DNA of 64,000 nucleotides from Candidatus Saccharibacteria bacterium (GTDB taxonomy: Bacteria > Patescibacteriota > Saccharimonadia > Saccharimonadales > Saccharimonadaceae): assembly GCA_016432585.1 (NCBI GenBank), contig CP066696.1, positions 452,113 to 516,112 on the forward strand, in the 5' to 3' direction. The position numbers and the translations under genes are program-made. Shown here piece after piece: positions 1-64,000 of the stretch (position 1 is the first letter of the stretch; every line of letters starts with the position of its first letter). Below the pieces are notes generated by a model. It made no database searches. It was not told the origin of the DNA and saw nothing but the letters and a program-made list of their open reading frames with translations.

Positions 1-1268
1 AAGCCTTTGTAGTTGAAGTCGCGGCTTCCCATCATAGCGACGATCTGGCCGGTCTGCGTATCTTCGACAGTTGCGGCGCCGTTGGTGAAGCCTGCGTATG
101 CTGGAACGTACGATTTGAACATGTCTTTCATGGACTCTTCAAGGCGGTTCTGAATACGGATATCGAGCGTTGTTTTGACAGTGAGACCACCGCGCCCAAC
201 AGTTGCTTTACCGAGCTCTTCTTCAAGCTGAGAGCGAACCATTTGTACGAAGTGAGGTGCTTTAATATCTTTATATTGATCAGAGGCGGGTTTAATGTGG
301 TCGAGGATTGGGTATTTTTTCGCTTGGTCGGACTCATCTTGAGTGATGTAGCCAAGCTCAACCATACCGTCGAGCACCTTGTGTTGGCGCACGATAAGTG
401 CCTCGTGGCCGGCTATATTGTAAGGGTCATAAAGCCCTGGCTGGTTTGGAATACCGGCAAGAAGAGCTGCCTCTGGCAATGTAAGATTTTTTGATGATTT
501 ACCAAAGTAAGTTTGAGCACCAGACTCGACACCGTTACGGCGACCGCCATATGGCGATTCGTTAAGGTAAAGGTCGAGAATCTGATCTTTGTTGTACATA
601 CGCTCAACCTCGATAGCAAGAATCATTTCCTTTACCTTTCGAGGAACGCCGTCGAGGCCGCGCTTTTGGGCTTCATCGGCAAAGAATACCTGTTTTACAA
701 GCTGCTGGGTAAGTGTAGATCCACCCTGGGTGCTTCCACCGCTAGAGTTATTGACGAAGGATCGGATAAGACCGGAGACGCTAATACCTCCGTGCTTGTA
801 AAAATCTTTGTCTTCGATTGCGACGGTCGCCTGTTTCATGTAAGTGTTGATATCTTTGCCATCAACAACCAACTTGTAGTCACCATCACCCTTGTCTTCC
901 CATAGTAATTTACCGTTACGGTCGACGTATTTAGTAACGGTAGTCTGAACACGTTTAGCGAGCTCGCCTGGGCGAATAGTATCGAGGTCTTTGCGGAAGT
1001 ATGCGAAAAGGGCGCCAACACTAAGTACTGCAAGTAGCGCGGCAACACCAAGAACTTTAAGCGCCATAATGGCACCTTTTTTACTAAACCAGTACCCCCA
1101 AAAACGTTTAGGGTGAAGTCTGTAGAGGGTTCGCTTGACCGGGTGCTTTGGCAAACTTGCCAAGTACTCGGCTTTTTTGCGAGCCTCTGCGTCTTTTTTG
1201 GTCTTGCGCTTGTGCGCTAGATTCGAGTACACGCTCATATTGCGTGATTTATTTGGTTTAGTAGCCAC
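1..1268 (-). CDS. Class A penicillin-binding protein (PBP1A-like), 3' end outside window
   Basis: Bifunctional peptidoglycan glycosyltransferase/transpeptidase anchored in the membrane. Read on the minus strand, the product has a basic cytoplasmic N-terminus, one membrane segment at about residues 65-91, then a GT51 domain with the EDKDFYKHGG catalytic motif, GGSTLTQQLVKQ, a YLNESPYGG motif and LPEAALLAGIPNQP. The reading frame is open to the window edge, and the last visible part enters the transpeptidase half (TVEDTQTGQIVAMMGSRDF). The start chosen is a GTG with GGGAAG 8 bases upstream; an in-frame ATG at 1238 is the alternative. It is divergent from tyrS. Confidence 0.9.
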   Translation of the reverse strand, partial: MATKPNKSRNMSVYSNLAHKRKTKKDAEARKKAEYLASLPKHPVKRTLYRLHPKRFWGYWFSKKGAIMALKVLGVAALLAVLSVGALFAYFRKDLDTIRPGELAKRVQTTVTKYVDRNGKLLWEDKGDGDYKLVVDGKDINTYMKQATVAIEDKDFYKHGGISVSGLIRSFVNNSSGGSTQGGSTLTQQLVKQVFFADEAQKRGLDGVPRKVKEMILAIEVERMYNKDQILDLYLNESPYGGRRNGVESGAQTYFGKSSKNLTLPEAALLAGIPNQPGLYDPYNIAGHEALIVRQHKVLDGMVELGYITQDESDQAKKYPILDHIKPASDQYKDIKAPHFVQMVRSQLEEELGKATVGRGGLTVKTTLDIRIQNRLEESMKDMFKSYVPAYAGFTNGAATVEDTQTGQIVAMMGSRDFNYKG

Positions 1269-1301
1269 GTCGTATTCTTCCCATAAGCAGTATTACCGTC
1301 C

Positions 1302-1346
1302 ATTATAGCACTTTTTGCGCAGGCAAGGGTGTTTTTCTGCTATACT
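1302..1346. promoter_or_regulatory. Divergent extended -10 promoters for PBP and tyrS
   Basis: On the minus strand TGC-TATAAT (1310 to 1302) precedes the PBP gene. On the plus strand TGC-TATACT (1338-1346) precedes tyrS. Both are extended -10 boxes without a clear -35. This is seen by eye and not tested. Confidence 0.55.
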
Positions 1347-1376
1347 GTCACTAGAAATAACAGATAGGAGATACGG

Positions 1377-2591
1377 ATGAAACTTTCCGAGGAACTGCAG
1401 TGGCGTGGGTTTGTAAACCAAACGACATTCAAAGATTTGACAGAACTTGACCAGGCGCCTATCTCTTTCTATTGGGGTGTCGATCCGAGCGCCGACAGCA
1501 TGACTATTGGTAATTTTGCGGCTGCTATGATGGTTCGCCACTTTATCGACCATGGCCACAAGGCGGTTTTGCTGGTGGGTGGCGCAACGGGAATGATCGG
1601 TGATCCAGACGGCAAAAAAGACGAGCGTAACCTAAAGACGCTCGATGAAATCGCAAAAAACAAGGCGGGCATAGCAGCGCAGTACCGCCAGGCTTTTGGT
1701 GGCAAAGACTTTACGATTGTCGATAACTACGACTGGTTTTCGCAAATCAATTACATCGACTTTTTGCGTAACGTTGGCAAACACGTTCCGATGAGTCAAA
1801 TGCTTGGCCGCGATTTCGTGCAGTCACGCCTTGGCGATAGTGGCGCAGGCATCAGTTACGCCGAATTTAGCTACTCACTGATTCAGGGCTACGACTTTGT
1901 TCACTTGTACCGCGAACACGGCGTTACGCTACAGGTATGTGGCGCCGACCAATGGGGCAACTCTATTACAGGCGTCGACCTTCTCCGCCGCATGGAAGGT
2001 GTCGAAGCGCATGTCTACTCAACTCCTCTTGTTATCAATAAAGCAACCGGTGTAAAGTTCGGTAAAAGCGAAGGCGGGGCAATTTGGCTCGATCCTAAAA
2101 AGACAAGCGTCTACAAGTTTTACCAGTTCTGGTTGAATGTCGACGATGAGGGTGCAATTGACTACGCCAAGATTTACACGTTGTTTACAAAAGAGCAAGT
2201 TGAAGCGTTAGAGGCCGACCATAAGGCAAATCCAGGCTCTCGCATTGCACAAAAGGTACTGGCTCGCGAAGTAACCACGCTCGTGCATGGTAAAGACCGC
2301 TGCGAGTCGGTTGCGCGCGTTACAGAGGCGCTATTTGGTGATCGACAGTTTAGCGATCTAACGAGCGACGACCTTGATGCACTTTCAGAGGAAATTCCAA
2401 CGATTGATGCAGGAAAAACAATAGTCGAAAGCCTTGTTCTTGCCGGTGTCGCAAATAGCAATGGCGAAGCGAGGCGTCTTATTTTGGGCGGTGCTATATC
2501 TGTAAATGGCGATAAAATATCAGACGATGCCACGCTTCGTAGTGCTGCACTTGTAAAAAAAGGCAAGAACACCTTTATTCTCGTTCGATAG
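1377..2591 (+). CDS. tyrS: Tyrosyl-tRNA synthetase
   Basis: Charges tRNA-Tyr. This is a class I synthetase of 404 aa, the usual bacterial length. The Rossmann core has WGVDPSADSMTIGN, VGGATGMIGDP, the tyrosine/tRNA region CGADQWGNS, and a KFGKS loop (KMSKS equivalent). The C-terminal S4 RNA-binding domain contains SNGEARRLILGGAISVNG. Oddly, the HIGH signature is TIGN: both histidines are replaced, by Thr and Asn. An AGGAG Shine-Dalgarno sits 6 bases before the ATG. Confidence 0.96.
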   Translation: MKLSEELQWRGFVNQTTFKDLTELDQAPISFYWGVDPSADSMTIGNFAAAMMVRHFIDHGHKAVLLVGGATGMIGDPDGKKDERNLKTLDEIAKNKAGIAAQYRQAFGGKDFTIVDNYDWFSQINYIDFLRNVGKHVPMSQMLGRDFVQSRLGDSGAGISYAEFSYSLIQGYDFVHLYREHGVTLQVCGADQWGNSITGVDLLRRMEGVEAHVYSTPLVINKATGVKFGKSEGGAIWLDPKKTSVYKFYQFWLNVDDEGAIDYAKIYTLFTKEQVEALEADHKANPGSRIAQKVLAREVTTLVHGKDRCESVARVTEALFGDRQFSDLTSDDLDALSEEIPTIDAGKTIVESLVLAGVANSNGEARRLILGGAISVNGDKISDDATLRSAALVKKGKNTFILVR

Positions 2592-2597
2592 CAAATT

Positions 2598-2606
2598 TGC
2601 TATAAT
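2598..2606 (+). promoter_or_regulatory. Extended -10 promoter before phosphohexomutase
   Basis: TGC-TATAAT lies just after the tyrS stop codon. The predicted start of transcription is near 2613, and the mRNA would carry an AAGGAGGG ribosome site. Confidence 0.5.
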
Positions 2607-2638
2607 GAAGACTCGCACCAACCTAACAAGGAGGGCAT

Positions 2639-4423
2639 ATGTCTTATCACAATGCTTTACAGGAGCATCTTTCACCAGATGCTGTATCAAACATCACCGC
2701 GTGGCTTAACGAATCAAAATATGCAGAATATCGCGACGAACTTGTCGAGATGATCGAAGCCGAAAAGTGGCAGGATCTAGAAGACGCATTCTTCAAAGTA
2801 ATCGAATTTGGTACGGCCGGCCGTCGCGGCCATACGGGAATAGGCTCGAATAGAATCAACCGCGTGACGATCGGCGAATCTGCCCAAGCGCTTTGTTTAT
2901 ATGCGAGCTCGCACGACCCTAAAGCTCCTGAAAAAGGAATTGTTATTGCCTGCGATACCCGTCTTAGCTCGCCCGAATTAAGTCGTTTTACGGCACAAGT
3001 ATGCGCGGCAAACGGCTTCAAGACATATCTGTTTGACAACTTCAGGGCAACCCCCGAACTGAGCTTTGCAGTGCGCCACCTCGGTGCCGCAGCCGGAATA
3101 GTTATTAGCGCCAGCCATAATCCTCCACAAGACAATGGCTTTAAGGTTTGTTGGTCTGACGGCGGACAGTTAGTAGCGCCACACGATGTGGGTGTACTAA
3201 AAGTCGCCGAAGAAATTACCGAGATCCATGCAGCCGACTTTAACCAAGCGGTTGCTGAGGGACGCATAGTTATTATTGGCAAAGATGTGGATGATGCATA
3301 TATTGCTGCAGCTGCTGCCGAGGCTGAAGGTAAAGAGCGTAATGTGGACATTGTTTACTCGCCGCTTCACGGAGCTGGTCAAACAAATGTATTGCCGGTA
3401 TTACGTGCTGCTGGCTTTGCCTCGATTTCGGTTGTCGAAGACCAAATGATTCCCGATGGCAATTTTCCTACAATCGATAACGGTAAGCCAAATCCAGAGG
3501 ATGAGTCGGCAAACGATCGGGCGGTAGCGCAGCTCTTGGCTGAAAAGGCTGATATTGCGATTACGAACGATCCAGATGCTGACCGTATTGGCGTTATGGT
3601 TCGTGAAGGCGACGGAGTTGTATATCTTAGCGGCAACCAGTCGGCTGTGTTGGCGGCGGACTTTGCGCTCCGAAAACTAAAAGAAAAGGGAGAGCTGACA
3701 TCAAAGCACTACCTTGCGAAAACAATAGTCACGACGGATATGCTGACGGCTCTCAGCGACTACTATGGAGTGAACATGTACACGAACATGCTCATTGGCT
3801 TCAAGTATATCGGTGAACTTATCCTGCAAAAAGAAGGTACTGGCGAGGTGTTTGTGACGGGTAGTGAAGAGAGCTTCGGGTTATTAAAGGGAACGTACGC
3901 AAGAGATAAAGACGGCGCCACGGGTGCACTACCTATGGCCGAGTATGCTGCCGAACTAAAAACGCAAGGTAAAACACTTTATGATCGTTTGATCGAATTG
4001 TACGGTCAGCACGGGCTGTTTGTGGAGCGTCTCGAGAACTCTTACTTCGATGGTGCAAGCGGCTTTGAAAGAATGCAAACGGTTATGCGCGAGTTGCGGG
4101 CAAATCCATTTTCGGAGCTTGGTGATCATGTCGTAACGGCGCTTCACGATTATCAATCGCTTGAACGGCGCGATATCGCAACGGGCAAAGTCACTCCTAT
4201 CGATTGCAAAAAAGGCAATGTGATTGTGTTGGAGTTCGATAACGATTACCGCCGTCGCATAACGATTCGACCAAGTGGCACTGAGCCAAAGCTAAAGTTC
4301 TATATCCAATGGTTTGAGCCTGCGGTTGCTGGCGAGAGGAACGCTATTCTTGAGCAGAAGCAGCAGATTGAGTCCCATCTTAAAACGCTCGCGCAGCTAC
4401 TTGAAGGACGTCTTTTAGGTTAA
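2639..4423 (+). CDS. pgm: Phosphoglucomutase/phosphomannomutase
   Basis: An alpha-D-phosphohexomutase that interconverts hexose 1- and 6-phosphates and so links glycolysis to sugar-nucleotide and glycogen synthesis. All four family motifs are visible: phosphoserine loop SASHNPPQDNGFK, metal loop TNDPDADR, sugar loop GSEESFG and phosphate-binding RPSGTEPKLKFY. At 594 aa it matches the long PgcA-type enzymes. A strong AAGGAGG precedes the ATG. recG follows 2 bases after the stop, so the two are probably cotranscribed. Sugar specificity cannot be read from the sequence. Confidence 0.93.
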   Translation: MSYHNALQEHLSPDAVSNITAWLNESKYAEYRDELVEMIEAEKWQDLEDAFFKVIEFGTAGRRGHTGIGSNRINRVTIGESAQALCLYASSHDPKAPEKGIVIACDTRLSSPELSRFTAQVCAANGFKTYLFDNFRATPELSFAVRHLGAAAGIVISASHNPPQDNGFKVCWSDGGQLVAPHDVGVLKVAEEITEIHAADFNQAVAEGRIVIIGKDVDDAYIAAAAAEAEGKERNVDIVYSPLHGAGQTNVLPVLRAAGFASISVVEDQMIPDGNFPTIDNGKPNPEDESANDRAVAQLLAEKADIAITNDPDADRIGVMVREGDGVVYLSGNQSAVLAADFALRKLKEKGELTSKHYLAKTIVTTDMLTALSDYYGVNMYTNMLIGFKYIGELILQKEGTGEVFVTGSEESFGLLKGTYARDKDGATGALPMAEYAAELKTQGKTLYDRLIELYGQHGLFVERLENSYFDGASGFERMQTVMRELRANPFSELGDHVVTALHDYQSLERRDIATGKVTPIDCKKGNVIVLEFDNDYRRRITIRPSGTEPKLKFYIQWFEPAVAGERNAILEQKQQIESHLKTLAQLLEGRLLG

Positions 4424-4425
4424 AA

Positions 4426-6459
4426 ATGAATCTTTTGTCCCCGCTAGAAAAAGTAAAAGGCGTCGGTGCTAAAACCGGCGAACAGTTTGCGCTGGCGGGG
4501 ATACGCACGGTTGGGGATCTTATCGATTTTCTTCCGCGAAAACACGAGGACTTTTCGGAAGTTGTGGCGATTGCCGATGTTCACCCAGGCAAGGCCACGA
4601 TAAAAGCGCGCTGCGAAAAGATTGAAACGCGCCCAGTTCGGCGCGGGCTTCGTATCACCAAGGCGACACTGCTAGATGACAGTGGCAAGTTGCAGGCTGT
4701 GTGGTTTAATCAGCCGTACCGAGCAACGCAACTTGCAAAGTCGGGTGACGAGTTCTTTTTTTCGGGTGAGTTCGAGTTTAACTACAATAAATACCAGCTT
4801 ACTAATCCGAGCGTTGAAAAAGTTTCTGAAATGCCGGTGCAAACGGACCGTTTCCTACCCGTTTATCGCGCAATTAAGGGATTGAAAAGCCAGCTTGTTC
4901 GAAAAATCCTTGCCGAGTTACGGCCATTAATTACAATGCTGCCCGAGACATTACCAAAGCAGATACTATCTGGTGAAAAGCTCATTTCGCGCGCGGACGC
5001 TGTGCTAGGCATGCATTTTCCAAAGTCGGCAGACGACGTAGCTGCTGGCCGCGAGCGCTTAGCGTTTGAGGAGCTGTTTCAGCTGTTGCTGGCAAGTCAG
5101 CTCAACAAGCAAGAGAATGCAAAATTGGTAGGTTGGCACATTCCGTTCGATCAGGCGGTGGTTGGTGATTTTGTAAAGCAACTTCCATTCGAGCTTACCG
5201 CGGCGCAGCGCAGAGCTGCCTGGGATATTATTCAAGATTTTGAACGAAAAACGCCGATGAACAGGTTACTACAAGGAGACGTTGGATCGGGCAAAACAGT
5301 CGTTGCTGGTCTGGCCGCCCGTGCAAGCGCGCATGCTGGATTTCAGACGGCTCTTATGGCGCCTACTGAAATTCTGGCAAGTCAGCATGCCGAAACGCTT
5401 AGTAAGCTTTTAGAGCCATTTGGTGTCACGGTCGGGTTGTTAACAGGAAGCGTAAAGGGCGCGGCACGTAAAACGTTATACGAGCAAATTGCAAATGGAA
5501 GTGTTCATGTGGTTGTGGGTACGCATGCACTTATTCAAAGTACGGTTCATTTTCATAAGCTTGGGTTTGTCGTTATCGATGAACAGCACCGTTTTGGCGT
5601 AAAGCAGCGTCAAGAGCTTCTTGGTAAATCAAAGCACATGCCGCATCTGCTTGCCATGACAGCAACCCCGATTCCGCGCAGTCTTGCGCTCACCGTTTAC
5701 GGCGAGTTGGAGGTAAGTATTCTAAATGAACTGCCGAAAGGGCGAAAGCCTATTAAAACAAAGATTTGGTCGCCAAACAGCCGCCCGCAGCTGTATGAGC
5801 TTGTCGATAAAGAAATCGCCTCGGGGCGTCAGGCATACGTTATTTGTAATTTGATTGACGAAAACCCAGATAACGAGGTAAAAAGCGTGAATGCCGAATA
5901 TGTGCGGCTACAAAACTCTGTTTTTAAACATCGCAAGATTGGTTTGCTTCATGGCAAAATGAAGCCAGACGAAAAAGATGCTGTCATGACGAAATTTGCT
6001 AGCGGTGAACTCGATATCCTGGTAAGCACTACGGTTGTAGAAGTGGGTGTCGATGTTCCAAATGCCACGGCAATGATTATAGAAGATGCTGATCGTTTTG
6101 GGTTAAGTCAGCTTCATCAGCTTCGCGGGCGCGTAGGAAGATCGTCGCATCAAAGCTATTGTTATCTGGTGACATCGGATAGTAGCAAGCCAAGCCAACG
6201 CTTAAAAGAGGTAGAAAAGTCGAACGATGGATTTTATCTAGCGGAGGTCGATCTAAAGCTTAGGGGGCCAGGGGAGATCTACGGAAGGGCGCAGCATGGG
6301 GCGCTTAATCTTCAGATTGCGACGCTGTCGGATACGAAGCTTATTGCCCGTGCGCAGCGAGCCGCTAAAGCGTTCGTGCAAAGTGGCGATGATCTGCTAC
6401 AATATAAGCAACTGGCCGCGCAAGTAGAACAATATCAGCGGTTAACCACATTAAATTAA
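4426..6459 (+). CDS. recG: ATP-dependent DNA helicase RecG
   Basis: Branch-migration helicase that rescues stalled forks and processes Holliday junctions. The 677-aa product has an N-terminal wedge/OB region (residues about 1-160), Walker A GDVGSGKTVVAG, the DEQHRFGVKQR box, MTATPIPRSLAL, and motif VI QLRGRVGRS. Length and motif order match the family. It follows the phosphohexomutase gene with almost no gap and has no strong ribosome site of its own, suggesting translational coupling. Confidence 0.95.
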   Translation: MNLLSPLEKVKGVGAKTGEQFALAGIRTVGDLIDFLPRKHEDFSEVVAIADVHPGKATIKARCEKIETRPVRRGLRITKATLLDDSGKLQAVWFNQPYRATQLAKSGDEFFFSGEFEFNYNKYQLTNPSVEKVSEMPVQTDRFLPVYRAIKGLKSQLVRKILAELRPLITMLPETLPKQILSGEKLISRADAVLGMHFPKSADDVAAGRERLAFEELFQLLLASQLNKQENAKLVGWHIPFDQAVVGDFVKQLPFELTAAQRRAAWDIIQDFERKTPMNRLLQGDVGSGKTVVAGLAARASAHAGFQTALMAPTEILASQHAETLSKLLEPFGVTVGLLTGSVKGAARKTLYEQIANGSVHVVVGTHALIQSTVHFHKLGFVVIDEQHRFGVKQRQELLGKSKHMPHLLAMTATPIPRSLALTVYGELEVSILNELPKGRKPIKTKIWSPNSRPQLYELVDKEIASGRQAYVICNLIDENPDNEVKSVNAEYVRLQNSVFKHRKIGLLHGKMKPDEKDAVMTKFASGELDILVSTTVVEVGVDVPNATAMIIEDADRFGLSQLHQLRGRVGRSSHQSYCYLVTSDSSKPSQRLKEVEKSNDGFYLAEVDLKLRGPGEIYGRAQHGALNLQIATLSDTKLIARAQRAAKAFVQSGDDLLQYKQLAAQVEQYQRLTTLN

Positions 6460-6460
6460 G

Positions 6461-6548
6461 GGAAAAGAGCAACCGGAGCCTTCGGATTTATTCCGTGGCA
6501 CCGCGAGATGAGAAAAACCGATAGGTTTGTCTCAAGGCGAAGCCGTTT
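6461..6548 (+). promoter_or_regulatory. Structured 5' leader RNA, unassigned
   Basis: The 88 bases between recG and the next start can fold into consecutive hairpins. The clearest has TGAGA pairing with TCTCA and AAACC with GGTTT around a GATA tetraloop (6509-6534). A CGTG/CGCG stem precedes it and a short GGC/GCC stem follows, next to the start codon. There is no U-tract. It could be a cis-regulatory element; no known riboswitch class could be assigned. Confidence 0.4.
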
Positions 6549-7361
6549 ATGTATTCTGGAACCACATTTCGAACAAAATCGGGGCGCATGATGGGCGTGC
6601 ACCAAAAGATTGACCGGGTCGCATTCCGACATATTCAGTCACGTCTTCCAAAACGCATGGCATTTCCTACGAGACATCAAATTCTTCACTTCGAAGGCTT
6701 AAACGGCCCTGACGGCATAAAACGTAAAAGTCCGGCCCGCGACGAACCGTGGCATTATATAGACCCGCAAGACGCTAGTGACCGTGCGATCGTAGACATG
6801 ATCAACGACCATATTCACAACATGGGCACTGCATTAAAAGATAAAAATGTTGAGCGTGCGGCGTTTGAGGCTGCTTGGCTTGCGCATGCGATTGTCGATG
6901 GCCTCACGCCGGCTCATCACTACCCGCTGGAAGAAAAACTAGAAGAGCTTCGTGGCGGTGAGGGCCTAGAGACGCGCATTACAACAAAAGACAAACTACT
7001 TTTGCCAGGTAAAAACCGTCGTCACCAGCTACGTAATAACTGGGAATTCTGGGGCGCAAAAGGTGTTATGACGACACATCTTTCATTCGAACTGGGGATA
7101 GCTACCGCAATTGCACCGCTACGCTTAGAGGACTCTGCACCGACCGATGCCGATTACAAACGCGTAAAAACCGAAGGGTTCGAGCCTGTATTCTTTGATA
7201 TGCTCCACCAGGTTGCCGAGATGGGTATGTACAAGGAGTTTACAAAGGCCGGCTGGACACGACAACTGGCGCGTGAAACCAAAGATGTTTTGGTGCCTAC
7301 GATAGTAAAGGCGGTAACACTTGCTTGGTTTAGCGCGGTGTACGAGGCGACAAAAAAATAA
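6549..7361 (+). CDS. Conserved hypothetical protein, His/Asp-rich, possible metal-dependent hydrolase
   Basis: Function not recognised. The 270-aa protein has no signal peptide or membrane segment. Several His/Asp clusters stand out: PWHYIDPQD, NDHIHNMG and WLAHAIVDGLTPAHHYPLEE. The HxxxD...HH spacing is reminiscent of the all-alpha zinc phospholipase C / S1-P1 nuclease fold, but this is resemblance only. The start has a weak AAGG 9-13 bases upstream inside a leader hairpin; an in-frame ATG at 6588 is an alternative. The stop overlaps the rsmD start by one base, so the two genes are coupled. Confidence 0.6.
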   Translation: MYSGTTFRTKSGRMMGVHQKIDRVAFRHIQSRLPKRMAFPTRHQILHFEGLNGPDGIKRKSPARDEPWHYIDPQDASDRAIVDMINDHIHNMGTALKDKNVERAAFEAAWLAHAIVDGLTPAHHYPLEEKLEELRGGEGLETRITTKDKLLLPGKNRRHQLRNNWEFWGAKGVMTTHLSFELGIATAIAPLRLEDSAPTDADYKRVKTEGFEPVFFDMLHQVAEMGMYKEFTKAGWTRQLARETKDVLVPTIVKAVTLAWFSAVYEATKK

Positions 7362-7903
7362 TGAATGTCCGGATTATTAGTGGAACATACGGCGGCCGCA
7401 AAATTGAAGCACCAGATAACTCGCGCACTCACCCTATGAGTGAGCGCATTCGTAATGCAATCTTTAACAGTATCGGAAGCGAGATCAAGAACGCTCGGGT
7501 GCTCGATGCATTCGCCGGTACTGGCGCAATCGGCCTAGAGGCAATAAGCCGTGGTGCTAGCGCGGCGGTTTTTATTGAGAAAGATCGCATCGCTCAAAAA
7601 ATCTTGGCAAAAAATATTACCTCGCTTGGAGCCGAAAATCAGACGTCTATTGTGCGGACAACGGTAAGCAATTGGGTTGATACGTCGGGTGCAGATGAGT
7701 TTGATATAATTTTTGCCGATCCGCCATACCACGACCCGCAGTTTTCCACAGTTTCGAAACTTTTTGGTCTATTAAAAGTAGGGGGTCTTATGGTATTATC
7801 ACACCCAGGTAGGGGTGAGGAACCGACCAAACCAGGAGTTGTTGTGGTGGACAATCGTAGTTATGGAAACGCATTTCTCACCCTCTACCGCCGAGAAAGT
7901 TAG
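7361..7903 (+). CDS. rsmD: 16S rRNA (guanine966-N2)-methyltransferase RsmD
   Basis: Methylates the N2 of G966 in the small-subunit rRNA. The 180-aa protein starts with the RIISGTYGGRKI segment typical of RsmD, carries the SAM-binding motif DAFAGTGAIGLEAISRGA and the catalytic FADPPY motif at about residues 120-126. Length is normal. The ATG overlaps the upstream stop (TAATG), and a terminator follows directly. Confidence 0.93.
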   Translation: MNVRIISGTYGGRKIEAPDNSRTHPMSERIRNAIFNSIGSEIKNARVLDAFAGTGAIGLEAISRGASAAVFIEKDRIAQKILAKNITSLGAENQTSIVRTTVSNWVDTSGADEFDIIFADPPYHDPQFSTVSKLFGLLKVGGLMVLSHPGRGEEPTKPGVVVVDNRSYGNAFLTLYRRES

Positions 7904-7925
7904 ACCTGTCAGGGTCTTTTTTATT
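7902..7925 (+). terminator. Intrinsic terminator after rsmD
   Basis: A short GACC/GGTC hairpin is followed by TTTTTT directly after the rsmD stop. Confidence 0.6.
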
Positions 7926-7942
7926 ATCCTTTTGTCCTATAT

Positions 7943-7974
7943 AAAAAGCAGCCCCAAGATTTCTCTTGGGGTGC
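7943..7974 (-). terminator. Intrinsic terminator for the phage-tail-like gene pair
   Basis: On the minus strand, a CCCCAAGA-GAAA-TCTTGGGG stem, extended by GCA/TGC, is followed by TTTTT. It ends the transcript of the two minus-strand genes. Confidence 0.75.
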
Positions 7975-8046
7975 AGTCATAACGTAGGACATGTTATGTT
8001 GTGATTATAGCACGATACTTCCAGGATAGCAATGCATTGGCCGTCA

Positions 8047-8781
8047 CTACTCGAGAGCAGCTAGTCCCCCGCTAGTTTTTAGAAAAGGCCGTAAGGGTGT
8101 TCCGTCACTTTTATACCAGCGTGGCTCGGTCTCGGTAAAAGTTGGCGCACCAACCAGCGTGCCGTCAAGGTTGTTCGGCCCAAGGTCTCGCGCATTGTAG
8201 TCAAGGGGCCAGTAGGCGGCGTAGTCTGAGTAATCGCCGACAGCTGCCGTGCCTGCTGTTAGTAACGTGGCGGCTGTATTTTCGGCTGTAGCATCTCCAA
8301 AATGACTACCTGTCCATACAGCAACATTGGCCAACTGACCCAAAAGCCAGCGTTCGCTGCCCGTCCACGAGCGATAGCCAAGGGTTGTTGTGCCGCTTGG
8401 CGGGTTGTCGGGCGAGGGAACGGCGAAAGCTGCCTCAGACCGCAACGTTCCATCCATATAACAGAATCGGCGCCCTGATTCTTGTGACCATGCTATGAAT
8501 ATTCTGTGCATTACCGAATTTTTTATATTACTACTGATAGCTTGCGACGAAAGCGTGCCGCCGCCTTGGACTAAAACCTGGTATACTTCGCCACTCGCTA
8601 TACCTACAGTCTCGACTGCTCGCGTTGAGTCGGGGCGCATGCCTAATCCAATGTGGGTTTCGTCGGTCAGGCGCGAGGTGGTGATCTCGTAGTAAATAAA
8701 CACAGACCCTGCGGCGCTAAGGATTGCGCTAGAGAGTCCGCAGTTTACCCCTTGGTTTGTGCCGTTAAGAATGATCGCCAT
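8047..8781 (-). CDS. LamG/concanavalin-A-like jelly-roll protein, phage-tail-associated
   Basis: The 244-aa product resembles a LamG/ConA-like lectin fold: alternating short beta stretches, a VFIYYEITTSR strand, FIAWSQESGRRFCYMDG, and a LGQLANVAVWTG segment typical of LamG domains in structural tail proteins. There is no signal peptide. It overlaps the upstream tail-fibre-like ORF by one base, so the two are translationally coupled. The pair probably derives from a phage or phage-tail-like particle; the ligand is unknown. Confidence 0.6.
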   Translation of the reverse strand: MAIILNGTNQGVNCGLSSAILSAAGSVFIYYEITTSRLTDETHIGLGMRPDSTRAVETVGIASGEVYQVLVQGGGTLSSQAISSNIKNSVMHRIFIAWSQESGRRFCYMDGTLRSEAAFAVPSPDNPPSGTTTLGYRSWTGSERWLLGQLANVAVWTGSHFGDATAENTAATLLTAGTAAVGDYSDYAAYWPLDYNARDLGPNNLDGTLVGAPTFTETEPRWYKSDGTPLRPFLKTSGGLAALE

Positions 8782-9113
8782 TACACTTCTTTCAGCCAGA
8801 TATCACCCGTGGCCATATTAACAGGCTGAACGGTTCCACCAATCCACAAAGCACGCTGGGCGCCAGCCGGGCGCGCGGTGTTTTGATCAACGACATCTAT
8901 CCAAACTAAACGCGCATCGAGTGCAGTTTGTTGTGCGGTCGAGACCGGCTTGGCGACGTCGCTCGTGTTATCGACATCGCCCAGGCCAATACTCGTGGGT
9001 GTGACTGCGCCAGGTTTGACAGTACCGTCGGTGGCAAGGGACACCTGAAGAAAGTCGTTTAAAACCGACCCCCATGTTCCTTCGTCTGCTCCTGGCTCTG
9101 GTAACCGTGCCAC
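8781..9113 (-). CDS. Phage tail-fibre-like protein (short)
   Basis: A 110-aa product with SIGLGDVDNTSDVAKPVSTA, a motif common in phage tail fibres (the LGNVDNTSD..KPVS type), after an N-terminal PEPGADEGTWGSVLNDFLQ segment also seen in tail proteins. It starts at GTG with GGAG 6 bases upstream, and a TATACA box lies on the minus strand near 9135-9130. It is far shorter than a full tail fibre. No other phage genes are visible nearby, so it is a relic or a minimal host-encoded cassette. Confidence 0.6.
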   Translation of the reverse strand: MARLPEPGADEGTWGSVLNDFLQVSLATDGTVKPGAVTPTSIGLGDVDNTSDVAKPVSTAQQTALDARLVWIDVVDQNTARPAGAQRALWIGGTVQPVNMATGDIWLKEV

Positions 9114-9179
9114 CTAGCTCTCCTACCTATGTATACTAGCGTAGCAAAGTGGTTATGATGAGTAAATAGATAGAGGTCT

Positions 9180-9225
9180 ACCATATAGAAAAGACAGACC
9201 AGCCGATCTGTCTTTTCTATATGGT
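9180..9225. terminator. Bidirectional terminator, 19-bp perfect hairpin
   Basis: Perfect 19-bp inverted repeat (arms 9180-9198 and 9207-9225, 8-base loop). AAAAGACAGA/TCTGTCTTTT in the arms supplies a U-tract in both directions. One arm overlaps the encoded CCA of tRNA-Leu. Confidence 0.8.
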
Positions 9226-9306
9226 ACGCGAGAGAGGACTTGAACCTCCACGCCCGAAGGCACTAGCTCCTAAGGCTAGCGTGTCTACCAATTCCACCAC
9301 TCGCGC
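9222..9306 (-). tRNA. tRNA-Leu (anticodon UAG)
   Basis: Class II tRNA with long variable arm. Anticodon stem CTAGC/GCTAG encloses loop CTTAGGA (anticodon TAG). The T-arm contains GGTTCAAGT, and CCA is encoded. The acceptor stem GCGCGAG/CTCGCGT has a G1-U72 wobble pair. Confidence 0.95.
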
Positions 9307-9432
9307 GAAATATTGGTGCCTACCCACTATACCAAATAAATGTCATAAGATAAAGCCGTAAAATCATGTAAAATTATACCGCTTGTGGTATCATAAAGGA
9401 AAATGAGTTTCGAGGGGTGAGAGGGAAAAAAT

Positions 9433-11061
9433 ATGAGTAAGGTTGCATCGTATTTGCAAGAGCATATCCTGGGTGAGGTAACAACAAATCCTGCGATATT
9501 AAAAGCCATGAGCCGCGACGGTAGCGTTCTTCAGGTTATGCCTGAAATGGTAATTTACCCACGCACGACAAATGATATTCGTAAAGTCGCTCGTTTTGCG
9601 TGGCAGTTGGCCGAAAAAGGGCACACACTTCCGCTTACCGCTCGTGGTAATGGCGCCGATGAAACCGGTGGTGCTATTGGTAAAGGCATCATTATCTCTC
9701 TTCCTGCTCACATGAACCGTATCTTTGAACTCGATCCAAAACAAAAACTTGTTCGTGTTCAGCCGGGTGTCAATGCAAGTGCGCTTCACGAAGCTCTTAT
9801 GCTTCAAGGTATCGGAATCCCCGCTCTTCCAAGTTCGGCGCTCTATAGCACTATCGGTGGCGCTGTCGCTAACAATGCTAGTGGACCTTTGTCGGGCAAG
9901 TACGGTTCGGTTGGCGATTGGACACATCAGCTAGAAGTAGTGCTTGCGACAGGTGATGTTCTTCAAACTGGTCGTATTAGTAAAAAAGAACTAAACAAGC
10001 GCAAAGGCATGGGGACATTCGAGGGCGAAATCTACCGTAATCTCGACAATCTTATAGAGGACAATAAACAGCTCATAGACGAGCATCTAGGCTCTGAAAT
10101 TCGTGACAATGTTGGATATGCGGCTGTTGCTCGGGTAAAGCAAAAGGATGGTTCGTTTGATCTTACACCTCTTTTTGCAGGCAGTCAGGGGACGCTCGGT
10201 ATTATATCCGAGATGATCATGAAGGGTGAATTCATGAGTATTCACACGGGTATTGCGGTTGCGGCGTTTAATGACGACCACGCGGCCCGCGATGCGCTTG
10301 ATCAGCTGCGACGTCTTGAGCCGGCTTTCCTCGAATATTACGAAGGCGACCTGTTTAAAATGGCTGCTGCCGAGGGGCGTACGTATAGCTTTAATAAAGA
10401 CCTAGAAGCCGAGCCTAGCGCGGTGGTTGTTGTAGGGTTCGACGATTTCAACGAACGTGCGCGCCACAAAAAGCTTAAAAAGATCGAGAAAGTTTTAAAT
10501 GCCTACGCAACGGTAGCGGTTGCCGATGGCGAGGATGTAAGCGAGCTTATGGCGGTTCGCGGCGTTACGGCGTTCTCGCATGTGCCAGCCGCCAAAGATG
10601 CCTCGGCGCCAGCTATTGTTGATGGTGCGTTTGTTCCGAACGAACGATTCGAAGATTTTAGCGCTGCTGTTCATGCGCTTGCTGAAAAAATGGATGTCGC
10701 GTTGCCGTTGCAGTACCGCGCCCTCGATGGTATTGTGTGTGCTCGCCCGGTACTTCATTTGAACAAGGTGGGCGATAAGCAAAAGATATTTAAGCTTCTC
10801 GACGAATACGGCTCGCTCGTTGATCACCATGGTGGTCATATGATTGGCGAAGATGGCGAGGGGCGTCTTAAAGCGAAGTTTGCTTACAAAGCACTCGATC
10901 CGAAGATCATTGAGTTGTTTGAATCTATCAAGGGTATTTTCGACCCATACGGCATTTTAAACCCTGGCGTCAAGCAAGAAGCCGAAGTGCGCCAGCTTGT
11001 TCCACAGCTTCGATCAGACTTCGACATTGCGTCGATCGCCGACTACGTTCCACATAGTTAA
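9433..11061 (+). CDS. FAD-linked oxidase (GlcD/DLD-type dehydrogenase)
   Basis: Probable flavin-dependent 2-hydroxyacid dehydrogenase; substrate unknown. The 542-aa protein has a PCMH-type FAD-binding domain (PRTTNDIRKVARFAWQL; LTARGNGADETGGAIGKGII; PSSALYSTIGGAVANNASG) and the C-terminal FAD-oxidase domain ending in IFDPYGILNPGVK. It lacks the iron-sulfur domain of longer homologues. A TGG-TATCAT extended -10 at 9386-9394 and an AGAGGG ribosome site precede it. It stands alone, flanked by two tRNA-Leu genes. Confidence 0.88.
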   Translation: MSKVASYLQEHILGEVTTNPAILKAMSRDGSVLQVMPEMVIYPRTTNDIRKVARFAWQLAEKGHTLPLTARGNGADETGGAIGKGIIISLPAHMNRIFELDPKQKLVRVQPGVNASALHEALMLQGIGIPALPSSALYSTIGGAVANNASGPLSGKYGSVGDWTHQLEVVLATGDVLQTGRISKKELNKRKGMGTFEGEIYRNLDNLIEDNKQLIDEHLGSEIRDNVGYAAVARVKQKDGSFDLTPLFAGSQGTLGIISEMIMKGEFMSIHTGIAVAAFNDDHAARDALDQLRRLEPAFLEYYEGDLFKMAAAEGRTYSFNKDLEAEPSAVVVVGFDDFNERARHKKLKKIEKVLNAYATVAVADGEDVSELMAVRGVTAFSHVPAAKDASAPAIVDGAFVPNERFEDFSAAVHALAEKMDVALPLQYRALDGIVCARPVLHLNKVGDKQKIFKLLDEYGSLVDHHGGHMIGEDGEGRLKAKFAYKALDPKIIELFESIKGIFDPYGILNPGVKQEAEVRQLVPQLRSDFDIASIADYVPHS

Positions 11062-11103
11062 CCTTGAAAAACAGCCTAGGCGCGGGTATTATAACAAAAG
11101 CAC

Positions 11104-11189
11104 GCGCGAGTGGCGGAATGGTAGACGCGCTAGCTTCAGGTGCTAGTGTCCTTCGGGACGTGGAGGTTCAAGTCCTCTCTCGCGTACCA
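11104..11189 (+). tRNA. tRNA-Leu (anticodon CAG)
   Basis: Class II tRNA. The CTAGC/GCTAG anticodon stem encloses TTCAGGT (anticodon CAG). It has the same acceptor stem as the tRNA-Leu(UAG), including the G1-U72 wobble. CCA is encoded. Confidence 0.95.
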
Positions 11190-11191
11190 AA

Positions 11192-11222
11192 ACAAAGTCC
11201 GGCCTTTTGGCCGGTTTTTGTT
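11192..11222 (+). terminator. Intrinsic terminator after tRNA-Leu(CAG)
   Basis: CCGGCC-TTTT-GGCCGG stem followed by TTTTTGTTT. Confidence 0.85.
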
Positions 11223-11310
11223 TGGCTTATGAAAATTGATTTAAACCGAAGGCTGAAAACCTCCCACGCGACATTGGCAACATCAGGCCGACTTCAGGTA
11301 AGATGTATAT

Positions 11311-11913
11311 ATGAATGAACCTCAGGTAGGCGTTGGGCCCCACGAACAGCCATGGCCAAGCGATCCGCGATACGACAAAGAGCTTCTTGCAAGTGGCGAT
11401 CGGCGTAATGTCGAAGATAAATACCGCTACTGGACAGTAGAGGCGATTAAAGCTGATTTGGCCGCTCATCGTTCAGATCTTCATATTGCTATTGAAAACT
11501 GGCAACACGACATGAATATTGGCACGATCGTGCGCAATGCCAATGCGTTTAATGTGGCGGCCGTTCATATTATTGGGCGACGTCACTGGAACAGGCGCGG
11601 CGCAATGGTCACCGATCGCTACCTCGATATTGTCCACCACCCAACGGTTGATGATTTCATGCAGGCTATGGGCGACCGTCATATTATTGCAGTCGATAAT
11701 CTTTCGGGTGCGACTCCGCTTGCACAAGCAGTACTGCCAAAACATTCTGTATTAGTCTTTGGTGGGGAAGGGCCTGGCCTCAGCAAGGAAATGCAAAACG
11801 CAGCCGAGCAAATGGTAATGATTGAGCAATTTGGTAGCACTCGCTCGGTAAATGTCGGTGTTGCATCGGGAATTGTGCTGTATGCCTGGATGCAGCAACA
11901 CGTGCTTGCTTAG
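11311..11913 (+). CDS. SPOUT (TrmH/SpoU) family RNA methyltransferase
   Basis: 2'-O-ribose methyltransferase of tRNA or rRNA; target unknown. The 200-aa product shows the three SPOUT motifs: NIGTIVRNANAF (motif 1), LVFGGEGPGLS (motif 2) and the knot segment SVNVGVASGIVLYAW (motif 3). It has no long N-terminal substrate-binding domain, so it resembles the compact TrmH forms. A TAAGAT -10 box ends 6 bases before the ATG, which suggests a leaderless mRNA. Confidence 0.87.
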   Translation: MNEPQVGVGPHEQPWPSDPRYDKELLASGDRRNVEDKYRYWTVEAIKADLAAHRSDLHIAIENWQHDMNIGTIVRNANAFNVAAVHIIGRRHWNRRGAMVTDRYLDIVHHPTVDDFMQAMGDRHIIAVDNLSGATPLAQAVLPKHSVLVFGGEGPGLSKEMQNAAEQMVMIEQFGSTRSVNVGVASGIVLYAWMQQHVLA

Positions 11914-11940
11914 AATACTAAACATAGGCATAATGAGGGC

Positions 11941-12507
11941 ATGAAAGAGCGAGTAAATATCCAGCCAGTTACCCGTATCAGAGAAAAGCTTACGCCGTCA
12001 CCTCGGGCGAAGGAGCTATTAGATGAACTTGTGGAAGAGCCGGGCGATCCGGCTCTTTACGTAACTGCTCATCGGATTGTTGACATGGGGGAGTTTCATA
12101 GGCATCAGCACGACATCGCTATGCGGCGCACCGAGGCGAAGCTGCGGCCACTGGCCAATAGGGCGCTGTATCTTGCCGGGCCCTTAAGTTATCAGCGCGG
12201 CAAAGATGGATCGGGGCGACTGTACGTGCCGACGCACGACCGGCCACTTTTAAATCAGATGGCCAACGCGCTTCATGAAATTCCATCGCTCGAACCGTCG
12301 GTCGGACCATACCAGCTTTACCTCGAGGTTGCACGGTCGGGGCTTTCGCGTAGCGCCCAAAGGGTTCGCGAAGTTAGCCAGGAGTTCGCGCGGCTTGCAG
12401 CAGATCCGAACGAAAGGATTCATCTTCAGGCGTCGAAACCCAGTGTTGTCACCAAGGACATTCATAGGTATCCCTTGCGCGTGCCGGATTTGCCAGAGGC
12501 CAGCTAG
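11941..12507 (+). CDS. Hypothetical protein, 188 aa
   Basis: Not recognised. It is a soluble, Arg-rich protein with no membrane segment or obvious motif. The segment LYLAGPLSYQRGKDGSGRLY and a helical, Arg/Glu-rich C-terminal half (SGLSRSAQRVREVSQEFARL) stand out. A CATAAT box ends 6 bases before the ATG, again suggesting leaderless transcription. It lies between a methyltransferase gene and the hisS leader, and the hisS promoter lies inside its 3' end. Confidence 0.65.
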   Translation: MKERVNIQPVTRIREKLTPSPRAKELLDELVEEPGDPALYVTAHRIVDMGEFHRHQHDIAMRRTEAKLRPLANRALYLAGPLSYQRGKDGSGRLYVPTHDRPLLNQMANALHEIPSLEPSVGPYQLYLEVARSGLSRSAQRVREVSQEFARLAADPNERIHLQASKPSVVTKDIHRYPLRVPDLPEAS

Positions 12508-12518
12508 GCTGATATACT
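12490..12518 (+). promoter_or_regulatory. Sigma-70-type promoter of the hisS leader
   Basis: TTGCCA, 17 bases, TATACT. The predicted transcription start is at about 12525, which coincides with the leader ATG. Confidence 0.65.
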
Positions 12519-12524
12519 ACACGT

Positions 12525-12578
12525 ATGATTCTTCAATCTATCCATCTACCTCATTTGTTGCCGAAACGAGCCGGATAG
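12525..12578 (+). CDS. Putative 17-aa leader peptide upstream of hisS
   Basis: Short ORF starting at or within a few bases of the predicted transcription start. It encodes MILQSIHLPHLLPKRAG with His codons at positions 7 and 10 and ends shortly before a terminator. Two His in 17 codons is suggestive but less than in classical his leaders. It might report His-tRNA charging to hisS. Confidence 0.35.
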   Translation: MILQSIHLPHLLPKRAG

Positions 12579-12629
12579 ATTTCTTATTGCAAAAAGAGTA
12601 CGACGCCGAACCTCGTTTCGGCGCTTTTT
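12560..12629 (+). promoter_or_regulatory. Candidate hisS attenuator with terminator hairpin
   Basis: CGCCGAA/TTCGGCG (12604-12623) followed by CTTTTT forms an intrinsic terminator before hisS. An 11-base segment inside the leader ORF, GCCGAAACGAG (12560-12570), is perfectly complementary to the terminator 3' arm CTCGTTTCGGC (12612-12622), so two structures compete. Which one favours readthrough is unclear. Confidence 0.45.
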
Positions 12630-12661
12630 ATGCCCCTAAAATAACCTAACGAGGAAAACCC

Positions 12662-14053
12662 ATGAAAAAGAGCATAAGCTTGCAATCTGAAGATAAAAAT
12701 GCAACAATAACCCCTATGAGTACGTTATCATCCCAACCCTACAAAGGCACTCGAGATTACTACCCGAGCGATAAGCGCGTCCAGAATTATATTTTCTCAA
12801 ACTGGAAACGCACAGCCCGAAGTTTTGGGTACGAGGAATACGGCGCACCACTCCTTGAGCCGCTAGAGGTTTATGCGGCGAAGTCTGGCCAGGAATTAGC
12901 CGGTGAACAAACCTATACGTTTATGGATCGCGGCAACCGTCAGGTGGCGATTCGCCCCGAAATGACCCCTAGTATTAGCCGTATGGTGGCTGCGCGTCGC
13001 CAAGAAATGGCGTACCCCGCCAGGTTGTTCTCGATCGCAAACTTTATGCGCTACGAACGCCCGCAGCGTGGCCGCGAGCGAGAGTTTTGGCAGCTGAACG
13101 TTGATATTTTTGGTGTCGATACGGTTCTTGCCGAGGCCGAAATTATTGCTATGGGTTCACAGTTCCTAAAGTCATTTGGCGCAACCGACGACATGTTTAA
13201 AATCAAGGTGAATAACCGCAAGGTTATCGACTACATGATGGCGCAGTACCTAGGGCTCGATGCCGTTCAGGCGCAGCTGATGATCAAGCTGTTCGATCGA
13301 AAGAGCAAAATTGCACACGGTGATTTTCGTGATCAGGCAGTTGAAATCTTTGGCGATGCAATGGCGCCGGAAGGCCTTAAAAAGATTTCGGCACTGTTAG
13401 CGGCTAAAAATATGGCGGAACTGCCCGAATCTATTCGCGAAAGTAGCGCCGTAAAAGAGGTGCAAGAACTCTTTACGCAGCTAGAGCACGCTGGTGTTAA
13501 GAACGCTATCTTTGACATTACCCTCATGCGCGGCCTCGACTACTATACGGGCACCGTGTTTGAGTTCTTCGACACGCACGAAGATAACAACCGGTCATTA
13601 TTTGGTGGTGGTCGCTACGATGGCCTCGTTGGTTTATTCGGTGCCGAGCCTATCTCTGCCGTTGGTATGGCTCCAGGTCTTACTATGACCGAACTATTTT
13701 TGCAGGTACACGACCTTGTTCCTAAGATTACCTCTACAACAGAGGTGTATATAGTTGTGTTAGGTGACGCTCTAAAAGGTGCTTCAAAACTTGCTGCCGA
13801 CTTACGTGCAGAAGGTGTTAACGCAGAGCTCGATATTACTGGTCGCAAGCTCGACAAGCAGCTAAAAACGGCAGTTAAAAAAGATATTCCATTTATTATT
13901 TTCGTTGGCGACGACGAACTTCAGAGTGAAATCTATCCATTCAAGGATACTGCATCTAGCGATGAGCAAAAACTTAGTTTCGAGCGAATCGTAAGTAGTG
14001 TAAAAGATCGCCGTCGTGCACACCTCGACGACCTCGATGAATTTTTTGATTAA
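12662..14053 (+). CDS. hisS: Histidyl-tRNA synthetase
   Basis: Charges tRNA-His; class II synthetase of 463 aa. It has KGTRDYYP near the N-terminus, motif 2 MRYERPQRGREREFWQLN, the histidine motifs RGLDYYTGTVFEFF and GGGRYDGLVGLFG, and a C-terminal anticodon-binding domain (VYIVVLGDALKGASKLA onward). It starts at an ATG preceded by GAGGA. About 18 residues precede the usual start region, and an in-frame ATG at 12716 is an alternative. Confidence 0.95.
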   Translation: MKKSISLQSEDKNATITPMSTLSSQPYKGTRDYYPSDKRVQNYIFSNWKRTARSFGYEEYGAPLLEPLEVYAAKSGQELAGEQTYTFMDRGNRQVAIRPEMTPSISRMVAARRQEMAYPARLFSIANFMRYERPQRGREREFWQLNVDIFGVDTVLAEAEIIAMGSQFLKSFGATDDMFKIKVNNRKVIDYMMAQYLGLDAVQAQLMIKLFDRKSKIAHGDFRDQAVEIFGDAMAPEGLKKISALLAAKNMAELPESIRESSAVKEVQELFTQLEHAGVKNAIFDITLMRGLDYYTGTVFEFFDTHEDNNRSLFGGGRYDGLVGLFGAEPISAVGMAPGLTMTELFLQVHDLVPKITSTTEVYIVVLGDALKGASKLAADLRAEGVNAELDITGRKLDKQLKTAVKKDIPFIIFVGDDELQSEIYPFKDTASSDEQKLSFERIVSSVKDRRRAHLDDLDEFFD

Positions 14054-14056
14054 CTA

Positions 14057-14084
14057 TTGAAAAAAGTCAATAGGATGATATAGT
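14057..14084 (+). promoter_or_regulatory. Promoter of GC-rich orphan gene
   Basis: TTGAAA, 16 bases, TATAGT, lying directly after the hisS stop. A small GTGGC/GCCAC hairpin follows in the 5' leader. Confidence 0.6.
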
Positions 14085-14133
14085 ATTTCTTAAGTGGCAA
14101 CTGCCACACTCGACTCACGGACGGAGTAAGCGC

Positions 14134-14553
14134 ATGGGCCATGGCATCGTATCAGGTGTCAACTGGTCGGTGGAGGGTGAAACCTTCACGATCTTCGGCG
14201 CATCGGGCTGGGTCAACGGTTCTCGATGGATGGTTCCGCTGGGCCCCAGCGGTCCGGGCATCGCGCCTGTGAAGCCTGCCCCGATCAAGGGCGACATCGA
14301 CAAGGTCATCGCTGCCGACATCGCCGACGGCAACGGGAGCAAGATCGACTACGTCGGCGTCGGCGGGTTCCAGGCGCTGTTGCTGGCGCTCGAAGGTGTG
14401 ATCACGGTGGACATGCTGCGCACTGCGCAGGAGACGCCTGACCGCATCATCATCGAGAACGTGGCGTTCGCACGCGGCCGGCGCAAGCTGGTCATCATCA
14501 AGAACGCCAAGTACACGATGGCCACCTTCGACCGCAACGACGAGGTCGTCTGA
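14134..14553 (+). CDS. GC-rich orphan protein, 139 aa
   Basis: Not recognised. Codon choice is strongly NNC/NNG (CTG Leu, ATC Ile, GGC Gly), unlike the neighbouring hisS and tig. The product has a beta-like N-terminus (NWSVEGETFTIFGASGW), a Gly/Pro stretch (PLGPSGPGIAPVKPAP) and a C-terminal basic segment ARGRRKLVIIKN. No signal peptide is seen. It has its own promoter, GGAG 7 bases before the ATG and its own 3' hairpins, so it is a single-gene unit. It may be transferred DNA. Confidence 0.6.
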   Translation: MGHGIVSGVNWSVEGETFTIFGASGWVNGSRWMVPLGPSGPGIAPVKPAPIKGDIDKVIAADIADGNGSKIDYVGVGGFQALLLALEGVITVDMLRTAQETPDRIIIENVAFARGRRKLVIIKNAKYTMATFDRNDEVV

Positions 14554-14580
14554 CGGCTCGCAATCACCTGAAAGTCGGGT

Positions 14581-14602
14581 CCCCCGCTGGCAGCAGCGGG
14601 GG
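14581..14602 (+). terminator. GC-rich hairpin after the orphan gene
   Basis: CCCCCGCTG pairs with CAGCGGGGG across a 4-base loop. There is no U-tract, so it may be an RNA 3' stabiliser rather than a terminator. Confidence 0.5.
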
Positions 14603-14623
14603 TAACCCCAAGTATTATATATC

Positions 14624-14649
14624 TCCGCATCTCTTGGTGCGGACTTTTT
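14624..14649 (+). terminator. Intrinsic terminator before tig
   Basis: TCCGCA/TGCGGA stem followed by CTTTTT. Confidence 0.65.
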
Positions 14650-14664
14650 AGTTCCATTCACATC

Positions 14665-14673
14665 TGTTATAAT
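14665..14673 (+). promoter_or_regulatory. Extended -10 promoter of tig
   Basis: TGT-TATAAT ends 10 bases before the tig ATG. No Shine-Dalgarno fits between, so the mRNA is probably nearly leaderless. Confidence 0.6.
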
Positions 14674-14683
14674 CTGACAGAGT

Positions 14684-15970
14684 ATGAAGACCACTGTAAA
14701 AAACCTATCAGAGACAAAGGTCGAGCTGACTATCAGTCTCGACAAAGACGACCTAAAGGCAGCGGAACAAGTTGCTATTACTAAACTTGCTAAAACAGTA
14801 AAAGCGCCCGGCTTCCGCAAGGGCAAAGTGCCTGCGAGCGTCGCCGTAAAGCATATCGACCCTGAAATGCTTGGCCAGCAAACACTCGAAGACGCGCTAT
14901 CAAAAGCCGTTGCCGAAAGCTACATGAACGAAAACATTCAGGCGCTTGATCGCCCGGCTGTTGAAATTAAAAAATATGTTCCAGGAAGCGAACTAGAGTT
15001 TACTGCCGAAGCAGAGATTCTACCAAAAGTGACCCTTGGTGACTACAAAAAACTAAAGGCTACTACTAAAAAAGCGACCGTTACTGCAAAAGAAGTCGAC
15101 GAAGTGATCGAGCGTATGCGCGCTGGCTTTGCCGAAAAAGTCGAAGTAGAACGCCCAGCCCGCGACGGTGACGAAGTTGTTATTGATTTTGTTGGCAAGA
15201 AAGACGACATTGCTTTTGATGGTGGCACTGGCACTGATTACAGCCTTACGCTAGGAAGCAAATCATTTATTCCTGGCTTCGAAGAGGGGATTGTCGGCAA
15301 AAAGATTGGCGAGACCTTCGACCTTCCGTTGGAGTTTCCTAAAGACTACCACGTTGCGGATCTTAAGGGCGCTAAAGTGGTCTTTACGACTACCCTAAAG
15401 GGCATCAAAGAAGTTGTTATGCCAGAGGTGAACGATGAGTTTGCTGCCAAGGCTGGCCCATTTAAGACTGTGGCAGAGCTAACTGCCGATATCAAGCGCG
15501 AGCTTGCTGCGCAAAAAGAGCGTGAAGCTGGCGAAAAGCTAAAAGATGATCTTGTAAAGCAGCTTGTTGAAGTAAGTAAGGTGCCTGTGCCAGAGGTTCT
15601 TGCTAAAGATCAGGCCGAATCTATCGAGCGTGATATGACCCAAAACCTTATGTACCAAGGTTTGACGCTCGATCAGTACCTCGATAACAAAGGCTTCGAA
15701 AGCAAAGAAAAGTGGCTTGAAACCGAAGTGAAAGAAGCAGCTGAAAAGCGCGTCCAAGCTGGCCTAGTTCTTGCAGAGCTAAGTAAGGTTGAAAAGATTC
15801 AGGCTACCGAGAAAGAGCTCGATGAGCATGTTGAACTGTACAAAAAGCAATACGCAAACAACCCTCGTATGGTAGAGCAGTTCTCTACGCCAGAGGCGCG
15901 TCGCGATATCGCGAATCGCCTTCTTACCGAGAAGACGGTTGATCGCCTTGTAGAGCTCAACACCAAGTAG
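14684..15970 (+). CDS. tig: Trigger factor (ribosome-associated chaperone)
   Basis: Binds the ribosome exit tunnel and folds nascent chains. The 428-aa protein has the N-terminal ribosome-binding domain including GFRKGKVP (the L23-docking loop; usually GFRxGKxP), a central FKBP-type PPIase domain (about residues 155-245; VVIDFVGKKD, FIPGFEEGIVG) and a helical C-terminal chaperone domain. No cysteine is present. clpP follows, separated by a terminator; a tig-clpP neighbourhood is common in bacteria. Confidence 0.95.
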   Translation: MKTTVKNLSETKVELTISLDKDDLKAAEQVAITKLAKTVKAPGFRKGKVPASVAVKHIDPEMLGQQTLEDALSKAVAESYMNENIQALDRPAVEIKKYVPGSELEFTAEAEILPKVTLGDYKKLKATTKKATVTAKEVDEVIERMRAGFAEKVEVERPARDGDEVVIDFVGKKDDIAFDGGTGTDYSLTLGSKSFIPGFEEGIVGKKIGETFDLPLEFPKDYHVADLKGAKVVFTTTLKGIKEVVMPEVNDEFAAKAGPFKTVAELTADIKRELAAQKEREAGEKLKDDLVKQLVEVSKVPVPEVLAKDQAESIERDMTQNLMYQGLTLDQYLDNKGFESKEKWLETEVKEAAEKRVQAGLVLAELSKVEKIQATEKELDEHVELYKKQYANNPRMVEQFSTPEARRDIANRLLTEKTVDRLVELNTK

Positions 15971-15984
15971 GTTTAATCGGCAAT

Positions 15985-16020
15985 AAAAATAACAGCCTCG
16001 TAAAGGGGCTGTTATTTTTT
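15985..16020 (+). terminator. Intrinsic terminator after tig
   Basis: AAAAATAACAGCC pairs with GGCTGTTATTTTT and ends in a U-tract. Confidence 0.85.
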
Positions 16021-16068
16021 GTAATAATATCGAGAGTGATTTAAGTCAACACTATTGTTTATTAATTT

Positions 16069-16095
16069 CTAGCACTCTATTGTATTGAGTGCTAG
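16069..16095. promoter_or_regulatory. CIRCE operator (HrcA-binding site) before clpP
   Basis: Perfect inverted repeat CTAGCACTC - 9 bases - GAGTGCTAG, matching the CIRCE consensus TTAGCACTC-N9-GAGTGCTAA at all positions except the outermost base of each arm. It lies immediately upstream of a TATACT -10 box (16104-16109), in the expected -35 region, so a bound HrcA repressor would block clpP transcription and release it on heat shock. Confidence 0.85.
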
Positions 16096-16115
16096 TTTTT
16101 GTGTATACTAAAAAT

Positions 16116-16718
16116 ATGAACAAGCCAAGCAATTATCTTGTACCAACGGTTATCGAAAAAACACACGATGGAGAGCGTGCGTTCGACATCTACAGCCGCC
16201 TTCTCAACGAACGTATTATTTTTCTCGGTGAGGATGTCAACGAGCAGACGGCAAATATTGTTGTTGCGCAGCTGCTTCATCTTGCCTACGATGATCCTAA
16301 AAAGGATATCAAGCTATATATAAACAGCCCTGGCGGCAGCGTATACGACGGCATGGCGATTTACGACACTATTCAATTTATTAGCCCCGATGTCCAGACG
16401 ATTGGCATTGGATTGCAGGCGAGCATGGGTGCGTTCCTCCTTAGTAGTGGCACGAAGGGTAAGCGCTTTGCACTACCAAACAGCCGTATCATGATTCACC
16501 AGCCTTCTAGCGGTACGCAGGGTAAGGTAACTGATCAAGAGATTACACTGCGCGAGAGTATTTTTATAAAGAAGCACCTCAACGAGATAATGGCCAAAAA
16601 CACTGGCCAGAAGCTCTCCAAGATCGAAAAAGACGCTGACCGCGACTTTTGGATGAGCGCCAAAGAGGCTGTCGAGTATGGTCTGATCGACGAAGTTATC
16701 GAAAAAGTACAGAAATAA
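16116..16718 (+). CDS. clpP: ATP-dependent Clp protease proteolytic subunit
   Basis: Serine peptidase that degrades unfolded proteins with a Clp ATPase partner. The 200-aa protein has the handle/active-site signatures [18 protein letters not shown], catalytic Ser in [10 protein letters not shown], catalytic His in [11 protein letters not shown] and [10 protein letters not shown] near the catalytic Asp. The ATG was chosen over an upstream in-frame GTG at 16089 because that GTG lies inside the CIRCE element. The -10 box ends 6 bases before the ATG, indicating a leaderless transcript. Confidence 0.95.
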
Positions 16719-16723
16719 AAAGA

Positions 16724-17536
16724 CTACTTTTTTACGGCAACCGCGACTCCAAGGCCGCTGTAGGTATGCTCATCGCCATCTTCACGAATAGAATTTGATG
16801 GATCGGTGCCGCCATTAAAAAGGACATGCATATTGTTGTTATGTAAAATGTCGGTTACGCCGTCGACGTCGACAGGGATAGCTGGTTTTGGAACGCCGCC
16901 TACTTCGTACCCCCGAGAGCCTCGCATGTACGCCATATAAAAGATGCCCCCTGGTAGCAGCGCACGGCAAATAAAGCGCATGAACTCTTCGTATTCGTCT
17001 TTTGATTCGGTCGCTGACTCGGGTCCGTGCTCTACGGCTATGGCGTAGCGGCTATTCTTGGCGAGTTCGCGCATGTCCTCGGTATGGACATGCCCTGAGG
17101 CAAGTCTGCCGGCGAGTTGAAACGACCCATCCCAATCTGGGTGAGCGGCAGTGTAGTCTTTTTGGTGTGGCGTCCAGATACCAAGATCACCGAGCGCAAG
17201 ACGACTCATGGTGTCGCGGGTTAGGTCTGTTGTGCTTATTTCGCGGTCGCTTACATCAATAAATCCACCTCGTTCTGGCGTTTTTATGAGCGGTGCTATA
17301 ACAGCGGCACCGCGGGGGACTCCCCCTGCGGCGATTAGTGTTCCGTGCGGCAAAGCGCCGAAGAGGTCTTGGTGTCGTGCATGAGCGGCGAGAGCGGCAA
17401 TAGCAATGCTGCCGACATAAATATCCTCGGGCGCAAGCCTTAGATAATTCCCCGACCGGTAGCGGTCGAGTTCGGTCTTTTGCCATTTCCAATCCACCTG
17501 GTCTGTTGTAATGGGTTGTTTGCAACTTTCGCTCAT
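16724..17536 (-). CDS. Predicted SAM-dependent methyltransferase-like protein
   Basis: Exact function not recognised. The roughly 270-aa protein shows features of a class I methyltransferase fold: GTLIAAGGVPRGAAVIAP in place of the SAM loop, GGFIDVSDREI resembling the acidic motif II, and RALLPGGIFYMAYMRGSRGY as the motif preceding strand 5. The Gly-rich loop is not canonical, so catalytic activity is uncertain. The start was set to the ATG with AGGGAG 5 bases upstream. It is divergent from a TrmB-type regulator that may control it, and convergent with clpP with only 5 bases between the stops. Confidence 0.55.
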   Translation of the reverse strand: MSESCKQPITTDQVDWKWQKTELDRYRSGNYLRLAPEDIYVGSIAIAALAAHARHQDLFGALPHGTLIAAGGVPRGAAVIAPLIKTPERGGFIDVSDREISTTDLTRDTMSRLALGDLGIWTPHQKDYTAAHPDWDGSFQLAGRLASGHVHTEDMRELAKNSRYAIAVEHGPESATESKDEYEEFMRFICRALLPGGIFYMAYMRGSRGYEVGGVPKPAIPVDVDGVTDILHNNNMHVLFNGGTDPSNSIREDGDEHTYSGLGVAVAVKK

Positions 17537-17590
17537 TCTATCTCCCTTGTGAATAGACAATGTAGCCTTTTATTACAAAGAAGGGTAAAC

Positions 17591-17608
17591 TGTTCAACAT
17601 AATGAACA
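17591..17608. promoter_or_regulatory. Palindrome overlapping the start of the TrmB-type regulator
   Basis: TGTTCA-ACATAA-TGAACA is a perfect 6+6 inverted repeat spanning the ATG of the regulator gene. It is a plausible autoregulatory operator. No factor has been shown to bind it. Confidence 0.4.
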
Positions 17609-18378
17609 ACAAGCAACGTCTACAAGAGCAGCTAGCAAAACTTAACATCTCAAACGATGAGGCGAAACTATATATTGAGTTGCTTGAGAAGCCGAACACA
17701 CATCTGCAGCTTGCACGAGCCACGGGCGTTAATCGTACTAAAGTCTATCGACTCATCGAACAACTTGAAAAACGAGGTCTTGTGTCGCGTCGAACAGATG
17801 ACCGAGGAACATTTTTAGTGGCGAACGATCCGAACGCGCTAGAGATTAGTTTGGTTGTCCAAGAAGAAAAGCTGAGATATCAGCGGAATATCCTTAGTGA
17901 TATAATTCCTTCGCTTCGCTCACACTTTAAAGATCCTAAGAATCCATTTACTATTCAAACGTACGAGGGCCCCGAGGGGTTACGGCAAATGCAGTGGCAT
18001 GAACTGCAAACAAAGGGCGACCTGTTAGTATTTGGTAACTCGACGATCGAAGATATGGTAGCGGATCATTACTGGGCGGAAAAAATGAGATGTCGAACGG
18101 CGGAACGTGGCTATAGGACTCGTGAAATCTATAATGAGCCGAATAGACTGCCGGACTTCACGTCTAACCAGGAGTTTCTTGCGCTTTATGAGGCGCGTCG
18201 TGTGCCAGAAGAAAGCCTTCCCGTCGCGACGCCTATGGTTATTTACAATAACACCGTGGCAATTTATCAGTTTACCGGGGAAAAGCGTGTTGGCGTAGAG
18301 ATTGTAAACGAAGGGTTTGCGCGAACGATGCGTAGTATTTTCGAGCTTTATTGGCAGTCTGCTGAAAAAATAGAATAA
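17602..18378 (+). CDS. TrmB-family transcriptional regulator
   Basis: DNA-binding regulator of 258 aa. Residues about 5-75 form a winged HTH of the TrmB type (LQLARATGVNRTKVYRLIEQLEKRGLV), followed by a helical linker and a C-terminal domain of about 150 residues (TYEGPEGLRQMQWHELQTKGD) that may sense a ligand. TrmB proteins usually respond to sugars; the effector here is unknown. The divergent methyltransferase-like gene is the obvious candidate target. Confidence 0.8.
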   Translation: MNNKQRLQEQLAKLNISNDEAKLYIELLEKPNTHLQLARATGVNRTKVYRLIEQLEKRGLVSRRTDDRGTFLVANDPNALEISLVVQEEKLRYQRNILSDIIPSLRSHFKDPKNPFTIQTYEGPEGLRQMQWHELQTKGDLLVFGNSTIEDMVADHYWAEKMRCRTAERGYRTREIYNEPNRLPDFTSNQEFLALYEARRVPEESLPVATPMVIYNNTVAIYQFTGEKRVGVEIVNEGFARTMRSIFELYWQSAEKIE

Positions 18379-18558
18379 ATAACGTCTGCTTATACTTGAC
18401 GATTTGCACAACATGCCTCACAATACGTATCAAGAAGTAGTGTAGTTGTGGTTATTTATGCTCTCTGGAAGGTGGCAACATCAGACGAGCAATCACAAGT
18501 AGGATCTTCGGCGCCGATCTAACCACTAAACAATTTAATTATGCGAGGAGCAAAAAGC

Positions 18559-21500
18559 GTGGCAAAAACCAAGCCTGATGCGGCTAAGCGTGTTTTCTTT
18601 ACCCAAGATGACACTGCTTTACCGATACCTAATCTCATCGCTCACCAAAAAGATTCTTGGCGTGAATTCGTCGAGACTGGTTTGAGCGAAATATTTGCAG
18701 AACTTAACCCAATCGAGGATTACACCGGTCAAAAACTCGAATTGCGTTTTAAAGGATACGAATTCCAAGATCCTAAAACGAGTGAACAAGACGCCAAAGA
18801 AAACAACCTAACGTTCGACGCGCCGCTTCACGCGACCGTAGAGCTAACAAACAAGGTAACTGGCGAAGTTAAAGAGCAAGAAATCTACCTTGGTGACTAC
18901 CCATGGATGACCGACCGCGGAACATTTGTTATCAACGGTACCGAGCGTGTTGTTGTTTCACAGCTTATCCGTTCTGCTGGTGTGTTCTTTACTGCCGACA
19001 AAGCTGCTGCCCGTAACTACTACGGCGCAAAGCTTATTCCAGGCCGTGGTGCATGGCTCGAATTCGAGACCGCAAGCAACGGTACTATTTACGTAAAGAT
19101 CGACCGTCGCCGCAAATTGCCTGTAACGACACTTCTCCGTGCCCTTGGCCACAACAAAACCAGTGAAATTAAGTCGCTTTTTGCTGATGTTGACACTGGT
19201 GAAGTAAAATACATCGACGCCACTCTCGAAAAAGATCCAGCTCGTGGTTCAAACGAAGCATTGATCGAAGTTTACCGCCGCCTCCGACCAGGCGATCTTG
19301 CGACGGTTGATAACGCGCGCAGCATGATCGAGCGCATGTTCTTTGATTTCAAGCGCTTTGACTACTCTCGTGTTGGACGCTACAAGCTTAACCAGCGCCT
19401 TGGCCTTGAAGTGCCAAACACTACTGAAAACCGCGTTTTCCAGATGAGCGATCTTATCGCTATCATCCGCGAAATCGTACGTCTTAACAACACCCAAGAA
19501 GCTGCCGATGACATCGACGCGCTTTCAAACCGCCGAGTCAAGCTTGTTGGTGAACTTGTTGCCCGCCAGTTCCGCGTTGGTATGCTCCGCATGCAACGTA
19601 ACGCTATGGATCGCATGTCTATGTCTGACATCGAAGCTGTTACCCCTGGTCAACTTATTAACGCCCGCCCAGTCGTGGCTGCTGTTCGCGAGTTCTTTGC
19701 CAGTTCTCAGCTTTCGCAGCTTATGGACGAGGTTAACCCACTTTCAGAGCTTTCACACAAGCGCCGCCTCAGCTCTATGGGTCCTGGTGGACTTTCACGC
19801 GAGCGCGCAGGCTTTGACGTTCGTGATGCCCACCCAACGCACTACGGCCGCCTCAGCTCCGTTGAGACGCCGGAAGGCGCGAACATCGGTCTTGTTCTTA
19901 ACCTTGCAACCTACGCACGCGTTAACGAGTACGGCTTTATCGAAACTCCTTACCGCAAGGTAGTAAACGGTAAAGTTACCGATGAAATCGTGTACCTCGA
20001 CGCCGCGCACGAACTTACCGAAGTTATTGCCGACGCCGGTGCTAAGCTAAACGCCGATGGTTCATTTGTTGCCGAGCGTGTAAGTGCTCGTAACAACCTC
20101 AACCCTGAGCAGGTTGACGTTTCCGAGGTTACCTACATGGACGCCGCTAACAAGCAGATCCTTGGGCCACCAGACAGCCTCATTCCATTTATCGAGAAGA
20201 ACCGTGTTGACCGATCATTGACCGGTACGAACATGCAGAAGCAAGCAGTTCCTCTTTTGACACCACAAGCACCTACGGTTGGTACGGGTATCGAGGCAGA
20301 AGTTGCCAAAAACACCAGCCAATTGGTTCTTGCTGAAGGCGATGGTGAAGTTGTGCGTGCAGACGCCGATGAAATCCATGTTAAATACAAAGACGGTGTA
20401 AAGATTTACGAATTGATTCACTTCGCTAAATCAAACGACGACCGTTCAATCAACCAAAAAACACGCGTTATGCGTGGTGACAAGGTAAAAGCTGGCGACG
20501 TTCTTATCGAAGGTGCTTCTATTGCCGACGGTGAAATCGCACTTGGCCGCGACCTTACGGTTGCCTTCATGCCTTGGGGTGGCTACAACATGGACGACGC
20601 GATCGTACTTTCGAACCGTATCGTTCAAGACGACGCTCTAACGAGCATCAACATCAAGGACTACACTGTTGAAGTTCGTGAAACCAAGCTGGGTCCAGAG
20701 ATCGTTACTCGCGACATTCCAAACGTGAGTGAAGAATCGCTTCGTCACCTCGACGAAAACGGTATCGTTCAAGTTGGTTCAGAGGTTAAGGCTGGTGACG
20801 TGCTTGTTGGTAAGATTACGCCAAAGGGTGAGCAAGAGCTCAGCTCTGAAGAACGTCTTCTTCGCGCTATCTTTGGTGAAAAAGCCAAGGATGTCCGTGA
20901 TACTTCACAGCGCATGAACAACGCTGGTGGTGGTAAGGTTGTTGGCGTTAAGATCTTTAGCCGTGAGAACGGCCATGAACTTAAGGCTGGTGTGCTTATG
21001 CAAATCCAGATTTTCGTTGCACAACTTCGCAAAATTAGCGTTGGTGACAAGCTTGCTGGTCGTCACGGTAACAAGGGTGTTGTTGCAAAGATTCTTGCAC
21101 CAGAAGACATGCCTTTCATGGAAGACGGTACTCCTGTTGATGTGGTACTAAACCCACTCGGTGTGCCATCTCGTATGAACATTGGTCAGCTATTTGAAAC
21201 ACACCTTGGTATGGCAGCACGAGCACTTGGCTACAAGGTTGCAACACCTCCATTTAACGGTGTTCCAAACGAAGTAATCAGCGACGAGCTTGAAAAAGCC
21301 GGCTACGCCCGCGACGGTAAAAGCCAGCTATTCGACGGCCGCACCGGTGAACCATTTGAAGAGCGTACCACCGTTGGTGTTATGCATATCATTAAGCTTC
21401 ACCACATGGTAAGTGACAAGATTCACGCCCGCTCGACTGGCCCATACACTATGGTTACCCAGCAGCCACTTGGTGGTAAGGCGCAAAACGGTGGTCAGCG

Positions 21501-21915
21501 ATTTGGTGAGATGGAGGTTTGGGCACTTGAAGCATATGGTGCCGCAACAACTCTTCAGGAAATGCTGACAATCAAGTCCGACGACGTGTACGGACGCGCA
21601 AAAGCCTACGAGTCTATCATTAAAGACGAGCCTATTGTTGGCCCTAAGCTTCCAGAGTCATTCAACGTGCTCGTGAAAGAGCTTCAGGGACTTGGTCTTC
21701 GCGTTGATCTTCTTGATGAATCAGAAGATGCAGCAGTCGACGCCGAGCAAGTGATTGCTAGCGCTGGCCCTGCAAAGACCGTTCCAGCATCTGTCCTTGG
21801 TGACGATGACGACGATGTAGAAACTGTTCTTGATGAAGCCGACGAACTTGGCGACCTTGAAGATGGAATAAGTATCCAAGATATTGATGAATTAGAAGAA
21901 AGGAAGGAGGCGTAA
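18559..21915 (+). CDS. rpoB: RNA polymerase beta subunit
   Basis: Catalytic core subunit of RNA polymerase, 1118 aa from a GTG start that has GAGGAG 8 bases upstream; the upstream ATG at 18541 overlaps that ribosome site and was rejected. Conserved blocks include SSQLSQLMDEVNPLSELSHK (rifampicin region), GRLSSVETPEGANIG, GGYNMDDAIVLS and GRHGNKGVV. The protein contains no cysteine at all. Rifampicin-contact positions are mostly conserved, but E. coli L533 corresponds to Met and P564 to Ala. The C-terminus carries an acidic DDDDDVE tail. About 180 bases of leader precede it; only a weak TTGACG...CACAAT promoter is visible there. Confidence 0.97.
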   Translation: MAKTKPDAAKRVFFTQDDTALPIPNLIAHQKDSWREFVETGLSEIFAELNPIEDYTGQKLELRFKGYEFQDPKTSEQDAKENNLTFDAPLHATVELTNKVTGEVKEQEIYLGDYPWMTDRGTFVINGTERVVVSQLIRSAGVFFTADKAAARNYYGAKLIPGRGAWLEFETASNGTIYVKIDRRRKLPVTTLLRALGHNKTSEIKSLFADVDTGEVKYIDATLEKDPARGSNEALIEVYRRLRPGDLATVDNARSMIERMFFDFKRFDYSRVGRYKLNQRLGLEVPNTTENRVFQMSDLIAIIREIVRLNNTQEAADDIDALSNRRVKLVGELVARQFRVGMLRMQRNAMDRMSMSDIEAVTPGQLINARPVVAAVREFFASSQLSQLMDEVNPLSELSHKRRLSSMGPGGLSRERAGFDVRDAHPTHYGRLSSVETPEGANIGLVLNLATYARVNEYGFIETPYRKVVNGKVTDEIVYLDAAHELTEVIADAGAKLNADGSFVAERVSARNNLNPEQVDVSEVTYMDAANKQILGPPDSLIPFIEKNRVDRSLTGTNMQKQAVPLLTPQAPTVGTGIEAEVAKNTSQLVLAEGDGEVVRADADEIHVKYKDGVKIYELIHFAKSNDDRSINQKTRVMRGDKVKAGDVLIEGASIADGEIALGRDLTVAFMPWGGYNMDDAIVLSNRIVQDDALTSINIKDYTVEVRETKLGPEIVTRDIPNVSEESLRHLDENGIVQVGSEVKAGDVLVGKITPKGEQELSSEERLLRAIFGEKAKDVRDTSQRMNNAGGGKVVGVKIFSRENGHELKAGVLMQIQIFVAQLRKISVGDKLAGRHGNKGVVAKILAPEDMPFMEDGTPVDVVLNPLGVPSRMNIGQLFETHLGMAARALGYKVATPPFNGVPNEVISDELEKAGYARDGKSQLFDGRTGEPFEERTTVGVMHIIKLHHMVSDKIHARSTGPYTMVTQQPLGGKAQNGGQRFGEMEVWALEAYGAATTLQEMLTIKSDDVYGRAKAYESIIKDEPIVGPKLPESFNVLVKELQGLGLRVDLLDESEDAAVDAEQVIASAGPAKTVPASVLGDDDDDVETVLDEADELGDLEDGISIQDIDELEERKEA

Positions 21916-21916
21916 G

Positions 21917-24900
21917 ATGAGTCGAGTTATCGCCAACAACGGTATCGCTGATTTTGACGCAGTTCGTCTGGCAGTTGCCAGCCCTGAGGATATCCTCAAG
22001 TGGAGCTACGGTGAAGTTACCAAGCCTGAAACGATTAACTACCGTACCCAAAAGCCAGAGCGCGACGGACTATTCTGTGAGCGAATTTTCGGCCCAACCA
22101 AAGACGTCAACATTCATGACAACAAGCTAAAAGGTGTTCGTTCACGCGAAGCTGCTGTCGACAAGAACGGCGAATTGGTTACTAAATCAATCGTTCGACG
22201 TGAGCGTATGGGACACATCCAGCTTGCTGCGCCTGTAGCGCACATCTGGTTTATGCGTGGCACTCCTAGCGCTATGAGCTTGCTCCTTGGCATTACGGTT
22301 CGTAACCTCGAACGCATTGCATACTTTGCAACTTACGTTGTTCTGAATGTCGATGCTGAAAAGCGCGACCAAATGCTTGCCGACCTAGAAGCCGAAACCG
22401 AAGCAGGGCGCGCAGCGATTAAAATCCGCTACGAACGCGAAGCTTCAGCCGACGGTGCAGACGTAAAAGCACTTGCCGAGCAACAATCACGTGAAGTTGA
22501 AGAACTCAACGACATGTACACTGTTAAGAAAGCGCAGCTTGAAAGTCTTGTAAAGGGTGCACTTATCAACGAAACCGACTACCGTAACCTTCCAGAAGAA
22601 TACGAAGAATTGGTTGAAGTTGGTATGGGTGGAACCGCTATGAAAGCGCTCCTCGACGAAATCGACCTCCCAACGCTTATTGGCCAGCTTAGCGAAGAAG
22701 TCGCCGGCGCCAAAGGTCAGCGTGAGAAGAAGCTTCTTAAGCGCCTTAAGGTGCTAGAAGGTATGCACGCCGCTGGTATTAAGCCAAGCAGCCTTACCTG
22801 GACGGTACTTCCTGTGATTCCACCGGATCTTCGCCCTATGGTGCAGCTAACTGGTGGCCGTTTTGCAACAAGCGACCTAAACGACCTCTACCGTCGCGTT
22901 ATCAACCGTAATAACCGTCTTAAAAAGCTTATCGACCTCAATGCGCCAGAAGTAATTCGCCGCAACGAAATGCGCATGCTTCAAGAGGCTGTTGACGCAT
23001 TGATCGACAACAGCGCAGCCCGTGGTGGTCGTGCCGTTAACGCAACAGGTGGCCGTCGCCGTCTTAAATCAATCAGCGATATGCTTAAGGGTAAGCAGGG
23101 TCGTTTCCGCCAGAACCTTCTTGGTAAGCGTGTCGACTACTCTGGTCGTTCAGTTATCGTGGTTGGTCCTAAGCTTAAGATTCACCAGTGTGGTCTTCCT
23201 AAGCAGATGGCCCTCGAACTGTTCAAGCCATTCGTTATTAGCTGGTTGATCCGTGGCGAGCACGCTCACAACATCCGTAGTGCCACTCGCTTGATCGAAG
23301 CTGGCGATACGCTTGTATGGGACGCGCTTGACGCAGTTATCGAAGGTAAGTACGTTCTCTTGAACCGTGCACCATCACTCCACCGTCTTTCAATTCAGGC
23401 CTTCCAGCCAGTACTTGTAGAAGGTAAGGCGATTCAGCTGCACCCACTTGTCGCCAACGGATTTAACGCCGACTACGACGGTGACCAGATGGCTGTCCAC
23501 CTTCCGCTTTCTAAAGAGGCTCAGCGTGAAGCTCGTGAACTCATGAGCGCAACTAACAACCTCTTGAAGCCAGCCGATGGTGCGCCAGTACTTAACATCG
23601 GTCAGGACGTTGTTCTTGGTAACTACTACCTAACCTACGAAAAGCCAGCCGCACAGACCGAAAACGTAAAAGCCTACAGCTCTGTCTACGAAGCCGAAAT
23701 GGCCTACGACGCTAAAAAGCTTCAGCTTCAAACGCCAATTCGTGTTCTTGCAAAGGGTAAAATCCGCGAAACAACACTTGGTCGCGTTTTCTTCAACGAA
23801 ATTCTGCCAGCTGATTATCCATTCGACAACTCGGTACAGAACAAGAAGCAGCTAAAGCGCGTTCTTGCAAAGATCTTCAACACCTACGGTGCCGAAGAAA
23901 CAGCAAAGACCGCTGACCGCATGAAGGGTCTTGCATTCCGCTTTGCAACAATCGCCGCTGTATCAACAGGTAAAGACGACTACCTCCACTTCGACGAGAT
24001 CAGTGAATTCGTAGCAGAAGGCGACGCAAAGACTGCGCTCATCTCTGAGCAGTTCGACCAAGGTCTTATCACCGAAGACGAGCGTTACAATCTTACTGTT
24101 GCCTCATGGCGTTCAATCGACCGTCAGGTTACCGAGTTCTTGCAGAGTAAGCTAAAGGACATGGACACCAGCATTAGCGTTATGGTTAACTCTGGTGCGC
24201 GTGGTGATATTAGCAACGTTAAGCTTGCAAGCGCCATGGTTGGTATCATGGTGGACGCAGCGAACCGTGAGATTGAGCTTCCTATCCGTTCTAGCTACAA
24301 GCAGGGTCTTTCATCACTTGAGTCATTCGTGGCTACCCGTGGTGCGCGTAAGGGTCTGATTGACACCGCGCTTAAGACTGCTGACTCTGGTTACCTAACT
24401 CGCCGTTTGGTCGATGTATCACAAGATGTGTTCACCGTATCCGACGAAGAAAACGACGACGAAGGCTTTGCAATCGACCGTTCAGAATCTGCACTTACTA
24501 TGATCGACTTCGGCAACCGTCTTTACGGACGTTACACCGCCGAAGAAGTTCCTGGATTTGTTGGCAAAGACGAGCTCATTACCCGTGAGATCGCCGACGC
24601 TATCGAAGCAGATTCAAGCGTAACGAGTGTTAAAATCCAAAGCGTTCTTTCGACCAAGAACCTCCGTGGTATCCCACAAAAGAGCTATGGTATCGATATG
24701 GCAACCGGCCGTCTCGTTGCTAAGGCGCAACCTGTTGGTGTTATCGCCGCACAGTCTGTCGGTGAGCCTGGTACACAGCTAACGCTTCGTACCTTCCACG
24801 CCGGTGGTGTAGCTGGTGGAGACATCACCCAGGGTCTTCCTCGTGTTGAAGAGCTCTTCGAAGCACGAAGCCCTAAGGGTCAGGCACACATGACCGAAGT

Positions 24901-25747
24901 TACTGGTCTTGTCGACGTCTGGGAAGATGGCAAGAAGTACACCGTACAGGTAACGCCAGAGGCTGGTCATGTTGAGCGTATCGCGCTTGAAGGCCGCACG
25001 GTTACTGTAAAAGCTGGCAGCAATGTCAAGGTAGGTGATGTTCTTGCAACTGGTGAAAGCGAATCGAAGCCTCTTGTTGCGCCATTCGATGGTGTCGTAG
25101 AAGTTGCCGAAGATACGCTCGTACTTGCCGCAAACGCAAGCGCCCCTGTACGCTACGAAATCCCTGGCTCAACCCAGCTTGTTGTTCGTGCGGGTGACAC
25201 TGTTGAAGCAGGTGACCGTCTTACGATTGGTTCACTCAACCTTCACGACCTCATGCGCCTAAAGGGTACCGAAGCTGCACAGCGATACATTATTAACGAA
25301 GTTCTGCGTATTTACGCCGCACAGGGTCAAGACGTTGCCGACAAGCACCTCGAGATCATCGTGCGCCAGATGTTCAGCCGCGTTCAGGTTGAAGATCCAG
25401 GTGATACAGCGTTCGTTATGGGTGATATTGTTTCAAAGGCTGCTGTCGTTGAAGCAAACGCTATTGCCGCTGCTGAAGGCCGTGAACCTGCGCAGTACAC
25501 GCAACTCCTTCTTGGTATTACCAAGGTGTCTATCTGGAGCGACAGCTGGCTATCAGCCGCATCATTCCAAGACACGACCCGCGTTCTGATCAACGCCGCA
25601 ACAAGCGGACGCGCAGATCGCCTTAACGGTCTAAAGGAAAACGTTATTATCGGACGCAAGATTCCAGTTGGAACCGGCGCCGAGACGAACGAATACGAAG
25701 AGGACATCGAAAGCGAAATCGCCGAAGATATCCAACTCGCAGAGTAA
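21917..25747 (+). CDS. rpoC: RNA polymerase beta' subunit, zinc-site cysteines lost
   Basis: Catalytic core subunit, 1276 aa, with the NADYDGDQMAVHLPLS active-site motif, GKRVDYSGRSVIVVGP and QSVGEPGTQLTLRTFHAGG. Near the N-terminus a gap-free alignment to E. coli RpoC puts Ile66, Asp68, Val81 and Asn84 where the four zinc-1 cysteines should be. The second zinc site is also gone: TKNLRGIPQKSYGIDM replaces CETEFGVCAKCYGRDL, and the fourth ligand (E. coli C814) corresponds to an acidic residue. Only two cysteines were seen in the whole protein. It starts 1 base after the rpoB stop with a strong GGAGG. Confidence 0.97.
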   Translation: MSRVIANNGIADFDAVRLAVASPEDILKWSYGEVTKPETINYRTQKPERDGLFCERIFGPTKDVNIHDNKLKGVRSREAAVDKNGELVTKSIVRRERMGHIQLAAPVAHIWFMRGTPSAMSLLLGITVRNLERIAYFATYVVLNVDAEKRDQMLADLEAETEAGRAAIKIRYEREASADGADVKALAEQQSREVEELNDMYTVKKAQLESLVKGALINETDYRNLPEEYEELVEVGMGGTAMKALLDEIDLPTLIGQLSEEVAGAKGQREKKLLKRLKVLEGMHAAGIKPSSLTWTVLPVIPPDLRPMVQLTGGRFATSDLNDLYRRVINRNNRLKKLIDLNAPEVIRRNEMRMLQEAVDALIDNSAARGGRAVNATGGRRRLKSISDMLKGKQGRFRQNLLGKRVDYSGRSVIVVGPKLKIHQCGLPKQMALELFKPFVISWLIRGEHAHNIRSATRLIEAGDTLVWDALDAVIEGKYVLLNRAPSLHRLSIQAFQPVLVEGKAIQLHPLVANGFNADYDGDQMAVHLPLSKEAQREARELMSATNNLLKPADGAPVLNIGQDVVLGNYYLTYEKPAAQTENVKAYSSVYEAEMAYDAKKLQLQTPIRVLAKGKIRETTLGRVFFNEILPADYPFDNSVQNKKQLKRVLAKIFNTYGAEETAKTADRMKGLAFRFATIAAVSTGKDDYLHFDEISEFVAEGDAKTALISEQFDQGLITEDERYNLTVASWRSIDRQVTEFLQSKLKDMDTSISVMVNSGARGDISNVKLASAMVGIMVDAANREIELPIRSSYKQGLSSLESFVATRGARKGLIDTALKTADSGYLTRRLVDVSQDVFTVSDEENDDEGFAIDRSESALTMIDFGNRLYGRYTAEEVPGFVGKDELITREIADAIEADSSVTSVKIQSVLSTKNLRGIPQKSYGIDMATGRLVAKAQPVGVIAAQSVGEPGTQLTLRTFHAGGVAGGDITQGLPRVEELFEARSPKGQAHMTEVTGLVDVWEDGKKYTVQVTPEAGHVERIALEGRTVTVKAGSNVKVGDVLATGESESKPLVAPFDGVVEVAEDTLVLAANASAPVRYEIPGSTQLVVRAGDTVEAGDRLTIGSLNLHDLMRLKGTEAAQRYIINEVLRIYAAQGQDVADKHLEIIVRQMFSRVQVEDPGDTAFVMGDIVSKAAVVEANAIAAAEGREPAQYTQLLLGITKVSIWSDSWLSAASFQDTTRVLINAATSGRADRLNGLKENVIIGRKIPVGTGAETNEYEEDIESEIAEDIQLAE

Positions 25748-25763
25748 ACTGCCTAAAAACGAT

Positions 25764-25796
25764 AAAACACCCTGCAGAAATGTGGGGTGTTTTATA
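25764..25796. terminator. Intrinsic terminator after rpoC
   Basis: AAAACACCC pairs with GGGTGTTTT; U-tract on both strands. Confidence 0.8.
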
Positions 25797-25851
25797 TTGT
25801 ACGAAGGAGGTGGTATAGTAAAGGCGTCCAACTCGACCCAAGGGGGAAGTA

Positions 25852-26088
25852 ATGACTGCAGACGAGAGGCCTCAGTGCAAGCTGGGGCAGACGAATGGAT
25901 ACACGTTCGCCTCATCGGCGGACAGCTATCCATATGCGCGGGCATGCTACAGCGGATGTCCGCTGCTGGGGACGGACTTCTCTATCTCGTACGGAGTCGC
26001 GGCCGTCACCGTTACGGCAGCGCCTCGCTTATCTGCACGGAAGGTTCCTGGTCACTGCGTGCGTACGCGCACCGATTACGACTACTGA
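25852..26088 (+). CDS. GC-rich mini-gene, 78-aa product of unknown function
   Basis: Not recognised. It is preceded by a TGG-TATAGT extended -10 (25811-25819) and a GGGGG ribosome site. The product is Cys-rich for this genome (four Cys, including CPLLG and ACYSGC). Codon use is GC-rich. Overlapping frames are also open, so the frame is chosen on ribosome site and stop position. Its 3' end is followed by a nested hairpin. Confidence 0.4.
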   Translation: MTADERPQCKLGQTNGYTFASSADSYPYARACYSGCPLLGTDFSISYGVAAVTVTAAPRLSARKVPGHCVRTRTDYDY

Positions 26089-26098
26089 CGAGTTGACG

Positions 26099-26146
26099 AT
26101 GGGCAGCCTCTGGTCTCGCGACCGGGGCTGTCCAGGATTGCCCCAT
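26099..26146 (+). other. Nested RNA hairpin downstream of mini-gene
   Basis: ATGGG/CCCAT, AGCC/GGCT and GGTC/GACC helices stack around a TCGC loop. No U-tract follows. Confidence 0.45.
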
Positions 26147-26162
26147 ATCGAACAACCCACTC

Positions 26163-26191
26163 TTGACATTATTTATTCTATGTGTTAATAT
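26163..26191 (+). promoter_or_regulatory. Near-consensus sigma-70 promoter
   Basis: TTGACA, exactly 17 bases, TAATAT: close to the E. coli consensus and the strongest-looking promoter in the window. A CGTCCGT/ACGGACG hairpin (26200-26223) follows in the 5' leader. Confidence 0.8.
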
Positions 26192-26257
26192 TGCGCTAAC
26201 GTCCGTCTGTAATAGAAACGGACGCACCCTTCAGTACTAGCGATTGGACACATTTCC

Positions 26258-26395
26258 ATGATCCAGCTCATCCGCCGCGCCCTGCGTCCCGTTCCGTTCG
26301 GTACCTCGTCGCAGGCCGATCAGATGATCTTCGACCCGCACTGCACCCTCGCCGAGTGGCGCGATGCCATGAAGTTCCTGGCCGCCAGCCGCTGA
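26258..26395 (+). CDS. GC-rich mini-gene, 45-aa product
   Basis: Short ORF with codons NNC/NNG throughout. It starts with MIQLIRRALRPVPFGTSS and ends in EWRDAMKFLAASR. The amphipathic basic N-terminus and helical C-terminus are visible; the function is unknown. No clear Shine-Dalgarno is seen (CATTTCC precedes the ATG). The strong promoter upstream and terminator downstream support expression of this segment, either as a peptide or as RNA. Confidence 0.4.
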   Translation: MIQLIRRALRPVPFGTSSQADQMIFDPHCTLAEWRDAMKFLAASR

Positions 26396-26410
26396 AGACA
26401 CAATCGCCCG

Positions 26411-26490
26411 CCACGGGAGAGAAAAGTTCGGTAGAATGACCCCCTCATTCTTACCCTCTGGCCTCCTCTTGGTGGGCTTTTCTCTTTTCT
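26411..26490 (+). terminator. Terminator-like rod after the 45-aa mini-gene
   Basis: AGAGAAAAG (26418-26426) pairs with CTTTTCTCT (26477-26485), enclosing a GAATGA/TCATTC hairpin. A T-rich tail follows. Confidence 0.6.
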
Positions 26491-26497
26491 TGTATTA

Positions 26498-26524
26498 TTG
26501 ACAAAAAGATGATGTGGGTATAGA
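26498..26524 (+). promoter_or_regulatory. Promoter of the third GC-rich mini-gene
   Basis: TTGACA, 15 bases, TATAGA. The spacing is short but both boxes are good. Confidence 0.55.
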
Positions 26525-26594
26525 GTGAAAGATACGTTCATACGCATACTCTGCACATGAACAACGTTCCGCCGACAACCCGGAGATGAGTACT

Positions 26595-26846
26595 ATGTCT
26601 GCATCCACAACCACAACGGAAAACCCGTTCGACTTCATCGAACTGAGCCCTGAGGAGCGTGAGCTCCTCCAGGACATGCTCGCCAAGTGCGAGAAGGCCC
26701 GCAAGAGCTGGAGCGATGGCAAGGTCGTTCGCGCACTGCGTCAGCTTCGCGACGACGCAACGGTGACGCTTCCCGCCGGCTACGGCACGAAGCAGAACTT
26801 CCTCAGCACCATCAACCTCAAGCTCCCGTACAAGTACGCCGCCTGA
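26595..26846 (+). CDS. GC-rich mini-gene, 83-aa product
   Basis: Not recognised. The product begins MSASTTTTENPFDFIELSPE, is helical and charged in the middle (ERELLQDMLAKCEKARKSW) and ends LKLPYKYAA. Start chosen at the second ATG because GGAG lies 9 bases upstream; the ATG at 26586 directly abuts the GGAG. Codon usage is GC-rich, unlike rpoC and rpsL on either side. Confidence 0.55.
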   Translation: MSASTTTTENPFDFIELSPEERELLQDMLAKCEKARKSWSDGKVVRALRQLRDDATVTLPAGYGTKQNFLSTINLKLPYKYAA

Positions 26847-26853
26847 TCGACGG

Positions 26854-26917
26854 GACTCCCGGCAGGGAAGCGCTTACGGAACCTCGACGTTCCGCTCCGA
26901 GCGCTCCCGCCGGGGTC
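26854..26917 (+). other. Long nested GC-rich RNA rod after the mini-gene
   Basis: CCCGGC/GCCGGG, GGGA/TCCC, GCGC/GCGC and CGGAAC/GTTCCG helices stack in order around a 6-base loop. The structure is strong and has no U-tract. Confidence 0.6.
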
Positions 26918-26923
26918 TGTCAC

Positions 26924-26952
26924 TTGAACTTATAAGACTCATCTGTTACACT
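26924..26952 (+). promoter_or_regulatory. Promoter of rpsL-rpsG
   Basis: TTGAAC, 17 bases, TACACT preceded by TGT. A leader of about 145 bases follows before rpsL; beyond the start-proximal AGGAG I see no assigned element in it. Confidence 0.6.
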
Positions 26953-27104
26953 AGCAGGTGAGTTTCCTCTTTTTGGATTACCTGGTGATTGAATGTGTAC
27001 ACACCTCGTAGACGCCAAAAAGTATGACACGACGCGGATATGCTGAATCCAAATCGTACAAAAAGGGTAGCTTTACCCTATATATTTGAATAACAGGAGT
27101 TTTC

Positions 27105-27518
27105 ATGCCAACGATTAACCAATTGGTACGCAAGCCACGCAAGACTGCGCTGAAAAAGTCAAAGTCACCTGCGCTCGGCCGTATCCACAACGCGCTTAAA
27201 ACCCGCTACGCCGACCAAAACGGCCCACTTAAACGTGGTGTTTGTATCAAGGTCACCACTAAAACACCTAAAAAGCCTAACTCAGCACTCCGTAAGGTTG
27301 CTCGTGTTCGTCTTACTAACAACCAAGAAGTATGGGCATACATTGGCGGTGAAGGTCACAACCTACAGGAACACGCTGTTGTGCTTGTTCGCGGTGGGCG
27401 TGTGCCAGACCTTCCAGGTGTTCGTTACCACATCGTTCGTGGTGCGCTCGACCTTCAGGGTGTTGCGAAGCGCAAACAGGGCCGTTCAAAGTACGGTGCT
27501 AAGAAGGAGGACAAGTAG
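27105..27518 (+). CDS. rpsL: 30S ribosomal protein S12
   Basis: Decoding-centre protein, 137 aa. It has [18 protein letters not shown] (streptomycin-related loop) and [19 protein letters not shown] precedes the ATG. It is followed 2 bases later by rpsG, the usual str-operon order, but fusA and tuf are transcribed from separate promoters here. Confidence 0.97.
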
Positions 27519-27520
27519 TC

Positions 27521-28000
27521 ATGCCTCGTAAAGTAACCAAAAAGCTTCAGCGCGAGCTAAAGCCAGACCGTAAGTACCAGAGCGTACTCGTACAGCGCCT
27601 AATCAACAAATCTATCCTAGATGGTAAAAAGTCTATTGCCGAGCGTGCCGTTTACGACGCACTCGAGCTTGCTGCTAAAAAACTTGATAGCGAAGATCCA
27701 CTTGCAGTGTTCGAACGAGCACTCAAGAACGTTTCACCAAACTTCGAGGTTAAATCTCGTCGTGTTGGGGGTGCAAACTACCAGATTCCGTTCCCAGTAC
27801 AGGGACACCGCCAATTGCACTACGCATTTAGCTGGATGGTACAGTCTGCTCGCAGCCGTAGTGGTATGCCATACGCTCAGCGCCTAGCGCTTGAGATCGT
27901 CGACGCCTACAACGAAGCTGGCGCAGCTTACAAAAAGAAGGAAGACACGCACAAAATGGCAGAAGCCAACCGTGCATTTGCTCACTTCGCCCGCGGCTAA
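27521..28000 (+). CDS. rpsG: 30S ribosomal protein S7
   Basis: 16S rRNA-binding head protein, 159 aa. QSVLVQRLINKSILDGKKSI, VSPNFEVKSRRVGGANYQIP and the C-terminal KKEDTHKMAEANRAFAHF are diagnostic. It is the last gene of the rpsL-rpsG unit. Confidence 0.97.
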   Translation: MPRKVTKKLQRELKPDRKYQSVLVQRLINKSILDGKKSIAERAVYDALELAAKKLDSEDPLAVFERALKNVSPNFEVKSRRVGGANYQIPFPVQGHRQLHYAFSWMVQSARSRSGMPYAQRLALEIVDAYNEAGAAYKKKEDTHKMAEANRAFAHFARG

Positions 28001-28013
28001 ACGCCCAAGGTAC

Positions 28014-28043
28014 AAAAAAGACCTCTTTGCGGAGGTCTTTTTT
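28014..28043. terminator. Bidirectional terminator after rpsG
   Basis: AAAAAAGACCTC pairs with GAGGTCTTTTTT. It also serves the minus-strand mini-gene. Confidence 0.85.
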
Positions 28044-28086
28044 GTTAGCTATAAATAATTGATTAGTAGACGAAACGTGGGCGGGC

Positions 28087-28117
28087 GGGCGACGCTTTGT
28101 CGAAAAAAGCGTCGCCC
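28087..28117 (-). other. GC-rich hairpin downstream of minus-strand mini-gene
   Basis: GGGCGACGCTT pairs with AAGCGTCGCCC (11 bp) immediately 3' of the gene's stop codon on the minus strand. No U-tract follows. Confidence 0.6.
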
Positions 28118-28122
28118 AGCTG

Positions 28123-28410
28123 TTACCGCTGCCTGCCCTGTACCCAACGTAGGAGTGCGACGAGTATCTGCGCTCGTCTTCCTCCGGCGTCTGCTGTAAC
28201 GTTCATCAGCTCGGTCTCTTTCCGGCGAAAGTCCGAGGTCTTGCCGCGATTTACGCTCATAGCCTTGGCTCTGCGGTCGTACGTGCAGATGCCGGTGTCC
28301 ACGAGCTGCTGCGTGAGTAGGCTTAGTAGCGCATCATCGCACTGCTTGGCCGTTACTCCGATGAATCGCGTTTGCTTTCCATCTTCTCCATAAAACATCA
28401 CGAGAGCCAT
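28123..28410 (-). CDS. GC-rich orphan gene, 95-aa product
   Basis: Not recognised. The product starts MALVMFYGEDGKQTRFIGVT and contains a possible winged-helix-like middle (LLSLLTQQLVDTGICTYDRR) and a basic C-terminus. The start was chosen for GGAG 6 bases upstream; a longer frame from a TTG at 28533 would include the promoter and was rejected. A promoter with TTGACA and TATCAT lies directly upstream. It is an isolated transcription unit between rpsG and fusA, read against both. Confidence 0.55.
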   Translation of the reverse strand: MALVMFYGEDGKQTRFIGVTAKQCDDALLSLLTQQLVDTGICTYDRRAKAMSVNRGKTSDFRRKETELMNVTADAGGRRAQILVALLRWVQGRQR

Positions 28411-28444
28411 GTCACTCCAGTCACTAGGAAACGATAACGATCGC

Positions 28445-28473
28445 ATGATACCATCGAGTCTATAGTATGTCAA
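28445..28473 (-). promoter_or_regulatory. Promoter of minus-strand mini-gene
   Basis: On the minus strand TTGACA, exactly 17 bases, TATCAT. The start of transcription is predicted near 28438. Confidence 0.7.
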
Positions 28474-28572
28474 TGATCGCCAGCACAGTTGATAGAGCGA
28501 GCGTTTTAAATAGATATGCAAGTAAGGCAGCAACGGTGCCGCTCAATTAGGGGTGACAGCTGTGCGTATTTC

Positions 28573-28581
28573 TGGTAGAAT
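28573..28581 (+). promoter_or_regulatory. Extended -10 promoter of fusA
   Basis: TGG-TAGAAT about 63 bases before the fusA ATG. Confidence 0.5.
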
Positions 28582-28643
28582 AGACAAGAAGCGCTATTTT
28601 TTATGGCAAAATTTATTTAAGATAAAGGAAGAGAAAACGCCCC

Positions 28644-30740
28644 ATGGCTCAACAAACCGTCCCGCTAAAGGACTTTCGTAACATCGGTATCATTGCCCAC
28701 ATCGACGCGGGTAAAACCACGACAACTGAAGGTATTTTGTATCGTACCGGAATCAACCACAAAATTGGTGAGGTTCGTGGCGCCGATGGCGACAGCGCAA
28801 CTACCGACTGGATGGCACAAGAGAAAGAGCGTGGAATTACCATCACCTCTGCTGCTGTGACATGTTTCTGGAAAGGTCACACGATCAACATTATCGACAC
28901 CCCAGGCCACATCGACTTTACAGCCGAAGTTGAGCGTTCTCTTCGCGTACTCGACGGTGCCGTGACGGTGTTCGACGGCAAGATGGGTGTCGAAGCTCAG
29001 ACTGAAACTGTATGGCGTCAAGCTAACAAATACGGCGTGCCTCGTATCTGTTTTATCAACAAAATCAACCAAACTGGTGGTGATTTCTACAAATCTCTTG
29101 ACACTATTCACGCACGTCTTTCAAAGAACGCGCTTCCTATCCACCTTCCTATCGGATTCGAAAAAGATATCAACGGTCTTGTTGACCTTGTTGACATGAA
29201 GGCGTACACCTACAACGACTACGCCGATAAAGCGCTTGTTCAGGGTGAAATTCCTGCTGACATGCTTGAGAAGGCTAAAAACGCTCGTAGCCTGCTTGTT
29301 GAAGCTGCTGTTGAGGCTGAGGACGAACTATTCGAACGATTCCTTGAAAAGGGTGAAGAATCTATCACCGAAGAAGAGCTTAAGCGAGCGCTTCGTAAGC
29401 GAGTTCTTGCTGGTGACTTTTACCTTATCACCGGTGGTGATGGCCGTGGCGTGATCGTAGAGAAGGTACTTGACCTTGTTGCTGATTACCTCCCATCTCC
29501 TCTTGATGTTGAAGGTATCTGGGGTCAGAACCCTAAGACTGGCGAACAGATTGAGCGCAAGCCAGATGCCTCGCAGCCAATGGCTGGTCTTGCCTTTAAA
29601 ATTGCTACCGACCCATTTGTTGGTAAGCTAATCTTCGTTCGTGTTTACAGTGGTAAAATTACCGCTGGTAGTTACGTTCTTAACACGACAACTGGCAACA
29701 AAGAGCGTATTGGACGTATTGTTCGTATGCACGCCGACAAGCGTGAAGACATCGATTCAATCAGTGCTGGTGATATTGCCGCTGTTGTGGGCCTAAAGGA
29801 CACCTTTACCGGAGCAACCATTTGTGATCCTGCGCACCCAATTCAGCTTGAATCTATCGACTTCCCAGAACCACCTGTGTCGATTGCGGTTGAGCCTAAA
29901 ACCAAGGCCGACCAAGAAAAAATGGGTATTGCATTGCAGCGTCTTGCCGAGGAAGATCCTACGTTCCGTGTTCACACCGACGAAGAAACCGGCCAGACAA
30001 TCATGTCGGGAATGGGTGAGCTTCACCTTGATATCCTTATCGACCGCATGAAGCGCGAATTTAAGGTAGAGGCGAACATTGGTGAGCCACAGGTAGCCTT
30101 CCGTGAATCTATCAAGGGTACCTCTGAAGTTCAGGGTAAGCACGCCAAGCAATCTGGTGGTCGTGGTCAGTACGGTGACGTTTGGGTTCGCTTTGAACCG
30201 AACGAGCCAGGCAAGGGCTTTGAATTCTTTGACGCTATCAAGGGTGGTGTTGTCCCTCAGGAATACCGCAAGCCTGTTGAGCAGGGTATTCGTGAAACGC
30301 TCGACGGCGGTGTTATCGCCGGCTACCCAGTTGTCGATGTTAAGGCGACGCTTTACGACGGTAGCTACCACGATGTGGACTCGAGCGAACTTGCCTTTAA
30401 ACTTGCTGGACACCTTGCAACCCGCGAAGGTATCAAGCAGGCGAAACCAATCCTTCTTGAACCAGTTATGCGCGTTGAAGTAACTACCCCAGAGGAATTC
30501 ATGGGTGATGTTATTGGCGACCTTAACGCCCGCCGTGGCCGTATCGAGGCTATGGAAGACCTTCTAGGTGGTGCTAAGCTCGTTCGTGCATTCGTGCCGC
30601 TTGCAAGCATGTTTGGCTACACGGGTGATATTCGTTCTATGAGCCAGGGCCGTGCCGCAAGCACAATGGAACTAGCGCAGTACGAAGAAGTACCACCAAA
30701 CGTTGCTCAGGAAATCATCGAAAAGCGATCAAGCAAATAG
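28644..30740 (+). CDS. fusA: Elongation factor G
   Basis: GTPase that drives ribosomal translocation; 698 aa. G-domain motifs: [15 protein letters not shown] (P-loop), RGITITSAA (switch I), [16 protein letters not shown] (switch II) and [11 protein letters not shown] (the usual NKxD Asp corresponds to Asn-Gln here; the family more often has NKMD). Domains II-V follow, with [10 protein letters not shown] and [12 protein letters not shown]. It is monocistronic with its own promoter and terminator. Confidence 0.96.
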
Positions 30741-30756
30741 TTTATCGTTATCGAGT

Positions 30757-30787
30757 AAAATACGCCGCTACCAAGTGGCGTATTTTT
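30757..30787 (+). terminator. Intrinsic terminator after fusA
   Basis: AAAATACGCC pairs with GGCGTATTTT; U-tract follows. Confidence 0.85.
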
Positions 30788-30834
30788 ATTTTGAGTCATT
30801 TGCCTGCGCGGATCTAATCTAGTATCCTTATCGC

Positions 30835-31440
30835 ATGGATCAAAAAACAGAACCCCGCTCTAAGAAGACGGCTGTTGCCAATTTTTTTGGTGGGCTTGGC
30901 TATCTATTCTGTTTTTTGCAGTGGTTCTGGGTTGTCGCTCTTTATTTTAGCGTTGTTCAATCGGTTATCTTGTTTGTCGCCCCAACTGCCGATAGTCCCG
31001 TTGAGCATTCGACCGCGCCAGCACTTGAGATTCCGAGCACTGTCTCGATGATTATTCTTGCTATTACGATTGTCGTAATGGTGATAGTGACGATATATGT
31101 GCTAATTAAAATGCCGATAGGTATCGCAAAAGCAAGCAATAAGGCCGTTCACCAGGCGGCTAAAACCATGACACCGGTAATCATTAAGGCGCAGCATAAA
31201 AAAGATTCCAAGAAATTTCGTGCAAAGATCGAAGCAGAGGTAATGCTACTAATTAAACTCGTTTTGATTGTTATACCAGTTGCGCTTGCGGCCGGTTCGG
31301 GATTGCTGGAGCAACAGTCGGTCAGCTATACAATAGCGCTTATTGTGGGGGGAGGCCTGGCCTGCTTTAGCGTTTTACAGTTCGCTATTCAATACGGACT
31401 AGCGGGCATACTCCATATAAAGCTGAAGGATCTTTGGTAG
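30835..31440 (+). CDS. Integral membrane protein of unknown function
   Basis: Not recognised. The 201-aa protein has four predicted membrane segments: about residues 17-46 (GYLFCFLQWFWVVALYFSVV), 66-90 (MIILAITIVVMVIVTIYVL), 140-158 (LIKLVLIVIPVALAAG) and 170-190. A basic cytoplasmic loop (AQHKKDSKKFRAK) lies between the second and third. A TAGTAT box ends 9 bases before the ATG, so the mRNA leader would be minimal. Confidence 0.7.
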   Translation: MDQKTEPRSKKTAVANFFGGLGYLFCFLQWFWVVALYFSVVQSVILFVAPTADSPVEHSTAPALEIPSTVSMIILAITIVVMVIVTIYVLIKMPIGIAKASNKAVHQAAKTMTPVIIKAQHKKDSKKFRAKIEAEVMLLIKLVLIVIPVALAAGSGLLEQQSVSYTIALIVGGGLACFSVLQFAIQYGLAGILHIKLKDLW

Positions 31441-31476
31441 ATTCCCAGCTACGCCTAGTATGTGTTAAACTACATT

Positions 31477-32265
31477 ATGGCAAACGCAGAAGTGCGAGAT
31501 TTTAATGAACACTTTGAAACTATCCTCGAGCTAGGGTCTCGGCATGGGGTCGAAGAGCGGCTCACTATGCAACTTGCTCAATCTTTGGGCTCGGCCGGGC
31601 TTATCGGCAACGAATTAATCCAGCGTATGATTGCGCTGGGTTTTCAATTACACGAGAATGATCGCCGGACATTCGAGCCATATAATCATCATTTGGCGCG
31701 CGTGACGCTTGAACTTTTGGATAGGTTTAGGGTTCGCGACCCTGAGGTTGTAGCGGCGGCGCCTGTTCATGATACGGTTGAGGATCATGCAAAAGAACTC
31801 GCACAGCTTGTGTTCGAAGACGTGCCCGACGACGAACATATCCAACGTGAAATGGCCGTCAAGGCACTTACGATTCTTGGCACACCCAATGTCGCGGGGT
31901 ATACGCTAGAAGTATCGAATCCCCTTATCGCAGATGACACCGAGCGAATTCCATCGTATACGTTCCATAGCGAACGCCTGGTACGCTATGGAACGCCTGG
32001 CGCAACTGTTATAAAGCTTGCTGATTTTTTTCACAATACCGAAACCCCGCCAGAGGAGAATCCGCAAAAAAGGCTTCGCCTCGATAAAAAGCAGGTGCAT
32101 GTTTATGGCATTCACGCTGCCGGGCTAGACCGCGAAGACAGTCTTGTGCCGCTCGAGCTTCGCCCCGCGACGCGACGCACGCTCATGGCACGTCGTAGTA
32201 GAGCGCTTGCTCGGCTTGCCGACTCCGCATATCGCCTCGATGAAAGCTCTTTACGAAGCGCCTGA
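31477..32265 (+). CDS. HD-domain protein, putative (p)ppGpp hydrolase
   Basis: 262 aa. An HD phosphohydrolase core resembling the hydrolase half of RelA/SpoT: HHLARVTLELLDRF, the VHDTVEDH motif (RelA/SpoT: HDVVEDT) and VIKLADFFHNTE (KLADRLHNM). No synthetase, TGS or ACT domain follows, so it would be a stand-alone alarmone hydrolase, similar in design to MESH1. The Asn-Thr-Glu after KLADFFH is conserved in shape only. The ATG was chosen because a TAAACT -10 ends 5 bases upstream; the ORF could start upstream at 31462. Activity is inferred. Confidence 0.62.
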   Translation: MANAEVRDFNEHFETILELGSRHGVEERLTMQLAQSLGSAGLIGNELIQRMIALGFQLHENDRRTFEPYNHHLARVTLELLDRFRVRDPEVVAAAPVHDTVEDHAKELAQLVFEDVPDDEHIQREMAVKALTILGTPNVAGYTLEVSNPLIADDTERIPSYTFHSERLVRYGTPGATVIKLADFFHNTETPPEENPQKRLRLDKKQVHVYGIHAAGLDREDSLVPLELRPATRRTLMARRSRALARLADSAYRLDESSLRSA

Positions 32266-32278
32266 AACCCTGTATAAT
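32251..32278 (+). promoter_or_regulatory. Promoter of tuf
   Basis: TTACGA, 16 bases, TATAAT; it overlaps the 3' end of the HD-domain gene. A second TATAAT lies at 32323-32328. Confidence 0.55.
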
Positions 32279-32299
32279 TAACCGCATACGTCGTGGAGT

Positions 32300-32334
32300 C
32301 TGTTAAGGACTGTACGCGAATATATAATTAACAG
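32300..32334 (+). promoter_or_regulatory. Leader helix next to the tuf ribosome site
   Basis: CTGTTAA (32300-32306) is complementary to TTAACAG (32328-32334), whose last base begins the GGAG of the tuf ribosome site. This could tune translation initiation. Confidence 0.3.
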
Positions 32335-32343
32335 GAGAACCAA

Positions 32344-33525
32344 ATGGCAGATTTCGATCGAACCAAGCCTCACGTTAACGTTGGTACTATGGGCCACGTT
32401 GACCACGGTAAAACAACTTTGACAGCTGCAATTACTGCCGTACTTGCAAAGCGTCTTCCAAGCGACGTCAACAAAAAAGTTGACTACGCACAAATCGACA
32501 ACGCACCTGAAGAGCGCGCACGTGGTATTACCATTGCATCTTCACACCAGGAATACGAGTCAGCAACCCGTCACTACGCTCACGTAGACATGCCAGGACA
32601 CGCCGACTACGTTAAGAACATGATCACCGGTGCTGCACAGATCGACGGAGCTATCCTCGTTGTTGCTGCAAACGATGGTCCACTTCCACAAACTCGCGAG
32701 CACGTTCTTCTTGCTAAGCAGGTTGGTGTGCCTAAGATCGTTGTCTTCCTTAACAAGATGGACCTTGCTGATCCTGAACTAGTTGAACTAGTTGAAATGG
32801 ACATCCGCGAACTTCTTGCAAAGAACGGCTTCGACGAAGACGCTCCTATCATCAAGGGTTCTGCTACTAAGGCTCTTGAGGGTGACACGGCAAACGAAGA
32901 TGCGATCATGCAGCTTGTTGAAGCTCTTGACACCTACGTTCCAGAACCACCACGCGACCTCGACAAGCCATTCCTTATGCCTATCGAAGACGTGTTCTCA
33001 ATCAAGGGTCGTGGTACAGTTGCTACCGGCCGTATTGAGCAAGGTGTTGTTAAGATCAACGACCCAGTTGAAATTGTTGGTGTGAAAGCTTCACAGCAAT
33101 CAGTTGTTACTGGTATTGAGGCATTTAAAAAGAACCTAAACCAGGGTCAAGCTGGTGACAACGCTGGTCTTCTCCTCCGTGGTATCGAGCGCGAACAAAT
33201 CGAGCGTGGTCAGGTTGTTGCTAAGCCAGGTTCGATCACTCCACACACAGAGTTCGACGCCGAAGTCTACATCCTTAAGAAGGAAGAGGGCGGCCGTCAC
33301 ACTCCATTCAGCAAGGGCTACAAGCCACAGTTCTACTTCCGTACTACAGACGTAACTGGTGAAGTTGAACTTCCAGCTGACAAAGAGATGGTTATGCCAG
33401 GTGACACACTAACCTTCAAGGTTAAGTTGCTTGCTCCTATCGCCATGGAACAAGGTCTAAACTTCGCTATCCGCGAAGGTGGCCGTACCGTTGGTGCTGG
33501 TGTTGTAACAAGCATCACCAAATAG
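32344..33525 (+). CDS. tuf: Elongation factor Tu
   Basis: Delivers aminoacyl-tRNA to the ribosome; 393 aa. P-loop [23 protein letters not shown], switch [14 protein letters not shown] and NKMDLADP are clear. The Cys normally found before PGHADY (DCPGH) is Met, and no cysteine was found in the protein. It is transcribed alone, with promoter and terminator. Confidence 0.98.
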
Positions 33526-33546
33526 TAAGCGCCTAGTCTTACTGTT

Positions 33547-33574
33547 AGAGACCCCGAATTATCGGGGTCTCTTT
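33547..33574 (+). terminator. Intrinsic terminator after tuf
   Basis: AGAGACCCCGA pairs with TCGGGGTCTCT; TTT follows. Confidence 0.85.
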
Positions 33575-33605
33575 CGTTGGGAATAATAATCAATAAGGAG
33601 ATCCT

Positions 33606-34031
33606 GTGTACCACTACCGTAAAACACGTAAGTCGTATAGGGCACTAAACGCCAGCGACACTACTAAGCCTGTCTGTACACTTTGCGACGAAGATAATAA
33701 GCCAAGAATTATAAGAGAAACCACCACAATGATATTGCTTCCGAACCGTGTGTCCTACGATATCTTTGAAGGAATGCGGGTTGTCGAGCATCTCATGATC
33801 GTGCCAAAACGCCATGTTGAGCATATAGAGGATTTCACAAACCAAGAAAAGATGGATTTTATGTCACTCGCTGGAGAGTTTGAGATGAAGGGGTTTAATG
33901 TTTACGCACGTGGCGCAAAAAGCGCCACCAGGTCGGTTGCGCATCAGCATACGCACCTAATAAAAACCGACAATAAAAAGGCAAAGTCTGTCGTATATAT
34001 CGCCAAGCCACACATTCTTATTCGTACATAG
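33606..34031 (+). CDS. HIT-family protein
   Basis: Probable nucleotide hydrolase or transferase of the histidine-triad superfamily; 141 aa. A DxxF..MRVVEHLMIVPKRHVEHI segment is followed by the triad VAHQHTHLI. An N-terminal CTLCDED hints at a partial metal site (HIT proteins often have CxxC). It starts at GTG with AAGGAG 5 bases upstream. The substrate is unknown. Confidence 0.85.
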   Translation: MYHYRKTRKSYRALNASDTTKPVCTLCDEDNKPRIIRETTTMILLPNRVSYDIFEGMRVVEHLMIVPKRHVEHIEDFTNQEKMDFMSLAGEFEMKGFNVYARGAKSATRSVAHQHTHLIKTDNKKAKSVVYIAKPHILIRT

Positions 34032-34183
34032 CCGAGGCGCGCACATTCCGCAGCCGCTACTTTATCTTTACAAAGAGGTCAGCTTCGTATATAGTAAACA
34101 ACTGAAATACTAAATTACATCGAGAACTTGTCCGGTAGCCACCCCGGCTCAAGGTTACGGTGTTGCACATACAAGGAGTCATT

Positions 34184-34516
34184 ATGACAGAAACCAAAGC
34201 CGTCAAAGACGCTGGCCTACGCATTCGTATTCGCCTAAAGGCATACGATCACAAGGTTATCGACCAATCAGCAAAACAAATTATCGATACTGCTATCCGT
34301 ACCGGTGCAAGTATTGCCGGCCCTGTTCCACTTCCTACTCGCCGTAGTAGCTGGACAGTCGTTAAGTCACCTCATGTTTACAAAACAGGTGGTGAAACGT
34401 TCGAAATGCGTATCCACAAACGTCTTATCGACATTACGAACGCAACTCCAAAGACTATCGACAGCCTGCAAAACCTCAGCCTTCCAGCTGGTGTTGACGC
34501 AGAAATCCGCATGTAG
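34184..34516 (+). CDS. rpsJ: 30S ribosomal protein S10
   Basis: 110 aa. [20 protein letters not shown] and the loop [19 protein letters not shown] are diagnostic. Start set at the ATG following AAGGAG rather than the upstream ATG at 34160. A TTACAA-TATAGT promoter is about 80 bases upstream. Unusually, S10 is not the first gene of the rplC cluster: it has its own terminator, and three unrelated genes separate it from rplC. Confidence 0.96.
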
Positions 34517-34530
34517 TTTTTGCAGAATAC

Positions 34531-34568
34531 AAAATACACCCTTTCACAAATCGAGAGGGTGTATTTTT
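34531..34568 (+). terminator. Intrinsic terminator after rpsJ
   Basis: AAAATACACCCT pairs with AGGGTGTATTTT; U-tract. Confidence 0.85.
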
Positions 34569-34594
34569 ATTACGTAATCATCACACAGGGACAT

Positions 34595-34627
34595 GGCCGC
34601 GGACATCGCTTGTGGCGAGCCGCGGCC
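34595..34627 (-). other. GC-rich hairpin downstream of minus-strand orphan gene
   Basis: GGCCGCGG pairs with CCGCGGCC across a 17-base loop, about 50 bases 3' of the orphan gene's stop. No U-tract is present. Confidence 0.5.
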
Positions 34628-34678
34628 GACTGTTCTCAGTCATCGAGCTCTTGGGTATGAGCTGTAGTCCATACCTTC

Positions 34679-35224
34679 TCATGTTCGTCGGCTCACTTCT
34701 CGTCGCGGTGAGCACTGCTGCAGTTCGTGCAGGAGTGCTTCGAACTCACGAAGAGTAGGCGGCCGATGACACCAGGTGCTGTAGCGCCTGGGAAGATTCT
34801 TGCCCCTGATGCCACGCTTCATGACACCCTCGGAGTTGATTCGGTACCGCCTTTTCGCGACGTGCCTTGAGGTACGCGGCGCCCAGTCATGATACTCCAC
34901 GACCGCCCAGTCATCCTCCATCCTTAGAAGAACCAAGGAGGTAAGAGGGGACGAGTAGGGAGTAAACATGGTCAGGTCGTCGTCGAGCATCTCTTGCACC
35001 CGGCTGCGCACAGCCAAGATCGCCACGCGCATTTTCTCGTGGGGAACGGCGTACTGTCGGGCATAGAGGCACACTCCGGTAAACGAAAGTACCCCGCAGA
35101 TAGCAAGGGCGATCGCGGTCAGCGTCGCCGAGCCAAATCCAGGGTAAGCGAAAAGCAAGCAGGTAACAGCGCCGACAAGCAGCGCTATGTCGATAGGCAT
35201 GAGAGGAATATATTTCCTACGCAC
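34679..35224 (-). CDS. GC-rich orphan membrane protein, 181 aa
   Basis: Not recognised. Two predicted membrane segments near the N-terminus (IDIALLVGAVTCLLFAYPGF and LTAIALAICGVLSFTGVCLY) are followed by a soluble, Arg-rich domain of about 120 residues (HVAKRRYRINSEGVMKRG). Codon choice is GC-rich compared with rpsJ and rplC. Start chosen at a GTG with GGAG 7 bases upstream; the frame continues upstream to a TTG at 35275 across a TATAAA-like box. It lies between rpsJ and the rplC operon on the opposite strand. Confidence 0.55.
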   Translation of the reverse strand: MRRKYIPLMPIDIALLVGAVTCLLFAYPGFGSATLTAIALAICGVLSFTGVCLYARQYAVPHEKMRVAILAVRSRVQEMLDDDLTMFTPYSSPLTSLVLLRMEDDWAVVEYHDWAPRTSRHVAKRRYRINSEGVMKRGIRGKNLPRRYSTWCHRPPTLREFEALLHELQQCSPRREVSRRT

Positions 35225-35302
35225 GCGAACGCTCCAATCATCAGTGGGTTTGGACCGTGTTTTATAGTACCACAAAAAACATAAGCATGAAGTGCGTATG
35301 GT

Positions 35303-35560
35303 CTATTTTTTGTACGGCTGCATGTACTGTATGGTGTTGTTCATGTCGATTTGGTCGTAGATTTTTTGAACCTTAACGTTAAGATCGATAACCCATATAC
35401 CAAGCGCAAGTACCAGCGCACAGAGAATAAGCCAGTAGGCTGTTTGGTAGGTGAACTTAAAGGTAAAGAATGAAGGCTGAATGGCAGCGGTCTTTTTAGA
35501 TTGCTTCTTTGGTGCGGCTTTCGCCGTTTTTACTGTCGCTTTACTTTTGGTCGTTGCCAT
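35303..35560 (-). CDS. Small single-pass membrane protein, Lys-rich N-terminus
   Basis: Not recognised. The 85-aa product has a Lys/Ala-rich cytoplasmic N-terminus (KTAKAAPKKQSKKTAA), one membrane segment (TAYWLILCALVLALGIWVI) and a short outer tail ending MQPYKK. AAGGAG precedes the ATG on the minus strand. It is divergent from another small membrane-protein gene. Confidence 0.65.
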   Translation of the reverse strand: MATTKSKATVKTAKAAPKKQSKKTAAIQPSFFTFKFTYQTAYWLILCALVLALGIWVIDLNVKVQKIYDQIDMNNTIQYMQPYKK

Positions 35561-35662
35561 TTTCTAGCTCCTTAGATGATTGTCATTACTATGTATTATG
35601 GCGGACTGGGCAAATTAGCGCAAGCTGGAATTGTGGTTATGGTTCTGGTATACTTTTTCGTA

Positions 35663-35995
35663 ATGGCTCAGCAAAAACAAAAAAGACCACGAACATATGC
35701 CCGAAACAGAGCAGCGGCAGTTAGTCGCCGAGGATACGAGAAAGTATTCGAGTCTGACGGCACGTATTTTCTTAAGCTTGTCGTGTTTGTTCTGCTGGGA
35801 ACGTTTTGGATAAAGTTCCAATACCCAATTACCTGGCTCGGCATGCCGCTGAGTGCTATTCCTGCTGGTTTTCTTGTCGGGCTTATTCTGGTAAATCGCT
35901 TCGAAAAAATCCAACTTGACCGTAAAATCTGGTATGCGATTCTTATTGTCGTGACGATAATCTGCTACTTTGTGCCGGCCGGAGTCCTTGTTTAA
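35663..35995 (+). CDS. Membrane protein, about 110 aa
   Basis: Not recognised. After a basic N-terminus (MAQQKQKRPRTYARNRAAA) there are three hydrophobic segments (FLKLVVFVLLGTFWIKF, GMPLSAIPAGFLVGLILV and WYAILIVVTIICYFV). A longer frame from an ATG at 35576 is open, but a TGG-TATACT extended -10 box (35646-35654) lies inside it and ends 8 bases before the ATG chosen here. Confidence 0.6.
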   Translation: MAQQKQKRPRTYARNRAAAVSRRGYEKVFESDGTYFLKLVVFVLLGTFWIKFQYPITWLGMPLSAIPAGFLVGLILVNRFEKIQLDRKIWYAILIVVTIICYFVPAGVLV

Positions 35996-36023
35996 CAACA
36001 TCAGTTTTACCACTGGTAAATTA

Positions 36024-36052
36024 TTGACTCCTAGGGGTAAGTGTGCTATATT
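36024..36052 (+). promoter_or_regulatory. Promoter of the rplC ribosomal-protein operon
   Basis: TTGACT, 17 bases, TATATT; predicted transcription start near 36059. Confidence 0.7.
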
Positions 36053-36083
36053 AGCTAGGTAACTTATTACGTAATAACAACTC

Positions 36084-36137
36084 ATTCTTGGTGAATTGGT
36101 AGGTCTACCTCGGTAGAAACCCCCAGCCACCAAGAAT
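36084..36137 (+). promoter_or_regulatory. Structured leader of the rplC operon
   Basis: ATTCTTGGTG (36084-36093) is perfectly complementary to CACCAAGAAT (36128-36137), closing a 54-base element with an internal GGTA-GGTC-TACC hairpin, 22 bases before rplC. It may be a ribosomal-protein autoregulatory site. Confidence 0.5.
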
Positions 36138-36159
36138 TTTAAGTGGGAGCAAGAGGGCA

Positions 36160-36774
36160 ATGAAAGCACTTCTCGGTACCAAAATTGGTATGACCCAAAT
36201 CATCAGCGAGAGCGGCGCGGCTATTCCAGTCACGCTTATTCAAGCTGGCCCCGTGACTGTGACTCAAGTCAAGTCCGTCGATATCGACGGCTACAACGCA
36301 GTCCAGGTGGCATATGGTGAGGGTAAGAACTTGAGCAAGGCCGTTGCTGGACACACAAGTCCAGCCAAAGTGACCCCGAAACACATTCGGGAATTTCGTG
36401 TTGAAGAACTACCAGAAGGCCTCTCGGTAGGAAGCACGATCGACGTAACAACCTTTAACTTGGGTGACATCGTAGATGCAACCGGTACAAGTAAAGGTAA
36501 GGGTTTTGCCGGTACGGTAAAACGCCACAACTTTAATACCAGCAAAAAGACTCACGGTGGTAACGGAAACGTTCGTAAGCCGGGTTCTATCGGATCAATG
36601 TATCCTCAGAAAGTCTTTAAGGGTAAGCGAATGGCCGGCCGAATGGGTGCCGACCGCGTAACCGTAAAAAACCTTGAGGTTGCTTACGTTGACGCTAGCA
36701 ACAACCTTATCGGCCTAAAGGGTGCAGTTCCTGGTCCTAAGAAGGGTCTGATTATTATCGGAGGGAAGGCATAA
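36160..36774 (+). CDS. rplC: 50S ribosomal protein L3
   Basis: 204 aa; first gene of the main cluster. LGTKIGMTQII at the start and VKRHNFNTSKKTHGGNGN and GSIGSMYPQKVFKGKRMAG in the peptidyl-transferase-proximal loop identify it. Overlaps rplD by one base. Confidence 0.97.
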   Translation: MKALLGTKIGMTQIISESGAAIPVTLIQAGPVTVTQVKSVDIDGYNAVQVAYGEGKNLSKAVAGHTSPAKVTPKHIREFRVEELPEGLSVGSTIDVTTFNLGDIVDATGTSKGKGFAGTVKRHNFNTSKKTHGGNGNVRKPGSIGSMYPQKVFKGKRMAGRMGADRVTVKNLEVAYVDASNNLIGLKGAVPGPKKGLIIIGGKA

Positions 36775-37394
36775 TGGCTGAGACTACTAAACCAGCAGCA
36801 GCTAAGACTGCTTTGCCGAAGGAAGTATTTGCAGTAGAGGTTCCAAACCACGAACTGCTAAAGCTTGCTTACGACTCGTTCCTTGCGAACAACCGTCTTG
36901 CAAGCGCAACCACAAAACAGCGCGGCGAAGTTCGCGGTGGTGGTAAAAAGCCATGGAAACAGAAGGGTACTGGTCGCGCACGATTTGGTTCGAGCCGAAA
37001 CCCAATCTGGCGTGGTGGTGGTGTCGTATTCGGGCCTCGCGGCAACGAAAACTACACGAAAAAGATCAGCACAACCAGCAAGCGCGTGGCTCTTCGCCAA
37101 GCACTTACATTGGCAGAACAAGCTGGCAAGATCGTCGTAAAAGACTTCAAGCCTGCTGGTAAAACTGTCGAGACTGTGAAGTTCCTCGAAGACAACAAGC
37201 TTGACCGCAAGGTTTTGATGGTTGTCGACGTTAAGACTCCAGAGCTGATCCGTGCAACCGCAAACCTTCAGAACGTCCTGCTTGTCAGCAGCATGTACCT
37301 GAGCGTCTACTACATCCTTAACGCAGACAAGATTGTTCTTTCGACTAAATCAGTTGAAACGATCAAGAACTGGCTAGCGAAGGAGGAGGCGTAA
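36774..37394 (+). CDS. rplD: 50S ribosomal protein L4
   Basis: 206 aa. The extended loop KQRGEVRGGGKKPWKQKGTG plus RFGSSRNPIWRGGGVVFGP is diagnostic. In E. coli L4 autoregulates this operon; the leader hairpin upstream of rplC would be the place to look here. Confidence 0.96.
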   Translation: MAETTKPAAAKTALPKEVFAVEVPNHELLKLAYDSFLANNRLASATTKQRGEVRGGGKKPWKQKGTGRARFGSSRNPIWRGGGVVFGPRGNENYTKKISTTSKRVALRQALTLAEQAGKIVVKDFKPAGKTVETVKFLEDNKLDRKVLMVVDVKTPELIRATANLQNVLLVSSMYLSVYYILNADKIVLSTKSVETIKNWLAKEEA

Positions 37395-37395
37395 C

Positions 37396-37713
37396 ATGAC
37401 TACTATGATTAGCGTTATCCCACGCGCGACTGAAAAGGCCTACGCACAGTCGCAAAACAATGTTTACGTATTTAATGTTCCACTTACCGCAAACAAGAAA
37501 CAAATTGTTGCCGCAGTGGAAACCCAATTTGAAGTAAAAGTAACTGGAATCAAGACTCTGGTACAAAGCGGTAAAGCCGTACGCTTTAGCAAAGGCAAGA
37601 ACCGTCACCCAGGTACAACGACTCGTAAAGACTCTAAAAAAGCTTACGTGACGCTTGCCACTGGCGACAGTATCAAAGTATTTGATCAGCCAGCAGAAGA
37701 GGAGAAGAAGTAA
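37396..37713 (+). CDS. rplW: 50S ribosomal protein L23
   Basis: 105 aa. IPRATEKAYAQSQNNVYVFN and KQIVAAVETQFEVKVTGIKT are typical; it forms part of the exit-tunnel rim where trigger factor docks. GAGGAGG precedes the start. Confidence 0.95.
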   Translation: MTTMISVIPRATEKAYAQSQNNVYVFNVPLTANKKQIVAAVETQFEVKVTGIKTLVQSGKAVRFSKGKNRHPGTTTRKDSKKAYVTLATGDSIKVFDQPAEEEKK

Positions 37714-38552
37714 TGCCAATTAAAGCTTACAATCCTACTACTCCTGCACGCCGCGGTATGACTACCGAGGACTACAGTGAAATTACTACCCGCAAGCCGC
37801 TAAAAAGCCTTATCAAGAGCAAAAAGCAAAATGCAGGTCGTAACAACACTGGTCGTATCACCGTTCGTCACCGTGGTGGCGGTGTAAAACGTCACTACCG
37901 TCTTGTTAACCACAAGCTTGCTCCAGGCCTTACTGTTACGGTTGAAGAGATCGAATACGATCCAAACCGTTCAGCACGTATTGCCCGCGTAAAAGATCAG
38001 CACGGTCTGTACCACTACATTCTTGCTGATACGCAAATGACAAAGGGTAAAGTTATCGTTAGTGGCGAAGACGCTCCTATCGAAAGCTCAAACCGTATGC
38101 CACTAAGCAAGATCCCTGTAGGTACACAAATCTACGCAATCGAAATCTACCCAGGTAAGGGTGCGCAGATGGTACGTTCAGCTGGCGTAAAAGCACAGCT
38201 TATGGCTAAAGAAGGTGACTACGCCCAGGTGCGTATGCCATCTGGCGAAGTTCGCCGCTTCCGTTTGGAAGTAACGGCAGCTATCGGTGTTGTCGGCAAC
38301 GTTCAGCACCAAAACGTTAAGATCGGTTCTGCTGGTCGCAACCGTCGTAAGGGTATTCGCCCATCTGTTCGTGGTATCGCCATGAACGCTGTCGATCACC
38401 CACACGGTGGTGGTGACGGTGGTGCTCACGGTGTGGGCCGTACGCCAAAGACTCCATGGGGTCAGTTGACACTCGGTTACCGTACTCGCCGCCGCAAAGA
38501 CGTCAGCAAGTTAATTGTAAAGAGTCGCCATGAAGGAAAGAGGAAGAAGTAG
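37713..38552 (+). CDS. rplB: 50S ribosomal protein L2
   Basis: 279 aa, full length. NNTGRITVRHRGGGVKRHYR near the N-terminus and HPHGGGDGGAHGVGRTPKTP near the catalytic centre, keeping the essential HPHGGG histidines. Confidence 0.97.
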   Translation: MPIKAYNPTTPARRGMTTEDYSEITTRKPLKSLIKSKKQNAGRNNTGRITVRHRGGGVKRHYRLVNHKLAPGLTVTVEEIEYDPNRSARIARVKDQHGLYHYILADTQMTKGKVIVSGEDAPIESSNRMPLSKIPVGTQIYAIEIYPGKGAQMVRSAGVKAQLMAKEGDYAQVRMPSGEVRRFRLEVTAAIGVVGNVQHQNVKIGSAGRNRRKGIRPSVRGIAMNAVDHPHGGGDGGAHGVGRTPKTPWGQLTLGYRTRRRKDVSKLIVKSRHEGKRKK

Positions 38553-38555
38553 TCT

Positions 38556-38822
38556 ATGAGTCGTTCACTCAAAAAAGGCCCATTCATCGATTTCAAGCTC
38601 GCCAAGAAAGTGGCGGCCTTGACTCCCGATGACCGAACCATCATCAAGACTTGGGCTCGTGCAAGCACGATCACCCCAGATATGGTAGGCCGAACGATCG
38701 CTGTTCACAACGGTCGTGTACACGTTCCTGTACTTGTCTCGGAAAACATGGTTGGACACAAACTCGGTGAGTTTAGCCCAACACGCAAGTTCCGCAAGCA
38801 CGGTGGAAAGGATAAGAAGTAA
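38556..38822 (+). CDS. rpsS: 30S ribosomal protein S19
   Basis: 88 aa. [39 protein letters not shown] and [16 protein letters not shown] are diagnostic. Confidence 0.97.
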
Positions 38823-39226
38823 TGGCACAGCAATATACAGTTCGTTCATATGCTAAGGGCGTCGATCAGACACCTCGCAAAGTCGCACTTGTTGCTGGTC
38901 TTGTACGAGGCCGCAGCGTCGCTGATGCGCTTGTTATCCTTGAGCACGTTCCAAAGCGCGCTGCAATGCCTGTTAAAAAAGCTATTGCCAGTGCTGCTGC
39001 AAACGCAACCAACAACCATAACCTCGACGGTAAAACACTAGAGATTACAACTCTTAGCGTTACTGCCGGCCCACGCCTTAAAAGGTTTAAGCCAGCAAGC
39101 CGTGGCCGCGCACTTCCTTTTGAAAAGAAGAGCAGCCATATCTTGGTTGAGGTAACAGGTGGCGAAAAACCTAAGAAGCCAGCAGCTGCCAAAGCTACTG
39201 ACACACCTGCGAAGGAGACCAACTAA
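38822..39226 (+). CDS. rplV: 50S ribosomal protein L22
   Basis: 134 aa. TPRKVALVAGLVRGRSVADA and the tunnel hairpin region GPRLKRFKPASRGRALPFEK with HILVEVTG. A C-terminal Lys/Ala-rich extension (KPKKPAAAKATDTPAKETN) is longer than in E. coli. One-base overlaps on both sides. Confidence 0.96.
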   Translation: MAQQYTVRSYAKGVDQTPRKVALVAGLVRGRSVADALVILEHVPKRAAMPVKKAIASAAANATNNHNLDGKTLEITTLSVTAGPRLKRFKPASRGRALPFEKKSSHILVEVTGGEKPKKPAAAKATDTPAKETN

Positions 39227-39861
39227 TGGGACAAAAAGTTAACCCTATTAGCTTCCGTCTGCAAGTTCACAAGAACTGGGATTCACGCTGGTTTGCAGGC
39301 AAAAGAGATTTTGCCAAGTGGCTTTCGGAAGACATTCGAATCCGCGAACTGATCGAAAGTAAGTTCGCATCACGCCCAACAATCAATCGTATCGAGATTG
39401 AACGTTCGGCAAACCTCATTACTATTACTATTCACACGGCAAAAGCTGGTGTTGTGATTGGTCGTGGTGGTGCAGGCGTTACAGAACTTAAGGCCCAGAT
39501 CGAAAAGATTGCCAGCCTTCCAGTTCGTATCAACATTGAAGAAGTAAAGCGCCCAGAACTTGCTGCCAAGCTTGTTGCCGAGAATATCGCTCGCCAACTA
39601 GAACGCCGCATCAACTTCCGCCGCGCTACTAAAATGACCGCCCAAAGCACAATGAACGCTGGCGCCAAAGGTATTCGTATCGAGGTTGCTGGTCGTTTGA
39701 ACAACGCTGAAATGGCTCGTCGCGAAAAAGTAATCGAAGGCTCAGTGCCACTTCACACGCTTCGTGCTGATATCGATTTCCATAGCGCACGCGCTCAGAC
39801 CCCAGCCGGAATCATTGGTGTAAAGGTATGGATCTACAAGGGTGAAAGGATTGATCGATAA
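39226..39861 (+). CDS. rpsC: 30S ribosomal protein S3
   Basis: 211 aa. [19 protein letters not shown], the KH domain motif [20 protein letters not shown] and [11 protein letters not shown] at the C-terminus. Confidence 0.97.
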
Positions 39862-40274
39862 TGCTACTTCCTAAGAAAACTAAATATCGAAAAGTCCGCA
39901 AAGGTAAGAACGAGGGTATTGCTACCCGCGGTAATTACGTTGCCTTTGGTGATTACGGCCTGCAGTCACAGGACAACAACGACATTACGTCACGCCAGAT
40001 CGAGGCATCTCGTCAGGCAATGACCCGCCACATCAAACGTGGTGGTAAAATCTGGATCCGTATCTTCCCTCACACACCTCGTACGCGCAAGCCACAAGAT
40101 GTGAAAATGGGTAGCGGTAAGGGTAACCCTGAGTTCTTCGTCGCTAAAGTAAAGGCTGGAACTATCCTGTTTGAAATGAAGGGTGTTGACGAAGCAGTTG
40201 CACGCGAGGCTATGCGTCTTGCTGCACACAAACTTCCTGTTAAGACCAAATTCATCGTAAGGGAGCAAAGCTAA
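39861..40274 (+). CDS. rplP: 50S ribosomal protein L16
   Basis: 137 aa. [19 protein letters not shown], a [18 protein letters not shown] block and [17 protein letters not shown]. The Arg before MGSGKG that is hydroxylated in E. coli (RMGKGKG) is Lys here. Confidence 0.96.
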
Positions 40275-40513
40275 TGGCTGACAAGAAATCAACCGTCAAG
40301 AAGACGACAAAGGCTGCAACCGAAGTGAAAACTATCGAACAGCTAAACGTCGAACTTGCTGCAAAGCAAGCTGATCTTCTTGAAGCACGACGTGGTCACG
40401 CGGCTGGCGAACTTGCCAACCCACGTGTACTGACAAGTACCAAGAAAGAAATCGCGCGCCTTCACACTGCCATCCGAGCAGCCGAGCTGGCAACCGAAAA
40501 GGAGAGTAAATAA
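40274..40513 (+). CDS. rpmC: 50S ribosomal protein L29
   Basis: 79 aa; a two-helix protein. TIEQLNVELAAKQADLLEAR and ANPRVLTSTKKEIARLHTAI match the family. The N-terminal Lys/Thr extension (ADKKSTVKKTTKAATE) is additional. Confidence 0.92.
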   Translation: MADKKSTVKKTTKAATEVKTIEQLNVELAAKQADLLEARRGHAAGELANPRVLTSTKKEIARLHTAIRAAELATEKESK

Positions 40514-40514
40514 T

Positions 40515-40793
40515 ATGGCCAAGACATTGACCGGTATCGTGACTTCGGACGTCGCGAACAAGACCATCACCGTCACTGTAACTAGTCGTGAAACGCATCC
40601 TATTTATGGCAAGCAGTACACTGTGAACCGCAAGTACGCTGCACACGATGAAAACAATGAAGCGAAAAAAGGCGACGAAGTCGTTATTCGCGAAACACGT
40701 CCTGTTTCAAAGCGCAAAGCATTTACGCTCGACCGCATTCTTGAAAAATCACGTGGTTCAATCGAACTAAAAGACGAGGCTGAGGTTAAGTAA
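40515..40793 (+). CDS. rpsQ: 30S ribosomal protein S17
   Basis: 92 aa. [39 protein letters not shown] and [18 protein letters not shown] are diagnostic. Confidence 0.96.
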
Positions 40794-40794
40794 T

Positions 40795-41163
40795 ATGATC
40801 CAGCAAGAAACTCGTCTTAAAGTAACCGACAACTCGGGCGCAAAGGAAATCCTTTGTATTCGCGTTCTCGGTGGTACGGGCCGCCGCTACGCCCGCGTTG
40901 GTGACGTTATCGTCGCCTCTGTAAAGACAGCGAACCCAACTGGTAACGTAAAGCGTAAATCTGTCGTTAAGGCTGTTATTGTTCGTACCCGCGACCAAAT
41001 TCAGCGTAAAGACGGCAGCACTATCTGCTTCGACGACAACGCCGCAGTTATTATCGGCGACGACAAAAACCCTAAGGCAACCCGTGTCTTTGGTCCTGTG
41101 CCACGTGAACTTCGTGACATGGGCTACTCAAAGATCATCAGCCTAGCACCGGAGGTACTCTAA
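40795..41163 (+). CDS. rplN: 50S ribosomal protein L14
   Basis: 122 aa. [38 protein letters not shown] and [20 protein letters not shown]. One of the few proteins in the cluster that keeps cysteines (two). Confidence 0.97.
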
Positions 41164-41164
41164 A

Positions 41165-41488
41165 ATGGCACGACGTATTCAAAAAGACGATCTTGTTAAG
41201 ATTATCTCGGGTGACAAAAAGGGAACAACTGGCAAGGTAGTTCGTGTTCTTTCTAAAAAGAACGCTGTCCTTGTTGAGGGTGTTGGTACAAAGCACCGTC
41301 ACGTTAAACCATCTCAGCTTAACCCACGTGGTGGCAGCAAAGACATTCATGTCGCAACGCCTATTCACAAGGTTGCCCTAGTGGTTGACGAAAAGACCAG
41401 CAAGACTAGCCGTATTGGCTACACTAAAAACGCTGACGGCACTAAGGTTCGCCTAGCCCGCCAAGCAAAGAATAAGGAGATCAAGTAA
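41165..41488 (+). CDS. rplX: 50S ribosomal protein L24
   Basis: 107 aa. KOW motif VKIISGDKKGTTGKVVRVLS and RHVKPSQLNPRGGSKDIHVA. Confidence 0.96.
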   Translation: MARRIQKDDLVKIISGDKKGTTGKVVRVLSKKNAVLVEGVGTKHRHVKPSQLNPRGGSKDIHVATPIHKVALVVDEKTSKTSRIGYTKNADGTKVRLARQAKNKEIK

Positions 41489-42072
41489 TGGCAAAAGCTT
41501 CAACAACTGCTGCCGCTGCTCCTCGCTTGAAAGCTTTGTACAAAGATCAATTTGTCAAAGAACTACAAGCCGAATTGAACCTCGGTAACGTACACCAAGT
41601 ACCAAAACTCGAGAAAATTGTGGTAAGCGTAGGTATCGGCAAGAACAAAGACGACAAGCGTCACTACGAAATTGTTCGTAACACGCTAACAAAGGTAACT
41701 GGCCAAGCGCCAGTTGACCGCATGGCTAAAAAGTCTATCGCAGGGTTCAAAATCCGCGCAGGCATGAACCGTGTTGGTATCAGCGTTACGCTTCGCGAAG
41801 CTCGTATGTACGAGTTCCTCGACCGCCTCGTTAACATCGCACTTCCTCGCGTTCGTGACTTTCATGGCGTATCGGTTAAGTTCGACAAGGGCGGAAACTA
41901 CAACCTCGGTATCACTGAACAGTCTATCTTCCCTGAACTAACGTTCGAAGAGACACAAGTACTTCACGGTCTTCAGATTACATTTGTCATCAAGAACGAA
42001 GACGCAGCTCACAGCCGTGCGCTACTTGAAAAGTTTGGCGTACCATTTGAGAAAGAAGGAGGCAAACGCTAA
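41488..42072 (+). CDS. rplE: 50S ribosomal protein L5
   Basis: 194 aa; 5S rRNA-binding. [39 protein letters not shown] and [19 protein letters not shown]. Confidence 0.97.
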
Positions 42073-42341
42073 TGGCTAAGAAATCTATGATCGCGCGCGA
42101 CGAAAAGCGTAAGAAAATGATCCTCAAATTTGCAGCAAAGCGTGCTGAGCTTAAAGAACTTGGCGACCTCGAGGGTCTTCAGCTTCTTCCTAAGAACAGC
42201 AGCCCAACTCGCTGGAAGAACCGCGACTTCCTTCACGGTCGTCCACGCGGTTACATGCGCCGATTCGGCCTAAACCGTATCAACTTCCGCGAAAAAGCAT
42301 CTAAGGGAGAAATCCCAGGCATCACTAAAAGTAGTTGGTAA
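42072..42341 (+). CDS. rpsN: 30S ribosomal protein S14, zinc-free form
   Basis: 89 aa. [20 protein letters not shown] and [19 protein letters not shown] identify it. It is the cysteine-free form: the CxxC...CxxC of the 61-aa zinc form is absent. No second copy is seen in the window. Confidence 0.95.
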
Positions 42342-42359
42342 GAAGGAAAGGAATAGAAA

Positions 42360-42761
42360 ATGTCACTACAATCAACTGACCCAATCGCCGACCTTCTTAC
42401 CCGCATACGAAACGCGGCTATGGTTGGCAAGAACGAAGTTCGTGTCCCATCAAGCAAGCTAAAGAAGGTTGTCGCCGAACAACTTGTAAAGAACAAATAC
42501 CTTACATCTGTAAAGGTTGAGGCTGGCAAGCCACGCGACACGTTGGTTATTACAATCAACAAGCCTGGCGAAAACAGCAACATCAACGAGATCAGCCGTC
42601 TTTCTAAGCCTGGACGCCGCGTGTACGTAAGTGCAAACGACATTCCACGCGTTAAAAGCGGTCGCGGCCTCGTGCTTATTAGCACTAGCAAAGGTGTTAT
42701 CACTGGACACGAAGCTACTAAGCAACGCCTTGGCGGCGAATTGCTCCTTAAGGTATACTAG
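42360..42761 (+). CDS. rpsH: 30S ribosomal protein S8
   Basis: 133 aa. TDPIADLLTRIRNAAMVGKN, the variable middle, and the C-terminal LISTSKGVITGHEATKQRLG. Confidence 0.96.
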   Translation: MSLQSTDPIADLLTRIRNAAMVGKNEVRVPSSKLKKVVAEQLVKNKYLTSVKVEAGKPRDTLVITINKPGENSNINEISRLSKPGRRVYVSANDIPRVKSGRGLVLISTSKGVITGHEATKQRLGGELLLKVY

Positions 42762-42766
42762 AAGTC

Positions 42767-42934
42767 ATGGGTGGTACTACTTCTGATACAACAACGGACG
42801 CAGTAAATACAACTACTACTGCGGCATCGGGTGATAACACCGGAGTCATCATAGCAATCGTGCTTGGTGTCCTCATGGTGGTAATCATCGCGGTTGTCGC
42901 GGCAGTCATTATCAATAAGAACAAGAAAGATTAA
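42767..42934 (+). CDS. 55-aa single-pass membrane peptide inside the spc cluster
   Basis: Not recognised and easily missed because of its size. An unbroken ATG-to-TAA frame fills the gap between rpsH and rplF. The product has a Thr/Asp-rich, probably external N-terminus (TTSDTTTDAVNTTTTAAS), one strong membrane helix of about 23 residues (VIIAIVLGVLMVVIIAVVAA) and a KNKKD cytoplasmic end, so N-out topology is expected. A TATACT box (42754-42759) lies 7 bases before the ATG with TTGGCG 18 bases further up, so it may have its own leaderless transcript. The standard spc operon has no gene here. Confidence 0.7.
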   Translation: MGGTTSDTTTDAVNTTTTAASGDNTGVIIAIVLGVLMVVIIAVVAAVIINKNKKD

Positions 42935-42942
42935 GGAACGAC

Positions 42943-43476
42943 ATGAGTCGAATCGGAAAACTACCAATTGACGTACCTGCAGGTGTGACAATCACGGTTG
43001 ATTCAGATGTTATTTCAGTCAAAGGGCCTAAAGGCGAACTGACTGTTCCACACCTGAGCGACGTAACTGTTACCCTCGAAGGTACACAAGCAATCGTTAC
43101 CCGCAAGGACGACGAGCGCATCGCGAAAGCTCAGCACGGTCTGCAGCGCGCGCTCCTTAACAACGCCGTTGTCGGTGTTACTAAGGGCTTTGAAAAGAAA
43201 CTAGAAGTAAACGGTGTCGGTTTCCGCGTAAACGGCGGCGGACAGGCGATCGAGATGAGCCTTGGCTTTTCTCACCCTGTTAAATACGAAGCTCCAACTG
43301 GCGTTACCCTGACTGTCGAAAAAATGACCATTACGGTCAACGGTATCGACAAACAGCAGGTTGGCCAGGTTGCTGCCGAAATCCGCGCGCTTAAGAAGCC
43401 TGAACCTTACAAGGGTAAGGGTATTAAATATGCCGACGAAGTGATCCTTCGAAAAGCAGGAAAGGCTGGTAAGTAA
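42943..43476 (+). CDS. rplF: 50S ribosomal protein L6
   Basis: 177 aa. MSRIGKLPIDVPAGVTITVD, LEVNGVGFRVNGGGQAIEMS and the C-terminal KKPEPYKGKGIKYADEVILR. Confidence 0.97.
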   Translation: MSRIGKLPIDVPAGVTITVDSDVISVKGPKGELTVPHLSDVTVTLEGTQAIVTRKDDERIAKAQHGLQRALLNNAVVGVTKGFEKKLEVNGVGFRVNGGGQAIEMSLGFSHPVKYEAPTGVTLTVEKMTITVNGIDKQQVGQVAAEIRALKKPEPYKGKGIKYADEVILRKAGKAGK

Positions 43477-43478
43477 TC

Positions 43479-43832
43479 ATGAGTGACTTAGCTAAGAAAC
43501 TCCTTAACAAGAGCCTACGCAAAAACCGCGTACGCAGCAAAGTAACTGGTACTGCCGAGCGTCCTCGCCTTACGGTCACTATCAGCAACAAGCACGTTAG
43601 CGCACAGATCATCGACGACACAAAGCAGCACACGCTTGCTGCCAGCACCACTGTTGGCACAAAGCAAACTGGTTCTACATCAGAGCTTGCTGCATTTGTT
43701 GGCGCTGATATCGCTAAGAAGGCAAAAAAAGCAAAGATTAATGCAGTAGTGTTTGATCGCAACGGCCGCCAGTACGCTGGTCGTCTCGCAGCGCTCGCTG
43801 ATGCTGCACGCAAGGAAGGTTTGGAGTTCTAA
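43479..43832 (+). CDS. rplR: 50S ribosomal protein L18
   Basis: 117 aa; 5S rRNA-binding. ERPRLTVTISNKHVSAQIID, and the C-terminal VVFDRNGRQYAGRLAALADA plus ARKEGLEF. Confidence 0.96.
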   Translation: MSDLAKKLLNKSLRKNRVRSKVTGTAERPRLTVTISNKHVSAQIIDDTKQHTLAASTTVGTKQTGSTSELAAFVGADIAKKAKKAKINAVVFDRNGRQYAGRLAALADAARKEGLEF

Positions 43833-43833
43833 T

Positions 43834-44400
43834 ATGGCTGAACAAGCTACTGCTACAACTCGCTCACCACGTGCTCCACGCCGCGACAACAACCGCCGCG
43901 ACGCTGCACCTGCTGAGCCAAAACAGTTCGAAGAACTGGTTATCAACATCGACCGCGTTGCGCGTGTTGTAAAGGGTGGACGACGTTTCCGCTTTAAGGC
44001 ACTTGTTGTTGTGGGCGACCGCAAAAACAAGGTTGGCGTTGGTGTATCTAAGGGTGCCGACGTTCAGGCTGCTATTGCTAAGGCTACCGAGGTTGCTAAA
44101 AAGAACATGATTACGATCCCTGTTCTTAACGACACAATCCCTCACGACGCTGAAATAAAAGTCTCTGGTGCACAGGTACTTATCAAGCCAGCAGCTCCAG
44201 GTACCGGTATTATTGCCGGCGGTGTTGTTCGCTCGATTATCGGTGTTACCGGTATCCGCAACATGCTTTCTAAGTCACTTGGTTCAACCAACAAAGTTAA
44301 CATTGCTTATGCAACGATTGACGCATTGAAGAGCCTTGTGCCTCGCGACGAGTGGTTAAACGCTCCCGCAAAGAAAGCTGCTAAGAAGGAGGACAAGTAA
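43834..44400 (+). CDS. rpsE: 30S ribosomal protein S5
   Basis: 188 aa. VVKGGRRFRFKALVVVGDRK, VGVGVSKGADVQAAIAKA and KPAAPGTGIIAGGVVRSIIG. Start taken at the ATG of MAEQATATT because the frame further upstream runs through rplR. The next gene is rplO: rpmD (L30), normally between them, is absent as in CPR bacteria generally. Confidence 0.96.
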   Translation: MAEQATATTRSPRAPRRDNNRRDAAPAEPKQFEELVINIDRVARVVKGGRRFRFKALVVVGDRKNKVGVGVSKGADVQAAIAKATEVAKKNMITIPVLNDTIPHDAEIKVSGAQVLIKPAAPGTGIIAGGVVRSIIGVTGIRNMLSKSLGSTNKVNIAYATIDALKSLVPRDEWLNAPAKKAAKKEDK

Positions 44401-44879
44401 TGAAATACAACGAACTCCAAACTATGCCAACACAAAACCGCAAACGCGTAGGCCGTGGTATCGCAGCAGGTCAGGGTAAAACCGCTGGTCGTGGTACTAA
44501 AGGTCAGGGTTCACGTACTGGTAAGAAACTTGGCGTTATGTTCCAGGGTGGACAGCGCGCACTTGTTCAGGCGGTGCCAAAAGCCCGAGGGTTCAAGAGC
44601 CTTAAGAGCCCAGCGCAGGTTGTTTACCTCGATCACCTTAACGCATTTGCTGGTAAAACAGTCACCAACACATCTCTTTACGAGGCTGGGTTGATTGCAA
44701 CACCTTTCCATACTGTAAAAGTTATCGCTCGCGGTGAAATTACAGAAAAGGTAAACCTTCACGTTCAAGCTGCAAGCAAGAGCGTCCAGGAAGCTATTGT
44801 GAAGGCTGGTGGTACTTTCAAAAAGACCGCAACGCCTTTGCAAAAAAGCGCCAAAGAAGCAGAAAAAGCAGACAAATAA
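44400..44879 (+). CDS. rplO: 50S ribosomal protein L15
   Basis: 159 aa. NRKRVGRGIAAGQGKTAGRG, FQGGQRALVQAVPKARGFKS and the C-terminal VQEAIVKAGGTF. A Lys/Ala-rich tail follows. Starts within the rpsE stop codon. Confidence 0.96.
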   Translation: MKYNELQTMPTQNRKRVGRGIAAGQGKTAGRGTKGQGSRTGKKLGVMFQGGQRALVQAVPKARGFKSLKSPAQVVYLDHLNAFAGKTVTNTSLYEAGLIATPFHTVKVIARGEITEKVNLHVQAASKSVQEAIVKAGGTFKKTATPLQKSAKEAEKADK

Positions 44880-44897
44880 GCCCGCTGCTGCATTTTT

Positions 44898-44925
44898 CGG
44901 AGTATACTATGTAAAGTATACTCCG
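44898..44925. promoter_or_regulatory. 11-bp inverted repeat containing promoter boxes before secY
   Basis: CGGAGTATACT - ATGTAA - AGTATACTCCG is a perfect inverted repeat. Each arm holds a TATACT, so it may combine a -10 box for secY with an operator, or act as an RNA hairpin between rplO and secY. Confidence 0.45.
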
Positions 44926-44973
44926 TGGAGTAGTAACAGTGATGACCATTTATAGAGAGGGTAGAACACATTC

Positions 44974-46383
44974 ATGAACTGGAAAACTATTTTCCGATCA
45001 TTCAAGAACAAAGACATGCAGAAGCGTCTGTTGATCGTTCTTGGCTTGATCGTTGCTTACCGCCTTTTGGCGCACATACCAGTGCCTTTGGCTGAACCGA
45101 CACAACTTAAAGAAGTTATCAACAGCGTTGTTGGTGGCACCGACTTTGGTGGGTTCTTAAACCTCCTTTCGGGTGGTGCGCTTGCGCAATTCTCGATCGT
45201 GCTGGTGGGTATGAGTCCGTTTATTACGGCCTCTATTATCACGCAGCTTCTTACCAAGGCTATTCCAAGCCTTGAAGAACTTCACAAAGATGGTGAGTCG
45301 GGTCGCCGTAAGATTAACCAATGGACACGTATGCTATCTGTACCACTGGCAATCGTGCAGTCGATCGCTTTCATTTACATCCTTCGCCAAACCGTTCTGG
45401 CGGGCAACACCACTGGTATGGCCGACCCAACAATGATCGAATGGACAGTGGCCGTTACAGCTATGACCGCCGGCGCGCTGCTACTGATGTGGCTTGGTGA
45501 GCTTATTACCGAGCAAGGTGTCGGTAACGGTATTAGCCTTATTATCTTTGCCGGTATCATTAGCCAGTTGCCTCAAACACTTGCGACAATTGGAACGTCG
45601 CTTCTCGATACATCAGCTGGAATGCTTAATGTCTTTGGATGGTTTACGGTTCCGGTAAATCCGCTGGCGTTCTGGGTAACGCTAGGTATTGCCGTTGTCT
45701 CGCTTTTGGTACTTTACTTACTTGTAAAGATCAACGAAGCGCAGCGCGTTATCACTATCAACTACGCAAAACGCGTTCAGGGTAATAGTAGCTACGGCGG
45801 CGTTAAGAGCATGCTTCCGGTCAAGCTGATCGCAGCCGGTGTTATTCCCGTTATCTTCGCCGTTGCGTTCCTATCGCTTCCTGCATTCGTAGGGCAGGTG
45901 CTAAAGGCTACAAACAACCCGGCCTACACCGAACTTGCAGCAAACCTTATTGCTTGGTTCCAAGCACCGCAGCCTGGCGCATTTGCTGGCGATACCTTAG
46001 GTGCGCTTATCTACCCGGCAGCCTACTTTGTTCTCGTTATCTTGTTTACATATTTCTATACAGGTATCGTATTCAACGCCAGCGAGATTGCCGAAAACCT
46101 TCAGAAGCAGGGTGGCTTTATCGAAGGCGTTCGCCCAGGCAAGCAAACCGAAAAGTATCTTTCACGCACCGTCAACCGTCTTATCCTTTTCGGATCAATT
46201 ACCCTAGGTCTTATTGCCGTTATGCCATTTGGCGCCGAATACATTTTTGCGCAGCTTGGTATCAACGCAGCCAACCTAGCTATTGGCGGTACCGGACTCC
46301 TCATTGTTGTGTCGGTAGGGCTTGAGTCGCTCCGCCAAATCAACTCGCGCGCACTCATGGTTACCTACGACGATTACAAATAA
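44974..46383 (+). CDS. secY: Preprotein translocase subunit SecY
   Basis: Channel subunit of the Sec translocon; 469 aa with ten predicted membrane segments. LLIVLGLIVAYRLLAHIPVP (TM1), NLLSGGALAQFSIVLVGMSP (plug and TM2), ITEQGVGNGISLIIFAGII and QGGFIEGVRPGKQTEKYL (the conserved C5 loop). No cysteine was seen. adk and map, which often follow secY, are not present. Confidence 0.96.
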   Translation: MNWKTIFRSFKNKDMQKRLLIVLGLIVAYRLLAHIPVPLAEPTQLKEVINSVVGGTDFGGFLNLLSGGALAQFSIVLVGMSPFITASIITQLLTKAIPSLEELHKDGESGRRKINQWTRMLSVPLAIVQSIAFIYILRQTVLAGNTTGMADPTMIEWTVAVTAMTAGALLLMWLGELITEQGVGNGISLIIFAGIISQLPQTLATIGTSLLDTSAGMLNVFGWFTVPVNPLAFWVTLGIAVVSLLVLYLLVKINEAQRVITINYAKRVQGNSSYGGVKSMLPVKLIAAGVIPVIFAVAFLSLPAFVGQVLKATNNPAYTELAANLIAWFQAPQPGAFAGDTLGALIYPAAYFVLVILFTYFYTGIVFNASEIAENLQKQGGFIEGVRPGKQTEKYLSRTVNRLILFGSITLGLIAVMPFGAEYIFAQLGINAANLAIGGTGLLIVVSVGLESLRQINSRALMVTYDDYK

Positions 46384-46407
46384 TCCTCTGTAAAAATAAC
46401 CACACTT

Positions 46408-46441
46408 AAAACGACACTTCCGGAGCAAAGTGTCGTTTTTC
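46408..46441 (+). terminator. Intrinsic terminator after secY
   Basis: AAAACGACACTT pairs with AAGTGTCGTTTT; U-tract. Confidence 0.85.
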
Positions 46442-46565
46442 ATGCAAAGCGTACGAATAAATAGAAATTAAACATCATATACGGCGCATAGGGGCTGCTG
46501 TAAGCGCTTTGTTTATAAAAACACGGGTCGAAACCGTCACTCGCAGCCGGCGCAGCGACAAGCGG

Positions 46566-46678
46566 TTGACCTAATTTTGAAATGCGCTACAATAAAAGTA
46601 CCAAAACTATTTCGCGTGTTGGTAGCACTGCGAATATTCTCAAAAACGCTTGCGGGCGAAGATATTTTACTGTATAAT
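46566..46678 (+). promoter_or_regulatory. Two promoters upstream of infA
   Basis: P1: TTGACC, 16 bases, TACAAT (46566-46593). P2: TATAAT at 46673-46678, 15 bases before the infA ATG. The rest of the roughly 250-base gap between secY and infA shows no ORF or assigned element. Confidence 0.55.
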
Positions 46679-46693
46679 CTACAACTGTAATTT

Positions 46694-46966
46694 ATGGTAA
46701 GTCAAAAGGAAGTAATCAAGTTGCAAGGTAAGGTAGTGGAAGCACTGCCTAATACTCAATTTGTCGTCGAACTTGAGAATGGCCATAGGATTATTGCTCA
46801 CATTTCGGGTAAAATGCGCAAGCACTATATTCGACTTGTACCGGGCGATAAAGTGGAAGTTGAGTTGACCCCTTACGATCTAACGAAGGGAAGAATCAGT
46901 TTCCGCCTGAGAGACGAGCAAAAGAGGCCTGACGACAATCAAAAGTCGTACGGTCGCGCTGCTTAA
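46694..46966 (+). CDS. infA: Translation initiation factor IF-1
   Basis: 90 aa; an S1/OB-fold protein. [40 protein letters not shown] and [14 protein letters not shown] match. The C-terminal tail (about 18 residues, [18 protein letters not shown]) is longer than the usual 72-aa form. No clear Shine-Dalgarno is visible. Confidence 0.95.
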
Positions 46967-47002
46967 ATATTAAATTAACGGAAAGCTGGAGTTTAAGACC
47001 TC

Positions 47003-47119
47003 ATGAAGGTTCGTGCGAGTGTCAAGAAAATCAGTCCAGATGACCAGCTAGTGCGCCGAAAAGGCCGCTTGCGTGTTATCAACAAGAAAAAACCTAAGAA
47101 TAAGCAAAGGCAGGGTTAA
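47003..47119 (+). CDS. rpmJ: 50S ribosomal protein L36, zinc-free form
   Basis: 38 aa. [10 protein letters not shown] and the C-terminal KPKNKQRQG are intact, but the CxxC...C...H zinc ligands are replaced: [11 protein letters not shown] instead of [20 protein letters not shown] instead of VICSAEPKH. Three Cys and one His are therefore all lost. Lies between infA and rpsM as usual. Confidence 0.95.
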
Positions 47120-47121
47120 GC

Positions 47122-47508
47122 ATGGCTCGAATTGCTGGGGTAGTTATCCCATCAGAAAAGCAAGTGCAGATCGCTTTGACGTACATTTACGGCATCGGTC
47201 CACACTTCGCATCGACCATCCTTGCGGCGGCAAAAATTGAGCCGACCACTCGGGTGAAAGATCTCACCGAGGCTGAAGAACAACGACTACGTGAAGTAAT
47301 CGACACCGATTACACCGTAGAAGGCGACCTACAGCGCTTGGTAACAAATAATATTAAGCGTTTGAAGGACGTCAATGCGTATCGTGGTTTACGACACAAA
47401 GCAGGACTCCCCGTTAATGGACAGCGTACCCGAACGAACGCACGAACGCGTAAGGGTAAAGCTATTGCAGTAGGCGGAACGCAAAAGAAGGCCGCGTCTA
47501 AGACGTAG
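47122..47508 (+). CDS. rpsM: 30S ribosomal protein S13
   Basis: 128 aa. [59 protein letters not shown] and [13 protein letters not shown]. Confidence 0.97.
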
Positions 47509-47520
47509 AAAGGATAGATT

Positions 47521-47913
47521 ATGGCAGAAGCTAAAACGACAACTCGTAAAAAGCAGCGCCGATCAGTCCCTTCTGGTCAGCTGCACATTCAGGCAACGTT
47601 TAACAATACTATTGTGACGTTCACAGACAAAAAGGGAAACAAATTAGCAGCAAGTAGCGCAGGCGCTTGTGGTTTCCGCGGAAGCAAAAAAGGCACAGCA
47701 TACGCTGCGCAAATTGCTGCCGAGAAAGCTGCAGAAGCAGTAAAGACACTTCACGGCCTTAACAGCGTTGACGTATTCGTCAAGGGTGTTGGTCTTGGAC
47801 GTGACGCTGCGATCCGCGCAATGGGTAATTACGAAATTACCGTTGATAGTATTAAAGACGTGACAGGCGTACCACATGGTGGTGTTCGCCCACGTAAGGC
47901 TAGGAGGGCTTAA
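47521..47913 (+). CDS. rpsK: 30S ribosomal protein S11
   Basis: 130 aa. HIQATFNNTIVTFTDKKGN, SSAGACGFRGSKKGTAYAAQ and GVPHGGVRPRKARRA. Confidence 0.97.
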   Translation: MAEAKTTTRKKQRRSVPSGQLHIQATFNNTIVTFTDKKGNKLAASSAGACGFRGSKKGTAYAAQIAAEKAAEAVKTLHGLNSVDVFVKGVGLGRDAAIRAMGNYEITVDSIKDVTGVPHGGVRPRKARRA

Positions 47914-47916
47914 CCT

Positions 47917-48537
47917 ATGGCACGAGATACTTCGCCTATTGTGAAGCAAAGCCGCCGAGAAGGTTACGCGCTTCACCCTAAAGCACACAAAATCATGGCT
48001 AAAAAAGCCGGTATTCCAGGTCAGCACGCACATGGACGCCAGGGCAAACAAAGCCTCTACGCAACCCAACTTCGTGAGAAGCAGAAGGTTCGTCGCACAT
48101 ACGGTCTGCTTGAAAAGCAGTTCGCTCGACTTATGAGCGAAGCAAGTCGTCGCCGAGAAGGCCTAGCAGGTGAAAACCTTCTACAACTTCTTGAACTACG
48201 TCTTGATAACGCCGTTTACCGCGCAGGTTTTGCAACCAGCCGCCGCGCTGCCCGTCAGCTCGTTGGTCACGGTCACTTTATGCTAAACGGCCGCCGCGTC
48301 GACATTCCGTCAATCCGCCTTAAAGCTGGTGACGTACTTACTGTTCGCGAAAAAAGCACTAAGTCAGGATACTTCGCACAAATTGATGACATTGTTAAGA
48401 ACTCAGTTCAAAGCCCACTTTCATGGCTCAAAAGCGATGTAAAGAAGCTAAAGATTGAGATTACGGGTCTTCCAAAGCGTGAAGAAGCAGAAGCAGACAT
48501 TAATGAGCAGCTAATCGTTGAGTACTACTCACGTTAA
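47917..48537 (+). CDS. rpsD: 30S ribosomal protein S4, zinc-free form
   Basis: 206 aa. S4 domain: LELRLDNAVYRAGFATSRRA and GHFMLNGRRVDIPSIRLKAG. The N-terminus (DTSPIVKQSRREGYALHP) lacks the cysteine cluster of zinc-binding S4 (typically GPVCRLCRREG). Primary 16S binder and assembly protein. Confidence 0.97.
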   Translation: MARDTSPIVKQSRREGYALHPKAHKIMAKKAGIPGQHAHGRQGKQSLYATQLREKQKVRRTYGLLEKQFARLMSEASRRREGLAGENLLQLLELRLDNAVYRAGFATSRRAARQLVGHGHFMLNGRRVDIPSIRLKAGDVLTVREKSTKSGYFAQIDDIVKNSVQSPLSWLKSDVKKLKIEITGLPKREEAEADINEQLIVEYYSR

Positions 48538-48556
48538 AGGGTAAGGAGAAATAGTA

Positions 48557-49480
48557 ATGTCCAAAGTAATTCACAACCCCGCACTCGCAAATATTGACGA
48601 GACAAGCACTACCAGCGCAACATTCTCTATCGAGCCGCTTCACGCTGGCTACGGTAACACCCTTGGTAACAGCTTGCGTCGTGTTCTCCTTTCGAGTATC
48701 GAAGGTGCCGCTATCGTCGCTTTCCGCATCGAAGGTGCAACACACGAGTTCACCACGGTTGATGGCGTTAAAGAAGACGTCGTTGACATCATGTTGAACC
48801 TCAAAAATATTCGCGTTAAAGTGCACAGCGACCAGCCTATCGAGCTTCGCCTCGAGAAAAAAGGCGCTGGCGTTATTACAGCAGGCGACATTAAAGCTAG
48901 CGGCGACGTAGAGATTATCGACCCAGAGCAAGTAATTGCTACTATCGACGATCCTAAAAAGTCTGTCGTTATGGACATTGTCGTTGAAGCTGGCCGCGGT
49001 TACCGTACTATCGAAGAATCAAGCGAAAGCCGTCTTCACAGCGATATGATCGCTCTTGACGCCGTGTTTAGCCCAGTTCTCCGCGTACGTTACAAAGTAG
49101 CAAGCACCCGTGTTGGCCAAGAAACCAACCTCGACAAGCTAGATATCAGTGTTGAAACCGACGGCTCAATCAGCCCACGTGAAGCATTCGAAGAAGCTGC
49201 TGCTATCCTTGTTAACCAATACACTGCACTTGCTGGTTCTACAACCGTAGAAGCTGCACCTGCACTTGGTCAGACACAAGAAGACGAAACCAGTGAGCTC
49301 AACACTTCAATCGAAGAACTTGGTCTTACTGCTCGTACTGCAAACGCGCTTATCAACAACGAAATTCGCACCGTTCACGACCTCGTGACCCTTAGCGAAC
49401 AAGATTTGCGCGAACTAAAGGGCTTTGGAAGCAAAGCGCTTGATGAAGTTAAAGATAAACTAGCGGAGCTTGAACTCTAA
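48557..49480 (+). CDS. rpoA: RNA polymerase alpha subunit
   Basis: 307 aa. N-terminal dimerisation domain (IEPLHAGYGNTLGNSLRRVL; VKEDVVDIMLNLKNIRVK) and C-terminal domain with the two helix-hairpin-helix segments (IEELGLTARTANALINNEI; TVHDLVTLSEQDLRELKGFG). No cysteine. AAGGAG ribosome site. rplQ starts at its stop codon. Confidence 0.97.
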   Translation: MSKVIHNPALANIDETSTTSATFSIEPLHAGYGNTLGNSLRRVLLSSIEGAAIVAFRIEGATHEFTTVDGVKEDVVDIMLNLKNIRVKVHSDQPIELRLEKKGAGVITAGDIKASGDVEIIDPEQVIATIDDPKKSVVMDIVVEAGRGYRTIEESSESRLHSDMIALDAVFSPVLRVRYKVASTRVGQETNLDKLDISVETDGSISPREAFEEAAAILVNQYTALAGSTTVEAAPALGQTQEDETSELNTSIEELGLTARTANALINNEIRTVHDLVTLSEQDLRELKGFGSKALDEVKDKLAELEL

Positions 49481-49872
49481 TGCATCGACACGGATACAAA
49501 GGGCGCAAGTTTGGTCGCGAACGCGACCAGCGCCGCGCATTGCTTAAAGGCTTAGCTACCAGCCTTGTCGAACACGGCAAGATTGAGACCACGCTTCCAA
49601 AAGCCAAAGAGCTAGTGCGTTACATAGAAAAAGTTATTACAAAGGCTAAAAAGGGTGACCTTCACAACCGCCGCCAAGTTATTGCCGCATTGTCTACACA
49701 GGCAGCTGCATTCAAACTTGTCGACGAGATCGCACCTCAGCTTACTGCTCGCAACAGCGGACACGTTCGTGTACAGCGTACACGCCTACGTGTTGGTGAC
49801 GGCGCTCAGATGGCAACGATTGGTTTTGTTGACGAGCTAAAAGCCGCACCTAAAGAGGAGGTAAAAGCGTAA
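49480..49872 (+). CDS. rplQ: 50S ribosomal protein L17
   Basis: 130 aa. MHRHGYKGRKFGRERDQRRA and LLKGLATSLVEHGKIETTLP are diagnostic; ends EELKAAPKEEVKA-like acidic/basic tail. Confidence 0.96.
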   Translation: MHRHGYKGRKFGRERDQRRALLKGLATSLVEHGKIETTLPKAKELVRYIEKVITKAKKGDLHNRRQVIAALSTQAAAFKLVDEIAPQLTARNSGHVRVQRTRLRVGDGAQMATIGFVDELKAAPKEEVKA

Positions 49873-50315
49873 TGTCTATCAACGCAAAAACTTACTCGCA
49901 AAAACCAAGCGAAGTTTCACGCCGATGGATTCTTATCGACGCATCAGAAGCTCCACTTGGCCGTATTGCAACCCAAATTGCTACCTACCTAACTGGTAAG
50001 TACAAGCCAAGCTACACACCACACATCGATGGCGGCGACTACGTAGTAGTTATCAACGCTAAAGATGCTGTTGTAACCGGCGACAAAGAAACTGGAAAAG
50101 TTTACTACCGTCACAGTGGTTTCCCTGGTGGTATCAAAGACGCGACACTTGCAGAAGTACGCGAAAAGTTCCCAGAGCGAATCATCGAAGCGGCAGTAAA
50201 GGGTATGCTTCCTAAAAACAAGCTGTCTCCAGAACGCATGAACCGCCTGCGCGTTTTTGCCGGTAGCGATCACACGCACACCGCACAAACTCCAGAGAAA
50301 GTTGAGGTTAAATAA
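49872..50315 (+). CDS. rplM: 50S ribosomal protein L13
   Basis: 147 aa. RRWILIDASEAPLGRIATQI, YTPHIDGGDYVVVINAKDAV, YYRHSGFPGGIKD and AVKGMLPKNKLSPERMNRLR. Confidence 0.97.
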   Translation: MSINAKTYSQKPSEVSRRWILIDASEAPLGRIATQIATYLTGKYKPSYTPHIDGGDYVVVINAKDAVVTGDKETGKVYYRHSGFPGGIKDATLAEVREKFPERIIEAAVKGMLPKNKLSPERMNRLRVFAGSDHTHTAQTPEKVEVK

Positions 50316-50317
50316 TC

Positions 50318-50716
50318 ATGGCTGAAGGTAAATACTTCTACGGACTTGGTCGTCGTAAAGCCGCTACCGCCCGCGCACGTTTGTACGCAGGTAAGGGTAC
50401 GGTCACGATCAACGACAAGCCAGCTGCTCAATACCTTTCAGAAAACAAAGCCCTTCTTGCCGAAGTTACCGATCCACTTGCGCTCGTTAACAAGCAAAAA
50501 GAGTTCGATGTTACTGTAAAAGTAAAGGGTGGTGGACTTGCCGGCCAGGTAGATGCAATCAAACTTGCAATCGCCAAAGCATTGACCGTTGGTCACGCCG
50601 ACCTCCGCTCTACGCTTAAAAAAGCCGAGTTCCTACGCCGCGACCCACGCGAAAAAGAACGCAAGAAATACGGTCTTCGTTCTGCTCGCAAGCGCGAACA
50701 GTACTCAAAGCGTTAA
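50318..50716 (+). CDS. rpsI: 30S ribosomal protein S9
   Basis: 132 aa. FYGLGRRKAATARARLYAGK, VKGGGLAGQVDAIKLAIAKA and the C-terminal KKYGLRSARKREQYSKR that reaches the P site. Confidence 0.97.
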   Translation: MAEGKYFYGLGRRKAATARARLYAGKGTVTINDKPAAQYLSENKALLAEVTDPLALVNKQKEFDVTVKVKGGGLAGQVDAIKLAIAKALTVGHADLRSTLKKAEFLRRDPREKERKKYGLRSARKREQYSKR

Positions 50717-50736
50717 TCTGCTACAAGATACAAAAC

Positions 50737-50766
50737 AACTCCTCTTATCGGGGAGTTTTTTGTTTT
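50737..50766 (+). terminator. Intrinsic terminator after rpsI
   Basis: AACTCC pairs with GGAGTT, followed by TTTTTTGTTTTTT. It closes the long ribosomal cluster. Confidence 0.8.
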
Positions 50767-50786
50767 TTCACGCTCACATAGTATAC

Positions 50787-51875
50787 TCACTTGCGCGCCA
50801 CGGAGTCCAAAAACGAGCGCAAAATAGGCACGAACTGCAAAAAGCTAGAGAGACTGATCCATTCGTCTTCGCCATGATGCCCACCACCCACGCAACACGA
50901 AAGAATACAGGTGATGCCTGCATCGTAAAATGGAGGAGCGTCACTGGCGGCGCAAGATATAAACGGCAATGGCTTTTTACTGGTTACCCCCTCAACACTT
51001 TCGACGTACTTTTTAACAAGTGGATGATTAAGATCGGTTAGGACAGAAGAGCCGAGTGACTGTTCTTCAAAATGAAGGTCATATTTACGACAGAGCTCGT
51101 CAATCATATCGCGCTGAGCCTTCAGGTTTTCTTTATTTAAATAGCGTATTTCCACTGCAGCTGTCATTTCGGACGGCACGACGTTATATCCGTGACCTCC
51201 GTTAATCTTGCCGATATTGAGCGAATCAGTCCCCTCGTGATGATTTTCGAAACGCGTCTTTAGCTCATGCAGGGCATGGATTAACTTAAACGACGCACTG
51301 TCGCCCTCCCAAGGCCTAGCACCGTGCGCCGCCTTTCCCTTAGCCGTTAGGTCAAAGCGCCAGAACCCTTTTGCTACGGTTTCGATATCCCAACCCGGAG
51401 CTGTGGAGTCGGGCATAATACAAACACCTGGGCGCAGTCCGGCCTCAACGAGTCGCAGACAACTCTCGCTTCCAATTTCTTCGTCGGTCGTGATAAGAAT
51501 GCCGAAATCATAGCTACTCAGATCCTCTTGAAGCTCATCCACCAACTGAAGATATCCCGCGATCGAAAATTTCATATCATAAGTACCGCGACCATAGAGC
51601 TTATCGCCCCTTCGTCGGAGTAGGAACACTTTATCACTCCCAGTTACGACATCGACATGAGCCGTTAGTAGCACAGTAGGATTTTGTAAGTTATCGCTAC
51701 GAGTAGATGCAAGTAGGGTGCCGTGGCCATTGAAACGATCTCTCCTGCAATACATACCTCGCGTAGAAAGATACGACTCTATATAATCAAGAGCTGCTTC
51801 ATTTGCTTTAGTATCATCGCTAATAGTCGGCATAGCGACTAGCCTCGCAAGCTGCAAATAAGCCTCGGTCTTCAT
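50787..51875 (-). CDS. M20-family metallopeptidase (ArgE/DapE/CPG2-like)
   Basis: 362 aa. Zinc amidohydrolase acting on peptides or N-acyl amino acids; substrate unknown. Ligands and catalytic residues are visible: LTAHVDVV (first His), GRGTYDMKFSIAG (bridging Asp), TTDEEIGS (catalytic Glu plus ligand), and GGGHHGEDEW (last His). The dimerisation lid follows KAAHGARPWEGDSA. The start is the second in-frame ATG because a TATAAT -10 (51888 to 51883) overlaps the first and ends 7 bases before it. It keeps zinc ligands, unlike the ribosomal proteins nearby. Confidence 0.88.
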   Translation of the reverse strand: MKTEAYLQLARLVAMPTISDDTKANEAALDYIESYLSTRGMYCRRDRFNGHGTLLASTRSDNLQNPTVLLTAHVDVVTGSDKVFLLRRRGDKLYGRGTYDMKFSIAGYLQLVDELQEDLSSYDFGILITTDEEIGSESCLRLVEAGLRPGVCIMPDSTAPGWDIETVAKGFWRFDLTAKGKAAHGARPWEGDSASFKLIHALHELKTRFENHHEGTDSLNIGKINGGHGYNVVPSEMTAAVEIRYLNKENLKAQRDMIDELCRKYDLHFEEQSLGSSVLTDLNHPLVKKYVESVEGVTSKKPLPFISCAASDAPPFYDAGITCILSCCVGGGHHGEDEWISLSSFLQFVPILRSFLDSVARK

Positions 51876-51937
51876 TAGCTTCATTATACATCTTGCGCCA
51901 TTTTTTTGATCCTAGATAATGATGCTACAATAGATAT

Positions 51938-52138
51938 ATGGGATTATTTGACGATTTACTAGGACAAGCATCAGAACTAACCGGATTCGGCCAGGACGCA
52001 GTTGACTCTGCTACTCAGGCAGCCGAAGACGCTAAAGCGCAGGTCGAAGACCAAGTGCAGGGCGCTACCGAGCAGCTTCCGCAAGATCCTGCGGATATTG
52101 CCGGCCAGTTCTTTGGCGGCGAAAACAACGAAAAGTAA
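51938..52138 (+). CDS. Small acidic hypothetical protein, 66 aa
   Basis: Not recognised. An acidic, Ala/Gln-rich, probably helical product (QDAVDSATQAAEDAKAQVED) with an MGLFDDLLGQ amphipathic start and FFGGENNEK end. A TACAAT box ends 6 bases before the ATG (leaderless type). It is followed 6 bases after its stop by the alpha/beta hydrolase gene. Confidence 0.65.
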   Translation: MGLFDDLLGQASELTGFGQDAVDSATQAAEDAKAQVEDQVQGATEQLPQDPADIAGQFFGGENNEK

Positions 52139-52144
52139 TAAATA

Positions 52145-52981
52145 ATGTGGGACGAGCTGGTTCATCGGTGGCTAAAAATACCGTACACATTGAACGTGCG
52201 CGTCGACCAGCGCGTTAAAAAACCGCGCGCAACCATATTATTTATTCACGGCATAGGCAACAGTGGCGAGGCATGGAACGATGTCGTGTCGCGGCTACCA
52301 AGCGATCTACGGGTTATTACCGTAGATCTTTTGGGTTTTGGCAGTTCGCATAGGCCGCCCTGGGCGGTGTATAATGCTCGGTTGCAAGCAAGGTCAGTAA
52401 TTGCGACGTTCTTAAAGTTACGCGTTCATGGGCCAGTTATCATAGTAGGGCATTCGCTGGGGTCGCTGATCGCCGTAGAGATCGCCAAAAAATATCCGCT
52501 GCTCGTACGCTCACTTATTTTGTGCAGCCCGCCGTTTTATAAGGTAGACGAGACAAAGCGTATATTACTACCAAGCAGCGACAAAATCCTGCGCGATATT
52601 TACCGCACTGCGCGCAGGTACCCGGAGCAATTTGTGCAGATTTCGATGCTGGCAGTAAAACTTGGGCTCGTAAACGCCTCGTTTAACCTCAGTAAAGACA
52701 ACGCCGATACCTACATGAACGCGTTAGAATCGAGTATTATTAACCAAACGTCGCTACAAGACGCCACCGGGCTTTCAGTACCGACAAAAATTATTTACGG
52801 CAAGCTCGACCCGGTTGTTGTGGCGCGCAACCTAAAATACCTTGCCAAAGCCAACTCAAATATTACGGTCTCAAGCGTTATTGCCTCGCACGAAATACGT
52901 GGCGCGTTTATTCCGGCTATCACCCACGCGCTAGAAGAGGAAGTAAAAAAGCCTCGCCACACCATAAAAGATATGCTATAG
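52145..52981 (+). CDS. Alpha/beta hydrolase
   Basis: 278 aa. Oxyanion segment LFIHGIGNSGEAWNDVV, DLLGFGSSHRP, nucleophile elbow VGHSLGSLIAVEIA, catalytic Asp in YGKLDPVV and a His in VIASHEIRGA near the C-terminus. A cytosolic esterase/lipase-like enzyme with no signal peptide. No ribosome site is visible, so translation may be coupled to the 66-aa gene. The promoter of the attenuator overlaps its last codons. Confidence 0.83.
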   Translation: MWDELVHRWLKIPYTLNVRVDQRVKKPRATILFIHGIGNSGEAWNDVVSRLPSDLRVITVDLLGFGSSHRPPWAVYNARLQARSVIATFLKLRVHGPVIIVGHSLGSLIAVEIAKKYPLLVRSLILCSPPFYKVDETKRILLPSSDKILRDIYRTARRYPEQFVQISMLAVKLGLVNASFNLSKDNADTYMNALESSIINQTSLQDATGLSVPTKIIYGKLDPVVVARNLKYLAKANSNITVSSVIASHEIRGAFIPAITHALEEEVKKPRHTIKDML

Positions 52982-52982
52982 T
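52974..52982 (+). promoter_or_regulatory. Extended -10 promoter of the aromatic-attenuator transcript
   Basis: TGC-TATAGT, with the leader-peptide ATG 9 bases after it. The leader mRNA would therefore begin at or just before its own start codon. Confidence 0.65.
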
Positions 52983-52991
52983 GACAACACT

Positions 52992-53069
52992 ATGAACATT
53001 CAAACCAATTTCAACAGCAACTATTGGTTTACCGACAGTAATTCTGGCGGTTTGTTCCGTGTTTTTTAA
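52992..53069 (+). CDS. 25-aa aromatic leader peptide (attenuation)
   Basis: A short ORF with Phe7, Tyr11-Trp12-Phe13, Phe22 and Phe25, ending TAA. Six of 25 residues are aromatic and three different aromatic codons (TAT TGG TTT, 53022-53030) are consecutive. The ORF sits on one arm of a hairpin and runs through the antiterminator segment, exactly as needed for ribosome-mediated attenuation by charged tRNA-Tyr, -Trp and -Phe. Confidence 0.75.
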   Translation: MNIQTNFNSNYWFTDSNSGGLFRVF

Positions 53070-53114
53070 CACAATCTAGAAAATATAGAAGAGACCGCCA
53101 GAAGGCGGTTTTTT
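53002..53114 (+). promoter_or_regulatory. Transcription attenuator (leader hairpins, antiterminator, terminator)
   Basis: Four elements are visible. Hairpin A: AAACCAAT (53002-53009) with ATTGGTTT (53023-53030), the second arm being the Trp-Phe codons. Hairpin B: ACCG-A-CAG (53031-53038) with CTG-G-CGGT (53044-53051). Antiterminator: TTCTGGCGGT (53042-53051) with ACCGCCAGAA (53094-53103), a perfect 10 bp. Terminator: ACCGCC (53094-53099) with GGCGGT (53104-53109), AGAA loop and TTTTTT. A ribosome stalled at Tyr-Trp-Phe would cover the 5' arm of B and free the antiterminator; free translation would let the terminator form. Confidence 0.78.
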
Positions 53115-53141
53115 AATATTTTAACGACAAGGAACAATACG

Positions 53142-54086
53142 ATGGCTGAACGAGCCCCTATACAACCAACCACTCACGAGTTAGCGCGCAGGCACCCGCG
53201 CACGCCCGACCACCACGAACTACTACTGCAACAACGTATGCGCGCCGCCGGACTAATAGGCGAGTACAGCACAGGTTTACTTGCCGTGATTGGCCCGTGC
53301 GCCATGACAAATGCCGAGGCGATTATTGCCCACGAATCCCGGCGCCTCACGCAGGTAAGCGCCGAGAATCCTGACCTGCTAGCACTCTACCGTGCGCCCG
53401 TATGGAAGCCACGCACTCGCAAAGAAGATTGGCATGGCCTCGAGACGACCGACCCCGAACTAGCATACCGAATCATGGTAGAACGCTCGCACGACACGGC
53501 GAACATGGCGGTTGAGATAGGCACCGATCCGCGACATCTTAGCCGCTACGGCGATCACACAACACTCGCCTGGAAAGGTGGCCGCAACCACGAAGAACCT
53601 GCTCTCACCGAAGCGTTGGCGCTATACGACCCTACGCTACCTGTAGCGGTAAAGAACGGTCTTGACGGCGATATAGCACCAGCCTTAGCGGATGTTGAGA
53701 TGATAGAGACACTACGCAGAGGTGTCGGCGCAAGGGCTATACTACTGTTCCGCGGCGGATTAAACGCCACAAATCCCGAAGCATGGGAAGAGCAATACTT
53801 GCTTGCCCACGAGGCAACGAACGGACGCTTGCTGGTAGACTGGGCGCACGGTGGCGAACAAGCGCACGATCCGAACGGAAAGTTTGGAAAATCAGTCGAG
53901 GGGCAAATCGAGTGCATGGAACACACGATAGAAATCGCCGAACGCACGGGCAAAGCACCCGCCGGAATATTCGCCGAAGCAAGCAGTGCAGTCAGCCCGA
54001 CCGACCCAGTTATGCCATTTGAAACAGCAGTAGAGGGCGCAATTACCCTCGCAAAAATTAAGCAATCACTCGCAGTGCGAGTATAA
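53142..54086 (+). CDS. DAHP synthase-like enzyme (class I 3-deoxy-7-phosphoheptulonate synthase family)
   Basis: 314 aa, somewhat shorter than AroG (350). In the family this enzyme condenses PEP and erythrose 4-phosphate as the first shikimate step. Matches to AroG: LLAVIGPC with the metal-binding Cys53, WKPRTRKEDWHGL (KPRT), VAVKNGLDGDI (FKNGTDG), LLFRGGLN (ILRGG), VDWAHGG with His236 (DFSHAN) and IFAEAS with Glu279 (MVESH). The metal ligands thus appear kept, but several stretches are divergent, so the sugar substrate may differ. AAGGAA precedes the ATG. It is the first structural gene behind the aromatic attenuator, with a GNAT-like gene next. Confidence 0.72.
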   Translation: MAERAPIQPTTHELARRHPRTPDHHELLLQQRMRAAGLIGEYSTGLLAVIGPCAMTNAEAIIAHESRRLTQVSAENPDLLALYRAPVWKPRTRKEDWHGLETTDPELAYRIMVERSHDTANMAVEIGTDPRHLSRYGDHTTLAWKGGRNHEEPALTEALALYDPTLPVAVKNGLDGDIAPALADVEMIETLRRGVGARAILLFRGGLNATNPEAWEEQYLLAHEATNGRLLVDWAHGGEQAHDPNGKFGKSVEGQIECMEHTIEIAERTGKAPAGIFAEASSAVSPTDPVMPFETAVEGAITLAKIKQSLAVRV

Positions 54087-54097
54087 GGAGAACTACG

Positions 54098-54710
54098 ATG
54101 TCATTTAATTTCGAAAAACCACGCAAACTATCGCAGCAAGACATAGAGGCTGCCGCGCGACTTACGGCCGCCGGGTTTGGCCGCGAGGCCGACGAGCATA
54201 ATTACGCCGACACCCAGGCGCACCTAGAAAGCGCCGACTATTTACAAGTCGTTCGCATGGATAAGGAGCTTGTTGGATTCGCCGCGTACCGGCGATTACT
54301 TTGGCGGACGTGCAGCTGAGCTAGCCGGGATTATTGTGGATCCGAATGTGCAGCAGCATGGAATCGGCACGCATTTGGTGGGCGAGTTTGTGCGCGAGCA
54401 CACGCCCGACCGCCTAACCGCCTACACGCGAAACCCATCGGTACTGCGTGTGCTGGGTAATGTTGGCATGGTAGACGACGTTCTACGGCATAGCGATCCA
54501 GAACGCATTGCGGCCACCCTACAGCACGCCACCGTGCACGACGGAGTCCTTTATCACATAGACCGCTACGCGCCCGATGGCCTTTATGGAACATTCGATC
54601 CTGCTACGCGCCAGTACAACGGCGAGATACTGCAAGAGCGCTGCGTTATGCTAGACAATAAAAACTCGGCGCTTGCGGTAAGCGTTGATTTAACAGGAGG
54701 TGAACGATGA
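54098..54710 (+). pseudogene. GNAT acetyltransferase, split by a frameshift
   Basis: Two overlapping frames together form one GNAT protein. The first (to 54319) gives LSQQDIEAAARLTAAGFGRE ... LVGFAAY, the second (to 54710) resumes with GDYFGGRAAELAGIIVDPNV and the acetyl-CoA loop QQHGIGTHLVGEF. Joining needs a +1 shift at about 54287-54292. AAGGAG precedes the first ATG, and the last codons overlap the next gene's start (ATGA). It could be a recent pseudogene, a sequencing error or, less likely, recoding. Confidence 0.7.
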
Positions 54711-55417
54711 AAATTCTACTTTTAGGCTCGCAACACGGCAACGAACTGCTGGGCGAAAAACTGTACGCACATATTAAAAATAAACGCACGGAACTTTTGC
54801 CGTACATAACGCACAAAAACGCCAATCTACGGGCGCGCAGGCAAAATGTGCGCTATACAGAATCGGATTTGAATCGCAGCTATAACGGTAAAAACACAAC
54901 CTACGAAGAGCGCAGAGCGACGGCAATTTTGCGCTATATACAGCAGCAAGATTTCGACCTTGTACTTGATTTACATACCACTACCTGCAAGCAAGTGCCA
55001 TGCCTTATTGCCCCTGGCATCACGCCCGATTTGCAGCGATTTATGCGCGCCAGTTCTATCGAAACGGTTGTAGAAATGAGCCACGATATCGTAAAAACAT
55101 CGCTTATCGGCGTCCATAGCAAAAGCATTTCGGTAGAAGTAAATAGAAACGAAATTACGACCGATTTACTCGAGCAACTTTGCGATGATCTGCTGCGTTT
55201 TATACAAAATAAAGCGCACGATTTACCCAAAAAAGTATACAAAATTGACGACCTTTTACGCAAAAAATCAATCACTAGCGAACAAGCAAAAACGCTCAAA
55301 AACTTCGAGTACAGTCCACTCGGCTTTTACCCCGTACTAGTAGGCGAAAACTCATATAAAAAACAGACAGACTATCTGGGCTTTAAAGCGTACAAGGTAC
55401 GCGTTTGTAAGGTATAA
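54707..55417 (+). CDS. Succinylglutamate desuccinylase/aspartoacylase (M14-like) family protein
   Basis: 236 aa. Zinc carboxypeptidase-like fold that hydrolyses N-acyl amino acids in the family. Ligands GSQHGNE (His10, Glu13) and LVLDLHTTT (His90); substrate-binding DLNRSYNG at 54-61; an acidic residue in ISVEVNRNE fits the general base. The C-terminal segment FEYSPLGFYPVLVGENSYKK is also family-like. Overlaps the GNAT gene by 4 bases, so the pair may add and remove an acyl group from the same kind of compound. Confidence 0.75.
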   Translation: MKILLLGSQHGNELLGEKLYAHIKNKRTELLPYITHKNANLRARRQNVRYTESDLNRSYNGKNTTYEERRATAILRYIQQQDFDLVLDLHTTTCKQVPCLIAPGITPDLQRFMRASSIETVVEMSHDIVKTSLIGVHSKSISVEVNRNEITTDLLEQLCDDLLRFIQNKAHDLPKKVYKIDDLLRKKSITSEQAKTLKNFEYSPLGFYPVLVGENSYKKQTDYLGFKAYKVRVCKV

Positions 55418-55428
55418 TAAGGATAGCT

Positions 55429-56469
55429 ATGACAAAACCAACTATTCTTACCGGCCTTCGCGCCAACAACGACCTCACGATAGGTAACTATTTTGGCGCA
55501 ATGTTGCCAATGATCGACATGGCCAAGCAAAAATCGGCCGATTATCAAATCAACATGTTTATTCCTGATTTGCATAGTTTTACAACACCGATTGACCATG
55601 CGCAGCTATACGACCAAATCCTACACAACGCGCGACTATTCGTTGCCGCCGGCCTGCCACTAAACAACGACAGCATCTACCTGTACCGCCAAAGCTACAT
55701 TTCAGCCCACAGCGAGCTAACGTGGATTTTGGATTGCTTTACAGGATTCGGCGAGATGGGACGCATGATCCAATTTAAAGACAAGTCCGCTTCGATTGGC
55801 GCAGATCGTACGAGCGTTGGCTTATTCAACTACCCAGTGCTTATGGCGGCCGACATACTGCTTTACAACGCCGAGTACGTTCCAGTAGGGGACGATCAAA
55901 GCCAGCATGTCGAATTCACCCGCGATATTGGCGAGCGCATGAACGCTCGTTTTGGCGATATCTTTACGGTGCCAAAACCCGTAAAAGAGCAGCACGCATT
56001 TTTTGGCAAAGACCAGGGACTTCGCATTAAAGATTTGGTAACGCCAACCAAAAAAATGAGCAAAAGCGACGATTCAGGCAAGGGCGTTATCTTTTTGGGT
56101 GACGAACCAAGCGAAGCTGCTAAAAAAATCATGTCGGCAACGACAGATGACTTAGCCGAGATTCATTTTGACCGCGAAAAGCAGCCAGGCATTAGCAACC
56201 TGCTAGAGATTTTGTCGCTACTGCGCGGCCAGCCGCTTACCGAAACTATTGCAGAGTTCGAGGGTCAAACTCGCTACGGCGACTTTAAAAAGGTCGTCGC
56301 AAACGAAATGGAAGCGTTCCTAGCGGAGTTCCAAACCCGTCTAGCAGCAATAAACGACGCCGAGCTTTTGCAAAAGCTTGAAGCATCGGAACGTACACTT
56401 ACAACAACCGCAAATGCAACCCTTCTTCGCGCCCAACAAGCCGTCGGCTTGCGCCCGAAAGAGGTCTAA
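55429..56469 (+). CDS. trpS: Tryptophanyl-tRNA synthetase
   Basis: 346 aa, class I. LTIGNYFGAM carries the TIGN form of the HIGH motif known from Bacillus-type TrpRS, FTGFGEMGRMIQFKDKSA and VPVGDDQSQHVEFTRDI are diagnostic and KKMSKSDDSGKG is the KMSKS loop. It is 11 bases from the upstream gene with no terminator between, so it can be read from the aromatic attenuator; a TATAAT (55413-55418) also lies 10 bases before its ATG. Confidence 0.96.
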   Translation: MTKPTILTGLRANNDLTIGNYFGAMLPMIDMAKQKSADYQINMFIPDLHSFTTPIDHAQLYDQILHNARLFVAAGLPLNNDSIYLYRQSYISAHSELTWILDCFTGFGEMGRMIQFKDKSASIGADRTSVGLFNYPVLMAADILLYNAEYVPVGDDQSQHVEFTRDIGERMNARFGDIFTVPKPVKEQHAFFGKDQGLRIKDLVTPTKKMSKSDDSGKGVIFLGDEPSEAAKKIMSATTDDLAEIHFDREKQPGISNLLEILSLLRGQPLTETIAEFEGQTRYGDFKKVVANEMEAFLAEFQTRLAAINDAELLQKLEASERTLTTTANATLLRAQQAVGLRPKEV

Positions 56470-56474
56470 ACACT

Positions 56475-57641
56475 ATGGTTAAAGTTTCAAGCTCGGATAT
56501 TCTGGCGATTTTACGTCGCTTTGAACTAGCAAACGAAGATAACGTCCCGCGTCATATCGAACATGTAAAGTTTTCGAACCCACACGAAAAAAACACGCTA
56601 ATTTCGTTTCGCTACAACAAGCGTCAATTCTACGTTTTGTTCGACGACACCGCCGAAGACGACGAAGCATATATTCTTCAGCAAATTCGCACCGACAAGC
56701 AAGATGTTATCGGTGATATTCTAGAGAACCCACACGATTCTACCGCAACATTCGGTCTGCCGTTCAAAGGCAAGGAAATCTACCTGTTTGCCGTAAAATC
56801 AGACAAAAAACGACTCGATAATATTCTATCGTCGCTTTACCCAGATATCTCGCGCAGCACATGGCAAAAGCGTATCAAAGCTGGCCATGTAAGTGTGAAC
56901 GGCGAAGTACAGACATCACCAAAGTTTGCTGCTACCGATGCCGACAACATTGCCGTTCACACACCTGACGCAGCAGATTATAGTGAGCATGAACTACCGA
57001 TTGTTTATATCGACGAAAACGTTATTGTTATTAACAAACCTATCGGCGTATTAACGCACTCAAAAGGTGCAATGAACGAAGAGTTCAGTGTGGCTGATTT
57101 TTTCCGTCGTTATTCTACCTACAATAGCGACACAAACCGCCCAGGCATCGTTCACCGGTTGGATCGCGACACGAGTGGAATCATGATTGGCGCACGCAAC
57201 CCCGAAACTGCAACAATGCTGCAAAAACAGTTCGCCGATCGCAAGACTAAAAAGACATATATTGCAGTTGTCGAAGGCGTCTTAAAGCAAGACGCCGCAA
57301 AAATCGAACTCCCAATTGGTCGTAATCCGTCTGCGCCAAGCACGTTTCGTGTCGACGCCAAGGGAAAAGTTGCCACCACAAACTATACCGTGCTCGATGC
57401 AAATGACACGGAGAGTCTTGTAGAACTTCGACCCGTCACTGGCCGCACGCACCAGCTGCGCGTTCATATGTCGTACATTGGCAACCCGATTGTTGGCGAC
57501 CGCGTATACGGCAAACCAGCCGACAGGCTTTATTTGCACGCTTACAAACTTGAAGTAACCATTCCTTCAGGCGACCGCAAGGTTTTTGACGCGCCGCTTC
57601 CTGCCGAGTTCAAAGCCAAATTTCCTAACACCTCGCTATGA
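56475..57641 (+). CDS. RluA-family pseudouridine synthase with extra N-terminal domain
   Basis: 388 aa. Residues 1-about 105 form a non-family N-terminal region (FELANEDNVPRHIEHVKFSN). An S4 domain follows (SRSTWQKRIKAGHVSVNGEV), then the catalytic domain with VINKPIGVLTHSK, the catalytic Asp motif GIVHRLDRDTSGIMIGAR and RPVTGRTHQLRVHMSYIGNP. It isomerises uridines in rRNA or tRNA; target unknown. Ends overlapping holB by four bases (ATGA). Confidence 0.88.
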   Translation: MVKVSSSDILAILRRFELANEDNVPRHIEHVKFSNPHEKNTLISFRYNKRQFYVLFDDTAEDDEAYILQQIRTDKQDVIGDILENPHDSTATFGLPFKGKEIYLFAVKSDKKRLDNILSSLYPDISRSTWQKRIKAGHVSVNGEVQTSPKFAATDADNIAVHTPDAADYSEHELPIVYIDENVIVINKPIGVLTHSKGAMNEEFSVADFFRRYSTYNSDTNRPGIVHRLDRDTSGIMIGARNPETATMLQKQFADRKTKKTYIAVVEGVLKQDAAKIELPIGRNPSAPSTFRVDAKGKVATTNYTVLDANDTESLVELRPVTGRTHQLRVHMSYIGNPIVGDRVYGKPADRLYLHAYKLEVTIPSGDRKVFDAPLPAEFKAKFPNTSL

Positions 57642-58459
57642 CCCTAATTGTTCATCCATCGTCGCAAAAAAAGCTCGATCAACTGGCGCAAGAATTACCC
57701 CAGGCAGTGCTACTTAGCGGCGAAAAGGGGGTAGGGCTTTATGCTATCGCCAAGCATTTAGCGGGCAAACGTTTTGCTGGAGAGCTTCACCCTCAGGACA
57801 TAAAAGAAAACGCCGATGAAAACGGCACAATCCGCGTCGAAATGGTGCGCAGTCTTTACGAACAAACACGAGCAAAGCACACCACCGACAAAGTTATCGT
57901 TATTGATAACGCCGATCGCATGAGCCACGGCGCCCAAAATGCATTTTTAAAGCTTCTCGAGGAGCCAAATGCACATATTCATTTTATTCTTACGGCGCAT
58001 GCGCCCCAGAAATTATTGCAAACGATTCGCTCGCGCGTTCAGCATTCTCATATTCAACCAGCAACACCAGCACAAACGGCCGAGCATATCACCAGCCTTG
58101 GAATTAGCGATCCGACACGAAAAGCCCAGCTGTCATTTATTGCCGAGGGTTTACCGGCGGAAATATCGCGCCTTGTGGCCGACGACGAGTATTTTAAAGA
58201 GCGTGCCCGAATTATCGGCGACGCCCGCACGTTTTTACAAGCCGATAAATACGGTCGTCTTGTTATCGTACAAAAATACCGCACCGATAGGGCCGAGGCT
58301 CTTCAATTTATCGACAGCACCTTGCAGATTCTTCGCCGCAGTATTAGCGCCAAGCCTCAGCAACAGCTTATTACACAGCTCGATAAGCTACTGGAGACCC
58401 GTGAACGTATCAGTGCAAACCACAATATAGCGCTTCAGCTCGCCCGGTTCGTGGTATAA
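57638..58459 (+). CDS. holB: DNA polymerase III delta' subunit (HolB-like)
   Basis: 273 aa. A clamp-loader AAA+ protein with a degenerate P-loop (LSGEKGVGLYAIA) and the conserved sensor-1 region VIVIDNADRMSHGAQNAFLK plus LKLLEEPNAHIHFIL; TIRSRVQ corresponds to the SRC arginine-finger motif with Cys changed to Val. Starts inside the upstream stop. Assigned from motifs; a short DnaX-like ATPase is the alternative. Confidence 0.8.
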   Translation: MTLIVHPSSQKKLDQLAQELPQAVLLSGEKGVGLYAIAKHLAGKRFAGELHPQDIKENADENGTIRVEMVRSLYEQTRAKHTTDKVIVIDNADRMSHGAQNAFLKLLEEPNAHIHFILTAHAPQKLLQTIRSRVQHSHIQPATPAQTAEHITSLGISDPTRKAQLSFIAEGLPAEISRLVADDEYFKERARIIGDARTFLQADKYGRLVIVQKYRTDRAEALQFIDSTLQILRRSISAKPQQQLITQLDKLLETRERISANHNIALQLARFVV

Positions 58460-58468
58460 TACTTGTAT

Positions 58469-59125
58469 ATGTTAGGAATCTTACTGATTGCAGCTTTTGG
58501 CGCATGGGCCGTATTGCGACAGCAAACCATCACCGAAGTTGCTACAGATTTACCACTCAAAATATCCGATAAGCTAGAGCAGCTGTGGGATGTTGCGCAG
58601 GAATCTTTGCGTGATAAAAAATATTTGCGCGCCGAAAAAGCCCTGCTTACTATTTTGCGCGTCGATGAGCGCAACGCCACCGCCTACAATCGCCTCGGTA
58701 TTTTATATGCCAAACAACAGGCGTTCAAAGATGCTATCGAATGTTTCGAGATCGCCCAAAGCCTAGAGCCAAGCGCAAGTAGTCTTCATAACGTTGGACT
58801 TATCTACTACGAAACAAAGCAATACGAAAAAGCGGCGCTCGCCTTTGAGCAAGCCCTGGCCATGGAAAGCGACCTGGCCGCACGACACGTTGCCTACGCA
58901 AAAGTACAAGAGAAGCTTGGCCGCAATAAAAAGATGATTGAATCACTTGAGCGTGCCGTCGAGATAGATGAATCGCCACAAACACTTAATATTCTTGCCG
59001 ACGCCTACGATCGTAATGATCAGCAAGAACTAGCGGCAGAGCTTCGCGCTAAGGCAACGAAAATGCTTATTCCGCAAGCACCACCAAAACCTCGAATGTC
59101 CCGCCCGCAACGCAAGGTTATGTAG
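58469..59125 (+). CDS. TPR-repeat protein with N-terminal membrane anchor
   Basis: About 218 aa. MLGILLIAAFGAWAVLR is a membrane anchor, followed by at least three TPR repeats (AYNRLGILYAKQQAFKDAIE; SLHNVGLIYYETKQYEKAAL; and a third ending LERAVEIDE), ending in a basic tail (PKPRMSRPQRKVM). Partner unknown. The ATG was chosen because a TGG-TATAAT extended -10 (58452-58460) ends 8 bases upstream. Confidence 0.78.
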   Translation: MLGILLIAAFGAWAVLRQQTITEVATDLPLKISDKLEQLWDVAQESLRDKKYLRAEKALLTILRVDERNATAYNRLGILYAKQQAFKDAIECFEIAQSLEPSASSLHNVGLIYYETKQYEKAALAFEQALAMESDLAARHVAYAKVQEKLGRNKKMIESLERAVEIDESPQTLNILADAYDRNDQQELAAELRAKATKMLIPQAPPKPRMSRPQRKVM

Positions 59126-59134
59126 CTCTAAAAC

Positions 59135-59163
59135 TACTTGAAAATACTTATCAATTACAGTAC
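59135..59163 (+). promoter_or_regulatory. Promoter of the tRNA-Thr/tRNA-Tyr unit
   Basis: TTGAAA, exactly 17 bases, TACACT; 30 bases before the first tRNA. Confidence 0.65.
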
Positions 59164-59192
59164 ACTTGTATCTGTACCACGCGCAATTTTAC

Positions 59193-59269
59193 GCCGCTTT
59201 AGCTCAGTTGGTTAGAGCAGCTGTTTTGTAAACAGCAGGTCTTCGGTTCGAGTCCGAAAAGCGGCTCCA
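59193..59269 (+). tRNA. tRNA-Thr (anticodon UGU)
   Basis: Cloverleaf with acceptor GCCGCTT/AAGCGGC, anticodon stem GCTGT/ACAGC around TTTGTAA (anticodon TGT), T-loop GGTTCGAGTCC and encoded CCA. Confidence 0.95.
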
Positions 59270-59274
59270 CGTGC

Positions 59275-59360
59275 GCTGGGGTAGTGAAGCGGTCAAACAC
59301 AACAGACTGTAAATCTGTCGGCATTCGCCTTCGTAGGTTCGAATCCTACCCCCAGTACCA
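59275..59360 (+). tRNA. tRNA-Tyr (anticodon GUA)
   Basis: Class II tRNA. ACAGA/TCTGT anticodon stem around CTGTAAA (anticodon GTA); long variable arm; T-arm GTAGG-TTCGAAT-CCTAC; encoded CCA. Acceptor GCTGGGG/CCCCAGT has a G1-U72 wobble. Confidence 0.93.
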
Positions 59361-59361
59361 T

Positions 59362-59400
59362 AGTAAAAAGCCTTCGTCTTACGACGCAAGGCTTTTTACT
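59362..59400 (+). terminator. Intrinsic terminator after tRNA-Tyr
   Basis: AGTAAAAAGCCTT pairs with AAGGCTTTTTACT (13 bp). Confidence 0.85.
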
Positions 59401-59446
59401 TTATGGGGATGTATCAGCAATATATATGCCTTCAAAACAAACCAAC

Positions 59447-59475
59447 AAAAAACTCCCCGTCGGATCGACAGGGAG
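59447..59475 (-). terminator. Intrinsic terminator after rpmG
   Basis: On the minus strand, CTCCCTGTCG pairs with CGACGGGGAG (one G-U pair), followed by TTTTTT. Confidence 0.8.
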
Positions 59476-59496
59476 AAGAGTAAGTGGCAGGATTAA

Positions 59497-59703
59497 TTAG
59501 CTCTTACGAGGCTTGATTTCGTTGCGGCCGAGGCTCTTTTTGGTTTCAACGTAAAACGCGTGAACGCGTGCGATTGGATCGTACTTGCGGATACGGATTT
59601 TTTCGGTGGTGTTTTGCACGTTCTTGGTGGTGTAGTAACTACGGTGACCCGTAAGTTCGCTTACAAGACCAACTAGTTTGCGCTTTGTATTCTTCTTTGC
59701 CAT
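59497..59703 (-). CDS. rpmG: 50S ribosomal protein L33, zinc-free form
   Basis: 68 aa. LTGHRSYYTTKNVQNTTEKI and RKYDPIARVHAFYVETKKSL fit L33. The two CxxC pairs of the zinc form are absent. It is somewhat longer than the usual 50-55 aa, with a basic C-terminal tail. Monocistronic, downstream of tRNA-Thr(GGU) on the same strand. Confidence 0.9.
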   Translation of the reverse strand: MAKKNTKRKLVGLVSELTGHRSYYTTKNVQNTTEKIRIRKYDPIARVHAFYVETKKSLGRNEIKPRKS

Positions 59704-59786
59704 TACTTACTCACTTAGATTTATTATTGCTCTTATATTTATTCTAGCATGAAAATATCATAATTACTAGAGGTGGACACTAAAAA

Positions 59787-59862
59787 TGGAGCCACGACTG
59801 GGATTTGAACCCAGGACCTCATCCTTACCATGGATGCGCTCTACCAACTGAGCTATCGCGGC
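59787..59862 (-). tRNA. tRNA-Thr (anticodon GGU)
   Basis: Acceptor GCCGCGA/TCGTGGC, CATCC/GGATG anticodon stem around ATGGTAA (anticodon GGT), T-arm CTGGG-TTCAAAT-CCCAG, encoded CCA. Confidence 0.95.
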
Positions 59863-59909
59863 GTACCTCGGTTAATTGTACCAAAAAGAGGTATTTATGC
59901 CAAGTACGA

Positions 59910-60185
59910 TTACTTCTTGCGCGTGTTTGTAGCGCGGCGAACCGAAAGACGAGCAAACAGTGCAGATTGCAAAAGCGACCATACCACAGCGTTCACAAGG
60001 AACATGCCAGCGCTAATAATAGCGACAAGCAGTAGATTCTGGCCAAGGTCACGATTTAGTAGACCAATAATGCCAGCGATGATTAGCATAACGAAAGCAA
60101 TCGCCAAGTATGCCTGTTGCAACTTGGCACGCTCGTCGTTTTTACTGTTCCAGGTGACAAGGGTTTCTTTAATAGATTCAAACAT
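59910..60185 (-). CDS. Small membrane protein, two membrane segments
   Basis: Not recognised. About 91 aa with a charged N-terminus (MFESIKETLVTWNSKNDERA), two hydrophobic segments (AYLAIAFVMLIIAGIIGLL; LLLVAIISAGMFLVNAVVW) and a basic end (ARLSVRRATNTRKK). GAGGAT lies upstream of the second of two adjacent ATGs. Confidence 0.68.
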   Translation of the reverse strand: MFESIKETLVTWNSKNDERAKLQQAYLAIAFVMLIIAGIIGLLNRDLGQNLLLVAIISAGMFLVNAVVWSLLQSALFARLSVRRATNTRKK

Positions 60186-60244
60186 CACAAATCCTCATTG
60201 ACTTAATAGTACTATTTTAGCACTAAATAGTTTAAATGTCAATT

Positions 60245-60949
60245 TTATATCTGTTTGATTCGTTCGTCGAGAGCCTTAGAAAGCCAGAGACCATGCTTGA
60301 GCATGCGCTCAAGAAAAGCCGTCGTAGGACGCTGGTGCTCTGCGTAGAGATACAGGCAGCCGTCGGTAATTTCTACCGTAAGGCTCCCGAAATCATTGGC
60401 AATCGTAGAAGTAATCTCCGGACTCAGTAGGCGCTCTATCTCAAGAGCATGCGCGGGTTCGGTATAAATTGCATATCTGTTTACAAACGCCGAGGAGTAC
60501 GCACCGAATGTTCCCAAAGGAGCTCTTGATAGGTGAGAAAACTTCGTAAACAGATGTGCATAGAATGTTTCACTGTAGGTATGAAGTCCAAGAAATGTAT
60601 GAGGAATATCGCGCGAGGTATGGAGGTCGAACGTCATAATTATCCAGTCATGCTGTTTTGCGGGCTTGCCTGGAAATTTTAGAGTATCAACACGCTCAAC
60701 CAGCATAATATCGTAGCCGTCGTAGTCGCCGATACAGTAGTGATTATCGCGATGATTTGCCGAAAGCGTTAAGCCACGGATAAGCCGGTGATCGTCACTT
60801 CGTTGGTCGACATAGCCAAAGTACACCAGACCAAATTTGTCGGCAAATTGCATGAACGCGCGCATATGAAGCCGCGATTGCAGTACCTTCGCCGGAACAA
60901 AGGCCTTCATCATATAGCGCCCATGTTTAAGGAGTGCTCTCTTATCCAT
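60245..60949 (-). CDS. Hypothetical protein, third gene of the glycosidase operon
   Basis: Not recognised. 234 aa, no membrane segment. The N-terminal half contains a DYDGYDIMLVERVD motif and IIMTFDLHTSRDIPHTFLGL, and the C-terminal half FGSLTVEITDGCLYLYAEHQ, a pattern seen in cytosolic beta-rich domains of unknown function. It overlaps the GH15 gene by 8 bases, so it is translated as part of that operon. Confidence 0.6.
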   Translation of the reverse strand: MDKRALLKHGRYMMKAFVPAKVLQSRLHMRAFMQFADKFGLVYFGYVDQRSDDHRLIRGLTLSANHRDNHYCIGDYDGYDIMLVERVDTLKFPGKPAKQHDWIIMTFDLHTSRDIPHTFLGLHTYSETFYAHLFTKFSHLSRAPLGTFGAYSSAFVNRYAIYTEPAHALEIERLLSPEITSTIANDFGSLTVEITDGCLYLYAEHQRPTTAFLERMLKHGLWLSKALDERIKQI

Positions 60950-62894
60950 TTGCCGTTTTCTCGGTTATTGTATCAAGGAGTGTCGCAATATATTCTGCAT
61001 GACTCCATGTAAGGGGCGCCACAGACACTGCCGAATTATCGATAGGACTTAGTTGCTCAGACAGAATACCCGTACTTGTAGCGTGGTCCCGCACCCAGGC
61101 AGTGATTTCGTGTGCTTTGTCGGTTTTATCGGTCTCGAGGTAATACTGGGCAAGCCATAATGATGAAATTAACCACCAGTTACCCGTAACATCGTTACTG
61201 ACACGGCGATAATTGTCGTTTTCGTAACGAGGCAAACCTATTGCGCCGTCGTTCACCCCGAAAGTGCGCATCATCGTGTCGATGCTCGCGTTTAGCTCAT
61301 CGCTTCCTACGGGGAACAAACCAAACATGAACGATCCGAATATGCTCGACATATCGAGCGTTTCGTCGTGTTCGATAGTGCCGTTTTTTACCAACAGCCC
61401 TTTATAGAACGCTTTGCGCTCGCTATTGTAAAGGTGCTTGTGGGCAGCTTGCAAAATATCATCGGCACGCGAGCGCCACATAACCGCCTTGTCTGAATCT
61501 GCTGCAATTTCTGCCAGGTCAGCTGCCGCGAGAAGGGCGGCATACACAACAGAAGTCGTGTAGGTTGTTGTAAGGTAGCGCTCTTCCCATAAGTCGTAGC
61601 TGGCACGTGGCAAGCCAGTGGTGCTTTCGATATAATTTGTCAAGAAATCTGCCATAGGAGCCACCATAGTGTGATAGAACTCATTTAGTAAACGTGGCTC
61701 TGGATGCATGTGATAGAACTGTGCAAACACAAACAGTACGAGCGCTGTTTCGTCTTGCTGGATCGGCGGCGAAGTATGGCCGTCATCGTGCACATAGGGG
61801 TGCCAACTACTACCAAGCGCCCCATCAGCCCTATATTTATGCATAAGAAACCCGCCTGGATGCATTCCGCGCCGACAAAATTCGAAAAAGCGATATGGCT
61901 CATCGAAATACCCCATGCGAATAAGCGGCCACAGTACATATGCACCGTCGCGCGGCCAACAGTAGGCGTAGGCATCGCGCGAGTAATTGAGCATGGTAGT
62001 GTCGGTGCTTGCAATCACAGCCCCGCGCTTATCGATCTGCGACTTTATAATCATGACGCTTTTTAGAAAACTCTCACGGTATTCTGGGGCAATCTTGTTT
62101 GCAACATGCTGCGCCGGCTCGAGCCATTTATGCCACCAATTTGCAGTGTCTTCAATGTGTTTTGCAAACCCTTGTTCACGAATTTGCTTGTGAATAAACA
62201 ATGCCTCACGAGTTGACGTTCCCGCGGCAATCCAGTAATTAACTCGTTCCGAGCTATGTGCTCCAATAAGCATTCTAAATCGCAGCGTTGAATCAACTCG
62301 GCCGTGTTCGACAGCACACATACTCAACTCGCCGTCGTCGGCATCGCGGTACGTACCCTCGCGGCCTTCGATACCAAAAAGTCCGACCGTATATTGATCG
62401 AAGGGTTTTCCGGCAACGGTTCCCGATACAATAAATGCGCGGCGCCCACGATAATGCAATATTGCATCGCTGTCTGGCAAGTACTGCGCCGTATCGGTAT
62501 TACTTCTGGCATCACCAATAACAAACGCCTGGTGCATAAATAGCCGCACCTCACGCTCGTTTGCTCGAAGGTTAACCACATGGATATTACGTAAAAAGGC
62601 GCTGATTGTCGAATCAACCACGTCATCAAGCTCTAACAGTATGCCTAAGCGGTCGTTTCGGGCGATCGTGTGGCCGATAAGGGCATTGTGCGGATAACGG
62701 AACTGGAACGTCCATTCATCGTCGTCGAGCCAGCTTAACTGGCCATCTACCCAAACACCAATATGATGCCGCAGCGATTTGCCAGCCGCATGGTTTTCGA
62801 GGCCTACATACGGATAGTAAAAATCGTGAACAAGCCCGTATTTATTTATACCGACATGAAGTTCACCATTACTAAGTACGATAGGTCTAGCCAT
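60942..62894 (-). CDS. GH15-family glycosidase (glucoamylase/trehalase-like)
   Basis: 650 aa, cytoplasmic (no signal). An N-terminal beta-sandwich (SNGELHVGINKYGLVHDFYY) precedes an (alpha/alpha)6 barrel with YCWPRDGAYVLWPLIRMGYF, the catalytic-acid region ASYDLWEERYLTTTYTTSVV and the second catalytic Glu in GILSEQLSP. Start set at MARPIVLSNGE because GGAGG lies just upstream; the frame extends further into the previous gene. Likely hydrolyses alpha-glucans or trehalose together with the GH57 enzyme. Confidence 0.88.
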   Translation of the reverse strand: MARPIVLSNGELHVGINKYGLVHDFYYPYVGLENHAAGKSLRHHIGVWVDGQLSWLDDDEWTFQFRYPHNALIGHTIARNDRLGILLELDDVVDSTISAFLRNIHVVNLRANEREVRLFMHQAFVIGDARSNTDTAQYLPDSDAILHYRGRRAFIVSGTVAGKPFDQYTVGLFGIEGREGTYRDADDGELSMCAVEHGRVDSTLRFRMLIGAHSSERVNYWIAAGTSTREALFIHKQIREQGFAKHIEDTANWWHKWLEPAQHVANKIAPEYRESFLKSVMIIKSQIDKRGAVIASTDTTMLNYSRDAYAYCWPRDGAYVLWPLIRMGYFDEPYRFFEFCRRGMHPGGFLMHKYRADGALGSSWHPYVHDDGHTSPPIQQDETALVLFVFAQFYHMHPEPRLLNEFYHTMVAPMADFLTNYIESTTGLPRASYDLWEERYLTTTYTTSVVYAALLAAADLAEIAADSDKAVMWRSRADDILQAAHKHLYNSERKAFYKGLLVKNGTIEHDETLDMSSIFGSFMFGLFPVGSDELNASIDTMMRTFGVNDGAIGLPRYENDNYRRVSNDVTGNWWLISSLWLAQYYLETDKTDKAHEITAWVRDHATSTGILSEQLSPIDNSAVSVAPLTWSHAEYIATLLDTITEKTANG

Positions 62895-64000
62895 GAAAAC
62901 CTCCGTGTTTACGATATTCAAACAACCGGTAACGAACATCGCGAAGCGCGTTCATGAAATACAAAAACGCATCGTACGGCGAGTCGTAAGGACTAAAGTA
63001 AGCGTGAACATCGCCGTCGGTAAACCATTTGGTGCACATATAGTAAACGTGGTCAGAAGTCTGTAATTTACGCCAGTCAGCGATCAATTCGGCGTCACCA
63101 CTGCGAACAATATCGTCTTCGAGCGCGTACAAGTGTCGCAGCGCCTCCTGTTGCATGTCGTTACCCAGCCAGGCCGTGAGGTCACGCTCGGTGTCTGCCC
63201 ACGTTACGGTGTGCGGCATGCTTATTTCACCCTCGGGTTTATGCGTATCGATTGCCTCGGAAACCGTATAGAATGTATTTTCAGAGTTAGACAGCCACTT
63301 TCCGATAAAATGCTCGAAGAAATCAAAAATTCCCGTGTCTTGCCATTGATGCTCGCCGAATGTCTCATAGTCCATAAAGAGGTTTATGAGCGGGCTAGAT
63401 GAGATTGAGTCATTCATCCACGAGTTGTAGGTATCGGCGGTGAGTGGCCACTGTTCCCATGCCTGGTTGCTAAAGCGAAAGGCAAGGTCGTCACTAAGGC
63501 GATAGTTTTTAAGAAGAAGACTAATGTTATCGGTACCAACCGGCTTGTAGACATGGTTAGGGCTACGCCACTCAAGAATCGGATCCCAGCCTTCTGCCAT
63601 AATACCTTTAAAACCGTATTCATCTGCCCATTTAGCCAAGCTGTCGTTATACGAAAGCTCAGTGTTACGGAATACACTCGTCTCTACACCAAACAATTCG
63701 CGAACCTTATCGCGGTGCATACGAACCTGTCGTTCAAACTCCTCGAGACTATAAAAGAAGGCGAGGCTGTGATAGTACGTTTCGGAAACGATTTCGACAC
63801 GACCAGTATCGACAAGACGCCTAAAACTCTCTAGGACATCTGGCGCCCATTTTTCGGCTTGCTCCATAAATGTGCCTGTAATACTTAGTGATACGCGGAA
63901 TTCAGGATGAGTATTGAGCAACTTTTCGAGTAGCGCGTTCATAGGGCGATACGACTTATCGGCTACCTTGCGAAGAACTTTTTCGTTATTCCTATCGGTC
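62887..64000 (-). CDS. GH57-family alpha-amylase/glucanotransferase, 5' end outside window
   Basis: At least 370 aa. The nucleophile region VFRNTELSYND and the DYETFGEHQW acid motif are GH57 signatures; EGWDPILEWRSPNHVYKP and a helical C-terminal domain follow. The frame is open past the window edge, and the ATG at 63942 (MNALLEKLLNTHPEF) is internal because conserved residues precede it. Overlaps the GH15 gene, giving a GH57-GH15 alpha-glucan-degrading operon. Confidence 0.88.
   Translation of the reverse strand, partial: TDRNNEKVLRKVADKSYRPMNALLEKLLNTHPEFRVSLSITGTFMEQAEKWAPDVLESFRRLVDTGRVEIVSETYYHSLAFFYSLEEFERQVRMHRDKVRELFGVETSVFRNTELSYNDSLAKWADEYGFKGIMAEGWDPILEWRSPNHVYKPVGTDNISLLLKNYRLSDDLAFRFSNQAWEQWPLTADTYNSWMNDSISSSPLINLFMDYETFGEHQWQDTGIFDFFEHFIGKWLSNSENTFYTVSEAIDTHKPEGEISMPHTVTWADTERDLTAWLGNDMQQEALRHLYALEDDIVRSGDAELIADWRKLQTSDHVYYMCTKWFTDGDVHAYFSPYDSPYDAFLYFMNALRDVRYRLFEYRKHGGFHG

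Follow-up and report, generated by a model that had tools for sequence, protein, structure and literature searches.

A predicted ribosome-mediated attenuator with aromatic codons upstream of DAHP synthase and trpS in Saccharibacteria

Results

Leader region and gene cluster

The window analyzed here is a 64-kb part of a single-contig genome of 952,504 bases (G000), and all of its features described below lie on the plus strand. Its nearest named relatives by trpS are Candidatus Saccharibacteria, and it is accordingly assigned to that group. A leader open reading frame (ORF; 52992-53069) was read directly from an ATG at 52992-52994 to a TAA at 53067-53069; it encodes the 25-residue peptide MNIQTNFNSNYWFTDSNSGGLFRVF and has no Shine-Dalgarno sequence. 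The consecutive Tyr-Trp-Phe codons reported for this ORF by the first-pass annotation were correct to the base (TAT at 53022-53024, TGG at 53025-53027, and TTT at 53028-53030), and this stretch (53022-53030), which is conserved across the family, constitutes the proposed ribosome stall site. ACCG (53031-53034) and CGGT (53048-53051) close the putative protector hairpin of segments 1 and 2 (53031-53051), which is supported by folding and by an arm-swap test. Segment 2, the 5′ arm of the antiterminator (TTCTGGCGGT, 53042-53051), is the exact reverse complement of segment 3, its 3′ arm (ACCGCCAGAA, 53094-53103); the two make up the perfect 10-bp antiterminator that had been proposed, with support from the sequence and the arm-swap tests and, for segment 3, from folding. 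The sequence ACCGCC (53094-53099) is common to segment 3 and to the 5′ arm of an intrinsic terminator (segments 3 and 4 plus T-run, 53094-53114), which reads ACCGCC-AGAA-GGCGGT-T6, with GGCGGT at 53104-53109 and the T-run at 53109-53114. This terminator, identified by a terminator scan and by folding, lies between the leader ORF and the first structural gene. Terminator-like sites in the region were more frequent than expected by chance (10 found versus 5.5 ± 2.3).

The first gene after the terminator (53142-54086) encodes a diverged type I DAHP synthase (DAHPS), matched by PF00793 with 36.5 bits (cutoff, 25.5), while NCBIfam models matched it far below their cutoffs. When it was aligned with more ordinary relatives, the GPC, KPRT, and KNG motifs and the H, E, and D residues of later motifs were invariant, and the enzyme is therefore probably active. 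It is followed by a GNAT-like gene, identified by eye, in two overlapping frames (54098-54710, comprising 54098-54319 and 54270-54710), then by a succinylglutamate desuccinylase/aspartoacylase-like (AspA-like) gene (54707-55417; PF24827, 59.7 bits) and by trpS, encoding tryptophanyl-tRNA synthetase (55429-56469; TIGR00233, 270 bits, and synteny). The four genes lie on one strand with gaps of less than 20 nucleotides (nt). In the window and in genome G036 (L116/L048), the break between the two GNAT-like frames falls at an identical position (FAAYRR... and then ...AELAGIIVDP), which possibly reflects a programmed frameshift or a shared mutation; the 73-amino-acid first part of the gene in the window had no Pfam match. 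A TATAAT-like box stands right before the trpS ATG in the window (55404-55428) and in 75 of 95 loci, a count made without a control set, and it suggests a leaderless basal trpS transcript.

Promoter and start of the leader transcript

A promoter scan of the window predicted a TATAGT −10 box with an extended TG (52977-52982) and a weak −35 box at 52954 (TCGCCA-17-TATAGT, 52954-52982). Transcription would be expected to start at about 52988 to 52990, a few bases from the leader AUG. Matches of comparable grade were not above chance in this region (3 found, 3.0 expected). The family as a whole also agrees with the earlier suggestion that the leader begins at its own transcription start: 93 of 110 elements had a −10 box matching at 4 or more of 6 positions just 5′ of the leader start, typically ending 6 to 10 nt before it, compared to 30 of 114 control positions that reached a 4/6 match. 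A Shine-Dalgarno-like tetramer was found at the leader in only 7 of the 110 elements; AAGGAG-like sites preceded the genes past the terminator in 57 of 70 cases. Because most leaders have an adjacent −10 box and few have a Shine-Dalgarno sequence, the leader message is probably leaderless or nearly so.

Folding and predicted ribosome states

The window RNA folded better than any of 200 dinucleotide shuffles, both for the whole leader (z = −6.1) and for the terminator segment (z = −7.0). Folding also placed the aromatic codons in a predicted hairpin (53002-53009 with 53023-53030), and the second alternative hairpin, the 1:2 pairing (ACCG/CGGT plus CAG/CTG), appeared when the RNA was cut at 53080; both had been anticipated by the first-pass annotation. 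In equilibrium folding of the naked full-length RNA, the antiterminator was the stabler form (terminator probability, 3e-5) and termination without translation was not seen; termination would thus depend on the co-transcriptional order of folding or on a passing ribosome.

To represent the ribosome, RNA covered by a ribosome stalled at Trp or located at the stop codon was removed before folding, with the footprint assumed to reach 13 nt beyond the first nucleotide of the A-site codon. The median terminator probability was 0.14 for the stalled state and 0.95 at the stop codon, and it was 0.94 when the leader arm was shuffled. For the window, the corresponding values were 3e-7 with the ribosome at Trp and 0.95 at the stop. 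These in silico states predict that a stall at Trp selects the antiterminator and that completed translation selects the terminator, even if the stalled-state probability fell below 0.3 in only 60 of 106 elements.

Co-variation of the arms

Base-pair counting on 13 close leaders was uninformative, since their arms were too alike; we therefore used arm-swap permutations and a thinned set, pairing leader arms with their own terminator arms or with those of other genomes (20,000 permutations). Own arms paired better than swapped ones for the antiterminator in all 117 elements taken together (−16.9 versus −14.5 kcal/mol), in 25 elements with divergent arms (−14.6 versus −11.3 kcal/mol), and in the thinned set of 53 elements (−15.3 versus −12.6 kcal/mol), and in each case none of the 20,000 permutations was as good. 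The 1:2 protector arms behaved alike (0/20,000). Matched changes of the two arms included GACGGT/ACCGTC, GGCGAT/GTCGCC, and GGGGGCTT/AAGCCCC. The co-variation across related genomes that had been called for is thus present, and the sequences argue that the antiterminator is mutually exclusive with the terminator and is kept by co-variation.

Distribution across Saccharibacteria

A protein search of the genome contigs returned no DAHPS homologs. Within the family, protein search gave only one distant DAHPS match (L003), itself preceded by an aromatic leader and a terminator, and a Pfam profile search was needed for the rest. Searching 393 genomes of the order with PF00793 yielded 22 matching genomes besides that of the window, whose own diverged gene was not picked up at first by this search. 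We checked these loci for the refuting outcome named in the first-pass annotation, retention of the gene with loss of the aromatic codons or of the antiterminator, and the attenuator passed: in 17 of the 22, a short ORF with many Phe, Tyr, and Trp codons and a terminator are kept directly 5′ of DAHPS. Among the five loci without a leader there, two (L023/L124 and L024/L046) have the element elsewhere in the cluster. Another of the five, L013, with a protein unlike the others and no leader, was judged by eye to be a probable foreign contig and was set aside.

A covariance model (R1) built from 13 related leaders detected about 100 elements at E values below about 1e-4 when run against the 393 genomes; most of these elements came from genomes that PF00793 had not matched. 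The usual layout was rpsI, element, variable gene, trpS. In the 99 elements with trpS downstream, the intervening position was taken by DAHPS in 20, by the AspA-like gene in 5, and by something else in 74, comprising short uncharacterized ORFs, class II DAHPS, prephenate dehydratase, chorismate mutase, a LysE-type amino-acid exporter, and a racemase. When loci were anchored on trpS and chosen regardless of a leader, R1 matched 26 of 69 in Saccharibacteria and 0 of 11 in the outgroup, practically always on the trpS strand. Many trpS genes of the order lack the element, and those inspected among 30 genomes mostly lacking an R1 match mostly had no such leader; one was preceded by a Trp-only variant, MSNNSWQKQKSWRQ. 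The earlier assignment of DAHP synthase as the target therefore holds in part: DAHPS is the first gene in the window, but by gene order the conserved partner of the attenuator is trpS, the fourth gene of the cluster, and DAHPS is just one of the genes that can occupy the first position.

Several further arrangements were observed. About 50 loci (e.g., L031, L039, and L107) carry poorly conserved ORFs of 44 to 112 codons between attenuator and trpS; most have a strong Shine-Dalgarno sequence, and the eight tested had no Pfam match above the cutoff. Two attenuators stand in series before trpS at L083, L077, L085, L070, L060, L097, L124, L101, and L017, and several of the second leaders share a C-terminal motif (TMTWRYC, LSWRYC, LGWRYC). 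At L091 and L093, similar leaders (RSFYIFMHPPCGGLFRVF and GYWFHGYQPLAACSVF) precede a protein of about 350 amino acids, which had no Pfam match at L093, and an M20-type-peptidase-like gene. Phylum-wide, R1 matches outside the order were weak (E of 4e-5 to 1e-3), mostly not convincing, and were not accepted. Two of these weak matches, L143 (G759:C1:362742) and L145 (G757:C15:1781), have aromatic leaders (MNRFYFWFTSHKGRSLTS and NNYFSYFYFSALYGG) and are possible attenuators in other CPR lineages.

Leader codons and downstream genes

In 106 Trp-containing leaders, the residue before Trp was Tyr in 62 and Phe in 31, and the residue after it was Phe in 87 and Tyr in 7. The aromatic codons are thus conserved across relatives as a near-invariant Trp with Phe/Tyr flanks. 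The first-pass annotation had proposed that all three aromatic amino acids are sensed; this holds for Trp and was overstated for Phe and Tyr, which vary in number and order. Since Trp is near-invariant and Phe and Tyr are variable, Trp-tRNA is probably the main signal.

Trp counts from R1 are biased, as most of its training leaders contain Trp. Because R1 includes the codons, we built a codon-blind covariance model (R2) to avoid this bias, with training sequences common to both models. In the trpS set, R2 placed Trp at the expected position in 30 of 32 leaders, compared to 5.1% of random control positions, and at least three aromatic residues were present in 27 of 32 leaders, compared to 1.8% of controls. 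These counts are not independent events, as all the loci share common descent and two of them belong to training genomes.

A more telling test came from elements with other targets, where the leader codons changed along with the amino acid to which the controlled genes relate. The three leaders that precede prephenate dehydratase (pheA) genes were Phe-rich and lacked Trp, and two before prephenate dehydrogenase (tyrA) genes were Tyr-rich and lacked Trp and Phe (STYYVRIYLADYY and SYLVPYY). One of the former is a second attenuator in the window's own genome (L135, G000:C1:370600-376200; about 374806 to 374886, minus strand), where the Phe-rich leader MHYIVSNFFAFTNPS, ended by a stop codon, and a terminator precede a chorismate mutase-prephenate dehydratase gene (pheA) and a class I/II aminotransferase gene. 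Trp occurred in 100 of 103 trpS/DAHPS leaders versus 0 of 5 pheA/tyrA leaders (Fisher p = 5e-7), a contrast that comprises only five pheA/tyrA leaders and is inflated by the Trp bias of R1. Across 38 genomes, leaders upstream of pheA and tyrA were the exception, not the rule.

Discussion

Anatomy, co-variation, codon bias, and genomic context are all present in the sequence and, together with the folding, they support the trp-style attenuation that had been suggested for this locus. We consider the element very likely to be a ribosome-mediated transcription attenuator of the trp/phe/leu-leader type, which would control the cluster from DAHPS to trpS. RNA polymerase would start at or a few bases from the leader AUG, followed by a ribosome. 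When charged tRNA-Trp, and probably also charged tRNA-Tyr and tRNA-Phe, is scarce, the ribosome would stall at Tyr-Trp-Phe and cover segment 1, leaving segment 2 free to pair with segment 3; the polymerase would then read through into the DAHP synthase, GNAT-like, and AspA-like genes and trpS. With plentiful charged tRNA, the ribosome would translate as far as the stop codon immediately after segment 2; the 3:4 terminator would then form, and transcription would end near 53114. From these features we infer that the ribosome stalls, that transcription and translation are coupled, which way the response goes, and that read-through extends to trpS.

How far the regulation extends is the point on which a different reading has some, if limited, plausibility: the attenuator could be real and act on the adjoining gene only (DAHPS here), with trpS as a bystander that uses its own leaderless promoter. 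The TATAAT-like box directly before trpS fits this, and first genes often belong to the aromatic pathway (DAHPS I and II, prephenate dehydratase, chorismate mutase, and TrpE). However, different loci have different first genes, often short ORFs with no Pfam match, whereas trpS is constant, Trp is the near-invariant codon, and the gaps in the cluster of the window are short. Since a TATAAT box frequently accompanies trpS itself, it is uncertain how far the gene depends on read-through, and it may have a basal promoter in addition to the attenuator.

Two other explanations are very improbable. The targets would suit a metabolite-binding riboswitch or a T-box that detects Trp or uncharged tRNA directly and independently of translation, since aminoacyl-tRNA synthetase and aromatic synthesis genes are also T-box targets; yet the conserved part is coding and its codons switch to Phe or Tyr with the target, and no Rfam match at threshold, T-box included, was obtained for the window and 17 related loci, so that both devices were rejected. 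Equally remote is a mere terminator of the upstream gene with a fortuitous leader ORF, which would agree with the position of the element directly after rpsI or an alpha/beta hydrolase gene in many genomes but not with the co-varying competing arm, the Trp codons recovered by the codon-blind model, or the −10 box at the leader start.

The attenuator is of a known kind, and each of its features has a precedent. Attenuation at E. coli trpL-trpEDCBA, pheL-pheA, and pheST relies on leader-peptide stalling and alternative terminator and antiterminator structures (PMC11802643), as is proposed here, and the Phe leader that precedes pheA in the window's genome is a parallel to pheL-pheA. According to PMC11802643, the aroR-aroF attenuator of Corynebacterium glutamicum (Neshat et al. 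2014) likewise uses an aromatic-codon leader (Phe-Tyr-Phe) to control an operon with a DAHP synthase gene; in that description, the quoted motif contains no Trp and no link to trpS is stated. In Sinorhizobium meliloti, an alphaproteobacterium, the leader transcript begins with the trpL ATG, so that this attenuator is also leaderless, but it controls trpE(G) (PMC7298713). The trpL2-trpS attenuator of Streptomyces lividans shares a Trp-containing leader peptide, a leaderless start, and a position upstream of trpS; it differs in having one Trp in 13 residues, no U-run found after the hairpins, and a monocistronic trpS, and it belongs to an actinobacterium (PMC8079986). The leader of the window combines mixed Tyr-Trp-Phe codons with the lack of a Shine-Dalgarno sequence. 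In contrast, E. coli trpL has a Shine-Dalgarno sequence and tandem Trp codons. No Rfam family covers the element: neither Trp_leader nor Phe_leader matched at the gathering threshold (Phe_leader, 16.3 bits versus 55 needed). A search of the open-access literature found nothing relevant on attenuation in Saccharibacteria or Patescibacteria, consistent with the earlier statement that it is apparently undescribed in CPR bacteria; as far as searched, lineage and locus are new.

Among 38 genomes carrying DAHPS, pheA, and tyrA genes (G000 and 37 relatives), only 4 had a match to chorismate synthase (PF01264), and dehydroquinate synthase was above the cutoff in 9. In the window's genome, neither enzyme was detected, though DAHPS and a full-length pheA are present. 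This apparent hole in the shikimate pathway may mean that the enzymes for these steps went undetected or that the genes serve another purpose; it does not affect the attenuator.

On balance, we favor the broader view that Saccharibacteria have an aromatic attenuation regulon on leaderless leaders, with Trp-Phe-Tyr leaders for trpS and DAHPS, Phe leaders for pheA, and Tyr leaders for tyrA, in host-dependent bacteria, most of which have no detectable chorismate synthase. How CPR bacteria regulate their genes is poorly understood. Because attenuation needs a ribosome close behind RNA polymerase, a conserved attenuator is sequence evidence for coupling in Saccharibacteria; if true, such a regulon would mean that transcription and translation are tightly coupled in CPR cells and would open this coupling to tests, with the attenuator giving a codon-level readout for experiments. 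It would also predict that these tiny host-dependent cells sense their supply of aromatic amino acids, presumably set by the host, through tRNA charging.
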